Source: Brachionus plicatilis
Taxonomy: Eukaryota; Rotifera; Eurotatoria; Ploima; Brachionidae
Assembly: GCA_010279815.1 (NCBI GenBank)
Contig: QEOQ01000092.1
Coordinates: 1,006,299 to 1,070,298, forward strand
Reading direction: 5' to 3'
Length of the DNA: 64,000 nt
This document shows, in pieces, positions 1 to 64,000 of this stretch. Under the pieces are notes generated by a model that saw only the letters and a list, made by a program, of their open reading frames with translations, ran no database searches and was not told the DNA's origin. Numbering within the stretch: position 1 is the stretch's first letter; the number at the start of each line of letters is the position of its first letter. Both the position numbers and the translations under genes were made by a program.

Positions 1-154
1 TTTCTTTCTTTCGGAATTATAACAATTGAGACAATTTTTTAAAACTTTTTAATTTTATTTTAGAAATAAATTTGAATTTAGCTAATCGTGCATTAAAAAT
101 GTCCAAAAAGTAAATTAGAGATTATTTTAGCCAAAAATCGAATTTTTAAAACGA

Positions 155-1338
155 AGTGACTATTGAGTCATTATGTGTCAATATAATTTTTTTATCGGAA
201 CATAGTGTGCAAATATTCCAATTATATTGACACAATAAATATCAAATATTATAAAAATAAATGGGTCTAGTATTTTGACAACCAAAAAACAGATTTTCAC
301 ACACAACGTCTAATAATTTTTTTTTTGGTTTTGAAAAATTTACAAAAAATTTTTCATATGAAAAAAAAAGTACAAGAATTTTATTTCTTACAATTTTTTT
401 TTAAGTTTAATTTTAAATTTCAAATTTCATAAATGCCTAAAATTATAAATTTTGAACTAGAAGCAATTTTTGGAAATTTTGAAAGCCAAAGAAGGTAACG
501 TAAAAGAGGAAGACCTCCTTCAAAAAAATTAGTTGAAATTGATAATGATACAACCCCAGATACAAAAGAAAATAAACGTAAAAGAAGAAGACCGCCAAAA
601 TTAGATAATAAAATTAGCCTCTTAATTCATTTTTTTTTTGTGTGTAATGAGAAATGTTTTTGTGTGTAACTTAAAATAAAATTGATTTTATAAAACTTTT
701 AGTAGATTTGATCTAGAATTTTTTTTTGTGTGTGAAAACCAAAATAAATCCTGAAACATCTAAAATTTTAAACCTGAATATTCAGATATTGAAATATTGA
801 CAAAAATTTGATTCTTTAATTTTATCCGGCGCCTATTGCTAAAAAACCCTTTCACAATCCAAAGCTAATTTGACTTTAGTATATTTTATGAATGGAAACT
901 TTTTTTCTTTTAGATTTAAATTTCGGATTGTTTTTTAACTTTCGTGGACTTAGTTGCACCAAAATTAAAAAAATCTAATTTTTTTATTAAAAATTGTAAA
1001 AAATAAATTAGAAGTATAAATGATAATTAGCCTTTAAAAAAAATTTCTAAGCAAATTATTTGATATCATTTGATTCAACAGAATTAGAACCTCTAATCTT
1101 TAAACTTTATGAGACAAAAATTGAAAAAAATATCTAAATGAAAAAATGCTGCCATATTTTATTATTAGTTTGGACTTAAATTAAGTATAAAATGATATTT
1201 TTGTAATAAATTTGTATTAAAAATATATTTTTGTAATAAAATTCACTAATTTTTATTTATTGTGTCAATATTTTTTATTGGAACATACTGGGTCAATATT
1301 ATAATTTTATTGACAAAGTATGTGTCAATAGAGCCACT
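155..1338. mobile_element. decayed inverted-repeat element, word 'tgtgtcaata'
   Basis: Both ends carry related sequence in opposite orientation (left AGTGACTATTGAGTCATTAT; the right end read on the minus strand starts AGTGGCTCTATTGACACATA), followed by several copies of the word tgtgtcaata/attgacaca. I see no clean target-site duplication. A second region with inverted 'tcacacaca' words (about 293-307 and 722-738) lies inside it. Between these, about 500-610 reads KRGRPP..KRKRRRPP, an AT-hook-like tail similar to other element remnants in this window. The rest is AT-rich with no gene visible. Confidence 0.5.
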
Positions 1339-2439
1339 CTTTTTGAATTTAAAATGCTAATATTCATTTTATATAATGTCAGGTAGAATGAAACATATAA
1401 AAAGATAAAAAAACAAAGATAAAGAAAATAAAATATATAGAAAAATATTGATTTAATTAATTAGAAGAAAAACATAAATTCAAAATCCAAATTTTTAATA
1501 TTTTTAGTTTAATAAAATAGTTTTATTTAAAAAAAAATATACAATCAATTTGAAATTAAAGATAAAAAGCAAATATTCAAATCATTTACGTAAATAGACG
1601 AATTAACTTTTTCAAATAAATAGGTATTTTAACACATTTTGTATCATTATTAGCTGAAAAATTAAAATTAAAATAAATTTTTCTAAAAAACTTGTAAATT
1701 TTTCTAACTGAACGGTTTTAACTATTTTTTTAAACTACTCCTGAATTAGATTCAGTCTAAATTTTGTCTCATATTAACTATTTAAGTTATTTTATTTATA
1801 ATTTATGTTTTATCTCTTTTTGATTTTATATAGTTTATGTTTTTTTTTTCTCTCATTATATAAGCTAAAATTAGTAAAATTGGTTATATTTTTTCCTCTC
1901 TGTTTATATTTTTTTTAACCTCATACATGTAATAATTAAATATTTTTTTAATTTTTTTTTGTATTTTTTACCTTTCTAACTTTTTAAATAATTTTTCTTT
2001 TTTTCAAATTTAATTTTCCTAATAAATAAATTTCATAACAAGCATTCTAATTCATAATAAATAAATTTTGATGAATCGGTTTCTACGCATTATTTGCTAC
2101 AAGTTTGATCATTTCCCGATTCAGATTCACCACAAATGCCAACTAATCCACTCTAAGCTGTTCGGATTCAAATAAAAAATTCTGGAAGCATTCTTAGACT
2201 TTCCAAATTCGAAAATTTTTATTTAATAATTTTTGTTACCTAATATTTTAATTTACTTGATGACTCAAATCAGAAACTAAAATAATAAAAAAAAATGTTT
2301 TTGTTATTTTTTAGCTGAAAATGTTTTAACTTTTTTTTGTTTTAATTTAATTTGAACAGTTAGCTTTTGTAATTTAAAAGAAAATTTTTTAGTTGAATTT
2401 TTTGTTCAAAATAAAAATTAATTTAAATTTTTTTTTCAT
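1339..2439. other. AT-rich non-coding stretch
   Basis: Low-complexity A/T sequence with poly-T runs. I see no open frame with protein-like composition and no clear repeat ends. It is probably part of a long USP47 intron, since that gene runs leftward from 6.2 kb, but no USP47 exon is visible here. Confidence 0.4.
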
Positions 2440-3716
2440 CTTGGTTATGGAGTTTCTAGATGGTCAGAGGCATACAATTAGACTCGAACAAAACTCGTAC
2501 TCGCCTAACTCGGAAAATTCGAGTTTAAACTCGTACCCGTACTCGGCAAACTCGTAAAACTCGAGTATTTACTCGTGTAAAAATTCGAAAAGTCTAAAAA
2601 CTCGAGTTAAAAATTATGAATTTCACTAGTCAAAATTTTTTTTGTTATATTTTTTAATAATTTTTATTAAAGTTTATTAGTAAATCAAAATTTAATATCA
2701 AATCTATTTGAAATATCCAGACTTTTTTTTAAGTCACAGTTTTAAGTCTAAGTCACAAAAATTCAAGTCAAAGTTATGACTTAAAATTTTTTTTTTAGAA
2801 AAAGGCTAAGTAAAGCCGGTCGCAAGTGAAATTCATAATTTTTAACTCGAGTTTTTAGACTTTTCGAGTTTTTACACGAGTAAATACTCGAGTTTTACGA
2901 GTTTGCCGAGTACGGGTACGAGTTTAAACTCGAATTTTCCGAGTTAGGCGAGTACGAGTTTTTTTCGAGTCTAATTGTATGGTCAGAGGCACTAAGTGTA
3001 GTTCCGCAAGAGTATTTACTTGGACCCCTGCTATTTGTTCTTTAGTGATGGTCTCATCAGATTTAAAGAGGACCCGCCAAGTGAAAAGTGCTTATGCGAA
3101 AGCGGGTAGGGTACTTGGAATCTTAAATCGAACGTTTCCAAGTAGAGAATAAAGGTTTGGGTAAGATTGTAAAACCATATATCCATGGTGAGACCGCATC
3201 TAGATTACGCAGTGCAGGTCTGGAATCCAAGTTTGAAATGGGATGTGAATGCGTTAGAAAAGGTGCAAGAGAGGGCAAAAAAAATACTTTTGTATCTAAG
3301 AAACATGTAGTATGAAATGAGGTTGACGAAATAGGGACTGACAAAGCTGAGTGAGATTGGACTTAATTGAAATGTACGAATTAGTGAATGGAATAGAAAA
3401 GGTAGGCCTGGTAAGAATCTGGTGAATAGATCAGAAAACAAGGGTCCTGTCGGGGCGTTGAGAGGAAATAGCATCAGGGACCAGAGAGAGAGTTTCCCAG
3501 ATCAAATTAAAAACGATTTTGCAGCTGCAGTAAGCGCCAGACATGTATTTTTCTCAAACAGAGTAGTTCCGCATTGGAACAAGTAGCCAGAAAATATGGT
3601 GAAATCTAATTTAACTGCTAATTTTAAAATGCTGCAGCTTTACACGGCCAATCGGCGGTGATGGGCTAAGACACTCTACATGCTAGGTATCGCAGCAAGA
3701 ACTACTACTACTACTA
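2440..3716 (+). pseudogene. decayed non-LTR retrotransposon (RT C-terminal part)
   Basis: After removing the foldback insert at 2473-2978, the plus strand reads like the reverse transcriptase 'VPQ...LGPLLFVL' block, then 'SAYAKAGRVLGILNR' and 'KPYIHG.....LESKFEM', the thumb and C-terminal region of CR1/jockey-like LINEs. There are many stops and frameshifts. It ends in an ACTACTACT-type 3' tail near 3707-3716. It is dead. Confidence 0.7.
2473..2978. mobile_element. foldback DNA element with 'actcg' word arms
   Basis: Two arms of about 160 bp (about 2473-2632 and 2823-2978) are inverted copies made of variations on ctcgagt/actcg, separated by about 190 bp. The outer end is TACAATTAGACTCGA. 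The direct repeat TGGTCAGAGGCA is found at 2461-2472 and 2980-2991; because removing the element restores the interrupted LINE frame, this is a real target duplication of about 12 bp. No coding capacity is visible; the centre holds 'aagtca' words seen in other elements here. Confidence 0.75.
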
Positions 3717-4336
3717 TTGTTTGATGATTCAAACCAGTAACTAAAATAATAAAAAAAGTGTTTTTGTTATTTTCTAGCTTAAAATGTTTTAATTTTTTTT
3801 TGTTTTTTTTTTAATTTTTAACTTATTTTCACGTAAGATATCTGAAAAAAAAAACAATATAATTTCACACATTTTAGCTGAAAAAAAATTTTTTTCGTTA
3901 CTCTTACCTGTCTTAATTTCTATTTATTTGATATCTTTTTCGTATATTTAGCAAAAAAATTGAAGTCTATTAAAAAAATTATAAACAAAATTTAGTCCTG
4001 AGTCTTTTTAATTCAAAATTCAAAATTGATAACTATGATGGCTTTCAGCAAGCATTGAATGATTGTGCATTTTTGTGCAATTGAAGACATAACAATTAAA
4101 AGGTACCTTATTCAAAAAATGTAGCGAAGGATGTACCAAAACGAGGAGCTCCAACTTTAAAAGACAGAAATAGAAAAGCAGCATCACAAGCTATTACAAT
4201 TCAGAAATTGTAATCAACCAAAGTAATCGGCTCTGGCAACACCATGTTATATGATTTCGTTAAAGCAATATTGATTGATATTCAGTCGACAACGTAAACT
4301 TGATTATTTCAAAGCAAGAAATGATGGACGAAGAGC
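3717..4336. other. AT-rich interval, no gene seen
   Basis: Poly-A/T stretches, then 4000-4330 with more balanced composition but no frame longer than a few tens of codons. It may be older transposon sequence; I could not identify it. Confidence 0.35.
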
Positions 4337-5262
4337 ATGTCCATCATTGATCCGAAATCGATACCTATGTCAAGTTTAGACTTAGGCTACGTTGATACAA
4401 ATGGTGTCAAAAAGGATCTCTTGATTGATTATTTCACAGATAATGGTTTGTTAATGTTAGAAAGTGCTTTAAGTTCTTTTTTAAAAAATTTAAATTTTAT
4501 ATATGCTGATAAGTCAATTACATGCGGCGAATGTAAACAAATTTATCATTTAAAATGTGCTAAAAGAACTTACGCACCAACTAAGAAAATTTGGCAATGT
4601 AATGATTGTTCTAATTAGTTAATATCTTTTTTCTTTGAATATTTTTCTAACCTTAATTACTTTTACCTTTTTAGATATTAAATTCGATCCTAAGTTAAGC
4701 TTGAAAAACTTATTGGAAAAGATCAATGAGAAAGCTATGTCAAAAATTAATCTAATACGCAGGATAAAAGGTTTAATACTAAAAAACTCAATTGAATTGT
4801 CCAAGATCGTATTCAAAAGCTTTATTCGTGTCCAGTTCGATTACTCTTTTATTCCGATTTCATGTTCCACGCAAAAAATAAGCTCTGATCTACAAAAACT
4901 ACAGAACAAAATATTAAGGCACATTTAGTATTTTCCGATCAAGACAAGAATAACCAAAATTCACCAGCATTTAAAACTCGACATGTTAGCCATAAGATCC
5001 GAACGTATTTTACACAGATTTCTCCATAAACGAATTGAGCATCAACAATTTAACAGCGACTTAAAGAGGTACTTTTCCACTGCACTAGATTTGAATCAAA
5101 AATTTTATACACTTTTTGGAAAGTTCAATTTTATTTTACAGGACATCCGAAGATAAATATATGCAATTATTTCCTTTTTTTTATTTCATTATTTACCAAA
5201 AACTAGTCAATTTTAATTTTCACTTATTTATTAAATAAATTATAATAATAATAATAATTCTT
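4337..5262 (+). pseudogene. LINE remnant: PHD-finger fragment plus RT C-terminus
   Basis: 4337-4618 encodes 93 residues ending in a half PHD finger (C-G-E-C...Y-H-L-K-C...W-Q-C-N-D-C). From about 4670 to 5155 a LINE C-terminus follows: 'DPKLSLKNLLEKINEKA', then 'RSQFDYSFIPIS'-type sequence and 'LQKLQNKILRHI', with stops. The endonuclease and most of the RT are missing, so there is an internal deletion. The 3' end is an AATAATAAT tail at about 5231-5260. PHD fingers at the start of LINE ORFs are known; reading both pieces as one element is my inference. Confidence 0.65.
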
Positions 5263-6238
5263 TATTGTTTGAAAATGTAAAAAAAAAAATTTAAAGAAAA
5301 AAATTTTTTTAAAACAGATTCGGGTCAGCTCAGAATGGATCAAAGTCCTTCTTTTCAGCCCAATGTAAATAATATTTTGTTTTAAAATTTATGATACGAA
5401 TAAGAAATTTAAAAAAAAATTAATTTTAATTGAGCATAATTTTAAAAACGAATACAATAATTATGAATATTTTTACATAGAAGTTTAATCTAGTTACAGT
5501 GAATATTTGAATAAAAAATAAAAAATTGTTATAAAATAAAATTAGAATTTTTTAGAAAAAATAAAAGCTAAAAATATAAGGAAAAAAGAAGAAATTGTAG
5601 ATTTTGTGTGTTTGTTTAGGCGATATTAAATAAATTACTTTTACCTGAAATCAAATAAAATTTTTTCTTACACACACACAATTTACCTGATTTTCAATTC
5701 ATTTATTTTCAGATAACTTGTGTGAAAATAAACGTTCGCTAATTTAATTTGAGCAGTTGGCTTTAGTAATTTAAAAGAAATTTTTTTTGTTGAATTTTTT
5801 TGGTGAAGGAATACAAAGAAGGTTTCGAATCAATATATATTGAATACCCAACTTCATTGTGTAATTGCTACCTTACTATTTCTTCTTTTTTTCCTGTAAC
5901 TTGAAATATTTAAACATGTGCCACATGTAACAATCTTTTCCAATTTATGTCTTTTCAACTATCATTTTTTTTTAGCTTATTTACTTTATTTTGATTCTTT
6001 TTTTTTTATCTCATTTTATTAACTTTAATTTCATTTTTATTTTATTTTTTTTTATTTTACTTTTTAACTTATTCTGAAGGAGATTTAGCTCGGTACAGAA
6101 AACAAATAAATATATAAAAATAATGAATTTTTTTGTTAAAAATAAAAATAAATTAAAAAAAAATTTTTCTTCTTCATTCACCGAGCCTAATTAAATGATA
6201 GAAAAAATCTCCTGTAAAAAGATCAAAATTCAACATAC
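5263..6238. other. USP47 intron sequence
   Basis: AT-rich sequence just 3' (minus strand) of the USP47 exon. About 6072-6115 holds a dispersed 3'-tail motif (ctgaaggag.ttagctcg followed by aaataaata), which recurs at about 46765-46810. No further USP47 exon is visible. Confidence 0.45.
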
Positions 6239-6888
6239 CGATAAATTCCATTGCGAAATTCGGGCGTCATGTACAAAGTTTGCAAAAGACTGTTTAAATA
6301 GCAGGTCATGGCTTGATTGATAAGACCAACGTATCCATTGTTGTCCTCTTCGAAGAGACTAAAAGACGGAAGTGACGAGTTTACCGGTCCGTAGACGGTA
6401 TTTGAGCAAGCGTTGCGTCTCGAAGGGGAAAAGGATTCTGAGCCAGGTGGTCTTGAGTCATCATCGAAAATAGTCATTTGATGATTGGGACTTGGAAAGC
6501 TGAAATCGTCCCTTTTGAGGCGTTTTGGCGGCCCTTCTTTTTCGTGTATTTCAAAAATGTTCTTGGACGTGCTACTGAGGCCCAGGTCGGCCAAACTAGT
6601 GGACTGAATCTCACTTATATTTAGCAGCTGGTTGTCGCCTTTCCACATTAGATTAAACGAGTCTGGTTCGTACGAATACTGATCGCTGGCTTCCTTTACC
6701 AAAGTCTCAGGAGCACACGAGCCAGACAGTGTAATGGCATGTCTGCGGCACGTGTTCATCGGATCTGTCATGTCAATGAGAATACAAGTGAAGCAAACAT
6801 TTGAGTGATGATTAGTGGGACAAATTTCGAGAGTGCTACTAAAGGTCTTGTTTTTGAAGTTTTGATAGGAGCTGTCTATTCTGACCAT
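6239..6888 (-). CDS. USP47: ubiquitin carboxyl-terminal hydrolase 47, first coding exon (partial)
   Basis: USP47 is a cysteine protease that removes ubiquitin, including from DNA polymerase beta in mammals. The exon encodes about 216 residues. An N-terminal ubiquitin-like region (about residues 35-113) is followed by a low-complexity linker and then the start of the USP domain: YVGLINQAMTCYLNSLLQT with the catalytic cysteine in 'AMTCYLNS', and TPEFRNGIYR. The N-x-A-M-T-C-Y block is characteristic of USP47 rather than other USPs. The ATG at 6888 is chosen because an in-frame TAA and a likely splice acceptor (TTACAG) lie just upstream, suggesting a 5' untranslated leader exon. A GTATGT donor follows 6239 in phase 2. 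The catalytic His and Asp exons must lie beyond position 1, implying one or more introns longer than 6 kb. The reading beyond 6239 to the stop near 6223 is intron. Confidence 0.85.
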
Positions 6889-6949
6889 TTTGTCCAGGTT
6901 ACTTGGCGCTGGGGCTTTTACGTAGAACGGATTTTATTAGACTGTAAAT

Positions 6950-7616
6950 AACAATTTTAAAACTTTATGTCTTTTAAGAGATACTTGTCAGAGAAATGGA
7001 TTTTTTTTGCTTATTTGTCAAAGTGAATGATAGAGGCCAGGAGACGAAATGAAATCTTATGACGAAAGTCCTTTATGTATAAAATAAAATATTTTTGCAA
7101 TTTTAATTTATACATATATTTATTTATTCATTAGATTTTAGAAAAAAAAAGGTTTATATACGCTTTGGATATTGCAAATTAATAGTAAAATATAAATATA
7201 GAAAAAAAAAAAATTTTTTTTGTTGAAATGCGTGCAAATATTTTACAACTAAAGAAGCATTCAAGTGCATTCAACTATCTTTATTTTGAATCCAACTGGA
7301 TGAAATGTCAGCTTGAGACAAGAGGCGATCTGCTCGAAAATATTCTTTCACATGGAATAAGTCGAAACAAAAATAATAAAATAAAATTTAAATAAATAAA
7401 TTTCAAATTTAAATGATAATAATTTAGTTTATTTGAATAAACAGCTCAGAGATAAAAGTTTTTTTTTGTCTTTTTTTTTCAGAGGGCAATGTGAATTTTA
7501 GAAGAGTAAAAGTCAAAAAATTTTATTTAATTTTTTTCTGTTAGTCCTGTAAATTATAAAAGATGATTCATTTAATTGATTAGCAAAATTGAAGATTTTA
7601 TGAAAAATGAACTTGA
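6950..7616. other. upstream region of USP47, no gene seen
   Basis: AT-rich sequence containing the probable USP47 leader intron. No coding frame or transposon end could be supported. Confidence 0.35.
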
Positions 7617-7624
7617 TTTTTAAT

Positions 7625-8080
7625 CAGAGTTGTTTAAAAGTCCGAGAAAAAAGTCCAAGTCATTTAAAAAAAAGTCCGAATTTTTTTTTTAAATTTGCTA
7701 GATCAAGCTTCATATTAAAAAATTTATATACTATTGGGTTGCCTAATGCAATAGATTTGCCATATATCAGAATTTTGTTGCAATTTTAGCATAAATTTCT
7801 TCTTCAGTATTTAAAATTTTAAAGCCTGGACTTAGACTTTGAATGAAAATTAAAAAAAAAATTCCAAGTCCGGACTTTTTTCTTAAATTTTGGACTTTTT
7901 TTTGGAAAAAAAAAATTAAAGTCTTTGGTCGGACTTTTGAAAAAAAAAATACTAAGTTGACCAAAGAATAAAAGTAAATTTTTTTTGTGAACAGAAAAAC
8001 TTTTAATTTATAATAAACTTTACTTGAATTTAATTTTAAGTCCGGATCTGGACTTTTTTTTTGACTTTTAAACAACCCTG
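7625..8080. mobile_element. hAT-like inverted-repeat element, 'aagtcc' words
   Basis: The left end is CAGAGTTGTTTAAAAGTC and the right end, on the opposite strand, is CAGGGTTGTTTAAAAGTC. Both arms continue into repeated 'aagtccaagtc/aagtccgga' words. The left end is the same as that of the 94-bp element at 22803, which has a perfect 8-bp target duplication. No target duplication is preserved here. The plus- and minus-strand open frames inside are low-complexity by-products. Confidence 0.65.
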
Positions 8081-8314
8081 GACAAGTCCCAAACCCATAA
8101 TCTTATCCAAAATTTCTTCTTCACTTTCCATTTTTTAGCTTAGCAAAAGTTTTAAAGTAATTTTTTTTTTAAACTTGTTGTTTTTTATAGTGGAAAGCAA
8201 TTTTTTTTAATTTTTTTACTTGTTCAGCAGTTAAAAAAAGTGATTTCGTGAACTTTTTTAATTATCTTTTTCAGTTGTTTGGACATTAGAATCGATAGTA
8301 TCAGAGTTTAAAAT

Positions 8315-8911
8315 GGGAATATTATTTCAACACAATAAATTTCTGATTAGCACAATGAAAAAAACATTCAACACAATTCTCAGCACAAAAAATTATTTAT
8401 AAAAAAAAAAAATTTAACACAAAATATTTCTTAAAGGAAATTTTTTTTCAACACAAAAATATTTATAATAAATTAGGTTTTTTTTTATTTTAAATTTTAT
8501 TTAATGATATTTATAAGTGGAAGTTAGGTAAATAAAGTAAATTTCGAAGCTTAAAGAAAAGAAATTAAAAAAAATTAGTCTCTAGAAAACCATTTTTCCG
8601 CATTTTTTGCTCTACCTCTTTTAGGTTTATTGACAAATTGATCCTTTTTTTAAACAGTTCTTTTAATGCCAATAAATATGCTCAATATCCTAATTTAGTG
8701 AAAAACTTGCAAGAACATTTCTTACTGTTTAACTCAACTTTATAACAGTTCTTAAATAAATTTTTTTAAAATTTTCCCAACAAGCCATTAATTTTTGTGC
8801 TAAAAGTATTTTTTTCAAATTTTAACTTTTGTGTTGAGAAGAAACCATTTTGTGCTGAGCGTTTTGAAATTGTGTTGAATGGTTATTTTTTTGTGTTGAA
8901 AAGGTAGACCC
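8315..8911. mobile_element. MULE-like non-autonomous element with 9-bp target duplication
   Basis: The ends are GGG...CCC with arrays of the word 'aacacaa' pointing inward in opposite orientation on the two sides. A perfect 9-bp duplication GTTTAAAAT flanks it (8306-8314 and 8912-8920). The minus strand at about 8573-8650 encodes a C-terminal protein tail, FVNKPKRGRAKNAEKW, with an AT-hook-like KRGR. The same tail appears in the elements at about 9.9 kb and 55.7 kb, the latter after a SWIM zinc finger typical of Mutator-like transposases. It is an internally deleted relic of an autonomous family. Confidence 0.75.
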
Positions 8912-9639
8912 GTTTAAAATAGGATTTAAAATTCGTCCATTTCTTAGTTTTTTTAATGTGTGCGACTCATTCCGATTTTCTTTCAAGAAATTTCGATTCA
9001 TTTTCTAAAGATTAATTAGCAAATGAAATTTTGATGTAATCAAAAAATAATCTACCATAAAAAATTATTTGCAATGAAAAAATTATATGCAATGAAAAAA
9101 AATTAGTTGCTATGAAAAAAAAAATGATGCAATGAAAAAATTAGAGATGCGAATGAATCACTTGATCACAAAGTCTACATGACCCAAAAATAAATCAAGA
9201 ACAAATATGGATAGAATGAAATATTTTTCAATCAGGTTATATCATTGGTGTCATTTAAATTTGGATTTTTTTAAATTTTTAAATTTAACTTTTGAGAATT
9301 TGAGAATAGGACTGTGTGGATCCGATAAAAAAATTCTGATTGAAATTTTGAGGAATCTTAAAGAAAATCCGGTGTCCAAGACTCTTAAAATTTTATTTAG
9401 AATCTTTAAGAATTATCTTAGGAATTCTTAAACTGCTGACAGAGTTTGTTGGCATTTTTTATTAAGTCATAGAATTAATGCGACACTTCAAATCATTTAA
9501 TGCTTCTGAAATTATTCAAGTTTTATAAGGAAGTTTTGAAAAATCTTAAAAATTTTATTGCAAACGTTATTTTTTAAAAATGTTCATATTTATAACAATT
9601 CAAAGCTCTTTAAAATTTGAGAATAATAATAATTATTTT

Positions 9640-10290
9640 TTTACCTTGTCCTCAAAAAAAAAACTGTCACCCACAAATCAAAAACTTTTCCCCACAAAGA
9701 AAAAATAACTTGACCAAGACAAAAACTGCTTTTCCCAAATAAAAAAACTTCTAAGCACAAATATTTTTAATATCTATTAAAAACTGCCACTAAATATTTT
9801 AGTTAATAAAATGCCTATGATTTTACGTAATAAAAAAAATTTTCCGAATTTTAGGAGATTATAAAATTAAAAAAAAATAAAACGAGAAAAAAGAACAATC
9901 AAAATTCATTGAATGATACAGGACCAATATTGTGTGAGAATCCGACGAATTTGTAAATAAACCTAAAAAAGGTCGTCGAAAATTAGCTAGAAATTGGTTT
10001 TCTTTAAAAAAGATTTTAATTTAATTACTTTATTAATTTAATATTTATTTTTTTAAATATAATTCTATAAACACTATTTGAAAAAATTATATAACAAATT
10101 TATCAAATTTTTTTATCACCATAAAAAAAATTGTGTTATCCAGTTATTTGGTTAAATATTTAAAAATATTTTTTTTTGAATTCCGCACAAAAAAATTGTG
10201 TTATGTAGTGATTTGTGTTAAAAAGTTCTTGGTTTGTGGTAAAAAATTTCTAGTTTGTGGGCAACAATTTTTTAATTGTGGGGAACCATT
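9640..10290. mobile_element. MULE-like inverted-repeat element, 'cccacaaa' words
   Basis: The left side carries repeated (c)ccacaaa words and the right side their complement (tttgtggg). Around 9930-9985 the plus strand encodes DEFVNKPKKGRRKLARNW, clearly related to the tails at 8.6 kb and 55.7 kb. The exact ends and target duplication could not be fixed. The 71-residue plus-strand frame over the right arm is just the word array translated. Confidence 0.6.
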
Positions 10291-12329
10291 TATCTTTTAT
10301 TTTTTAATAAAAGATATCTTTTACAAAAAACTTTATTTGAATAACTGAATCTCATTAAAAAAATTCCACTCAAAAGATTAAATTCCATAGCGATTTATGG
10401 AATTATTCGAGTCTATGCGATAGAGTCTTGGCACGATCTCGTACTAATTTTACGTCCAAATTTATCAGGAAAGACTGAATCTGATCTAAATAAAATTTTT
10501 AAGTTGCTTAAGGTTTTGTCTTTCCAAAACTATCATAGGCAGCTGTTTTCAAATAGCTTCAAAAATTTTCAATTGTTCTTGCTTCTGGTGCCCAGTCACA
10601 AAAATAATGATTAATTGATTAAAACTGATAAATGAGTCATTAATTGGTAGGAAACTATTTCATCTAAATTCGACGATGAAAATTTATTTAATTATTTAAA
10701 AAATATTTTTTAATTTAATAAAATATAGAGTAAACAATTTAAAAACAAAGCTTATATATCAATAAATTATTTTAAAATAATTTAAATTTTTTCAATTTAA
10801 ATAACCAAATTTACATTCACGTAGATAGAAAGACTTTTATTTTTCATACTCTTAAAAATACAAATAAAATTAAATTACATAAATAACATCTGCTGTTGTT
10901 AAATCTAGATATCTAAAGATTAAATTTAACTATGTTTAAAGTATTATTACTTAGCTATTTTTTAATAATAAAATTTATTTATTTTTTATTGAAATTTCTT
11001 TTATTTTATGTAAAAAATTTTGAACAAATCATTCATGATATCACATTTTTATTTTATAATTTTGAAGCCATATACATTGACCTTATAATGGATAAATTGG
11101 AAAAATTCAAATATTCAAAACAATTGATAAAAATACTAAACTTAATTCTATTAATGAATTGTTTATCGGTTTTTAGAAGATGTGCATTTTTTATTTTTTA
11201 AAAATATAAATGAAGACAATAAACAAAGCTCTCGACATTTTTATACAATATAAATTATGGAATCTCAAATTAAATTTCAAAGTGGTTGTTATTTTGTCAC
11301 GTTTAATCAAAAAATGTCAAGTCGAATCAATACTTTACTTTAGATGTCTTGATTTTGGAAAAAAATTTTACTCAAGTTTTTAGAAGATTAAATTCATTTT
11401 TCAAGAAAATTTTCTTTGGTTGATTTTCTTCACAAGAGTATTTTATAGTATTAATCGATATTGAAAAAAACAAAATATTTAAGTATAAATCTTTGAGAAA
11501 TTTTTATTTGTAACTTTTTGTGATGAGTTCTTAGTTTGTTTAAATGTTACGTTTAAAAATTTCAAAAATAAAAACATTTTTAATTAATTTTGAATAGTGA
11601 ATTAATAATTGGAACAAGAATAAAAACTCAACCAAATGTAAAACATCAAGTAGGAAAAAAAATATTTTTACTGTTTAAAAAAGTGTAAGCAATAACATTT
11701 TTGAATTTTTTTTGGTAATTTAATTAAATTTTTGTTTGAATATTTTATGGAATATTTATAGTAAAGAAATATTATTATTTTTATTATTACATCGCTTATG
11801 GGTTCAATAAAACAAATAATCATAATAAAAATATTTAAAATTTTTTTGTCTTATGTAAAGTCCGGACTTAGACTTGACTTGAGACTCGCTACTTGAAAAC
11901 AACTCTGGGTAAAAGTCAATTAGGAAATTAATTAAATTTAAATTATTCCATGAAACTTTTCCCACTATAATAGAAGAAAAAGACATCTCAAAAATTAAAT
12001 TTTTACAGTATTAATTTTCTAAAACATTTTTCATGTTGTTTCACCATGGAATTTCATGAGGCTCAATTTTTTTTAAAATTTATTAAAATGAAAAATAATT
12101 TTATTTTTGTAATTTTTGGAAAATGTGTTCTAAAATTCGGAATGTCAGAATTGATTTTTAAGCATTTTTAAATGTTTTATTTTAATTTAATAAAAAATGT
12201 CAGTTAAATAAAGGATTAGACTTAACTCCCATGCTTAATGTCTCTTTATTTTATTTTATGTTTGAAAATTAAAATTAATTTAAGACACATTTACCAAACA
12301 TTTTTAGAAAAATAACTTTAATCCGTTTG
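10291..12329. other. AT-rich intergenic stretch
   Basis: No gene is supported. About 11856-11912 carries a lone right terminus of the 'CAGAGTTGTTT' hAT-like family with aagtc words (ending ...AACAACTCTG). A hydrophobic 89-codon frame at 10932-11201 has the composition of random AT-rich DNA and is not annotated. Confidence 0.4.
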
Positions 12330-12429
12330 CATCAATTAGTGTAATGCAATTCTATAATTAAACTTTAATAGTTTTGAAGTTTATTTATTCACAATAAAAA
12401 AAGAATTAAAAATAAAAGTTACTTAATTG

Positions 12430-13014
12430 ATGAACTTTTTAGTCAATAATTTATTATTAATTTTATTCTTATTCAAAATTATCTCATGTCAAACTAATTG
12501 TTCGCAAAATTGGTATTGTCCACTTTCCACTGAAACAAAAAAATTAACCATTTTGGAGAATGGTTCATGCGAATGCAAATGCTGCCAAAGCTTAATTTTA
12601 AACATTTGTTCAGATTGCCTAGAAATAGATCAAAATTATTTAGTTACAGAGAGTGATTGTCATGATTATGCATGTTCAACGTTGTGTAATAAAATGTCAT
12701 CATGTGATAGTATTTGTAGCTATAATAACGAATCTGAATGTTTTTTTGCGGATCTCATTTGTAGAAATTTTGATTCAAGTTTTGTATTTAAAACAGAATA
12801 TACCAATTATCGGACTGTTTGTGGAAAAATAAAATCACCGTTTACTGTGATAGAGACTACAATTTTGGAAAATTCAGCTCTCACTAATTTAGAGACTACC
12901 ACTAAACAAAATTCACCAAGTGTAAATCAAAGTAATTCTTCTGATAAAATAAAAACTAAATTTTCAATGCTTTTGATAATATTTAAATTTCTTTTTAATA
13001 AAAATTTATTTTAG
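12430..13014 (+). CDS. small secreted cysteine-rich protein, copy 1
   Basis: This is an intronless frame of 194 residues from the ATG at 12430. It has a strong signal peptide (MNFLVNNLLLILFLFKIISC) and then about 110 residues with some 19 cysteines, including C-x-C-x-C-C and C-x-x-C pairs, which suggest a disulfide-stabilised extracellular domain. A Ser/Thr/Asn-rich stalk with N-glycosylation-type sites follows. The hydrophobic C-terminus (MLLIIFKFLF) could be a transmembrane segment or a GPI-anchor signal. I do not recognise the family. The paralogue at 17031 differs by one amino acid near the signal-peptide end (T versus A after CQ). Possible introns were not detectable. Function unknown. 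Confidence 0.6.
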   Translation: MNFLVNNLLLILFLFKIISCQTNCSQNWYCPLSTETKKLTILENGSCECKCCQSLILNICSDCLEIDQNYLVTESDCHDYACSTLCNKMSSCDSICSYNNESECFFADLICRNFDSSFVFKTEYTNYRTVCGKIKSPFTVIETTILENSALTNLETTTKQNSPSVNQSNSSDKIKTKFSMLLIIFKFLFNKNLF

Positions 13015-13120
13015 AAATTCGGTTTAAGTTTGTCAATTTTTTTTAAAAGTGTTTTAATTTATTTATTTATTTTTTCAATTTGAAAAATGAACACTAAGAC
13101 GAAAATAATTAAATTTTAAA

Positions 13121-13475
13121 GATGTTCACGAGGCCCTCCAAAAGATTCAGTTATTTATTGAAAAATCAAAAGATTTTAAAGACTCAGATATTGATTTAAT
13201 ATTAAATGTAAAAAGCAGATTATCCGAATTAAAATTTTCTAATTTAAATCAATCGTTAATTTCATCTTATTTCGTTAAAAATTAATTTTTGCTCCAAAAA
13301 TTTTTTTGTTAAAATTTTAAATAAAATTGTAAATATGTGATTTATAAAATAATATTTCACTAATCCGGATATTTAAGAAAAAAAATAAATTCCGATTTAA
13401 AGCTAATCCGGAAAACTTAATCCGGAATGTATTTTTTCGGTCCAAATCATTCCAAATTATCGAGGGTTGACTGTA
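13121..13475 (+). pseudogene. pogo/Tigger-like transposase C-terminus and right terminus
   Basis: 13121-13285 encodes DVHEALQKIQLFIEKSKDF..., ending SLISSYFVKN and a stop, in the style of the C-terminus of pogo/Tigger transposases. Downstream the sequence ends with CGAGGGTTGACTG followed by TA; its complement CAGTCAACCCTCG is the classic Tigger/pogo terminal inverted repeat. Just inside are repeated 'aatccgga' words. Only the right end survives; the left is missing or decayed. Confidence 0.65.
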
Positions 13476-13683
13476 CATAAAATATAGGCAATTTTTGGAA
13501 ATATGTATATGTGATACATTAATATATGTTGTTATTTATATTGATAAAATAAATCTTTTAAAGCTTTATTAATTATAATTAGCAATTTTACAAAGTTATG
13601 TAAAATTTTTTCGACTATTGTGACATGGCATTATGATTGAAAAATCCCTAAAAATTTGCTCTGAGAAATATCATAGAACTTAG

Positions 13684-14060
13684 ACTTGAATGGTACAGTC
13701 GACTGTTCGTAAACTTCGCTGACATCAAGAAAGCATTTGATAGTATACAGACAGAAGACTTGTGGGCCATTTTAAGATCTTATGGTCTATCACAAAAGAT
13801 TGTGAACTTTATAAAGCTCTTGTACGAGAAATCTGAGTGTAACATAATCCTGGAATAGGGACAATCTTCAAGGGAGATGAGATCTTCAAGCGGTGCACAG
13901 GAGTTAGGAAAGGTTGCATTCTCTATCCAAACCTTTGCCTGGTTGAAATTGACTTTTTCAGCATAAAACAACTGAAAGGACTAGGGGTGTACAGTGGGGG
14001 CTAACAGCAGTGCCTGAAAATCTAGAATTTGACAGTGATTTATCTATAGGAAGTAGCAGA
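13684..14060 (+). pseudogene. LINE reverse-transcriptase fragment, copy 1
   Basis: The plus strand reads NFADIKKAFDSIQTEDLWAI, then LYEKSECNI and, after a frame change, TGVRKGCILYPNLC, which are the RT 'F-D' and 'GVRQGC' blocks. Stops and frameshifts make it a dead fragment. It is duplicated at about 18286-18662. Confidence 0.7.
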
Positions 14061-14507
14061 AATGGGTGAGTTCTTAGCCTTATATTCATTTGACTCAATG
14101 TAAAAATTGGCTATAAATGAAAAACTATTGGCTTTGTTTAAGACAATGATTAAAATACTTATACTTTGGTTCCTCAAAATTGCTTTCGTATAAAAATGGA
14201 ATTTTTTAGAGAAAATAAATTAAGAAAAAATAACCGATTTAATGATATAATGGAAGTGAAATTAAAACAAAATTTGGTTTTGCCTAAGTTAGCTGATAAA
14301 AAGGATGTGAAAGAATGATTTTACTCGACGAACATAAAAAAATATGTCCCTTTCTATCCTAGTGGATAATGGGGAGGCGCTCAACTCCTTTTCATGTACC
14401 TTTTTGAGCAACGGCTCTGACCTGACATAGAGGTAACTGCATCGAGTTGGTCATCTACACCGTAAATAGTAGTGGTAGTAGTAAAAATAACTGCGACTCG
14501 AGCAAGT

Positions 14508-16931
14508 TATTATTTATTATTATTATTTCAACTCAATCAAAGAGACCTAAGGTCAAAACCCGTAATGGGATGATTGAGCCCATTTATTAATAAAAAAATT
14601 CACATAAAAATTATAATATTAATAAAAAATTAAATTTCTGAAATTAACATCAAAATTAGAAAAAATTTTACAAAATTTTATAAAAATTAAATTAATGTTA
14701 TTGTTTATTCTTCGCTTAAATAGGGCAAAATCTAAATGGAGATCATCAATAAGTAATTTATTGATGAACTTAGAATAAAAATAATCAAACGTTTTTTCAA
14801 CATAATCATTAAACTTTCCTTTTGAAGGAACAAGATAGTCATTTGAATTTCTTAGATTATAATCAACATTTTTCGAGCGGTTGCTGATTAATACTTCTTT
14901 TAAGTCAACAGGCGATGTTTTTAAATTTACAATTTTATGTACAAAATGAGCAAGACGTTTGATAATTCTATGCTGGAAGCAGTCGATGTTAAATTTATTC
15001 AACTCAATATTTAAAGTGTTAAAGTCATCATTGCCATGAATATTTGGGCGAATATTTAATAATCTTTGAACACAAAAGTAATAAGAATTAGATAATTTTT
15101 GAATTGATCTTTTTGTAAAATATATTGATAATGATAGACAATAGTCAAAGTACGGCATGATAAATGATTTAAAGAACTGGAGCTTGACTTTGTGCGATAA
15201 GTAAAATAATCTTCTAATAGCATAAAGTCGTTTATTTATGGAAGTTCTTAAGCTTATTACGTGTTGCAAAAAAGTGAGCTTGTTATCAATTGTTACTCCG
15301 AGAAGCTTAAATTTATCAACAACTTCAACCATAATACCATTTATTTCAATATTACATGGAAAGTTAAGTTTTGTTTTATTTGAAATAAACATAATTTTAG
15401 TCTTGGACCAATTAATATCTATACTATTGAATTTACACCAAGTAAATAACTTTTGAATTGATTCAAGAAAAGAATGAATAAGTTCAGTTAGGTTATCCCC
15501 TGTTTTAATTAAAGTTGTATCATCCGCAAATAATTTCACGATGAAATCAGAAAGGAATAAAACAATATCATTTATGTAAATCAAAAATAGAAGTGGGCCT
15601 AGGACACTCCCCTGGGGGACACCTAATTTGAGTGTTCTTGAGTTAGAAGTGAACTCATCAATCTTCACTACCTGGGATCTATTCGCAAAATAACTTTCTA
15701 GTAGTGTGATTGAAGAATCATCAAAACCATAACAGCTTAATTTAGTTAGTAGAAGTTTATGGTCGACAGTATCAAAAGCCTTTCTAAAATCTATAAACAG
15801 AAAGATACCGATTAAACGTTTGCTTTTAATTTGGTTCATTTTCGAGATAATCTCATGTAAGGCTGATTCACAGCCATGGGTTGATCTGAAACCATGTTGA
15901 TTACTTGAGAGTATCTTAGCTTCAGCTAGATAAATGCTTATTTGCTTATGAATAAGTTTCTCAAACAGCTTTGCAATTGGTGGTAAAACAGAAATGCCAC
16001 GATAACTATTTAAATCATCAGTTGAGCCTTTATTTTTAAATAATGGTGTAACAACGGACATTTTCCAATCATTCGGCATTGAACCCGTTAAGATTGAAAA
16101 ATTAAATAAATAAGCTATAATGGTGTGTAGTTTAGCTGAACTACCCTTCAGAATCTTAATAGGTATTCCACAAGAACCGATACCACTAGAGTTTGAGATC
16201 TCTGAGAGGAGTTTTTTTATCTCATGTCTATTCGTAAAACTGAATCTGAAATTAGCAGCTTTCATAAGGCCAAGTTTGGAAAACTGATCCTGGATGAAGC
16301 TCTTAGAATCATTATTCGACAATTCTGATGAAGATCTTATCGACGTGAAGAATTTGTTAAATATCTCACACATGTTTAACTTATCATTGATAACCTCATT
16401 TTCATTTTTAATACAGATTAAAGGTGTATTTGAGTTTTTATCAGATTTCATGAAGATTAATGGTGAGTAGAATTGCCAAAATTTTTTAGCATTTTTGAAA
16501 TCATTCAAAGTTTTATCCTGAAAAAAATGAATTAGTTTCTCATCATTTAGCAGCTTGAACTGCTTCTTAAAATAATCATAAACCAATTTATCATCTTCAT
16601 TACCAGATAGTTTGAATTTCTTGTAGGAGATATCCCGTGAATGTTTCAAACAAATAAGATCATCATCATACCATGGGAACTGACTTGACATATTTATAGA
16701 AATTTTACGAATGGGCGCGGTATTATCTATAATTTTAATCAGTTTTTCTTTGACAAACGTCCATTTTTCATCAATTGAAGAAAAATTCTTGAATCCACTC
16801 CAATCAATTTCATCTATTTGAGTACAAATGTTTTCCGTATTCACTAGAGAAAGGTTTCTACATAAAATAGTCTTCTGTTTACATTTCAGTTTAGCAACTG
16901 TTAATTTAGCTAAAACAAATTTGTGGTCACT
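14508..16931 (-). mobile_element. 5'-truncated LINE lying exactly between the two duplicated copies
   Basis: The element runs right to left. Its 3' end at 14508 is a TTATTATTA tail (AATAAT on the sense strand) and its 5' end at 16931 abuts copy 2 directly. The endonuclease is cut off within its last motif (S-D-H), so this is a typical 5'-truncated retrotransposition product. Its neighbours are the two copies of one 2.18-kb segment, so the duplication occupies the place of a target-site duplication. Confidence 0.85.
14619..16931 (-). CDS. LINE ORF2 fragment: reverse transcriptase with C-terminal domain
   Basis: One uninterrupted frame runs from the truncation point to the stop at 14619. It starts at the endonuclease end (SDHKFVLAKLTVAK), followed by about 240 residues of linker and RT N-terminal sequence. 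RT blocks follow: NDWKMSVVTPLFKNKGSTDD, NQHGFRSTHGCESAL, FIDFRKAFDTVDH, GVPQGSVLGPLLFLIYIND and the catalytic LFADDTTL, then the thumb (LLGVTIDNKLTF, PYFDYCLSLS). The intact frame marks a young copy, but it lacks the nuclease and a promoter and so cannot move alone. It belongs to the CR1/jockey/L2-like LINEs. There is no ATG at the start because the 5' end is lost. Confidence 0.85.
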   Translation of the reverse strand, partial: SDHKFVLAKLTVAKLKCKQKTILCRNLSLVNTENICTQIDEIDWSGFKNFSSIDEKWTFVKEKLIKIIDNTAPIRKISINMSSQFPWYDDDLICLKHSRDISYKKFKLSGNEDDKLVYDYFKKQFKLLNDEKLIHFFQDKTLNDFKNAKKFWQFYSPLIFMKSDKNSNTPLICIKNENEVINDKLNMCEIFNKFFTSIRSSSELSNNDSKSFIQDQFSKLGLMKAANFRFSFTNRHEIKKLLSEISNSSGIGSCGIPIKILKGSSAKLHTIIAYLFNFSILTGSMPNDWKMSVVTPLFKNKGSTDDLNSYRGISVLPPIAKLFEKLIHKQISIYLAEAKILSSNQHGFRSTHGCESALHEIISKMNQIKSKRLIGIFLFIDFRKAFDTVDHKLLLTKLSCYGFDDSSITLLESYFANRSQVVKIDEFTSNSRTLKLGVPQGSVLGPLLFLIYINDIVLFLSDFIVKLFADDTTLIKTGDNLTELIHSFLESIQKLFTWCKFNSIDINWSKTKIMFISNKTKLNFPCNIEINGIMVEVVDKFKLLGVTIDNKLTFLQHVISLRTSINKRLYAIRRLFYLSHKVKLQFFKSFIMPYFDYCLSLSIYFTKRSIQKLSNSYYFCVQRLLNIRPNIHGNDDFNTLNIELNKFNIDCFQHRIIKRLAHFVHKIVNLKTSPVDLKEVLISNRSKNVDYNLRNSNDYLVPSKGKFNDYVEKTFDYFYSKFINKLLIDDLHLDFALFKRRINNNINLIFIKFCKIFSNFDVNFRNLIFY

Positions 16932-17030
16932 ATCAATTAGTGTAATGCAATTCTATAATTAAACTTTAATAGTTTTCAAGTTTATTTATTCACAATAAAA
17001 AAAGAATTAAAAATAAAAGTTACTTAATTG

Positions 17031-17615
17031 ATGAACTTTTTAGTCAATAATTTATTATTAATTTTATTCTTATTCAAAATTATCTCATGTCAAGCTAATT
17101 GTTCGCAAAATTGGTATTGTCCACTTTCCACTGAAACAAAAAAATTAACCATTTTGGAGAATGGTTCATGCGAATGCAAATGCTGCCAAAGCTTAATTTT
17201 AAACATTTGTTCAGATTGCCTAGAAATAGATCAAAATTATTTAGTTACAGAGAGTGATTGTCATGATTATGCATGTTCAACGTTGTGTAATAAAATGTCA
17301 TCATGTGATAGTATTTGTAGCTATAATAACGAATCTGAATGTTTTTTTGCGGATCTCATTTGTAGAAATTTTGATTCAAGTTTTGTATTTAAAACAGAAT
17401 ATACCAATTATCGGACTGTTTGTGGAAAAATAAAATCACCGTTTACTGTAATAGAGACTACAATTTTGGAAAATTCAGCTCTTACTAATTTAGAGACTAC
17501 CACTAAACAAAATTCACCAAGTGTAAATCAAAGTAATTCTTCTGATAAAATAAAAACTAAATTTTCAATGCTTTTGATAATATTTAAATTTCTTTTTAAT
17601 AAAAATTTATTTTAG
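17031..17615 (+). CDS. small secreted cysteine-rich protein, copy 2
   Basis: Paralogue of the gene at 12430, 194 residues, with the same signal peptide, the same cysteines and the same hydrophobic C-terminus. The only amino-acid difference I see is Ala instead of Thr two residues after the signal-peptide Cys; the other differences are silent. Both copies keep about 100 bp of identical upstream sequence, so each could have the promoter-proximal region. Function unknown. Confidence 0.6.
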   Translation: MNFLVNNLLLILFLFKIISCQANCSQNWYCPLSTETKKLTILENGSCECKCCQSLILNICSDCLEIDQNYLVTESDCHDYACSTLCNKMSSCDSICSYNNESECFFADLICRNFDSSFVFKTEYTNYRTVCGKIKSPFTVIETTILENSALTNLETTTKQNSPSVNQSNSSDKIKTKFSMLLIIFKFLFNKNLF

Positions 17616-17722
17616 AAATTCGGTTTAAGTTTGTCAATTTTTTTTTAAAGTGTTTTAATTTATTTATTTATTTTTTTCAATTTGAAAAATGAACACTAAG
17701 ACGAAAATAATTAAATTTTAAG

Positions 17723-18077
17723 GATGTTCACGAGGCCCTCCAAAAGATTCAGTTATTTATTGAAAAATCAAAAGATTTTAAAGACTCAGATATTGATTTA
17801 ATATTAAATGTAAAAAGCAGATTATCCGAATTAAAATTTTCTAATTTAAATCAATCGTTAATTTCATCTTATTTCGTTAAAAATTAATTTTTGCTACAAA
17901 AATTTTTTTGTTAAAATTTTAAATAAAATTGTAAATATGTGATTTATAAAATAATATTTCACTAATCCGGATATTTAAGAAAAAAAATAAATTCCGATTT
18001 AAAGCTAATCCGGAAAACTTAATCCGGAATGTATTTTTTCGGTCCTAATCATTCCAAATTATCGAGGGTTGACTGTA
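17723..18077 (+). pseudogene. pogo/Tigger-like remnant, copy 2
   Basis: Duplicate of 13121-13475: the same transposase C-terminal frame (17723-17887) and the same right terminus ending GGGTTGACTG-TA. It was carried along by the 2.18-kb duplication. Confidence 0.6.
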
Positions 18078-18285
18078 CATAAAATATAGGCAATTTTTGG
18101 AAATATGTATATGTGATACATTAATATATGTTGTTATTTATATTGATAAAATAAATCTTTTAAAGCTTTATTAATTATAATTAGCAATTTTACAAAGTTA
18201 TGTAAAATTTTTTCGACTATTGTGACATGGCATTATAATTGAAAAAGCCCTAAAAATTTGCTCTGAGAAATATCATAGAACTTAG

Positions 18286-18662
18286 ACTTGAATGGTACAG
18301 TCGACTGTTCGTAAACTTCGCTGACATCAAGAAAGCATTTGATAGTATACAGACAGAAGACTTGTGGGCCATTTTAAGATCTTATGGTCTATCACAAAAG
18401 ATTGTGAACTTTATAAAGCTCTTGTACGAGAAATCTGAGTGTAACATAATCCTGGAATAGGGACAATCTTCAAGGGAGATGAGATCTTCAAGCGGTGCAC
18501 AGGAGTTAGGCAAGGTTGCATTCTCTATCCAAACCTTTGCCTGGTTGAAATTGACTTTTCCAGCATAAAACAACTGAAAGGACTAGGGATGTACAGTGGG
18601 GGCTAACAGCAGTGCCTGAAAATCTAGAATTTGACAGTGATTTATCTATAGGAAGTAGCAGA
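18286..18662 (+). pseudogene. LINE reverse-transcriptase fragment, copy 2
   Basis: Duplicate of 13684-14060. Here the GVRQGC block is better preserved (TGVRQGCILYPNLC), so copy 1 has the derived R-to-K type change. Confidence 0.65.
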
Positions 18663-18959
18663 AATGGGTGAGTTCTTGGCCTTATATTCATTTGACTCAA
18701 TGTAAAAATTGGCTATAAATGAAAAACTATTGGCTTTGTTTAAAACAATGATTAAAATACTTATACTTGGGTTCCTCAAAATTGCTTTCGTATAAATATG
18801 GCATTTTTTGGAGAAAATAAATTAAGAAAAAATAACCGATTTAATGATATAATGGAAGTGAAATTAAAACAAAATTTGGTTTTGCCTAAGTTAGCTGATA
18901 AAAAGGATGTGAAAGAATGATTTTACTCGACGAACATAAAAAAATATGTCCCTTTCTAT

Positions 18960-20142
18960 CCTAGTGGATAATGGGGAGGCGCTCAACTCCTTTTCATGTA
19001 CCTTTTTGAGCAACGGCTCTGACCTGACATAGAGGTAACTGCATCGAGTTGGTCATCTACACCGTAAATAGTAGTGGTAGTAGTAAAAATAACTGCGACT
19101 CGAGCAAGTCGAGTTAAACCGTAAGGCTGTGGCAGTTCTTTGCAATCAAACCGGATTCTGTACCATAAATCATTCATCAAGTCTTGCCTTGAAGGAATTT
19201 AATGAATTTGCTTCAGCAACATATTTTGGTAAACGGTTCCAGTCGTTTACAACCCTGTTTGTGATAAAGTTGAACCATGATGGACCATTTTTAATAAGTT
19301 ATCTTGTAACCATCTTTGCATGATCCCTCAAAATATAATTATTTCTTTGAACGTACCTGATTTCACTTACCAATTTAATAGTTTCAAGACTGTTTACAAT
19401 TTTAAAAAACTGAATCAAATCGCCTCTTCTTCTTCTTGTATTCAATTTTTCTTCACACTCAAGATTCTCAAAGGCTGGAATCAACTTCTTAGCTCTACGT
19501 TTTACTTTTTCTAATTCCTTCTTATCTTCTTTCAGGTATGGATTCCAAACACTAACTCCATATTCAATAAGAGGTCTTACCAATCAGGTATACAATAACT
19601 TAACTACATTGGCGTCCAAAAATTTAAAATTTTCCAAATCATTCCCAAAATCTTATCCGCTCTGCCAGAAGAGAAGCTAACATGGGCACCCCATTTTAGA
19701 TCATTTTGAAAAAACACACCCAAATCCTTTTCAAATTTTGTTTTATCTAATGATTCTGTTCCATGTTTATTAAAAATTGTGTAGTCAAACGGAAGATTTT
19801 TATTACCAATATGCATAACTTTTCACTTTTCAGTCGCCCATGTAATCGCACAGCTTGAAACAGTATCTATATCGCGCTGTAAAGATAAGTTATCATTTAG
19901 ATGGTTACCAGCTGCTAAAATTTTTATATCATCAGCATAGACTTTTGTTTCATTACTTAAAGATTCGGACAGATCGTTTATGAAAATAACAAAAAGAAGA
20001 GGCCCAAAGAACGGTCCTTGCGGAACACCACTAGTAACATCAAGCCATTCTGATTCAACGTTACCAAGAACAACTCTTTGCTTTCTTCTATCTAAAAAAT
20101 TTTTCACCCAATCTAATACCCAGTCAATTAAAATTTGATGTA
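18960..20142 (-). pseudogene. older LINE, RT C-terminal part (interrupted)
   Basis: Read right to left: DWVLDWVKNFLDRRKQRVVL, GVPQGPFFGPLLFVIFINDL, TKVYADDIKIL (Y-A-D-D catalytic), FEKDLGVFFQNDLKW, RPLIEYGVSVWNPYL and a C-terminus with FKIVNSLE. It is broken by frameshifts near 19.60 and 19.82 kb. The 3' end extends into 18960-19110, inside the duplicated segment. The missing upstream RT piece is at 22165-22290, beyond a 2-kb insertion. Confidence 0.8.
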
Positions 20143-20717
20143 GCATCAATGAAAAAAAAAAAATTTAATCGATTTTTCATCGATGAGCAGTGAGCAGATT
20201 CATTATGATGCATCGATGAAAAATAAAAATTTCATCGGTTTTTCATATATTTTTTTTAATTTTTTTTTTATCGAATTAAAATGAATTTAAAATTTAATTT
20301 TTAAATCTTTATTCATGATTATTTTTTTTTAATTTAATATACTTACATTATATTTATGATAAAAATAGAAAAAATATTTAAGGCTGGTTAAAAAAATCAA
20401 AATTAACATGTTAAAAAAAAAACTGTTCTAAATCTGATAAAAAATTACAAAATTAATTTAATTATTCTCTTCGAATTAAATATACAATTTTTATATAAAT
20501 TAACAATAAAAAAATTTTTATACTAATATTATGAACATAAACTGTAGAAAAAAATTTTTAGATTATAGATTCTCAAAATGTAACAATAATTTATAAGTCC
20601 TCCTTGCCTCTCCACAAATTTTCCGGAGTGTACCACTAATTAAAGCCGGCTTCGATAGTCGTCTTGTTTTGCTTTTTTGACCACGGTTAACTTGAATTGT
20701 TGAATGTGTCTCAACTA

Positions 20718-20796
20718 AAGTTCACGAAATTCAAAACTATAGTGCTATCTGAATTTCACATTTTTGACTCAAAATTCGTAATCTACGCCCTCGAAA
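20718..20796. repeat. inverted repeat, left arm at assembly gap
   Basis: These 79 bases are the reverse complement of 21160-21238. The arm runs right up to the first N, so the unassembled part is the inside of a hairpin. Confidence 0.9.
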
Positions 20797-21075
20797 NNNN
20801 NNNNNNNNNNNNNNNNNNNNNNNNNNNNNNNNNNNNNNNNNNNNNNNNNNNNNNNNNNNNNNNNNNNNNNNNNNNNNNNNNNNNNNNNNNNNNNNNNNNN
20901 NNNNNNNNNNNNNNNNNNNNNNNNNNNNNNNNNNNNNNNNNNNNNNNNNNNNNNNNNNNNNNNNNNNNNNNNNNNNNNNNNNNNNNNNNNNNNNNNNNNN
21001 NNNNNNNNNNNNNNNNNNNNNNNNNNNNNNNNNNNNNNNNNNNNNNNNNNNNNNNNNNNNNNNNNNNNNNNNNNN
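20797..21075. other. assembly gap (279 N)
   Basis: A run of N only. Frames reported across it are meaningless. It sits inside an inverted repeat, which probably caused the gap. Confidence 0.99.
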
Positions 21076-21159
21076 GATTTTGAGTCTTAAAGAGCAACAA
21101 CTTTTTAAAGGGTTTGCTATTTTTGGAACCCTGGGTGTAAAAAATTTTTTTTTTTGGAT

Positions 21160-21238
21160 TTTCGAGGGCGTAGATTACGAATTTTGAGTCAAAAATGTGA
21201 AATTCAGATAGCACTATAGTTTTGAATTTCGTGAACTT
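21160..21238. repeat. inverted repeat, right arm at assembly gap
   Basis: Reverse complement of 20718-20796. Between the gap and this arm are about 84 bases with no partner on the left side of the gap. Confidence 0.9.
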
Positions 21239-22164
21239 AACGCCAGAGTTTTTCGTTGACCTCGATAGCCGATTCGATTGGGATATAGGATTCGGTTCTA
21301 GACTCATTTTTTCCAGATTCCATTCTTATTTGACTATTTTCCGAAGCAAAGCCGATTTTGAAAAATCCTTCCTCTATTAATTTAGATTAGCCTTAAAAAA
21401 AATTAATTTGTTTATTTATTCAATAAATTATTCTTGTTTAATTAAAAGAGTATAAATCAAAAAAAGCCTAATTTGTCAAAAAAAAAAATTAAACAAATAT
21501 TAAATATAGTAATATTAAATTTTGGCTAGGCTAGGTTTTAAGACACAAGTTTAAGTCAAAGTCACTAAAGTCAATTTTTTAACTGGGTTCAAAAAATCGT
21601 TAAGTCAAGTAAAATCAAAGATTTTTAAGACAATACTAATATTTTAATTTTTACCGTTACATGCAGTCATTAACGCGGCCACTTGAATTTTTGATCGACA
21701 AGAAGGGAAAAATAAATAAAATCTTTAGGATTTCTATTACTAAATATAATAAGATTGACTTGAAACAAAATTTAATTTTAAGGCTTTGGCTTGACTTAAG
21801 ACTTTTAATTAACTGTGATTTTGACGAATCTGAACAGAAATTGAGTTTTCTTAACAAATAACCAATGAATGACCAAGTTTTAAAAATTATAGCTAGCGTG
21901 CTTAAAAGAAACAAACTACAAACCTAGTTAAGAAAAATTAATGACTGAATTTCTAATGCATATATGCTTTCTTAATATTACTCAAACATAAATTCAAAGT
22001 TCATGCAAGGTTCAAATAGTGACTCCTCCTATTTTTTTAATTAATTTTTTGGTATCTAACAAAAATATGAATTCTGATTGGGGATTTAATAGTCTCATCG
22101 TAAAATCAGTGGGTTATGTGATGATTCTTCGATGAACTTCACTTATTCCTCAATGAAACATTAG

Positions 22165-22290
22165 ATTAGATTTGACTGGGTACTTTTCCTTCAAATCCAT
22201 AAGCTGATAACTTGTAGAGTAACAGTCCATGTGAAACTTTGTCAAAGGTCTTGAATAAAACAAATAAAAAACAAAAATGCTTTAAATTTT
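22165..22290 (-). pseudogene. older LINE, RT middle part (right of the insertion)
   Basis: The minus strand reads LFKTFDKVSHGLLLYKLSAY and then GFEGKV, the RT 'F.KAFDKV' block that should precede DWVLDWV at 20.1 kb. It ends at the 2-kb insertion. Confidence 0.75.
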
Positions 22291-22802
22291 TATTATAAAA
22301 ATTTCTAAATCCAAAAAGGTCAACAAATTTAGTTGCCTTAATAAAATCCGAAATTTGGATTTAATATGAAGCAGTGGTGATAACCGATTGCTAAGTTTTA
22401 GATTTAAATGATAAAACTCTTTAAATTTTAAGTCTCATTTCGAACGATCAATTTTATTTATGATCAATAGATCTTAAATTAATAAAATATTAAATTTTTG
22501 ACAACAGAGGTTTTAATGGGAGAAAATTTTAAATAAACTAAACAAAACAAAAAATCAACTTTGGTAATATTGCATCATGTACTTTTTGAAATAAAAAAAA
22601 TACCAAACCTGATTTAAATATTTTGAAAATTATTTAATTTTGTTAAAACACGTCATTAAATTTAATTCGAATAAATCTAAAAATCAAAGAATAAAAAGAA
22701 AAATAAAGAAAAAATGAACCTAATTAAGAACAGATCTTATTTTTTAGTCGACGAACAAAAATGTTCAATGCTTCACTTCTTTTTTTTTTATCTAGTTAAA
22801 TC

Positions 22803-22896
22803 CAGAGTTGTTTAAAAGTCCCAAAAGTAAAAAAGTAAAAAAATAAAAGCCAGTAATTGGACTTAACTTGAGAGCTGTGACTTTTAAACAACTCTG
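22803..22896. mobile_element. 94-bp hAT-like MITE with perfect 8-bp target duplication
   Basis: The ends are CAGAGTTGTTTAAAAGTC and its exact complement. GTTAAATC flanks it on both sides (22795-22802 and 22897-22904). It has no coding capacity. It defines the boundaries of the CAGAGTTGTT family, seen also at 7625, about 11.9 kb and 57115. Confidence 0.9.
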
Positions 22897-22904
22897 GTTA
22901 AATC

Positions 22905-24340
22905 TTAAAAGTTTTTTTTTTGTATAATTTTAAATTTAGATTTATTCTTTTTTTATTTGAGCTGAAGAAATAAATGTTCGATATAATTATACAAACAAAT
23001 AATATTTATCAAGCTCCTAAAATTTAAGGTCTAAAATATCAACAAAAAAAAATCAAAATTGCATTTTTACTATGTTTCTTAAACAATACTTTTTTTTCGT
23101 CCAATTTTTTAGCTTAACAACCCAGGACACAACTTTGGCACAGTAGAACATCACAACCATTTTTAAGTCAATTGAATACTCGAGCTTAAATTTTTAAGCG
23201 AAAATCAAAATTAGTTTTTAGAACAATGCATTTGTTCCAGAATTACAAATTAAAAACAAACAAAAATCAGAAAAACGATTTTTTAATTTTTATCAAATCA
23301 TTTAATTTTAAGTTCTGAATTAACCTTTAAAATTTAGTGTGGACTATAGGCTTGAAACGTGTCTCTCGAGCATGTAATTTAAGTTAAACATTTTCTAAAA
23401 TTGGCAAAATGGTATTTATTACTTGTTCCAGAGCTGTCCGGTAATCCAAAGATATCAAAGATAAAAATTTGTATTTTATTATTTTAATTTTTTTTTTAAA
23501 TCTTTAAAAAACATTCAAAAATTCATTGGAATTTTGTTAAGTGGGAATAAAAATAAATTAACTGGAATATTCCGTGTCTTAATACATCAATATCGATTAT
23601 TATTATTATTTATTAAATTTTAAACCACATTGACAATTATATTATCTTAAAAAATAAAATAAAACAAAAGAGCAGATTATTATTATTTACCTTTATGATG
23701 TAGGCATTATTTTTTGTATTTTGAAAGAGCCAACAATAGGAAAATTTTAAATATATAAAAAAAAATAAAACAATTAAGACACTCAAAATATGTATTTAAT
23801 ACCTGTCACAAATAATAATTTTAGAAAATAATAAATCAAGTTTTTGCTTATTTAATTTTTGCAACTGTGAATATTCGTTTGATGGTTATTCAAGTTATCC
23901 GTGCATTAGATTTTTTTTTTCTTTTTTTTAAAGATAATTTTAAAATCACATTTAAATTAATTAATGATAAAAATTAAATAAAAGGATTCGAAAAACAGTG
24001 AATTTTTTTATCTTCATTTAAATTTCAAATTGGTTTGAGTAATCTTATTTTTATGATGAATAATAGCTATAAATTATGCGTATGATTAAATTTCAGAAAT
24101 ACAATAATTAATTTTTATTAATATCTATTTAAATTCCGTAAAATAAAGAGAAATTTATTAACTTTTAATTAATCGAGCATTTTTTCTCATCGCTTTTTAA
24201 TTCGCGTATCTATTTAGAATGTCAATTAAAGGTTTTTAAAATTTTTAAAATTTTATTTCAAATTTTTTGTTTTAATAGAGAGAAAATTAAAAATTCGAAA
24301 CAACGCTCTGCCTACTCCGAGTCTAATTTATTGCTTGAAG
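22905..24340. other. AT-rich intergenic stretch 5' of striatin
   Basis: A/T-rich sequence with short simple repeats (TTATTATTA near 23600). No gene or transposon end could be supported. Confidence 0.4.
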
Positions 24341-24349
24341 CTGAAAATC

Positions 24350-24715
24350 ATTTGCATAGAAATTTTGTGTACAGAGCAAACATTTTCGCAGTTGAAATTC
24401 ATATTTGCATTCTCAACAGTTTCTGTACATAGATGTATAGAACTTTTAAAGCTAGTAAAAATAAAAAAATTAAATTATAAATTTTGAGGGGTGGCAAATG
24501 CTGGTCTTGGTTGATAAGTCTAAAATATTCGATTGCTATAGGCAATTATAATATTTCAAATTATTCATGACTCCTCTAATTATCTAAGCCGATTGCAATT
24601 TCTTCCTTGAACATTTCGCCTGAACAAAAATTATTTTAATTATTCTTGAAATTATAATTAAAAATTTGAAATCTCTCTCTCTCTCTTTTGCTCTCTCTTC
24701 ATTTGCATGCAAATA
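24350..24715. promoter_or_regulatory. cluster of octamer sites upstream of striatin
   Basis: ATTTGCAT occurs at 24350-24357, 24403-24410 and 24702-24709. The last overlaps its own complement, giving the palindrome ATTTGCATGCAAAT (24702-24715) 213 bp before the start codon. A CT-rich tract (about 24672-24699) precedes it. ATTTGCAT is the POU-factor octamer; calling this a promoter is inference from position and clustering. Confidence 0.35.
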
Positions 24716-24927
24716 TATTGGCTTCGTGTTAAATTTTTTTAACATCCAGTGTGAGCAGCTTATTAATCGTGAGTTATTAAAAGAATAACACAAAAAAGTT
24801 TATTTTCATTTTTTGCCATTTAAATTGAGACTGGACTAACAAAAATTTATGTAAAATTTTTTTGCATTTAGACTTATGTTATTGTTCCACTGAATTCAAC
24901 GAAAAAGGGCCAAAAAATCAAGCAAAA

Positions 24928-27900
24928 ATGGAAAGATCAGAAGATGTGCTGTTGTCAGGCGGGGGCATGAACACCAATGGAGATGTGAATGCTGTCATAA
25001 ACCCGAATGCGCCATCGTCCAATTCTTCCAACAGCACACAATCAAACAACGCATCGGACAGACCCAACACCTCGTATTCCATGCCGGGCATTCTTCATTT
25101 TCTGCAGCATGAATGGAACCGGTTTGAATTCGAGCGGCAGCAATGGGAGCTTGACCGCGCTGAGCTCATGGTCAGCCACACTATTTAATTAAATTAATTT
25201 TTTTTAATTATTTTTATTCAATAGACTAAAATTTCATTTCTGCAAGGCGAACGCCGCGGACAAGAAAATCTCAAAAATAATCTACTTAGACGCATTAAAA
25301 TGCTTGAAGTAGCCTTAAGACAAGAAAGAATTAAGTTCCATAAGCTAAAGTTTGGCAGCGATCTGTCGCCTTTTAACAACGCGCAAGCAGATTCCAAAAA
25401 CAACGCCTCATCCACCTCAAACGATAATGGTAATTATCTTTTTGGGTTATTTTTGTTTTAAATTAATTTGTTGCCATGGAAATTTAGGGTCATTTAAAAT
25501 AAACAATCATTTTTTGCTTGGGTTGAAAATAATTTATTTAAAAAGTCTTTAAACTTTGAAAAGGACTGAAGGGATAATAAACAAATTTCTGTTGTTTTTT
25601 TTAAGAATTAGAACTAAAATAATTCAAATTTAAAAAATTTTCAATCTGAAAAAATAATCTACCTTCTTGACATTGATCGTGTCAGGTCATTTTTATTTTT
25701 TAATTTAATTTACTCAATTTACAAATAATTCAGGAAAAATTACAAATAGTTTGGTACGGTCAACCCCCTCAAATTCGGACCTGTGCTGTTTATTTTAATA
25801 AAATCAAAAATTTGATATTTTTTTTATTTTTATTACAACTAGGATTTTGTGGACTGAAATATTCAATTTTTTTAAATTTTTGTTTTTTTTTTATTTTTTA
25901 AATAAAAAAAAGATTTTAAGCGATAAAAAAAAATTTAAAAATGATGAATATTCTTTCTATTTTAAAACAGAATTTATTTTACAATTAAAATTTTTTTTAT
26001 AAAATCACCGAAATATTTTTTGTCTGATATTGTTTTTTCTCATAAATTATGCCATGATATTTGTTTGTTTGTAAAAATGCATTTTCAATATAAACTATGA
26101 AAACAATTTAAGTATAATTTCAGTACCAAGATTCTAAGCTGAACTTTCTAAAAAATTATGATACCAATATTAATATTAAATGTTAAATTTAATTTGTGAC
26201 GCATTCAAGGGAGAATAATGTATTGTAATTTTTTTTTAAATATATCTGAACATAAAAAGTTAATAATTTTTTAAAGGAATTTAGTTATATAATTCTCAGT
26301 TTTAATTTTAGATATTTGATTTTTTCAGAAGAAGACATTTTTTACAGAGAGAGTCTCTTTTGTCATGAATCTTAATTTTTTTTAATTACCACTTAACAAT
26401 CTTGCATAATTTCTTCGACACTTAAATAACTAGCATGAAAAAAATTTTGGCTCAAAATAATAATAAATGATTTCAAATTCAAATTAATTTTATCGAACTC
26501 CATTATTTCAATGAACTCTTTATTTGAAGCATATTTTATAAAACTAATTTTTAAATCTTTTTTGGCTAAAATAAACAAGGATTTAGGCTCTACAGAATTT
26601 TTAAAGTATATTATGGTAAAAAACAATAAAAATTAATTAAAAATATAAAGTATATTTAAAATTTATTAAAAATAAAATTAGCATGCTTTCATAATAATTT
26701 TTATTTGAAATATATTTTGAAAAATATTTAATTCAAAAGGTTCTCAATCTAAAACCTTAATAAAATTTATAGGAAAAAAATGGATAATAAAACTTAAAAT
26801 ATGTAAATAATCATCACTAATTATTTAAAAAAATAAAATCATTCTTAAATGAATCAAAATTTTTAATATTCTTTTATTTTTGAATTTGAAGCAATTTTCC
26901 AAGTTTTTTTGAATAAAAACAAATTTTTAAATTTTGGAACAAAAGTATAGAACAAAAATAGAAACACTAGATTAATCTTTTTTCTAAGAAGCTAAACTAT
27001 TAGAATGTGACCAAGTCGTCTGCAAAAAAATGGTCAAAATATTATTTTTATTTACATAATTGTTTTTCCGTTCGAGCATATGCTCCTTCAGATTAAAATA
27101 AAATAAAATAAAATCAAAAACAAAAACAACGTATTAAAAATGCCAAAGCTTAAGTTCTGAAGGACCAAAACTTGTTCTGTAAATTGTAACAACTGATACA
27201 TTCTTTGTACCACCAATATACTGATTCTGCAAAACTAACTGACTGGTCACATATTTACTGGTCACCTAATATGTGATCAGGCAATATTATTATTAAAATA
27301 ATGAATTTTTAAAAAAAAATTTATTATTTAAGTGACCAGTTATTAAATTTATATGATCATTTTTTTTTATTTACGTGACCAATTTAAATATTAATTTAAA
27401 ATTATGAAAATTCAATTAAAAAAATTATTTATGCATTTTGCGATGTGTTGCTTTACACCACGCTCATTTTTCATTAATTTCCCGCACTCCGGGCAACCTA
27501 TTGGGTTTTTATGTTTGCTAAGAACTTTTTTTACAGCAGACTGTGTCGCTTCAGTAGCAATTGGAGCTTCTGATGCAATTTTAGAAAACTTTTCTAATTT
27601 TTTTTTGTTGGATTTAAACTAAGCTTGAAAATGGCTGCACTAACCTCTTCAAAATCTGATTAACAATTTTCTTCATGATCTCAATCGGTGCCATTTGCCA
27701 AAAAATCACTCTCTTTTATTGTAATTGTTTCCGTATGTGGATAGCTTTCTTCATCGCTTTCATAATTTTTAAGCCTATTTAACTCTTCCACCGAGTCTAC
27801 ACTGAAAATTTCCACTTCAACACCCAATATGTGATCAATTGCAAAATTTTCGTGACCAAATGTTTATTTAGGTGACCAGGTTAAAATTATTTATAAACAT

Positions 27901-30900
27901 TTTTACCAAATAAATAATTTTGTCTGATCACATATTAGGAGACCAGTCAGAAAAAATATCTGGTTATAACAATTTTCATTGCTCTCTACTTTTCTTTGGG
28001 AATGATCTCAAGCGCTTGATGCAGTTCACTAAAAAAAATCTTGACTCACTAATAAAGAGTATTGGTCAGCTGAAGTTGGATCTTAAGCTTATCTTATCTT
28101 ATCAATAACTGTATCTTTTTCTTTTTCTACTTTTTATCTGTATTTAATTTTACTTTCTTTTTATTTTTATACAAACTTCTCCTAATGGAGGCTAATTTGA
28201 GTTAAATAAATAAATAAATAATTTCGTGAACTGAGCTCACATATGTCCTGTTTTTTTAGATTCACTTTTTTTATAAACCCTCAGCCAGAATTTTTTTGTC
28301 TCAGAAAAACTTTATTTAAAAATAAAAAAAAAATATATATACATTTTGAAAATTAAAAGATGAAAATGAAACAAGTGCATATTCGATCGGCCAACACCCA
28401 ATACTTAACAAAGAGAACACGGCCAGCAATAGCACAATCAAACAAGGACGCCAATTGCTAAAACAATACCTGCAAGAAATCGGCTGCACGGACACCATAA
28501 TCGATGTTAGATCGGCGCGTCTCCGATCCTTGCTGGGCAAAGCAACTTCAAACCAAGGCGAACAACAACCAATGGATCTGTTGACCCAAGCCAACCAGCT
28601 GGATCCATTGTCAAGCATTGTCAATGGCAACAAACAACTGCTCCAGTTGAGCATCAATTCGAACAATAAGCGAGCTTCCACCAACAAGGCCAATGGCGCT
28701 CTGAACTCGAGCGATGTTCAAAAAATTCTCAAACTGAGCGACAATGACTCAAACCAAAAGGTTTTGTCACTAAGTGGGGTGACCAGCGAGCAGACAAGTG
28801 GGAGCGCGTTTTACGACGACGACGAAGAGATGGGAGAGGAAGAGGCGAACAAAAACAGCCCGGATGGCGACTTGGACACAGAAGACGCTCTGAAGGAATT
28901 TGCTTTTTTGTCCTCGGAGTCCGGCTCGGACTCGGACTCGTCGTCGGACTGGAACGTGGACAAGGCCCACTTAACCAAGCTAACCGAACAGTACAAAAAA
29001 GACCGCAAGTCGGCCAAAAGCGCCAAGATCGAGGCTCAGCACAGCATGGTCAATACTCACAGGCCGAATAGGTCAGCGCTGCAGGCCATGATTGTCAACT
29101 TGACAGAACAGTCGGACGAGAATCAAAGCGATGCTTCGAACAGTGTGCAATCGAATGTGTCCATTATGGGCGGCAAAAGTGCGGCTAGTTTGGACGCGTC
29201 GCCCAATACCAAAAATGACAAAATAAAATTTAACACTCCGAATAGTTTGTTTTCTTTGGAAGATGACACTTTTACAAATGAGTCCAATTTGGGCGAGTTG
29301 TCGCGGATTAGTGTTGGCAATACTATGAACATGACTGGCATTAGTGACGAAACTATTATTGACGTAAGTAGAATTGTTTATTTGAGTATGTGGCAGAGAT
29401 CGATGTATAAGGTTGTAACAATTTGAGTTGTTAATTATAAAAATATGTAAAATTGTTAAACAATTTATTAATCTAAAAAAAAAACTCTAAATTCCAAGTT
29501 TACAGTGGTGATTTGATAACAGTATTTTACGAAAAATTACGTAAAATACCGTAAATTAACCACATTTTACGTAAATTAACGTAAAATCCGAAAAGTGAAA
29601 AAAAAGTATTTTACGAAAAATAACGAAATAAATTTTCAGAATTTTTAAGATAATTTTGGTAAGATTAAAAACGGCCAATTCAAATTTTAAAAAGGTGTCT
29701 TTTTTCGAAAATTTAAGAAAGTTTTTTTTATAACAATTTAAAAATAACTATTTTTTTGACCAATTTATGAAAAAAAAACTGTCTTAAATTTTCGATTTTT
29801 GGAAAAAAAAGACATTTAATAATAATAATAATAATAATAATAAAAGCTATGATGTGCTAGGCACATGAAATGAGGGATCAGCCTCATCATAATAGCTTGT
29901 TAAAATTCGTTTTATCAATTTTGTTTTTAAATTCATTAACAGTATTTGAGTTTATAATATCTTCATCTAATTGATTCCAAACATTTACAAATCTATTACT
30001 GAAAAAATTATGTCTTTGTTCACAGTTTTTTACCAATTGCTTCTCCATTATAAATTCATGTTGTCTGGGAGCCGGACGATATACACTTTCTTGGTTGTTC
30101 TTGAAGACTAAGGGAGTATGTCAGTCGATTTTTTCTAATCCTTTAACAATTTTAAACAAATTAAATCTCCTTTTATTAAGAAATATTATCTCCAATTATT
30201 TTTTTTCTTGAAAAAATTTTGAATTTTGAATTGGCCGTTTTTAATTTTACCAAATTTTACCAAAATTATCTAAAAAATTCTGAAAATTTACGCTATTTTT
30301 CGTAAAATACTTCTTTTTCACTTTTAGGATTTTACGCTAATTTACGTAAAATGTAGTAAAATTTGGTTAATTTACGGTATTTTACGTAATTTTTCGTAAA
30401 ATACTGTTATGAAATCACCACTGTAGCAAAAAATAAATAAAAGAGAATGACTAAGAAAAGATATTAATTTTTAAATAGACGTCTTTATTTAAATAAATAT
30501 ATGGTATGTTCTTTTGAGTTTTATAAAAATTTTAAATACAATTTTGAAAATGCATTGAGATATATTTTATTTTAGAAATATTTGGATGTCGCTCTATTGA
30601 AATTAAACAAAGTGTTTTAAACAAAGATTATTTAGTTTTAGAAGATTTAAAAGAAAAAAAAATCTTTAAAAGAAATTGTTTTTTACTAATTCTAAATGAA
30701 ATTTTTTTAAATCTTTTGACTCTTTTAAAAGGCAATAATTCAACTAGCTAAAAGTTTTTTTTTAATATTTAAGTTGGTTTGATTTAATTCTTTACTTAAA
30801 AGAAACAAAAAAATTTTAATTAAAGTACAAATTTTAAAAAGTTTAATGAATATACTATCTTTTTCTTATTAAATGTATTTCAATCACAATTTGCCTAAAA

Positions 30901-33900
30901 ATTAAAAAAAAAAATTGCTAAAATATAAGTAATAATAATAATATAGGTTGCAACAAGCTAGCAAGCTAGACTTGCGAAGATTGGAAACAGTAGGATCTCA
31001 TCTATGGTAACTGTGGTATGTAAGTTATCTTCATTAAATATGCAGACCAGACCAGTTCATTTATATACCAAACTCGATTATTTATAATTCGTTCATTTTT
31101 AATTTGCGATTTGTCCACACTACAAAATATAAAATAAATAAAAGGCGAGAAGATATGGATTAAAAAAAAATTAAAATTAAAATTATTTAAATTAAATGAG
31201 ATTTACATAAGCACTGAAAAAAAAAACAATAAAAGACAAAACTGAGAAAAAATAAATTTTTTTTTTTTTTATAGTGCTTATTTAAATCTCATTTAATTTA
31301 AATTAATTTAATTTAATTTTTTTTTATCCATATCTTCTCCCTTTCCTCTTTCCTCTTTGATCCAAATAAAAAAAATGTAAATTGTATGAGGCCTCTCTTC
31401 GGAATAACCTTGAGAGATCATCTCTCTAAAATTATCTATCTATCTATCTAATTTGCGATTTATTTCTTTGTTTCTTTTTTATTTTTGTTTGTTCTTTTCA
31501 TTTTTTTCTCGTCGATCGAATTTCATCCAACATTTCAACAACTCAATCAATTTCAAGGGACAGAGGATTAAAAATCTTTTGGATATTTAACACTAGAAGA
31601 CCCGATTTTTTTTATACCGTTAAGTCCCAAAATGGGTTTAAAAAACTCATTTTGTAATTTAACTCTAACTAAGGTCAAAATAAAGTTTTTTTTTCAAAAT
31701 AAAATTTATTTAATGTTATTAATGCTAATTAATAGTAGCTTGATTATGGAGAAAAAAAAATGTATTATATTTAAGTCATATTATTAGAAATTCTGAATTA
31801 ATTACATTTGAAATAAAAGAAAAAATGAAATTTTTAATGAAAAAACTCTAATTTATAACTTTTTTCCATCTTCAAAACACTTTTGACATAAAGCTATGTT
31901 TTTTTGTTCTTTACAACATGTACCACAACAATACTTTTTACATGAAATACAGGTAACGTTTGTTTTATTCTGATTACAAAACCTAATTTGACAATTTTTC
32001 TTATCCTTTTTTGTGTTCATTTTTTTGGATGGAGTCGAATCAACATTCAAATCAACTGATGCAAGTCTTTTACGAGTAGGCGGAGTTTTTGGTGTCGTTG
32101 GTTGACTATTAGATGAAGATGCCTGAGAATTCCTTGAACCTTTAGTGGTCTCATAGAGCTCCTCAACAAGTTTGATTATGAAGTCTCTTCTGGTAATTTT
32201 AGATTTGCAAAAAATCGAATAAAAATCAGAAAAAAATTTTTTTTTAATTTTTTTTTCCTCTTCAATTTGAAATTGAATTGTTTATGTAATTTAATAGATA
32301 GAATTTAAAAATTATAATTTTTTTAGTGTCAAAAAGTTGAAAAATTTAACTGGGTTTAAAAAACCCCCTCCGGGACTTTATGTATAATTTTTTTTTTTGA
32401 CACCAAAAAATTATAATTTATAAATTCTAACTATTAAATTACATATATAATTCAATTTCAAATTGAAAAGGAAAAAAAAATTTAAAAAAAAAATTTTTTT
32501 CTGATTTTTATTCGATTTTTTGCAAAAAAAAAGAGCTTAAAAAACCCGCGGGTCTTCTAGTGTTAATCTCGAGACTTTTTAAAGCAATGTGACCAAGAGA
32601 TCAAATTTGAAGTTTTTCAAATTTTAGCTATTGGCCATTTTTTTGAAATTTAAGAAAAATCTAAAAATTATATTGTTTACTTTTTAATCTGAGTTTTTTA
32701 ACAATTAAATTTTTAATTCATTTGAATATATTAGTGATTAATTAGTATTAAAATTTCTAAAAAAAATAAAAAATTTCTTAAAAAATCATCTAAAAACACG
32801 TTTGAAACACTTTATTTAATTTCAGTAGAGCTAGATTGCAAAAATTTCTCCAAATATTTCTAAAATAAGATATATCTCAACCATCGCACATTTTCAATGC
32901 ATTTTCAAAATTGTATTTAAAATTTTTATAAAACACAATAGAACATGCCATATAAATAAATAAATAATGGCTTGAGCTTTCGCTCCTTTGCCAAGCTTAT
33001 GAAAACTGTCCCGATAAAAATTAACAGTACAATTTAAAACTAACTTGTACATTTCCTTTCCCTGACTCTTTCTTTTCTTCAACTCTTCCTATAGGAAATG
33101 TGAGGAAAGGAAGAGTCGAGGAAGAGTCGACGAAAAAAATGCGTACAAGTTAGTTTTAATTTGTACTGTATATATATATTATTATATACAGTTTGAAAAG
33201 TAATTTAAAAAAATACTTTTTTATGAAAAAATTATACACAATTTAAGCATTTTTTCTTATAGGTTGTTTTTTCTTTTTCCTGCTACATTTTTTGATCGTA
33301 ACATATCGATTCATAGAAAAAATGTCAATAGAAAAAAGACGAATATGAAAGGTTATATTGATATTTTTTTCTATGGAAGGTTTTTTGTCAAAATGTTCCA
33401 TAGAAAATTTTTACATAGGAAAAAAAACCCATAAATAACTTATTTTTTGAGCTCATTTGAGAAGAAAAAAATAAAAACTTATAAAAATTTATAGATATTT
33501 TAAATAAAAATTTTTGGGGTGATAAAAAAATGTTTCTACCGACTATTTAATAATTATGGACCTAAAAAATACAGCCTATTTTAGTAGCAAAATAAACTAA
33601 TTTAACTAACAAAAATATTTATTCGAATGAAAAAAAATAAAAATTAAGCGATAAAGAAAAATGACTTCAATTTTCATGAAGTAATTACTGGGCTTTTAAA
33701 TATCAGTTACATTTTTGATTAAGCGAAAAAGAGCAGAAAATATTTTGTTTTATGTTTTTTTAATTCATAAAAAACTACTTTCTAAAAAGCATTTAGATTC
33801 TGAAAAAATAATTAATCGTTTAATATATTTTTTTAATAATTTAAATCATAGAAAATTTCGTTTTTCTTCATTTTAAGTTTTTGTTCCTGGTTTGAAAAAA

Positions 33901-36900
33901 ATTTTATAAATAAAAATGAGAAAATTTAGGAGCAAAAATAAACTTGTAAAAATAAAACAATTAAAATTAAAAAATGATAACATTTGATTAGTTTCAATAT
34001 TATTAATAATATTTAAAGTGTTAATAATAATTTTAAAATTAAATTTTTTTTTATCAAGCTTTTTAAAAAAGTATAATTTTCAAATTCGAGAAAATTTAAA
34101 ATAGCGTCGTCTCTGATTAAGTTAAATTTCTAAAAACACTTAATTAATTAAATGCTTAAAAATTATTTATTTAGTCATCACGCAAAACAATCAGTAATAA
34201 GCACACACTGCGTGGACACTTTGATTCAATCAGATGTCTGGCTTTTCATACCAATGAGTCCGTTTTGTTATCCGGATCCGAGGATCATACAATTAAATTA
34301 TGGAATTTGGATAAGTCGACAATAAATAATAAAAAGTAAGTAAAATTTTTTGGTTTACAATTTTTTTTAACAGAAGGTCAACACAAATAATATATTTTTT
34401 CACAAATCCTTTATAATCCTGCATAAATTTTAAACTAATTCAAAAAAATTTAAAAATAAAAAATGACCAAGATTCATATGACCGAGCTCAAAAACTGACT
34501 CAATTAGTGAGGTTTTTTTTTTAAATTTTAATCAAGAATTAATTTTAAAAAAACGGATGATGATTTAAAAAAATGAAAAATATTATTATTATAAAAATTT
34601 AGGAATACATAGAGTTTTGTATAATAATGTGATCTTGAATTTTTCAGGCCCTTGTTTCAGGACTAGAATTAGAAGCTCAACGCTTAAATTCAAAAATAAA
34701 ATTTCTGTCTTTAATATTATTTGAAAATTGGCATAAAAATTCGGATGCTTTTTAATTTTTAAATTTAAATTTTTAAACTAAATGGAAAATTTAAATTTTT
34801 CTCAATTTCAACAGTTCCGGCATTGTTAATATTTAATCGAAAGAACTAAACAAAAATTTAAGATCAAAATAAATATTTAGCTCTAAAGGTTAGAGCATTG
34901 GAAGAGGAAAAATTTTGTCTGTACAAACTTCTTAATAGCTTTTACACTTTGCCGGATAAGTTTTTGAGCTAAACAAAAAAGTTATTACAATTTAAAATTT
35001 CTGCTTTGTCCTATTGTTCCAAGATTTAAATCAGAATCATTTTTTTTATTCAATGAACTAGTATGCACATCATTAACACTAGAAGCACCAACGAGTCAAA
35101 ATGACTATTTTTCGATTTTTGGCCGATCATAATTTTTTTTTTCAGCATAAAAATAGGAATAACTTTTTAAATAAACTAAATTCTAATAAAAAAATTTTGT
35201 TCAAATTCGTTTATGTGGTAATTGTAAAGCGACAAATTTTTGTTCAAAATGTAAAAAAGCAATGTGTGGATATTGTACAAAATATATAGAGAGTATTTTT
35301 AAAAAGTGTGATTGACCATTGATATTTATAAGCCCTAAGAAAAGACTAAAATTTAATAATTTAAATAAATTCGACCATAAAATAAATGATTTATTTTTTA
35401 TTTTTCATATTTTGGTGCTTCTAGTGCTAAAATATTTATTTTTTTATTATTTTATTTTAAATTCTAATGTAGAAAAAATAATAAATTTTTTAATCTGTTG
35501 AAAGAAAGAAAATTTGGGTCTAGTCGATAGTTTTACCAGGTGATAACATGATATGTGATCATTTGGTACCATACCTGTTATGTAAACATCCTGATAACTA
35601 AATTGTTATCAGCGTTGTATATTATCAAAAAGAGTTTATTAAAAATTTTTCTAATAAAATAAAATACAATCTTTTCAGTTTTATATTTTTAAATTTTGTT
35701 GAATCATAATTAACGAATTCAATTTAAAAAAGAAATACATTAAAATATTTTTCAAATTCCCATAACTATTTTAACAAAAAGATCAAAAGTAAAAAAAAAA
35801 TTTTACCCAAAAAATAAAGTTGAATTTTTGTTATTATCTTTGATAACATAAAACTCTGATAACAATTTATTTTTAAGAATGTTAACATAACCGGTATGAT
35901 ACCAAATGATAAAATATTATTTTATCACCTGATAACACTTTCTTTCAAAATAACTGTTTTTTTATACAAAAGTAAAGTGGCAAACATCTTTCTCTATCTA
36001 ATATTTTGCCAATTGAGACCTAGAAATTTCTGATAGCCAAAAAAATATTGAGCTCACTTACACTATTGACCAAGAAAAAGTTTATTTTAAAAACCGGTTT
36101 GGGACACCAAGATCTGTCATCTCTAGAATGAAAAAAGACTTTTTTTACAAAATTTATTTTCATTTAAAAAGTCCTTTTTTATTAAAGTAAAAAAAAGTTC
36201 CGGGTGCTTTTTTCTTTTATGATAGAAGCCTTACTTTTGAAGTTATATCCTAATTAAAATCTTTATTTAAATAATTGTGACTATTGTAAAAAAATTAATT
36301 AAAAAAATTGATTTAAAAAAAGAGCTTGATAGTCTATTTTTTTCTTATGGAGACTGACTGATCAATTTTTTTTCAAAATTTAAATCCCTAGAATTCACTT
36401 AAAATACACTTTAATTGTTTTATATGAAAAAAAAATTAATTAATTTTTTAAAAGAAATTCGAATACTGATATTGAGCCATTGTTTACCTTCCGAAAGCAT
36501 ACCGGTCCTGTTCTTTCGCTATTGGTAACACCATCGGGCGATCACGCGATCAGTTCAGGCCTTGATTCGAAAATAATTATATGGAACATGCCTAATCATG
36601 ACACCATAGATCAATACGACCCTTACAGTAAGTTAAATCAAGTAAATAAAAGAATAAAAAAAATTTCAAGTTAATTTTTAAAGACCCGAATGTTTTTGTC
36701 AAAAATCTTAAAGGACATAAGGACGCTGTCTGGAACCTAAGTCTGGTCGACAACACTTTGGTGAGTGTTTCGGCTGACAGCACGGTCCGAGTGTGGAATC
36801 CGTTTAGTGTCGATGAGCTGGATGATGCATTGTCATCATGTCTGAGCTGTTTTAATGAAGACAAATCCGAGGGTATACCAACAAGTGTTGATTTTATAAA

Positions 36901-37940
36901 TAACGAAAACTCGCGGATCATTACCAGCTTTGGTCAATCACATCACATTCTTTACGACTTAGAAACTTCTAAGTCAATAGCAAAATTTGATTTTTTTGAC
37001 TCTAGCACAAGTAAATAAAAGAAAAAAGTTTAAAAAAATATTCTAAAAATTTATTTTTATATTTTTTTTATTTATCTAAAATTTTTATTTTCAATTTTTT
37101 TTTCCAAGACACTCATTGCTACAAAGTTGTCAGCCAGCCGAGCTCGTCGCTGATATTGAGCGCCCATGAGGACAAAAAAATTCGCTTCTTTGACTTAAAC
37201 TCAGGTAAAATGGTATATTTCATGGTGGCGCATCAAGACGCTTGTACAGATATAGCTATCGATCCAACATGCAATTATTTATTGTCTTCAAGTAAGAGTA
37301 GTGATTAACTTTTTTTAAATACTTTTATTAATAATATTAATAACAATAATAATAATAATAATTTATTCAATAAAAACCGCGAGGGTGATGTAAAGAAATA
37401 AGAAGTAAATTAAATTAAAGTTTTGTCTTTCTAAATAAATTTAAAGAATAAATTTGAATTTTTTCATAATTGTGTTAGTCCTATTATTTAATAGAATTAA
37501 AAAAACTACTAGAATAATTTTTCAAATTCGATTGTTTTTAGTTTTTTAAGATTTAAAAAAAAAAAATTTAATAAAAATAAATTTTTTTTATTATTTATTA
37601 GTTTAAAGATTTAAGAAAAAAAAATTTAATAAAAATAATTTTTTTTCATTATTTATTGGTTTAAAAATCTAAGAAAAAAAATTTGATAAAAATATATTTT
37701 TTTTTTATTTATTAATTTAAAGATTTAAGAAAAAAAAATTTAATAAAAATATATTTTTTTTATTTTTCAGGTCATGATTGTTCGATACGCCTGTGGAATT
37801 TGGAGAACAAAAATTGCATCCAAGAAATGACATCACACAGAAAGAAATATGACGAGTCAATAAATTGTGTGGCGTTCCACGCTACCAAGCCATTCGTAGC
37901 AAGTGGCGGTGCCGATGCTTTGATTAAAATTTATGTTTAA
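24928..37940 (+). CDS. STRN: striatin (STRIPAK scaffold), nine coding exons
   Basis: Striatin is the regulatory B''' subunit of PP2A and the scaffold of STRIPAK complexes. Exons: 24928-25170, 25225-25429, 28360-29363, 30962-31015, 34175-34335, 36455-36627, 36684-37010, 37109-37291, 37771-37940. Together they are 2520 nt, an unbroken 839-residue frame with all junctions GT..AG and in phase. The N-terminus has YSMPGILHFLQHEW (caveolin-binding/coiled-coil start) and a coiled coil through ISFLQGERRGQENL. Exon 3 holds the LLKQYLQEIGCTDTIIDVRS block and an acidic, Ser-rich linker. Exons 5-9 form the C-terminal WD40 repeats (LRGHFDSIR, FRKHTGPVL, LKGHKDAVW, final SGGADALIKIYV). The start is the first ATG matching the family; an upstream in-frame extension to 24862 is not supported. 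Exon 4 (54 nt) is the least certain. The acceptor of exon 3 (TTAAAAG) is weak, but the phase fits. AATAAA-like signals lie near 38.38 kb. Confidence 0.88.
25430..27238. other. striatin intron 2, left part
   Basis: AT-rich sequence without supported coding. At about 27075-27115 a truncated copy of the 'ctgaagga' 3'-tail motif (minus orientation, gctccttcag then aaaataaaa) is seen. Confidence 0.35.
27239..27950. mobile_element. inverted-repeat element with zinc-finger remnant, in striatin intron 2
   Basis: The ends are CTGACTGGTC in opposite orientation, with words like 'tggtcacctaatatgtgatca' repeated inside both ends. The minus strand encodes a decayed protein: EVEIFSVDSVEELNRLKNYE, stops, then GCPECGKLMKNERGV with a following HIAKC, a C2HC-type zinc finger. 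At least two in-frame stops show it is dead. No clear target duplication was found. The superfamily is unknown. Confidence 0.55.
28080..28225 (+). repeat. 3' end of a retroelement with (AAAT)n tail
   Basis: A TC-rich segment ends with CCTAATGGAGGCTAATTTGA and TTAAATAAATAAATAAATAA, which looks like the 3' tail of a LINE or SINE. The coding part is not recognisable. It lies in striatin intron 2, shortly before exon 3. Confidence 0.4.
29503..30423. mobile_element. inverted-repeat element with 'tttacgtaaaat' words, striatin intron 3
   Basis: The ends CAGTGGTGATTTGATAACAG and CAGTGGTGATTTCATAACAG (minus strand) are inverted. The arms (about 29503-29720 and 30205-30423) contain many copies of ttttacgtaaaa/tacgtaaatt, then a shared unique part. 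The CAGTGGTG start resembles hAT termini, but the flanks show no 8-bp duplication. A LINE tail occupies the loop. Confidence 0.65.
29818..30195 (-). pseudogene. LINE 3' end inside the intron-3 element
   Basis: Read right to left, the protein ends ...VYRPAPRQHEFIMEKQLVKN, then RHNFFSNRFVNVWNQL and NSNTVNEFKNKIDK, the usual C-terminus of CR1-like LINEs, followed by a short 3' region and an (AAT)n tail at 29818-29842. It is 5'-truncated. Confidence 0.75.
30484..30620. repeat. inverted repeat upstream of striatin exon 4 (left arm)
   Basis: The segment containing TTTTATAAAAATTTTAAATA and GAAAATGCATTGA is the reverse complement, with a few differences and a small insertion, of about 32811-32965. 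The two arms flank exon 4. Confidence 0.75.
31147..31339. repeat. AT-rich palindromic MITE, striatin intron 4
   Basis: GAGAAGATATGGAT at the left and its complement at the right bound two arms of about 70 bp with a short loop. The arms share AAATTAAATGAGATTTA. No coding. Confidence 0.7.
31591..32562 (-). mobile_element. piggyBac-like element with TTAA target duplication
   Basis: The ends are CACTAGAAGACCCG and its exact complement, flanked by TTAA at 31587-31590 and 32563-32566, the diagnostic piggyBac target duplication. It is 972 bp, so internally deleted. It retains the C-terminal piece of a transposase (31853-32208, minus). It lies in striatin intron 4. Confidence 0.88.
31853..32208 (-). 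pseudogene. piggyBac transposase C-terminus (Cys-rich domain)
   Basis: The frame reads ITRRDFIIKLVEELYETT, a Ser/Thr/Pro-rich linker with PPTRKRL, then a cysteine-rich end with C-x-x-C pairs (RFCNQ, CISCKKYCCGTCCKEQ, ALCQKC). This matches the architecture of the piggyBac C-terminal zinc-binding domain, which binds the inverted repeats. The catalytic core is absent. Confidence 0.8.
32811..32965. repeat. inverted repeat downstream of striatin exon 4 (right arm)
   Basis: Partner of 30484-30620 (see there). It contains TTCAATGCATTTTCAAAATT and TAAAATTTTTATAAAACACA. Confidence 0.75.
33025..33168. mobile_element. 144-bp MITE, striatin intron 4
   Basis: CAGTACAATTTAAAACTAAC at the left is mirrored by GTTAGTTTTAATTTGTACTG at the right. 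Between them lie complementary 'gaagagtc/gactcttc' stretches that allow a long hairpin. The right flank is TA; the left flank is not clean. Confidence 0.65.
33290..33430. repeat. 'ccatagaaaa' word cluster
   Basis: Repeated (t)ccatagaaaattttt and tcaatagaaaa words occur on both strands. The same words recur at 40725-40815. This is probably a terminus of another word-type element; its ends are not determined. Confidence 0.4.
33431..34174. other. striatin intron 4, right part
   Basis: AT-rich sequence; I see nothing else in it apart from the acceptor TTATTTAG at 34174. Confidence 0.35.
35077..35426 (+). mobile_element. short piggyBac-like element, striatin intron 5
   Basis: The ends CACTAGAAGCACCAA and their complement flank 350 bp. 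The left flank is TTAA (35073-35076) and the right CTAA (35427-35430), one base off. On the plus strand, up to the stop at 35315, it encodes a Cys-rich transposase tail: RLCGNCKATNFCSKCKKAMC followed by GYC. It belongs to the same superfamily as 31591-32562 but a distinct family, with other inner end bases. Confidence 0.8.
35498..35948. mobile_element. inverted-repeat element, 'ctgataacaa' words
   Basis: Inverted ends (TTGAAAGAAAG) and arms of about 100 bp share CAGGTGATAA, ATCATTTGGTA and CTGATAAC..AATTGTTATCAG. GGGTCTAGTCGATAG near the left end resembles termini at 40101 and 8911. No coding. It is in striatin intron 5. Confidence 0.6.
37541..37768. repeat. AT-rich tandem repeat before striatin exon 9
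   Basis: About four units of 55-60 bp, each containing 'aaagatttaagaaaaaaaa', 'tttaataaaaata' and a T run. It ends at the pyrimidine tract and CAG acceptor of the last exon, so repeat length could influence that splice site. Confidence 0.7.
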
Positions 37941-40100
37941 CGAAATCCATATAGAATGAAAATTTGCATCATGTCCTCGATTTTTTTAACTTTTCATTTT
38001 TGTATTAATTTTTTATTCGTTGAAGCCCGCTCTTGGTCTATAAGGCTAAAGACTTGAGATGATTGATGCCTTTAGAAATCAATAAGATTGATTGTTTTTC
38101 CCTAATGTAAAATAAGTCGTTTTGTTAAGAAACATGGCTACGTTCCAAAGGTAACTAATTGTAAAAATCAGATGGCTGAGTATAAACCAACTTTGTGGTC
38201 AGAGATTGCTTGAAAGATAAATGAAATTATTCTGGCAAAAACAAAATTCCTTCTTGATCGTCAATTTTTTTTATTCTCTTTTTTTTTCTCTTTTTTCGAA
38301 TTTAAATCTAACTAAAATATTAGTTTTTTTCTTCTTTAAACGATTATGTCATGAAATGCGATCTTTTTTAAAATTATAAAATAAAATAAAAAAAAGTTAT
38401 TTTTTTTTTTTTAATTAAAAAAATTTTTGTTTCTCTATTTAAAATAAATATTTTTAAATTCAAATGGTATTAACAACAAAATATATTGAACTTTTAAAAA
38501 AAATTTGCTCAACTTAAATCGAACACTTACCTAGGATTTTTATAACTCCTGTTTTTTTTATCTTTTAACATTGGGTTTTAGTCAAAAAAATAAGTTTTCA
38601 TAATTTTTAAAATTTTTTTTTGATCAAACTTCATTTTGCTTTTAAATTATTTTTACAAGTCTCATCGAATTAAATGCGAGAAGTATATCTTTTTATAAAC
38701 TTAATTTTTATTACTAACAAATTTGAAAAAAAACATTTAAAATTTTTTCTTTCCAAAAATTATTCTATCACATGAAAAAAAAATTGAGAAACATAAAATG
38801 ACCAAAAAAAATCAATCTTTAAATAGATAAATTCAGAATTAAACTATATTTAAATTTTATTTTGAATAAAAAAAGTGTTGTTTGATCGACAAATTGAAGT
38901 TCATAATCAAGTGTAAATTTTAAATCAAAATTTTTAGTTTTTGATTTAAATAAAAAAGTATTTTTTATCAATTTTTTAATAATAAATGACTAAACTTTAT
39001 TAAACATGATTTGTGATGATCTTCAATTAGAAAGAAAACTATATGAATTTTTAACTGAAGTAAAAATAAAATCTTAATCAATTTTGAAATGAATATTTTT
39101 TTTCGTCTTAATATATTTTAATTAATATAAAAATATCATTTAAAGCCATAATTTGGAAACCTTATTGTGGATTTTAAATTTGTATTTAATTTATTTCATC
39201 ATTTTTATTAAGATTTTGATCAATCAAATTTTGAACATTTGATCATGATCATGAACTTCAAGTTGCCTAATCGGTCTTATATGTACAGGGGCACTAGCCT
39301 GAAGATTAACCTCGAAACTTGAAAAAAAAATTTTTTTGAATACTTCAGTCTTTCTTTATTGAAAACTTAAGGACAAGAAGATATTGAACAGTACAAGTAT
39401 CATCTCTTATTTATTTTACAGTCATTTTCAGGTAAAAAAAAATTTAAGGTATAATTAAATGATCTTGTGTGGAAAAAAATAATTTGAAAATAATTGAATA
39501 AAATTTCTTGTAAAAAAAATTGGTGTGCTTGGAAAAAATAAATTAGAAGTAAGAAAAAATAATTAGAATAAAGATATCAAAAGTAAAAATCCTTTCTGTG
39601 CTTTTTGTACTTTCTCTACTTTCTATTCTTTTTCATATTTAAAATAAAGATTATAATTAATTAATAGTTTAAATATTAATATTAATTTAAATAATATTTC
39701 TCTAATCTATAACATACCCGAATCCTTAAAACAGGGCTCCGCCCCAGACCCCGTTTAATTTTTTATTTAATTATTAAAATACCGATAAAGTACAAAAAGA
39801 AACAGAGTGAAATAAATTTAAATTTAGATAAAGTACAAAAAGTAGAAAAAGGAAAACGTTTTTTTATTAGTTAAATCTCATTGTCTATCCATGTTTAATT
39901 CGAGTAAAAACACCAAAAGGCGACCTTTAAAAAAATTGATATAAAAATGTTCAAAATTTACATATAGATAAAAAATATTTTATAAGGTTAAACCACCAAT
40001 AAGTAAGTCATTATTGGTTTTCTTGCATCTTTGTTTTGTCTGGTTTAAAGAGCGCAATAAGAGAAATTTTGCCTGTTTTGCCCATTTTTAGTAAATCAGG
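37941..40100. other. striatin 3' flank and intergenic AT-rich DNA
   Basis: No gene supported. 39720-39760 holds an isolated GC-richer motif (CTCCGCCCCAGACCCCG) between partly inverted 'aaagtacaaaaag' segments (about 39585-39635 and 39785-39850), probably part of an old mobile element. Confidence 0.4.
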
Positions 40101-40708
40101 TCTAGTAAGGTGAACATATGTTCACATATTAGGTGAACAATTCATGTTTTCGGGTTAGGTGAATTAAAATTATTTAAAATTAAGTTGAAAATAATTTTAA
40201 ACTTTTAAATTCTGAAAATATGTGAACTAAATATAAATTATGTGAACATTAAAGAATTAGGTGAACATTAAAAAAAATGTACAACGCTAAAAAAGTAAAT
40301 TATTTTTAAAGCTCCATCGTTTTATTATGTTTCTTACAGCTTGTGTCTTGACATAATCTATACTCATAAACAAGTCCTTTTTGTTGGACTTTTTGCAAAA
40401 GTTTATTCTCCTCGGTTTCATTTAATTTTTTCATTTTTAGATTTGGTTCAAATGAAACCACTTTTGATGCTTTTATTTATAGTAATTTTGAATTTAAAAA
40501 ATTCAATTTTGCAGCATCACTTTTTATTGTATTAGGCTTGTAAGAGAATTTATGTAAGAGTCATTTATGTGATCAAAACAAAACAATTTAAATTTTATGT
40601 GAAAAAATTAAATTTTATGTGAACAATTTAAATTTTATGTGAACTTTTGCGTTCGCTTATACGTGAAAAAAAAATTATGTGAACATAATGTTGACCTAAC
40701 CGACTAGA
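40101..40708. mobile_element. inverted-repeat element, 'gtgaacat' words
   Basis: The left begins TCTAGTAAGGTGAACATATG; the right, on the minus strand, begins TCTAGTCGGTTAGGTCAACA. Both ends carry several 'atgtgaac/gtgaacatta' words. A short TCAGG repeat flanks it, not a convincing target duplication. No intact frame. Confidence 0.55.
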
Positions 40709-40724
40709 CTCAGGCCGGTGCTGG

Positions 40725-40815
40725 GAACAGATCGATCCATAGAAAAATGACAATTATTTTGTCCAATCTTCCATAGAAAATTTTTACATAGAAAAAAATC
40801 CATAGAAAATTATTA
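40725..40815. repeat. 'ccatagaaaa' word cluster, second site
   Basis: Four copies of (t)ccatagaaaa(t) in one orientation, matching the cluster at 33290-33430. Confidence 0.4.
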
Positions 40816-40923
40816 TTTATTAATTAATTATATCTAAAAAAAATTCATTAAAAAATGGACAATTAACACTTCATAATTTCTGTCAAATTTTGTAAATCAA
40901 ATCATAGTTTTTTTAAGATTTAC

Positions 40924-41813
40924 TAGTGATGAAATCGAATAAGTTTTTTGGACACAAATTGAAACTTGAATAAATACAAAATTTGATAAGACTATTGAAA
41001 AAGGAGTATATTCGAATAAAATCTTGAATATAAAATAAATTTGAATTCATATTTGATTAATTTTTATTTTCAAATACCGTAAACCTTTGCCCAGCATACT
41101 AGGAATAAACCTGAAATTTAACCGGAATTCTATATGGAATAGTTCCCATCGAAACCATGTTAAAGTAATTTTTTTGAATTTTTTGAGAATTCCGGTTAAA
41201 ATTAAGAAATGTTCTATTAATAAAAGCTAAATTTAACTAATGTTCTAATAAATTTCTGGCGTTTATTCCAGAATTAAAAAAAAAAATTAAAAAAATTAAG
41301 AATTAAATTCGAATTCGTTTATAAGTCAAAATTAAGGATTCTTCCAATTTTTGAGTTTATTCTATGTGTAAAAAATGAAAAAAATCGGAACTAAATTTAA
41401 TAAATATATGTATATTATTGAAATTTTATTTGCTTGGTCGGATAATTTTTCCATTTTCATCTCTCTTACGACCCCTTTTTTTTACTGCTGTATTTTCTTG
41501 AGAATCTGTATTGTTTACAACAGGCTGTGGCCGAGGCCGAGTATTTTGAACTAAAGCCTGGGGTCGGGGCTGAGATTGAAGTTGGCTATTTAAATCATTT
41601 AAAACATAACGCCCTGATAACTGGAATCGTTGAGTCTAAGCTTGAGAAGTTGTTACAGGAGTTACATCATTTAGATAACGATTTGACAACATGTTAGGAT
41701 GTGTAAAAAAAAGGGGTCGTAAGAGATATTAAATCGAGTATTTATTATATTCAGTTTTAATCCAAAAATTATTCGAATATCTGTTCGAATATGCATATTC
41801 GATTTCATCACTA
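40924..41813 (-). mobile_element. hAT-like element with perfect 8-bp target duplication and AT-hook tail
   Basis: The termini TAGTGATGAAATCGAATA are inverted and the 8-bp duplication AGATTTAC is exact (40916-40923 and 41814-41821). 'attcgaata' words fill both ends. The minus strand (about 41424-41693) encodes a C-terminal protein piece with one stop: MLSNRYLNDVTPVTTSQA, a Pro/Arg/Gln-rich stretch, and KKRGRKRDENGKIIRPSK before the stop. The AT-hook-like tail is like those of the MULE-type remnants at 8.6, 9.9 and 55.7 kb. Confidence 0.75.
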
Positions 41814-42111
41814 AGATTTACAATTAAATTATTTTAGATTATTTTGTTAATCAATATAATTTTCAATTTTCAAAATAACTTTAAAGTCTCTTTTAAAATT
41901 TTTAAAAAATTTCATCATTCGTAAGTCTTAAAAGATTTCAAAAAAAAGTCTTGACAAAACTTTATTTTCTTTCCAAAAAGCAAAATTTAAATTCGGCATC
42001 ATATTTAAACTTAAATTAACAGAAATCAAACATAAAATTAGATTAAAAAGATAAAATTTTTTCAAAATATCTTTATTTAAAAAAAAAATTTATGCCATTC
42101 TTTATACTTAT

Positions 42112-42412
42112 AAATGGAGAGAAGCATTAGTAACTCCAATCCTTAAAAAAAGGCAACAATACCGACCCATCGAACTACATGCCTATTTCACTGACATCAG
42201 TTGTATGAAAAGTACTTGAAAAAATTGTTAAAAGAGAAATCATGTCGTTCTTGTCACAAAATAAGCTTAAATCCGAAAATCAACATGGCTTCGTCAATAA
42301 AAAAGCATGCGTAACTAATCTTTTAGAAACAATGGACTACGCAACAAAAGCATCAGCCTCGAATCACCCGCTGGACATTCTGTTCCTCGATTTCGCCAAA
42401 GCTTTCGACAAA
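42112..42412 (+). pseudogene. LINE RT N-terminal fragment
   Basis: The frame reads REALVTPILKK, a frameshift, then PSNYMPISLTSVV and a stop, VLEKIVKREIMSFLSQNKL, NQHGFVNKKACVTNLLETMD and LDILFLDFAKAFDK, which are RT blocks 1-3. It ends abruptly in AT-rich DNA. Confidence 0.8.
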
Positions 42413-44008
42413 ATTTTTTTATTCTATCAATATTTTTTTAAAGTTTTTTAATTAATTTTTATTTAAATTTATTCTAAATTCTTTTTGTTATAAAATTTTA
42501 GAATAGAGATCTTGAGGTTTAAAAAAAATAAACAACCTTTTTCAATTTTTAAGACACAGTAATTAATGCTATTCGACAATTCAATTGATTTAAAACTGAA
42601 AATTCAAAATTTTTTAATTAAAAAAATTCATTTTCGTTTATTTTAGTTTCATAATTTATTTGGAACCAAAAATCGAACAAAACAATCAAATTCTTTATTT
42701 CACAGTAAAAAAAATTCTATTGTTAACAAAAAAAAAATCTAAATATTTGCAACATACTGTATGAAATAGAATGTAAAAAATAATCTTTGGAGAAATTTTG
42801 TGGTTATTTAATGACAAATTTCGATTTATTTCGATTTCGACAAATAGCAAATATATTGTTCTAAAATTCAAATAATTATTGTTTTTGTTAAAATTAATAA
42901 AATATTTAAATTCTTTTCATTCAGCTCATTTTTTTATTTTCTGATTATTTTTTAAATGAAACCTTGCATAATTTTACATTCAATGGCTCATAATTGTTGA
43001 CCTGAAATTGTGGCTTATTGACCTGGCTTAAAATTTTTGTGAGCAAAAAATTTTTTTTCTGAAAAATTAAATTTTTTTTAAAAAATGAAGAGATATTTTA
43101 ATCATTCAATTTTTTTAAAAAATTTTTTATTTAATTTATTTGGATAATCTCATGAAAAATTATCCAAACCTTCAATTAAATATCAATATTAATAATTTAA
43201 GAAAGAATGGGTCTTTTAAAACCATTTTAAATAGAGTTTATTTTAAATATCTTGTTTTAAATTTTCTAGACATTGTGAGAGTTCATATAATACTTTAAAT
43301 ACAAAACGAAAAAAAATTACAACTTTTGTTCTAAATTTCAAAAACTTGTTCTGCAAAAGAAACGAAGTGAAACAACTTTTTTTCACCAACTTTGGAAGTC
43401 TGGAAATCTGTACAAATTCTGCAAATTTGGACACTATTTAAAAGTATTAAAAATAAGGGGCAATAAATTGGTGCATATTTTGCAGAACAAGTTTTTGAAA
43501 ATTAGAACAAAAATAATTATTTTTTTTTCTTTTTGTATTGGAAGTTTTGTATGAAATTTCACAATGACAATTTTTAAATAATTTTTTAGAAAATAAAATA
43601 ATTAAAACATCTCTTAATTTTTTTAAAAAAATTTAGTTTTTCAGAAAAAAATTATTAAACATTAAAGACCTGTGGGTTGATATGAATCCGGCCTTTAAAA
43701 TGTCTTAAATTAATGCCTTAAAAATTGATAAGCCGTGTTTAATTAATGTTTAATTTTTTAAAGCCAAAATTTTAAAATACTAAAATAAAACAAAACTCAA
43801 GAAAAAACTGAATTTTTTTAAATTAAATAAAAAGAACTTGAACTGCACCAAAATAATATAATATGTTAAAAAATTTAAAATTATTATAATTTTCTCTAAT
43901 ATTCTTTGATTAATATATAAAAAAAAATTCAAATCAAATTTTGAATATATTTATCTAAACTTTTCAATTTCGTAACCAAAAATTAGGTGATTTGCCAACA
44001 GATGCTCA
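42413..44008. other. AT-rich region upstream of USP8
   Basis: No coding. Short inverted segments around 43.26-43.53 kb (cttgttctgcaaaa against its complement) suggest a small palindromic element. A likely acceptor (AAAAATTAG at about 43985) just before the USP8 start implies a 5' leader intron. Confidence 0.4.
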
Positions 44009-47000
44009 ATGGCACTTCCGGCAAGCAAAAAAGACTTGACCTATTCCAGTTTTGAGGAATTTCGTCAAAAAACGAGCTTCGATTTCTCCAAACTTGACTT
44101 CAACCGACCCAGCATATGCAACTCTTTACTTAAATTATATGACCAAGGCACACTTTGCTTGAGCACTGGCGAGGATGAAAAAGCCTATATGCTTCTATAC
44201 CGCTTTTTTGAGGGCTATCTAAAACTAAAATCTTCCAAGCTTTACAAACAAGATCGCAACTATGTTGAAAATTTCATATCCAAAGAAAAACTAAGCAAAT
44301 CAATGGTCGTTTTGGAGACTCTGAATGAGCAAATAAAGCAACGGTACCAAGAACGAGAAGAGGAAAAAAAACAAATGACCAAAATTGAGCCTCCTAAAGT
44401 CCCACCAGAAATCAAAAGTCCAATTATTAAAAATGTTATCAATCCGACCCAATTTACAGATCTAATCAGACAGAATGTGTACACCATTCTGCTCGTGGAC
44501 ATCCGCGACCAGACAGACTTTGAAAATAGCCGCCTCAATTTGGACTATTTGATGACTTTGGAAGCCAAAGAAAAAAAGCTAATCTCCTACATAAACATTC
44601 CTGGTGACCTGATTGACACAACCAGTTGGAAAATAGCTGACGCACTGGCCAAAAAAGATTCCAATAGTGGCCAAATATTTTCCCAAAGAAACAATTTTGA
44701 CTATTTGATTTTTTTTGACCTGGACTCTTTTTTCAATGATTTAAAATCAGACTCAAAATTGATGATTCTAAAGCGAGCAGTGTATGAATTTGACTTGGAA
44801 AAAGTTAAAAATGAGCCTGTGATTTTGGATGGCGGCTGGTCCCAATGGTTGGTGTACTATCCGGCATGCAAAACTGTGTCCATTCAAACCAACACTTGTG
44901 AACCAAATGCACAGGAGAAAAAAATCAACATCGAGTACCCGGAAGTAGTGGAACAAAACGAGGTTGTCCAAGAGCCCGCTCAAAAACCCGAGGAGCCAAA
45001 TCCAAAGCCAACAATTGACAGATCAAACAAACCAAAGGAAAAGGAAAAAGAAAAGGAAAATGCAAAAGTAGAGCCTGTTTTAAACCCGATTGAAAATCGG
45101 CAGAAAAATAATTTGGCTGAGAATGAATTGAATTTTAAAAATTCAACTTTACAAAATTTTTTGCCAACAAAAATTTTAAGCCGGGTGAATAAGCCACAAT
45201 TGCAGGCCAACAATTATGAGCCATTGAATGAGACCATTTTTAATTCAGTGTATGCGCCTAGATTTAAATTTTTGCACACGCCATTCATGAAAGATGGCGA
45301 CAATAAGGTGCTGAATCCTGTGACTGGCATTTTTTCCTATGAAAACAAACCGGGCGGTTTTAATGCCGAAGCAAAAGTAAAAAATGAGAAAAATGTTGCC
45401 AAAGAAAACAAACCGACTCTTAAGCGCACATTTTCATCGCCCAATATCACAGACTTGGAAAACTCAGCTGAAGATAAGCCATCAGGCTTCAAGACATTGG
45501 CTAAGCCACTGGTTGACCGAGCCAACAAGCCGAGCATGCAGGAAAATATGATGGTATCGCGCATTGAAGACCTTGAGCCTGTTTATGCCAAAATCCGACC
45601 AGGTCTAACTGGCATTCGCAATTTGGGCAATACTTGTTTTATGAATTCGATCATTCAGTGTTTGAGTAATACAGAGCCATTTGTGAAGTATTTTCTGAGC
45701 GGTCAGTTTAGAAAAGACTTGAATAGAAAGAATAAATTGGGCTTTAAGGGAGAAATTGCTGATGAATTTGCGGTGATTATGAACGCGCTTTGGACCGGAC
45801 GATTCCGAGTCATATCCACGCACAGGTTCAAATTTTTAATTGAGGAGTTCAATCAGCTTTTCAAGTCGAATGAGCAGCAGGATGCTCAAGAGTTTCTGCT
45901 ATTTTTGCTGGATGGTCTGCATGAGGACTTGAATAGAGTGAGGATAAGACCTAAAATTGGCACTCAAGATGATGAGAATTGTGAGTCACCTGATAAGGCA
46001 TGGAAAGATCACTTGTCAATGAACAATTCAATAATTGTCGATTTATTCCAAGTATGTTTATTTTTTAAATTATCACTTAAATTATCAATTAAATTTTATA
46101 TGAAAAAGATCTGTTTTTAAATTTCTGAATATTCAATTTAATTTTTTTTTTATTTTAACACTCAAATTATCACTGTGTCATTTCTGAGGTTATTCTGACT
46201 TTTTTTTTGTCGCAAATTAATTAATTAATTAACTTGATAAATAAATAAATAAAGTAAAATTCAAAAAAAAAGAATAATAATAATTGAATAATAATTATTG
46301 ATATTAAAAAATCAAGCATTTTAAATTAGAATTTTTATTTTTTTTTTCATAGTAACTTTTTTTGTCTCTATATTTCAACATAAAGTTTTTAACTTATAAT
46401 ATTTTAATTTTTATTTTATTTATTTTTTTTTTTATGGCAAAATGTAATTTATCGTAAATTTTTATATTTTTACATTTTTGAGAGAAAAAATAAAAATCTC
46501 AAAATAAAAAAGCTAAAATAATTTTCATTAAGAAAAGTAATAATAAACTCGCAATTAATTAAAAGGGATTTTTAAAAATTATCCTTGGTTTTTACATTTA
46601 AATTTTTCTAAAATTCCTTTTTAAGTAATTGCTAATTTATTATTACTTTTCTTGAATGAAAAATTTTTTAGATTTTTTGATTTTGAGATTTTTTTTTCCT
46701 CTCAAAAAAGTAAAAAATGTAAAAATATAAAAATTTACAATAATTTTCAATTTGCCATTTTTATTCTGAAGGAGCACTAGCTCGATACAGATAAACAAAT
46801 AAATAAATAAAGAAAAGAAAATTTTTCTGCAACAAAAAAAGTTTACTTGTATTAACTTTTTTAATTTTTTTTCTTTTTTACGACAAAAGATTAAGTTATT
46901 TGATGTGTTGAAAATTTTAGTGTTAATGTTATTAATAATTTTCAAAAAATTAAATAGAAAACAAATAGCATCAACAAAAATATTAAGATTTGTTTACTTT

Positions 47001-48674
47001 GTGATCATGGTTCGGAACATAAGAAAAAAATATTAAAAATTTGCTAATCATTCTTTTTAAGAATTTCTGTAGCTAAAATTTAACTATTAACGGGTGATGA
47101 ATAATTATTTACTCAAATATTCAATGAAATTTAGATGAATTTTGATCATTGTAATTTGGTAAAATTTTTTATTTTAATAGCGTAAATAAAATGTATAGAG
47201 AGTTTCTAGTTCTAAATCTCTATTTAAAGCCAAAACTAAAAACTAAAACTAAAATACAATTTAAATATATAAGGAAAGAGAGAGAGAGACAGGGCCTGGG
47301 GTACTGGCGGTGTTACATTATTTTATTTAATGACAATAATAAGATTTTTCAATGTAAAAATTATGAATAATTTAGTATTAATAAATAATTTGTTCAACTT
47401 TTGTAAAATTTAAATCATTTAAAATTTTTTTATTATTAAAAAGAATACGAGGAGAAAATATTTAAACTTTTTTTAGGCATAGAAAAATCAGCAATTCGAC
47501 TCGTAAATTTAAAAAATTTTTAAATGCCACGTCAAATTATAAATAAAGGAAATTTTGTTTTTTTTATTATTTTATTGTCTCATTTTACAAAATCACTCTT
47601 TTATTTAAAAAAATTTTTTTTTATTTAAAGTAGATGTCATCACTGATATTTTTTTAAAAAGCACAATTCTTTGCTCCTAACATTCTTTGAAAAAAAAATG
47701 GCGCTGACATTCATCACTCAAAAATGACAGCTCAAACAAAAGTTTTATTCGGAAATTTCAACAAATTTCCTGTTAATCTTTACTTTCTTTATTTTTTTTT
47801 AATTAGACATCATTACAAATAGCTTCTTGAATTAAATGATTTGTAGTCGTGTAGAAATTTAGTTTTTTCTAAAAAAAAATTTAAATTTAAAACATTGAGT
47901 TAGAGTATAATTTTCTTAAAATAAATGAGTAAATAATTATCCTTTCTTCTGTTAAAAAATAGGTGAGATAAAATTTTAGTGCTAAATTTCACAAAACTAC
48001 GATCATCAAAATTTTTGGGCTCAAACACTTTCTTAATTAAAATTTTTTGTTTAGGGTCAGTTCAGATCTACTGTAACATGTTCAACTTGCGGAAAAAAAT
48101 CGGTCAAATTCGATGCCTTCATGTACCTGACTTTACCAATATTCACATCCAAATGCAATTTACATGTAATCTAATTTAATAAAATAGTCAATTAAATTTT
48201 TATTTAATTAAAAAAAATTATTTGTTTAAGGAATGTTTAGACTTGTTTTTGAGAAGTGAGAACATGAGTGGAGAGTCCAAGTGGAAATGTCCCAATTGCA
48301 AGCAATACAGAGATGCAACCAAAAAAATAGACATTTGGAAGCTTCCACCATTATTGATAATACATTTAAAGCGTTTCAAGTATGAAGGAGTTTGGAGAGA
48401 TAAAATAACTTCAAATGTGGATTATCCGATTGAAAATTTGGACTTGAATCGATTTTTAACAGGGCCGACTGTAAGTGGTGTTAGCAATAATTATAGACTT
48501 TATGGCATCACCAACCACATTGGGACTATGGACGGAGGTCATTACATTTCCATGTGTCGACACCTTGAAATGGATAGATGGGTTAAGTATGATGATTCCG
48601 ATGTCAAAGAACTGTCGAGCACATCTGCTCTTAAGTCACCAGCTTCTTATATTTTGTTCTATTCAAGATATTAG
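44009..48674 (+). CDS. USP8: ubiquitin carboxyl-terminal hydrolase 8 (UBPY), three coding exons
   Basis: USP8 deubiquitinates endosomal receptors and ESCRT-0 partners. Exons 44009-46051, 48055-48165 and 48231-48674, all phase 0, give 865 residues. Order: an N-terminal MIT-like helical region (about 20-125), an inactive rhodanese-like domain (about 145-295; ILLVDIRDQTDFENSRL to ILDGGWSQWLVYYP), two STAM-SH3-binding motifs (PTIDRSNKP and PLVDRANKP, fitting P-x-[VI]-[DN]-R-x-x-K-P), a 14-3-3-type site RTFSSP at 473-478, and the USP domain. The catalytic residues are C543 (NLGNTCFMNS), H822 (GGHYIS) and D839/D840 (KYDDSD). The zinc-ribbon cysteines are present (TCSTCG; CPNC). The combination MIT + rhodanese + USP is diagnostic. 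The reading past 46051 is intron. AATAAA is near 48733. Confidence 0.93.
46052..48054. other. USP8 intron 1
   Basis: AT-rich. It contains a dispersed 3'-tail motif at about 46765-46810 (ctgaaggag.actagctcg then aaataaataaata) and a short GA microsatellite near 47278. No coding. Confidence 0.5.
46763..46810 (+). repeat. dispersed retroelement 3' tail (copy 2)
   Basis: TTCTGAAGGAGCACTAGCTC.. followed by (AAAT)n. The counterpart at about 6072-6115 reads TTCTGAAGGAGATTTAGCTC. Shared sequence up to a simple tail indicates the 3' end of a SINE or LINE family. Confidence 0.5.
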
Positions 48675-49465
48675 TTTTTTTTAACAATGTAATTTTGTAT
48701 CATAAATTATTGCTTAATTTTAGATTTTTTTAAATAAAATATATCTAACCACATGGCCTGATAGAAATAGTTTGACGATATTACTCTTAATAAAGTAGTC
48801 AGTCGATCGTTAGTTTCTTTTGTTACTAAATTTTTATGTAATTCTGAGTGATAATTAAAAATTTTTGAAAATAAGTAATATTTTTTTAATATTTATTAAT
48901 TTATTGAAAAGTGATAATTTTATTTTAATTAAAATATTTTCAAGCTTAAAAAAAATTAATATAAGAATGGGTTTTGCATATTGTAAAATTGTGAAATTCA
49001 AATATAAGTGGAACAAAAATTTTTAATTTCTGATAAATTAAAATTAAACTTTATAAAATATTTTTTTAAAAATACTGCAACATAGTGCGACAAACTTTAT
49101 TGCATTTTTTTAACTAAATTAATTTTTTTAATGTAAAAATTGGCAAAAAATAAATAATCAATTAAATTACTTAAATTGATTACTAATTTAATTTCCTAAA
49201 ATAAAGAAGTAGAAATTTTATTTTTGGTAAAAAAGATTGGGAAAAAGTGTTGCAGCATTTTTTTGAATATTTTTTTTTTTTAATTTAATTTTAATTTATT
49301 AAAAAAAATGAAAAAATTTTATTCCATTTTTATTTGAAATTCACAACACAAAATTTTAAACATATATTAAAAAAATAAATTTAATTAAACTTAGGTAGCT
49401 AAACTAATAAATGACCCTTTTTTTCATACTGATCTTTATTTTTGTCAGCCGAATTAGTTTATTTA

Positions 49466-49613
49466 CAGCGGTTCTAATAAAATCGTAACGCCGCTTGGCC
49501 GGCCGGCGCGGCCTCGGCCATTTTGTCGGCCCGGCGCGGCCTTTAAACGGCGTCGGCGCGGCCGGCCTAGTCGGCCAAGTTGTTCGGCCTAGTCGGCCAG
49601 GGTGTTCGGCCAT
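49466..49613 (+). mobile_element. solo GC-rich terminus of the palindrome family
   Basis: It begins CAGCGGTTCTAATAAAATCG and runs into the same GC-rich block and 'cggcc' word array found at 50050 onward. It breaks off 10 bp before the palindrome arm starts at 49624. GC content is far above the surroundings. Confidence 0.75.
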
Positions 49614-49623
49614 GTACCACCTG

Positions 49624-51711
49624 CAATTTGATGATCAACGTTTAAATCCAAATGCAAGAGATGAGATAATAAGAATATTTTTGGTTATTTTTTTATTAAA
49701 CGAAAAAATAACGCCCATTATTTAATTTGAGAACAAATTAATTAAGAAGCATGTAATGAGAATCTAGAGAATTAATAATTGTTTATAGTGACAAAGGAAT
49801 TATTTTTTTTAATCGTAAATTTTAATTTTATTTTTTTTTTAACTTTCTAATTTTTGGTAATTACTTTAAATCCAGTAAATAAAAAAAACTTTTTGTCTTA
49901 TAGTAAATTTTTTAAGGCTTAAACTTTCAGGGACTGTCAAATACTTATTTTTAAAACGAAAAAAAAATTTCTCTGAAAAATAACAGCCTAACTGACAATT
50001 TTATTTGGTAAACTGGCTATTTAATAATTTTAGACTAATAAAATAACTACAGCGGTTCTAATAAAATCGTAACGCCGCTTGGCCGGCCGGCGCGGCCTCG
50101 GCCATTTTGTCGGCCCGGCGCGGCCTTTAAACGGCGTCGGCGCGGCCGGCCTAGTCGGCCAGGGTGTTCGGCCATGTCGGCCAAGTTGTTCGGCCTAGTC
50201 GGCCAAGTTGTTCGGCCATGTCGGCCAGGATGTTCGGCCATGTGTTCGGCCTAGTCGGCCATGTCGGCCAGGGTGTTCGGCCTAGTCGGCCAAGTTGTTC
50301 GGCCTAGTCGGCCATGTCGGCCAGGGTGTTCGGCCAAGTTGTTCGGCCTAGTCGGCCATGTCGGCCAGGGTGTTCGGCCATGTCGGCCAGGGTGTTCGGC
50401 CTTGTCGGCCATGTGTTCGGCCATGTCGGCCATGTCGGCCAGGGTGTTCGGCCTAGTCGGCCATGTCGGCCAGGGTGTTCGGCCAAGTTGTTCGGCCTTG
50501 TCGGCCATGTGTTCGGCCTAGTCGGCCAGGGTGTTCGGCCAGTGTAAAAATTTAAAAGCATGTATGATAAGAATCAATTATCTATTTGAAAAAATTTTCA
50601 ATATTAACCATAAATTTTTTTTTATTTTAGAAAATTAAAAATTCAACTTATATTTAGATTGAATATTGAAGCTAATGTTTAGTGAAGGAATGAAATTAAA
50701 TTATTTGAAAAAACACTATTGGAACATTCCAAATGGCCATTTTATTGGGCTTTAATCATTCGGCAGCTATTAGTTCAACATTCAATCTAAATATAAATTG
50801 AATTTTTAATTTTCTAAAATAAAAAAAAATTTATGGTTAATATTGAAAATTTTTTCAAATAGATAATTGATTCTTATCATACATGCTTTTAAATTTTTAC
50901 ACTGGCCGAACACCCTGGCCGACTAGGCCGAACACATGGCCGACAAGGCCGAACAACTTGGCCGAACACCCTGGCCGACATGGCCGACTAGGCCGAACAC
51001 CCTGGCCGACATGGCCGACATGGCCGAACACATGGCCGACAAGGCCGAACACCCTGGCCGACATGGCCGAACACCCTGGCCGACATGGCCGACTAAGCCG
51101 AACAACTTGGCCGAACACCCTGGCCGACATGGCCGACTAGGCCGAACAACTTGGCCGACATGGCCGAACACCCTGGCCGACTAGGCCGGCCGCGCCGACG
51201 CCGTTTAAAGGCCGCGCCGGGCCGACAAAATGGCCGAGGCCGCGCCGGCCGGCCAAGCGGCGTTACGATTTTATTAGAACCGCTGTAGTTATTTTATTAG
51301 TCTAAAATTATTAAATAGCCAGTTTACCAAATAAAATTGTCAGTTAGGCTGTTATTTTTCAGAGAAATTTTTTTTTCGTTTTAAAAATAAGTATTTGACA
51401 GTCCCTGAAAGTTTAAGCCTTAAAAAATTTACTATAAGACAAAAAGTTTTTTTTATTTACTGGATTTAAAGTAATTACCAAAAATTAGAAAGTTAAAAAA
51501 AAAATAAAATTAAAATTTACGATTAAAAAAAATAATTCCTTTGTCACTATAAACAATTATTAATTCTCTAGATTCTCATTACATGCTTCTTAATTAATTT
51601 GTTCTCAAATTAAATAATGGGCGTTATTTTTTCGTTTAATAAAAAAATAACCAAAAATATTCTTATTATCTCATCTCTTGCATTTGGATTTAAACGTTGA
51701 TCATCAAATTG
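49624..51711. repeat. 2.1-kb near-perfect palindrome with GC-rich core arrays
   Basis: 49624-50678 and about 50769-51711 are inverted copies. The outer 426 bp on each side are AT-rich and essentially identical in reverse complement. Next comes a terminus CAGCGGTTCTAATAAAATCG (50050; complement ending at 51285), a GC-rich block, then arrays of about 20-bp words (cggccaagttgttcggccta / cggccagggtgttcggccat). The left array is about 109 bp longer than the right. The loop is about 90 bp. The hAT-like CAG start lacks an 8-bp direct duplication because its flanks are inverted. Frames rich in Trp-Pro-Thr-Arg-Pro here are translated repeat, not proteins. Confidence 0.85.
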
Positions 51712-52621
51712 TCATTTACTTGCATAATTATGTTTAACTATTGACATATACAGTACTGCCATGATAAACTATTTTTGCGTAATTTTACGTAAAATTATCT
51801 AAGTATAAAAAAGTAAATTTACCGGATTTTACGTAATTTCACGTAAAATTACCGGAAATTACGTAAATTTTTGTAAAAAGTAAAAATTCCAAAAAATATA
51901 AAAACGTGAAATTCTATTTAATAGTGGTAATTTTTAGTAAAAAAAAGTAAATTTTGTACAAATTTTAAAAAAGTTAATTTTAAACAATAAAATTATTCTT
52001 ATTTGGTGTTTAAAGTTTCAAAATTGCGAGTTCAAAAACGGAAAATTAAATTAAAATTCACTAGCAGAAAGAAATAGATATCTTAAATAATTATCTAAAT
52101 TTTTTAAATTATCATCAAATTTAAATTCTTTTTAAAATAATTTTTTTGTGGCAGTAAAAATATAATACAAAAAATTAACTTAATTATTTAATTCATTATG
52201 CTATCAGGACTAATCATATTATTTAATTGTAATTGTTTTAACTATCGGTACCTTTATTTAAATAAAAAATTTAAAAAATATAATTTTTGAAATTATATTA
52301 ATTTGTATCTAATCTAATTTAGCTAAAAAAATAATTTTTTATCTAATAAAATTTTGAAAAATGAAAAATTTTAAAAACAACAAAACTCAATTTTTAATTT
52401 TACTATGCCTCTTTGAGACTTTTTTGGAATTAATACACTAATTGATTATCAATAGAAAATCAGTTTTATAACCAAATGAAAAAAATATCCCATTTTTTCT
52501 CATGCTGGTTTTAAAAGAGAATTTTTTAATTGTTGATATTTGATATTATGCAGATTTAAATTGTATTTAATTAAATTTATTAAATTAATTAATTAAATTT
52601 TTTTATTTTTTGTTTCTTTAG
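51712..52621. other. AT-rich upstream region of the ABCB7-like gene
   Basis: 51755-51880 carries 'tttacgtaaaatta' words like those of the 29.5-kb element, as a single-sided terminus (CAGTACTGCCATGATAAACT). TTTCTTTAG at 52621 is a good acceptor 10 bp before the start codon, so a 5' leader intron is likely. Confidence 0.5.
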
Positions 52622-52631
52622 AAAAGTCAAT

Positions 52632-54671
52632 ATGTGGCTATTGAGTATTGCAGGTAACAGAACACTGTTGGCAAAAAATTTGCTTGTAAGCCTTTCAAAA
52701 CAGCCAATTATCAACAGAACTCTTTATAATCAAGTTAAATCATTTAAACCTCATCAAACTAAAAGCCTAACTTTGACTAATCGAGTTAATTTAAGCAAAT
52801 CATTTATTAGATGGAACGGATCTAGCCAAAAGCCAAAGCCAACAATGAGCACGTCGGAAATAATCCGAAAATTGGTACAGTTCATTTGGCCAAAAAATAA
52901 AACCCACATCAAAATCAGGGTCGTAATCGCGGTTAGCTTACTATTTGGCTCCAAGCTGCTTAATGTCATAGTGCCATTTTTGTTCAGAGACATAGTTGAC
53001 TTTTTGAACAAAAATGCCAAGTTAAAAGACTTTGGTGAGTCGACATCGGACAAAATTTTGATTACCATGATCGCTCTGATAGTGGGATACGGCTGTGCTC
53101 GTGCAGGAGCCTCGTTGTTTGGCGAGTTACGCAGTGCCATTTTCGCCACCGTAGCCCAGAGCTCCGTGACCCAACTGGCCACCCAGGTATTCCGCCACTT
53201 GCACAAGCTCGACCTCAACTTTCATCTGAATCGCCAGACCGGCGCTCTGTCCAAAGCCATAGACCGGGGCACTAGGGGAATCAGCTTTGTTCTGTCAGCT
53301 CTGTTGTTCAACATAGCGCCCACAATTTTAGAAGTAGCAATGGTCACCGGAATATTGTACGCCAAATTTGGTCTGTATTACGCTCTGGTCAGCGTGGGAT
53401 GCATTGGCGGATATACCACTTTCACATTTCTCACCACTAAATGGCGCACAAAATTTAGAATTGACATGAACAAGGCTGAAAATGAGGCCGGCAACAAGGC
53501 CATTGATTCATTGATCAATTACGAAACTGTCAAATACTTCAATAACGATGACTATGAGGTGAAAAGATACCAAGAATCGTTGATGAAGTACCAGCAATCA
53601 GCGATAAAAACATCCACTAGTTTGGCTGTGCTGAATTTTGGCCAAAATACCATTTTCAGCACAGGTCTGACAGCGATCATGCTTCTGGCGGGCTACGGAG
53701 CCGTGTCTGGCCAAATGACAGTCGGTGATTTGGTCATGTGCAATGCTCTTTTGTTCCAGTTGTCAGTTCCGCTTAACTTTTTGGGCACTGTTTACCGCGA
53801 AGTCCGCCAGTCAATATTGGACATGCAAAACATGTTCGATTTGACGGCCATCCAAGCAGGTGTCAAAGAAAAGCCAAGTGCACCTAATTTGATAATCACG
53901 CCATCCAAGTCGGCAATTGTTTTCGACAAAGTTAGATTCAAGTATCAAGAAGGTGCTGATCTATTCTCCGATTTGAGCTTTGAGGTGCCATCGGGAAAAA
54001 AAGTGGCCATTGTGGGCGGAAGTGGATCTGGCAAGTCCACTATCGTGAGGCTATTGTACAGATTTTATGATCCTCTGGAAGGCAGGGTATTGATAAATGG
54101 CCAGGATATTAGAAATGTTTCGCTGGATAGCTTGAGGCAAAAGATTGGCATTGTACCGCAAGACACAGTGCTATTCAATGACACCATATTGTACAATATT
54201 CACTATGGCAATATGAAAACCAATGTAGAGGATGTTTATAAAGTGGCCGAGATGTGCGACCTGCACAATACCATTGAGAAAATGCCGATGAAGTACGACA
54301 CTATGGTGGGCGAGAGAGGTCTCAAGCTGAGTGGTGGCGAGAAGCAGAGAGTGGCCATTGCTAGGACCATGCTTAAGAATCCGTACATTTTTGTATATGA
54401 CGAGGCCACATCAAGTTTGGACTCGATTACCGAGCAGATCATTATGTCATCATTGAGAAAGTTGATCCATGGACGGACGTCCATTTGTATCGCGCACAGA
54501 TTGATAACTGTCATCGATGCCGATGAGATATTCGTGCTGGAGAATGGAAAAGTTGTCGAAAGGGGTTCGCACAAGCAGTTGATTTCAAATCCATTTAGTT
54601 TATATCATACATTATGGCAGAAACAATCCGAACAGTCCTATCTGAAAGAAACTGATGCGGGAAAAATTTAA
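52632..54671 (+). CDS. ABCB7: mitochondrial ABC transporter, ABCB7/Atm1 type
   Basis: Half-transporter of the inner mitochondrial membrane that exports a glutathione-linked sulfur or Fe-S intermediate needed for cytosolic Fe-S proteins. A single coding exon of 679 residues. The N-terminus (about 1-75) is basic and Ser-rich with no acidic residues, as expected of a targeting peptide. The transmembrane domain starts near [20 protein letters not shown] and contains family signatures such as [29 protein letters not shown] and [19 protein letters not shown]. The ATPase domain has Walker [10 protein letters not shown] (462-470), signature LSGGE (566-570) and Walker B with D590/E591. Length fits the family. 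ABCB6 or HMT1 types are less likely because the N-terminal extra membrane domain is absent. A polyadenylation-type AATAAA is near 54713. Confidence 0.93.
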
Positions 54672-55170
54672 ATATTGGTCTTAAATTCAGCAAAATTTAG
54701 TTTTTAATTGAGAATAAATTTTTTCTAATAATTTGTTAATTTTAAGTAATGGTTTACAAGTAAAGTTAAATAAAAAGATCGAATATTTTGCCAAAGTATT
54801 TCAATACTTAAACTTTTTAAGAATATAACTGGGAAACATGTCACTTTAATTATCAACTTTTTTAAGCCTTATAGTTATTTTTTTTTGTCAGAAGCTAGAT
54901 TAAAAAATTTCTAAAAATATAAAAAATCTTTACGTTTTTGTTAAATTATTGATTAATCAGACCCTGACTTTATTAAAAAAAAATTAAAGTCAAAGTCCAG
55001 ACTTGACTTTGACCAACTTTGGTAAAAACCATGAAGTAAAATTAAACTTTTGTAAAAGGCCCAAAATGGGCTAAATTACGTTTTTTGTAATTACAAAATT
55101 TCTAAATTTTACATTATTTTTAGTGATCTTACATGAATATTTGTTGGTAAAGACATGTAATTTTACTATA
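54672..55170. other. 3' flank of the ABCB7-like gene
   Basis: AT-rich. A short cluster of 'aagtcaaagtcc' words at 54965-55015 is a single terminus related to the CAGAGTTGTT family. Nothing else seen. Confidence 0.4.
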
Positions 55171-55180
55171 TATACCTTAA

Positions 55181-56026
55181 GGGTCTCACTCATCCCCACA
55201 AATGAAAGTCTTCTCCCCACAATAAAAAAACTGCTCCCCACATCGCAAAACTTTTCAACACAAAAATGAAAATTTCATACCATAAACTCTTAAACACAAA
55301 TTGAAAAACTCTTCAACACAAAAAAAATAATTTTCAAAGCTTTAAATAATCTTTTTCTCTTTAAAATTTAAATTTTTCAAATTTTGATCGATCAAACTCG
55401 ATCAAACGTGATTTTACCTTCAGGAAAAGTTAAGCGTGTTTAATTTTTGCATTAAGTCTTTTGAAATTATTAAATTCTATTCAATTGGAGCCAAAACTTA
55501 TGAGCATTACCCGATTCCAACCACAAGGTGTATTAATTTTTCCAAAAATTAACCACCTGGAAAAAATTTAAACGTATTGGAAAATATACTTATAAATTTA
55601 ATGATTATTACACTTTAAATGCAAGAAAAAAAGACTGTGATTGTAAATATTTTGTCAAATTTAGCTTTTGTTCTCACCAGTTAGCTTTAAAAAGCTTGTT
55701 AAAAGACGATGAATTTGTTAATAAACAAAAGCGTGGTAGACCAAAAGATGTGGAAAAATGGTATTCAACAGGATAATTGGTAAAATTGGCTTTATTTTTA
55801 TAAACTTATAAACATAAAATTACATATATAGCAACGATTTATTAAACGATTATTAAATAAAATTTTATTAAAATTTATTTTGAATTTATGATTAATAAAT
55901 ATTTAATCTCTTACACACAAATTTTTTGTGTTAAAAAGACATTTATGTTGAAAAGTTTCGTGTTTGCGGGGAGAAGTTTTTTATTTGTGGGGAGCTGATT
56001 TTCATTTGTGGGGAGTTAATATTCCC
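55181..56026 (+). mobile_element. MULE-like element with SWIM zinc-finger remnant, 10-bp target duplication
   Basis: Flanked by TATACCTTAA at 55171-55180 and 56027-56036. The ends are GGG...CCC, with repeated 'ccccacaaa' words at left and their complement at right. The plus strand at about 55560-55775 encodes KDCDCKYFVKFSFCSHQLA (a SWIM finger, C-x-C...C-x-H) and FVNKQKRGRPKDVEKW before a stop. SWIM fingers and 9-11 bp duplications are typical of Mutator-like elements. No catalytic DDE core is visible, so the copy is non-autonomous. Confidence 0.8.
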
Positions 56027-56036
56027 TATACCTTAA

Positions 56037-57106
56037 GCTTACATTAAAATAAGTGACTTTTAGTTAAAACCGTTTTAGAAAGCGCACGGAAAAAAAATAA
56101 GGATTTCGGTAAGAAAAATTTAAAATTAGCTTCTTTTCCAAAATATTTAATTAATTTCATCATGAAAAATTAAGAAAAAATAAGTAAAATTCAAACAATC
56201 GCAAAAAGACTTTAAATAAAAAAATTTATTAATAATTGAATTTTTATAATTAATGATTATTTAAAAAAAAAAGTATAACTTTTAAATCTACCGATCGCTC
56301 TGTGACTAAGAAAAGACCAGTTTTAAATTATTTGACCAACCACTACCGTTTTTTACTACAATATCCATTAGCTTTAAATAAATATTGATAAAGAACATAA
56401 AATTAGTAGGAGATAAAGATATAAATTTAAAAATGTGTTCATCTAAATTAAATTTATCTTTTATTTTAGTTTTTTCGCCAAGAGATTTCATTGATATATA
56501 TAGAGATCAAAAATAATAAAAGGTTAAATAAAGCAAGTTTATGCTATGACTTGTGCTCTGATCAATTTAGATTTAAACTTAAACCGCTTCACCAAACTTT
56601 TTCTTTAAAATTTTAAACAAAATTTGAAAATAAACAAGAATTGTTGTTGTAAATTAAAAAAAATTTCAGATTTTAGAAATTCGTGACTCATTGAAAAATC
56701 CATTATATTCTTATGACATATATTTTGCTTTCACGCTAAATTAATCATTTGATCTAATAAAATTATATCAATTCCATGTCAAAAATGCTTTATAATCTAT
56801 TGTAGATTCCATTTTTCTTTTAATTATTTGTATAATTTTAGAAATCACAATACTTAAATCCCAGTCTAAAATTCCCGATTTTTTAAGTAAAGCCCACTTA
56901 ATAAAATAAATTTTTTTGATATTTACCCGAGTTATTTTATTAATTTTAAAAAAATTTGCTTACATAAAAAAATATTAAGACATCATTTATATATTTTTTT
57001 TATAAATCAAGGTGTTAAATTTGATATCATTTTTTAATTTAAAAGCAGAAAATTAATTTTTATATCATAAAAAAAAAATCTTTTCTTATTTAAAAATTAA
57101 AAAAAC
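56037..57106. other. AT-rich intergenic stretch
   Basis: No supported gene. A 61-codon minus frame at 56306-56491 shows no family features. Confidence 0.35.
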
Positions 57107-57114
57107 ATTTAAGG

Positions 57115-57534
57115 CAGAGTTTTTCCTCAAGTCTCAAGTCCTAAGTCAAGTCCAAGTCTTAACTTGACTTGATTTTTATTATTGCTAAAAAAGTCAGGTT
57201 ACGACATGACTTGAATTTTTTTTATGAGTAAAAAGTTAAATAATTACTTGAGTTGATGTTTTGTTTGATTTCATCTTTACTAAATTATAGTTTTTGTAAG
57301 AGTTCATTTTAAATTTTTTTTCTCTAAAATCTCTTAAACGTTTACATTTTTAATTGAATCATTTCGTTAACAAAAAAATTGAAAACTATTTAAAAATACA
57401 TGGAAAACATCGTTGAAAATATTACTGGGAAAGATAAATTGCCCAAAAAATCTAACAAAATCAAGCCAAGTTTAGACTTGACTTGACTTTTTGGTCGAAA
57501 GGCTTGAAAAATAGCGACTTGAGGAACAACTCTG
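57115..57534. mobile_element. hAT-like element with perfect 8-bp target duplication
   Basis: ATTTAAGG flanks it on both sides (57107-57114 and 57535-57542). The ends are CAGAG...CTCAAGTC and its complement GACTTGAGGAACAACTCTG, and both ends are built of 'aagtc' words. It is 420 bp and non-coding, of the same family as 22803-22896. Confidence 0.85.
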
Positions 57535-57542
57535 ATTTAAGG

Positions 57543-58558
57543 TATTCCAATTTGTAAATAAGATAATCGAAAAAATTTTCAAGTTATTTAAACTTATTAA
57601 AAAATATAAATTTTATCTTGTTTGGTTTTGTATTAATAAAACCGGTTCTTTTTTGGACTTTTGTTCTACTTCTAGGTTTATTGTTAAATTGAAAAAATAA
57701 AAACAATTCATTCTTCTATTAAAAATTACTTTATCTTTAAATCTAGCTAAAACTTAATTTATTTTTATTCTCAATTCGTCGCAATTCGAAAAAAAAATTT
57801 GAAGTTGATTAAGAGCTAACTTATTTAAAAAAAATCAATTAAGATTTTTAATGATTTTTTAGTTGATTTAATAATTATCGATGAAGAATTAAATTCTGAA
57901 ATCCAATTTTTAAAAAAATTTTGAAAAAAGAGCCTGAAAACCTTTAAAGAATCTTTAAAAAAATCTTTTAAGATTCTTTACAATTTCTTTAATATTTTTA
58001 TACCTGGATGCAACTGCTACTTGAGCAAAAAGATCTGTATTATAGAGGTAAGAATTAATATATCATGATGGTTTAAGAAGGAGAAAGCCTGATTTACAAT
58101 GTAATAAAATGAACTCCTACGACTGTGATCATAAATTATTTTAAATAAATCAGTTTTGAAAAACTATCATAATGTTAAAAATTCCTAAAAAATATGCTTC
58201 ACTTTAAAATTTGTTTAAATATATTTTTAAAACGTCTTCAATAATGAATAAAAATTTTTGAACCCACATAAAAAAATTTGAAATTTCAAAAAAATTTAAT
58301 TTTAATTCTTGGTTATTATAAAAAAAAAATAGCTTAAAATCAACACCATCTGAATTGACGTTAGTCATTTGATATAAAAAAAATAAAAAAAAGCTAAATA
58401 TTTTTATTTTCAACTTAAGACACCAGATGATATTTTTGACATAACTGCTGACGTTACACTCATTTAAAATAAAATTATTCAATCGATCTTATTTAAGATC
58501 TCAATTTTTTAATTTGTTATTTGATTAAATTTAAAGAAAAATTTTAAATAAAATCGCA
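57543..58558. other. upstream region of the B4GALT-like gene
   Basis: AT-rich with no gene. The 92-codon minus frame at 58204-58482 is low complexity and is not annotated. Confidence 0.35.
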
Positions 58559-60178
58559 ATGAATTGTAAACAATTTTCAAAAAGAATAAAACTCCAAATG
58601 AAATTCTTGTTTTTTTTTGCTTTATTATCTCTTACATTTATTTTCCTTAACACTAAAACAAAGATTTACTATACGACTAAAAATTTTGATAAAAATTTTT
58701 TAAGTAGTTCAACATTTGAAAAAGAATTTATCAATATTAGAAATTCGATTCTCAAAACATATCGAACAATAAACAATCCAATTGAATTTTGTGATAATCA
58801 ACATTATACAATTAGGAAAAATACAATCAATGTGAAAAAAGTTTTGGCAGAATTTGGTCTAGATGGTTTGGTCGAGTTTTACTCAAATGCCAACTTAAAA
58901 TACAATCTGAATATTAAGAATTTAAATTATTCAAAGCCAAATCAAATAGACAAGACTGAGTTTTTAGAATTGTGGAACTCTTATGATATCAATTTATTGA
59001 ATACATCTTTGCCAGTAAACTCAACAGATTTGATCGACTATGAAGGCATAGAACTTGGTGGTCACTGGAAACCCAAAGAGTGCAATAGTCGCTTCAAAGT
59101 AGCCATCATAATTCCATTCAGAGACAGATTACCTCATTTAAAAGTCATCACAAACTATCTTCACATGTTTCTACAGCGTCAGCTGCTTGATTACAGAATT
59201 TTTGTGGTCGAACCTACCATTCCACTCAACATCAGTTTCAATAAAGGAAGAGTAATGAATTCAGCTTATCTAGAAGCCCTTAAAGTAGATAAATATGATT
59301 GCATTATTTTTCATGATGTAGATCTACTTCCCGAGGATGATAGAAATATTTACACATGTTCGTCCAGGCCTAGACATCTTAGCGTAGCTATTGACAAATT
59401 CGAGTACAAACTTCCGTATCAAACATTGGTTGGAGGGGTTCTATCTATCCGGACTGATCAATATAAGAGAGTAAATGGATACTCTAACTTATATTGGGGA
59501 TGGGGCGGCGAAGGTAAACATTAAGAATTAAATAGATAGTTTTTTTTTTAAATGTGCCTTTTTTACAATTTAATTCAAAAATTCTTGTTTTTGTTTTTTC
59601 ATGAAAAAAACTTAGTTTTTTGGAGAAATATAGTAAATGATCAAAAATCATTATTAAAAAAGATTTAAAGAATTTTCAATACAAAAGCGTGTTTCTTAAA
59701 TAAACCATTCAATTCTTAACTTAATTGTTTGTATCAATACAACTCAGCAAAAATTTTGGTTGTAGTTAAACAAATATTGTTTCCATTGAATTTTATAATA
59801 AGAAAATATTTTTAAAAAAATTTTAAATAATTATTTTTGATCATGAAAATAAAATTTAATTGTTAACTTTATTTTTCCAGTATCTAGGTGTAATTTTTAC
59901 CTAAATTTTTTAAAATTATTTTTGAAGATGATGATTTTGCCAAGAGGATCGGTGAATTAAATTTGAAAATTGAAAGACCACCAACTTCAATTGCCAGGTA
60001 TAAAATGATAAAGCATAAACCTCAAGATTTAAACCAAAAAAGATATGAATTATTGAAAAAGACAAAATTTTTGAGGCGTTCGGATGGATTAAATCAAGTT
60101 CGATACAAATTATTAAAAAATAATTGTTTTAAATTATTTACACATATTTTGATAGATGTTGGGCTTCCTAATCATTAG
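58559..60178 (+). CDS. beta-1,4-galactosyltransferase-like (GT7), two coding exons
   Basis: Type II Golgi enzyme expected to transfer Gal or GalNAc from UDP-sugar to GlcNAc. Exons 58559-59513 and 59928-60178 (phase 1) give 401 residues. A short cytosolic tail is followed by a signal anchor at about 14-32 (MKFLFFFALLSLTFIFLN). The catalytic domain has VAIIIPFRDRLPHL, FNKGRVMNSAYLEAL, the metal-binding FHDVDLLPEDD (D253-V-D255), GGVLSIRTDQY and WGWGGEDDDF, which is split by the intron. The C-terminal LFTHILIDVG corresponds to the family end. GT7 members with Gal or GalNAc preference differ by single residues, so the donor is left open. A polyadenylation-type AATAAA is near 60212. Confidence 0.9.
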
Positions 60179-60908
60179 TAAAAAAAAATTTAACTCAATC
60201 TAAATTCATTCAATAAAAAATATTTCAATTGATTTTATAAAAATGATTAGAATTATAAGTTTTGATATGTAAAATTTTTAATCAAATAATAATAAAAATT
60301 AATTTTATTAAATTTGTTTCATTTGCTTTTTTTTAAATTTATAAAGCATTAAAATAAAAATGTTTTTCTAATTATTGATTAAATTATACTTTTGTTTAAT
60401 GAAGATAATAATAAAAATTAATAATTAACAAAAATACTAACTATTATTATTATTTTTACAATTATAAATAATAATTATTCATTTTATCATTGACAATTAT
60501 TTAATTATATTCTCAAAATTAACTAAAATAGCAAATTTTACTTTTTTGGATTTTTTAAATGAATTTAAATTATTTTAGACAAGAATAAAAGCTTTTTATT
60601 TTAAGTTATTATGATTTTAAAATGACTAATATTTATCATCAAAAAAGGCTTTATTTGATTAATAACCAAAATTACTTTTCACTTTGTGTTTCAAGCAAAA
60701 TAATTTTTTGTTGCATTTAAAAAATCACTATATTTTAAAAAAATTTGCACAACGTTCAATTTTTTTTTAATAATTTTTTAATAATTTATTGAAAATTAAG
60801 TGTAAATATTTTAAAAAAATTAAAAAAAAATTTTTTTTGTGAAATTTTCTGAAAAAAATACTTAATTCAATAGTTTATTAAAGTTTAATTCTTAGGATGA
60901 ATTTTTTT
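60179..60908. other. intergenic, between convergent 3' ends
   Basis: AT-rich low-complexity sequence separating the 3' ends of the B4GALT-like gene and the MOXD-like gene. Nothing else seen. Confidence 0.4.
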
Positions 60909-63421
60909 TCAAAATAAACTAACTAAAAATAGACTAAAAAATAAAAAATAAGAGTTGACAGTTAGAATATTGGAATAATTAAAAATATTGTAAGTTTTAG
61001 TAGTTGTTTTTCGGACCTCTTTTGTAGTTAAAATTGATGAACTTGTCATTGATGTTGTAATTTTTGTGACCTTGCTTGTTGATTTTTGTGTACAAAATTC
61101 ATCTACCATCGGTTCAGCAATTATAGGCTTTTTAGTTGATATGGTAATATTCTGCTCAATATATTTAAATTTTTAATCTTCAATTTTTAAAGTAAATTAT
61201 AATACCCTATTTGAAATGCATGATTGTCTTCTAGGATTCTTATTGTGAAAATCCTCGAATTTTTGAATCAATTCTTCGCTGGGTATTTGGACTCGGAGTT
61301 TTAGTGCTTCTTCTCCTGGTTTATAAGAATCCGCTAGAGTCAAATTTAAATTGGCATTCAATTCACCCGAACTTTAAATAATTAAAAAAGATTTTAAGTG
61401 AAAAATAATTAAATTACTTTTTGAATTGAGACAAAAAGTCAATCCACTGTTTTTGTTCGAATTCTTCGACACATAGAGATGTCGATGTTTTCGGATAATA
61501 CCAAATAAAAGTGAAACTTGAAAAATTTTAATTAAAAAAATTAAAATTCATTCACAGTTCTTTAACTCCTACCACTAAACAAAATAAAAAATTAATCTAT
61601 TTTAATTTAAATTCGAAAAATTTACCATTTCTTCTCTTGTTGATAAACCCCCCTTCGAAAGTTACTGTTATTTAAATTATCAAATAAAAATCAAAGCAAA
61701 TTTTACATAAGTAAATTCCTTTTTATTTTTGGTGGTATAAACACATTCTGTAACCAATTCATCTCCCTGTAAAAAAAAAAAAGAATTTTTTTTTCTAGAA
61801 AAATTTTTAAGATTTTTATACTTTTTTTAAGCTGACAGGCTTGTTCAAAAAATTATAATATTGATAATTAAAGTCATAGTATTTGTTGTTCGCTAAATAT
61901 GCCACTTCTTTTCCATCACGGATCACTTTGGTATAAATTTCCTTGCCTTTATTATTTTATTTTAATTAAATTTAATCCTTGTAAAAAAAAATGTATATAA
62001 AATTTACCAGTTAGATGAGTGTGAGGCAAAGTACTAAATACTTTGATTTCTTCTTGTTCTTCAAAAAATTTCTAATCAAAATTTTAAAATTGGAAAAAAA
62101 AATTAAATTCTAAAATTACATTCACACAATCACTAGAACATCCATAATTAGCTCTAAATGTATCTGCACCAGGCGGAACAATAAGCCCTCCATAATTCTC
62201 ACTTGCTCCTACTGTAAAAACACCAAATTCATTTTTACGGTAGTTTTTGGTACCATACAATCGCACTCCAGAATTATCAGTAATATCTTTTTTTAATCTT
62301 GGATTATCAAAATGAATCTCAAGATAAAAATATCTAGTTTCTTCGTCAGGACCTCCCATTGGATAGGCCAAGTCTTCAGGAAAATCTTGGATCTAAAAAT
62401 ATTAAAATAAATTTAACAAAAAAACTTTTTTGGACTTTACAGTTGCTCCTCCGACCGCCCAAACAAGCGAAATTTTGCGGCAATGCTGAATTGCGTTTAG
62501 CCATTCTCCTGAAAAGCATTCACCTTGCTGGAGTAAATCGTTATTCTTTAAATAAATCTCCTCAAATTCTGATCCACATTCAACGAGATTCCAATGATGC
62601 AGATTTTCTTCAGTACCCGGTGAATACAAGGTTTCATACTTTTAAGGAAATTTCTTAATAAAAGATCTAAAAATATTTTATTTTTTACTCTGATTAAATG
62701 ACGTTTTTCCTTGATCCATGAATCAGGCAATTTAAACATTGCACAATGGTACACAGTGTCTTTGAGGCCATCGAAAGTATACTTTATTTTGTATTTTATT
62801 GGTAATATAATTTCGAAAATTTTTTTTAAATCTTTAACTTACATTAACTCTGTATTCAACTTGATCAACTTCATCTAAATTAAACTTAGCCACATTGTTT
62901 AGCGAGCTAATTAAAGGAACCGATTTTATGCCTCTATTCATTCCATGATATCCAATGTCATCATCAATTAAAATTGTTCCGAATGCAAAAATGGTCTTCG
63001 GAGTTCCAGTTGGAATGTCCAAATCCTCATTGGACTCGTCACATATTCTAATTTTTCTGCTAAATTTTGTGACTAAATATCCATCTTTTTGAAATACAGA
63101 TATCGGAAACCAATTCTGTGTCTGATCTACAATCACTTTTCTTCCTCTAATATGTCTATCTGTAAAATGGTATGTTCCATCGGTTTTAAGCCAAGAAACA
63201 ACAACATCTGAATTATCCATTCCACCAGTAGGACTGATTCCAAAAGCAGCCCATCCTGTTGTCTTCACATGAGTTTCCATCAAAATGTCAGTGTCATTGT
63301 AAGTCCAAAACAAGTAGTAAATGTCTGGCTCTTTTAGGACTAATTCATTCGAATAAGGTTCGGTGGGCACCGGAGTTGCAAAAGCAGTACCGAACAATAT
63401 TAGCAAACTTAACAATATCAT
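60909..63421 (-). CDS. DBH/MOXD-like copper monooxygenase, twelve exons including a 2-nt microexon
   Basis: Type II copper- and ascorbate-dependent monooxygenase of the secretory pathway. Exons, in order: 63421-62843, 62781-62689, 62638-62441, 62392-62120, 62071-62008, 61946-61822, 61766-61707, 61652-61626, 61574-61573, 61516-61418, 61371-61206, 61151-60909; total 1929 nt, 642 residues, all GT..AG, introns of 48-61 nt. A signal peptide (MILLSLLILFGTAFA) is followed by a DOMON domain, then the two copper lobes. All six expected ligands are present: H238/H239 (NLHHWNLVEC), H317 (LEIHFDNP), H398/H400 (LPHTHLTG) and M473 (GGLSTREEM, then C474). A Thr-rich stalk and a hydrophobic tail (SYFLFFSLFLVSLF) suggest membrane attachment. 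Substrate unknown; MOXD1-like is more likely than true DBH, by the membrane-type tail. Exons 8-9 and the last exon are the least certain. Confidence 0.85.
61573..61574 (-). other. predicted 2-nucleotide microexon (TG)
   Basis: Between GAAGAAATG|GTAAAT (donor at 61625-61624) and TTTTCAAG|TTTCAC (acceptor at 61518-61517) the gap is 109 nt, twice the normal intron length of this gene. In the middle is TTTTGTTTAG|TG|GTAGGAG. Using TG as an exon gives introns of 51 and 56 nt and makes TG+T, the Cys codon that follows the copper-ligand Met in this family. A single 109-nt intron would shift the frame and hit a stop. Confidence 0.65.
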
Positions 63422-64000
63422 GGTTTTATTTTCAAATTTTAAATTAAGTAAATTTTAAAAAATTTTAGACATTATTTATCTGTTATTTAAGCAAATATCA
63501 TCTTCTATTTTATTAAGTTTTTGTTTGATATTTAAACAACAAGTTAAACCCAGAGTAAAATAGTTTAGTATAAAAAGTCATCTAATGAATTTGATTTATG
63601 CGAAATATTTCTTTAATATTTACTTTCTTTTTAAAAAGTTTTTTAACGAGGACTTAAAATGTGATTAATATTATTTATTCACCTTCAGTACCTGAGCGTC
63701 ACTTATTAGCCTTATATTTAAAATTTTAAAATTTTTTTAAAAAAGCTTTTTATTAAAGACTCAAGTCAAATTTATTTACAAATAGGTAATAATTGTTCAA
63801 ATTAATTTTTTTTAATTTAGTCATCTTTTTGATTTTGATCCACAGTTTTTTCATCATTTTGATTTTCTTTGTGATATTTTTATTTGATATCAATTAGCTC
63901 AAAAATAGCACATTTATTTAAAATATATCATAATTTATCAAAATTTTATTCACTTAGCAAATCCTTCTAATTAGACATAGAATATTTAAAATAAATGAAA
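63422..64000. other. 5' flank of the MOXD-like gene
   Basis: AT-rich. It should contain the promoter of the minus-strand MOXD-like gene, but I see no motif strong enough to name. Confidence 0.35.

Follow-up and report, generated by a model that had tools for sequence, protein, structure and literature searches.

The rotifer Brachionus plicatilis very probably carries a DBH-like copper monooxygenase gene, intact in appearance, whose 12 exons include an exon 9 made up of the two nucleotides TG. These two bases would follow the codon for the CuM methionine and begin the codon for a conserved cysteine, and we infer from the genomic sequence that they are included in the mature mRNA. The analysis covered a window of 64,000 nucleotides (G000:C13:1006299-1070298), and the genome searched comprised 102.9 Mb in 173 contigs.

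Gene Model and Locus

The window is AT-rich (GC 22-34% in 4-kb steps). The gene occupies positions 63421-60909 on the minus strand, and its 12 exons encode 642 residues plus a stop. The first-pass annotation had summed the gene to exactly 643 codons, a figure that holds if the stop is counted; as independent support for the two-base exon it falls away, because every frame-keeping model yields whole codons. The features of the model are listed below, with the evidence in parentheses.

62843..63421, minus strand: exon 1, 579 nt, phase 0; signal peptide-like start and DOMON domain (four spliced alignments, Pfam)
62689..62781, minus strand: exon 2, 93 nt (spliced alignments)
62441..62638, minus strand: exon 3, 198 nt (spliced alignments)
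62120..62392, minus strand: exon 4, 273 nt (spliced alignments)
62008..62071, minus strand: exon 5, 64 nt; H-T-H copper-ligand motif (alignment of relatives, spliced alignments)
61822..61946, minus strand: exon 6, 125 nt (spliced alignments)
61707..61766, minus strand: exon 7, 60 nt; contains Cys452 (spliced alignments)
61626..61652, minus strand: exon 8, 27 nt; GGLSTREEM, last codon ATG (homology, spliced alignments)
61575..61625, minus strand: intron 8, 51 nt, phase 0; GTAAAT...TTTTGTTTAG (spliced alignments)
61573..61574, minus strand: putative exon 9, TG; bases 1-2 of the Cys474 codon (enumeration, spliced alignments, relatives)
61517..61572, minus strand: intron 9, 56 nt, phase 2; GTAGGAG...TTTTTCAAG (spliced alignments)
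61418..61516, minus strand: exon 10, 99 nt; T, then FTFIWYYPKTST... (5' end in four of four alignments; 3' end uncertain)
61372..61417, minus strand: intron 10, 46 nt (model)
61206..61371, minus strand: exon 11, 166 nt (both ends in two of four alignments)
60909..61151, minus strand: exon 12, 240 nt plus stop; hydrophobic C-terminus

With TG as an exon, all 11 introns are GT-AG introns of 46-61 nt whose donors start GTA. Introns 8 and 9 had been described as ordinary in length, which they are; the range of 48-61 nt given for the other nine should read 46-61 nt, intron 10 being the 46-nt one. For introns 1-9 the four spliced alignments concurred; they diverged on intron 10 and in part on intron 11. 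At the 3' end of exon 10, a donor at 61432 was used in two of the four, a 166-nt intron from 61472 was placed in one, and the remaining one stopped short of the donor. The donor of the model, 61417, was used by none of them and was retained because it is a GTA donor and in frame. Exon 12 started as modelled in one of the four alignments and 3 nt earlier in another. An exon of 60 nt also stood at the place of exon 7 in four of seven paralog alignments.

Elsewhere in the window, two nearly identical 195-codon open reading frames lie on the plus strand (12427-13014 and 17028-17615), with a reverse-transcriptase-like open reading frame, labelled by eye, between them on the minus strand (14619-16844). 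The pair resembles a duplication that encloses a retroelement. Around 20697-21307, both strands translate as X, which reflects masked bases inside overlapping open reading frames.

Enzyme Family and Copper Site

Judged from its domains and alignments, the gene product is a DOMON-bearing copper type II ascorbate-dependent monooxygenase of the DBH-like kind. The 507-aa product of exons 1-10 matched the Pfam families DOMON (81.4 bits), Cu2_monooxygen (82.2 bits), and Cu2_monoox_C (131.6 bits), all above cut-off. The same product aligned with solved DBH (4zel, residues 56-492) and PHM, without gaps through EEMC. A B. plicatilis protein fragment (P0024) was 97.2% identical to the gene product over 250 residues, which places the source within the B. 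plicatilis complex in all likelihood. In a 21-row alignment of the gene product with 20 of 22 protein-search matches, H238, H239, H317, and M473 were invariant, and H398 and H400 were conserved in at least 90% of rows. By comparison with PHM, we take these six residues to be the copper ligands. The methionine that ends exon 8 corresponds to the CuM methionine in the alignment to PHM and DBH; in PHM, Met314 is the CuM ligand.

The positions of exons 8 and 10 were set by homology, since relatives read like GGLSTREEMC..F(I)WYYP across them. The pattern around the methionine in the family is [E/D]EMC, much like the E-E-M-C of the first-pass annotation. We gathered 53 relatives from three protein searches, 31 of which extend to Met473. 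Cysteine directly follows this methionine in 28 of the 31, and the same 28 also have cysteine at position 452; the other three (P0001, P0023, and P0027) end or leave the alignment at the methionine. Cys452 and Cys474 presumably match the PHM disulfide pair Cys293-Cys315, and by this analogy the split Cys474 would probably form a disulfide with Cys452.

Two Bases That Would Restore the Reading Frame

Exon 8 ends in GAAGAAATG, followed by the donor GTAAAT, at 61626, and exon 10 begins with TTTCACTTTTATTTGG at 61516 (longer start, TTTCACTTT). Both the coordinates and the frames agree with the first-pass annotation, as does the division of the 109-nt gap between these exons into 51 + 2 + 56 nt by a TG at 61574-61573, which stands between TTTTGTTTAG and GTAGGAG. 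The junction with TG would read GAAGAAATGTGTTTCACTTTTATT, and ATG + TG + T-TTC-ACT gives Met-Cys-Phe-Thr in frame, while a direct junction of exon 8 with exon 10 would read GAAGAAATGTTTCAC. That a direct join breaks the frame was borne out by enumeration of GT or GC donors with AG acceptors located no more than 30 nt inside exon 10, for introns of at least 30 nt: of three in-frame single joins, all contained stops and none was open. This result also bears on a stwintron, in which nested introns would be taken out in two steps until all 109 nt are gone. Such nested introns have been described for fungi (PMC8469720). Complete removal here would join exons 8 and 10 out of frame, with no open single join to be had, and we give this arrangement a negligible probability.

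Only two choices of a two-base exon gave an open frame, TG (Cys) and GA (Asp). An in-frame exon of 8 nt in the gap was rejected because it contains a stop. The GA exon would use the acceptor GGTAG and the donor GTTAAAG, with introns of 57 and 50 nt, and would replace the cysteine with aspartate. It is in frame and open, but we regard it as extremely unlikely: the 28 proteins named above have cysteine here and the remaining three end or leave the alignment, all four spliced alignments preferred TG, the B. calyciflorus endings EMW described below require TG and then G, and all 11 donors of the TG model start GTA. TG is the sole enumerated canonical solution that preserves both the frame and the conserved cysteine.

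Spliced Alignment and Chance Level

A de novo intron finder, run over 178 kb, returned two clusters at first and later many coding false positives; it was dropped for that reason, and homology-based spliced alignment was adopted. The purpose-written protein-to-DNA aligner had no exon-size rule and was not told of TG. In all four runs (P0002, P0003, P0005, and P0006; 36-49% identical), it returned the introns 61625-61575 and 61572-61517, choosing the TG that had been proposed to restore the frame and place Cys after Met.

The chance of such an arrangement was estimated in several ways. When the gap was shuffled 20,000 times with dinucleotides preserved, 0.37% of the results contained an AGTGGT that left each intron 40 nt or longer, and the genome frequency of AGTGGT (50 matches in 344 kb, both strands) gave an expectation of 0.41%. 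This level of about 0.4% is small, yet alone not negligible. When any non-stop pair was allowed in AG-NN-GT, the rate rose to 5.7%, and much of the weight therefore lies on the match to cysteine. In a realignment control with one homologous segment, the real score was equalled by one of 300 shuffled gaps, and at least seven further shuffles came within 5 points of it. These near-scoring shuffles mostly had a single 104-nt intron and a residue other than Cys at the place of the cysteine.

Paralogs in the Same Genome

Seven of nine larger paralog loci (L015-L020 and L023, with L021 and L022 left out) were subjected to spliced alignment, and 30 introns were called. Four longer than 300 nt were excluded from the counts; these and one of 100 nt may be misalignments. 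Among the 26 introns shorter than 300 nt, 25 measured 45-65 nt and the remaining one 100 nt. Introns 8 and 9 therefore look normal, and an intron of 109 nt would be unusual here. The 26 introns also matched in their borders: 16 end in AAG and 22 start with GTA, three of those with GTAG, and one donor, GTAGGAA, resembles the GTAGGAG of intron 9. Compared with these introns and the nine others of the gene, the acceptor and donor flanking TG are canonical and of the type usual in this genome. Of 23 internal paralog exons, none was shorter than 60 nt, the size of the smallest, which indicates that the aligner is not prone to inserting tiny exons.

None of the eight other C-domain loci that reach the Met-Cys site is split there. 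All eight read it within a single exon, seven as [E/D/Q]EMC and one as EVC, so the paralogs are no help in dating the two-base exon. As far as these loci go, the exon would be confined to the gene's own family branch.

Two further observations came from this survey. L015 (G000:C42:714000-723000) is 45% identical over residues 20-193 and has counterparts of exons 1-7. After position 4705 of this locus, no exon past exon 7 was found by tblastn or by eye over 1.7 kb, none with the copper-ligand Met was seen in the next 1.5 kb, and the locus is possibly truncated. About 8-10 kb past the end of the window, an inverted copy of exons 1-8, 98.6% identical to the gene, lies at G000:C13:1078515-1080391 (within L012) and breaks off directly after the ATG of exon 8. 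A base change places an in-frame stop in its exon 3, so it looks like a pseudogene.

Apparently Truncated Gene Models in B. calyciflorus

If intron 8 is spliced and reading continues past TG, the window gives EEMW followed by a stop (ATG, TGG TAG). Two B. calyciflorus proteins end in just this way: P0001 (476 aa, 68% identical to the gene product) and P0023 (227 aa, 65% identical to it) both terminate in ...EMW. The two are 68% identical to each other and represent two different genes. Because read-through in the window produces the same ending, these proteins point to the same two-base exon. Their genes appear, from the proteins, to have TGG and then a stop after the Met codon, like TG with a GTR donor. 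The acceptor before TG in these genes is one that we infer from protein models ending in EMW. An acceptor-TG-GTR mark would then be common to three genes in two species. P0027 (51% identical) reads ...EEM-VSWVLACDFIG and then ends, which fits an intron donor at that phase-0 position. When proteins were searched with the C-terminal part, no separate B. calyciflorus tail turned up. As annotated, P0001 and P0023 probably are without their true C-terminal part, their models ending at the two-base exon.

These endings could also be taken at face value. The gene would then truly end, or be regulated, at EEMW; its usual transcript would retain intron 9 or skip TG and encode a shorter protein. The two B. 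calyciflorus models that stop at MW favor such a reading. The stop itself is not separate evidence for it, because TG with a phase-2 GTR donor behind it necessarily spells TGG-TAR. Against a true ending at EEMW, exons 10 to 12 as modelled stay open over 168 codons and retain family features, among them FTFIWYYP and Cys residues further on, and a product cut off there would lack the cysteine that 28 of the 31 proteins extending to Met473 possess. We consider this ending very unlikely.

The same models bear on an assembly or sequencing error, by which an ordinary single intron of 109 nt would have lost two bases at the edge of exon 10. Both B. calyciflorus gene models fail at this place, which marks it as hard to annotate without showing the cause, and one of the 26 short paralog introns has 100 nt, unless it is a misalignment. 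An error would, however, have to remove exactly TG at a splice edge while AG-TG-GT also stood in the middle of the gap (about a 0.4% chance). A length of 109 nt is about twice that of the usual intron, and the EMW ends require TGG after ATG in the assembly of another species. Taken together, these points make an error highly improbable, a shade more so than a true ending at EEMW.

Proposed Splicing and Its Consequences

Introns 8 and 9, of about 50 nt each, would be recognized by intron definition and removed one after the other rather than together, because an acceptor complex on intron 8 and U1 on the donor of intron 9 should not fit two bases apart. If intron 9 were removed first, exons 9 and 10 would form an ordinary exon of 101 nt. 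If intron 8 were removed first, a 29-nt exon ending in ATGTG before GTAGGAG would result, with the donor rebuilt as in splicing of the recursive type. The sequence would permit either order equally. AG does not directly precede GT as in a zero-nucleotide recursive site, two bases lying between them. For its own one-base exon, the APC11 paper proposes the same combination (PMC4674806).

The frame is lost if TG is skipped, and retention of intron 9 leads to an immediate TGG TAG stop. Only faithful inclusion of TG would thus yield the cysteine, the remainder of the C-terminal copper domain, and the tail. Since both simple faults remove all three, stepwise splicing might act as a switch, the two-nucleotide exon having been kept in several Brachionus copper monooxygenase genes since before the two species split. 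We offer this idea as a speculation that is more probably wrong than right by a wide measure.

If RNA bears it out, an animal nuclear gene would contain a spliceosomal exon of two nucleotides, one that at least two rotifer species appear to have kept. It would also provide a compact test case for a spliceosome that faces an acceptor only two bases from a donor, with introns of about 50 nt on both sides. The two public B. calyciflorus proteins, apparently minus their C-terminal part, suggest that such exons may falsely end gene models. Models that end at a conserved site with an odd tail of one or two residues could betray further exons of this kind.

Comparison with Known Ultra-Small Exons

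Among open-licence papers searched by title and the start of the abstract, no report of a two-nucleotide spliceosomal exon was found. Recursive sites in Drosophila are not known to retain anything between acceptor and donor, whereas the rotifer gene would keep two bases, with a 51-nt intron before them and a 56-nt intron after. The one-base exon of placozoan cox1 is mitochondrial and hence lies outside the nuclear spliceosomal system. Recursive splicing in Drosophila occurs at juxtaposed acceptor-donor sites in long introns (PMC8605326, PMC6110457) and is alike in that practically adjacent sites imply stepwise removal. Placozoan cox1 has a 1-bp exon (PMC5436844), an ultra-small animal exon like the rotifer TG, but in a mitochondrial gene. 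Very small exons in animal nuclear genes include the alternatively spliced 3-bp micro-exon of Drosophila homothorax (PMC7392893) and the 4-bp exon of MPC1 (PMC9929638), both larger than TG.

The one-nucleotide exon of Fusarium CYP621A, confirmed with public reads (PMC12940212), resembles the rotifer case in that an otherwise unassemblable conserved motif of an oxidising enzyme revealed it. It differs in belonging to a fungus, in its single nucleotide, and in being read-confirmed. Single-nucleotide exons are also described in Arabidopsis APC11 (PMC4674806) and plant VPS55 (PMC8831610). Like TG, these exons are too small for simultaneous use of both splice sites, essential to the frame, and missed by annotation. 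They are conserved among species, to which the counterpart here would be the protein-level mark in B. calyciflorus. The plant exons have one nucleotide and are proven by RNA, whereas the rotifer exon has two, lies in an animal nuclear gene, and is read from sequence. With these likenesses and differences, the rotifer TG exon would join the known class of ultra-small spliceosomal exons.
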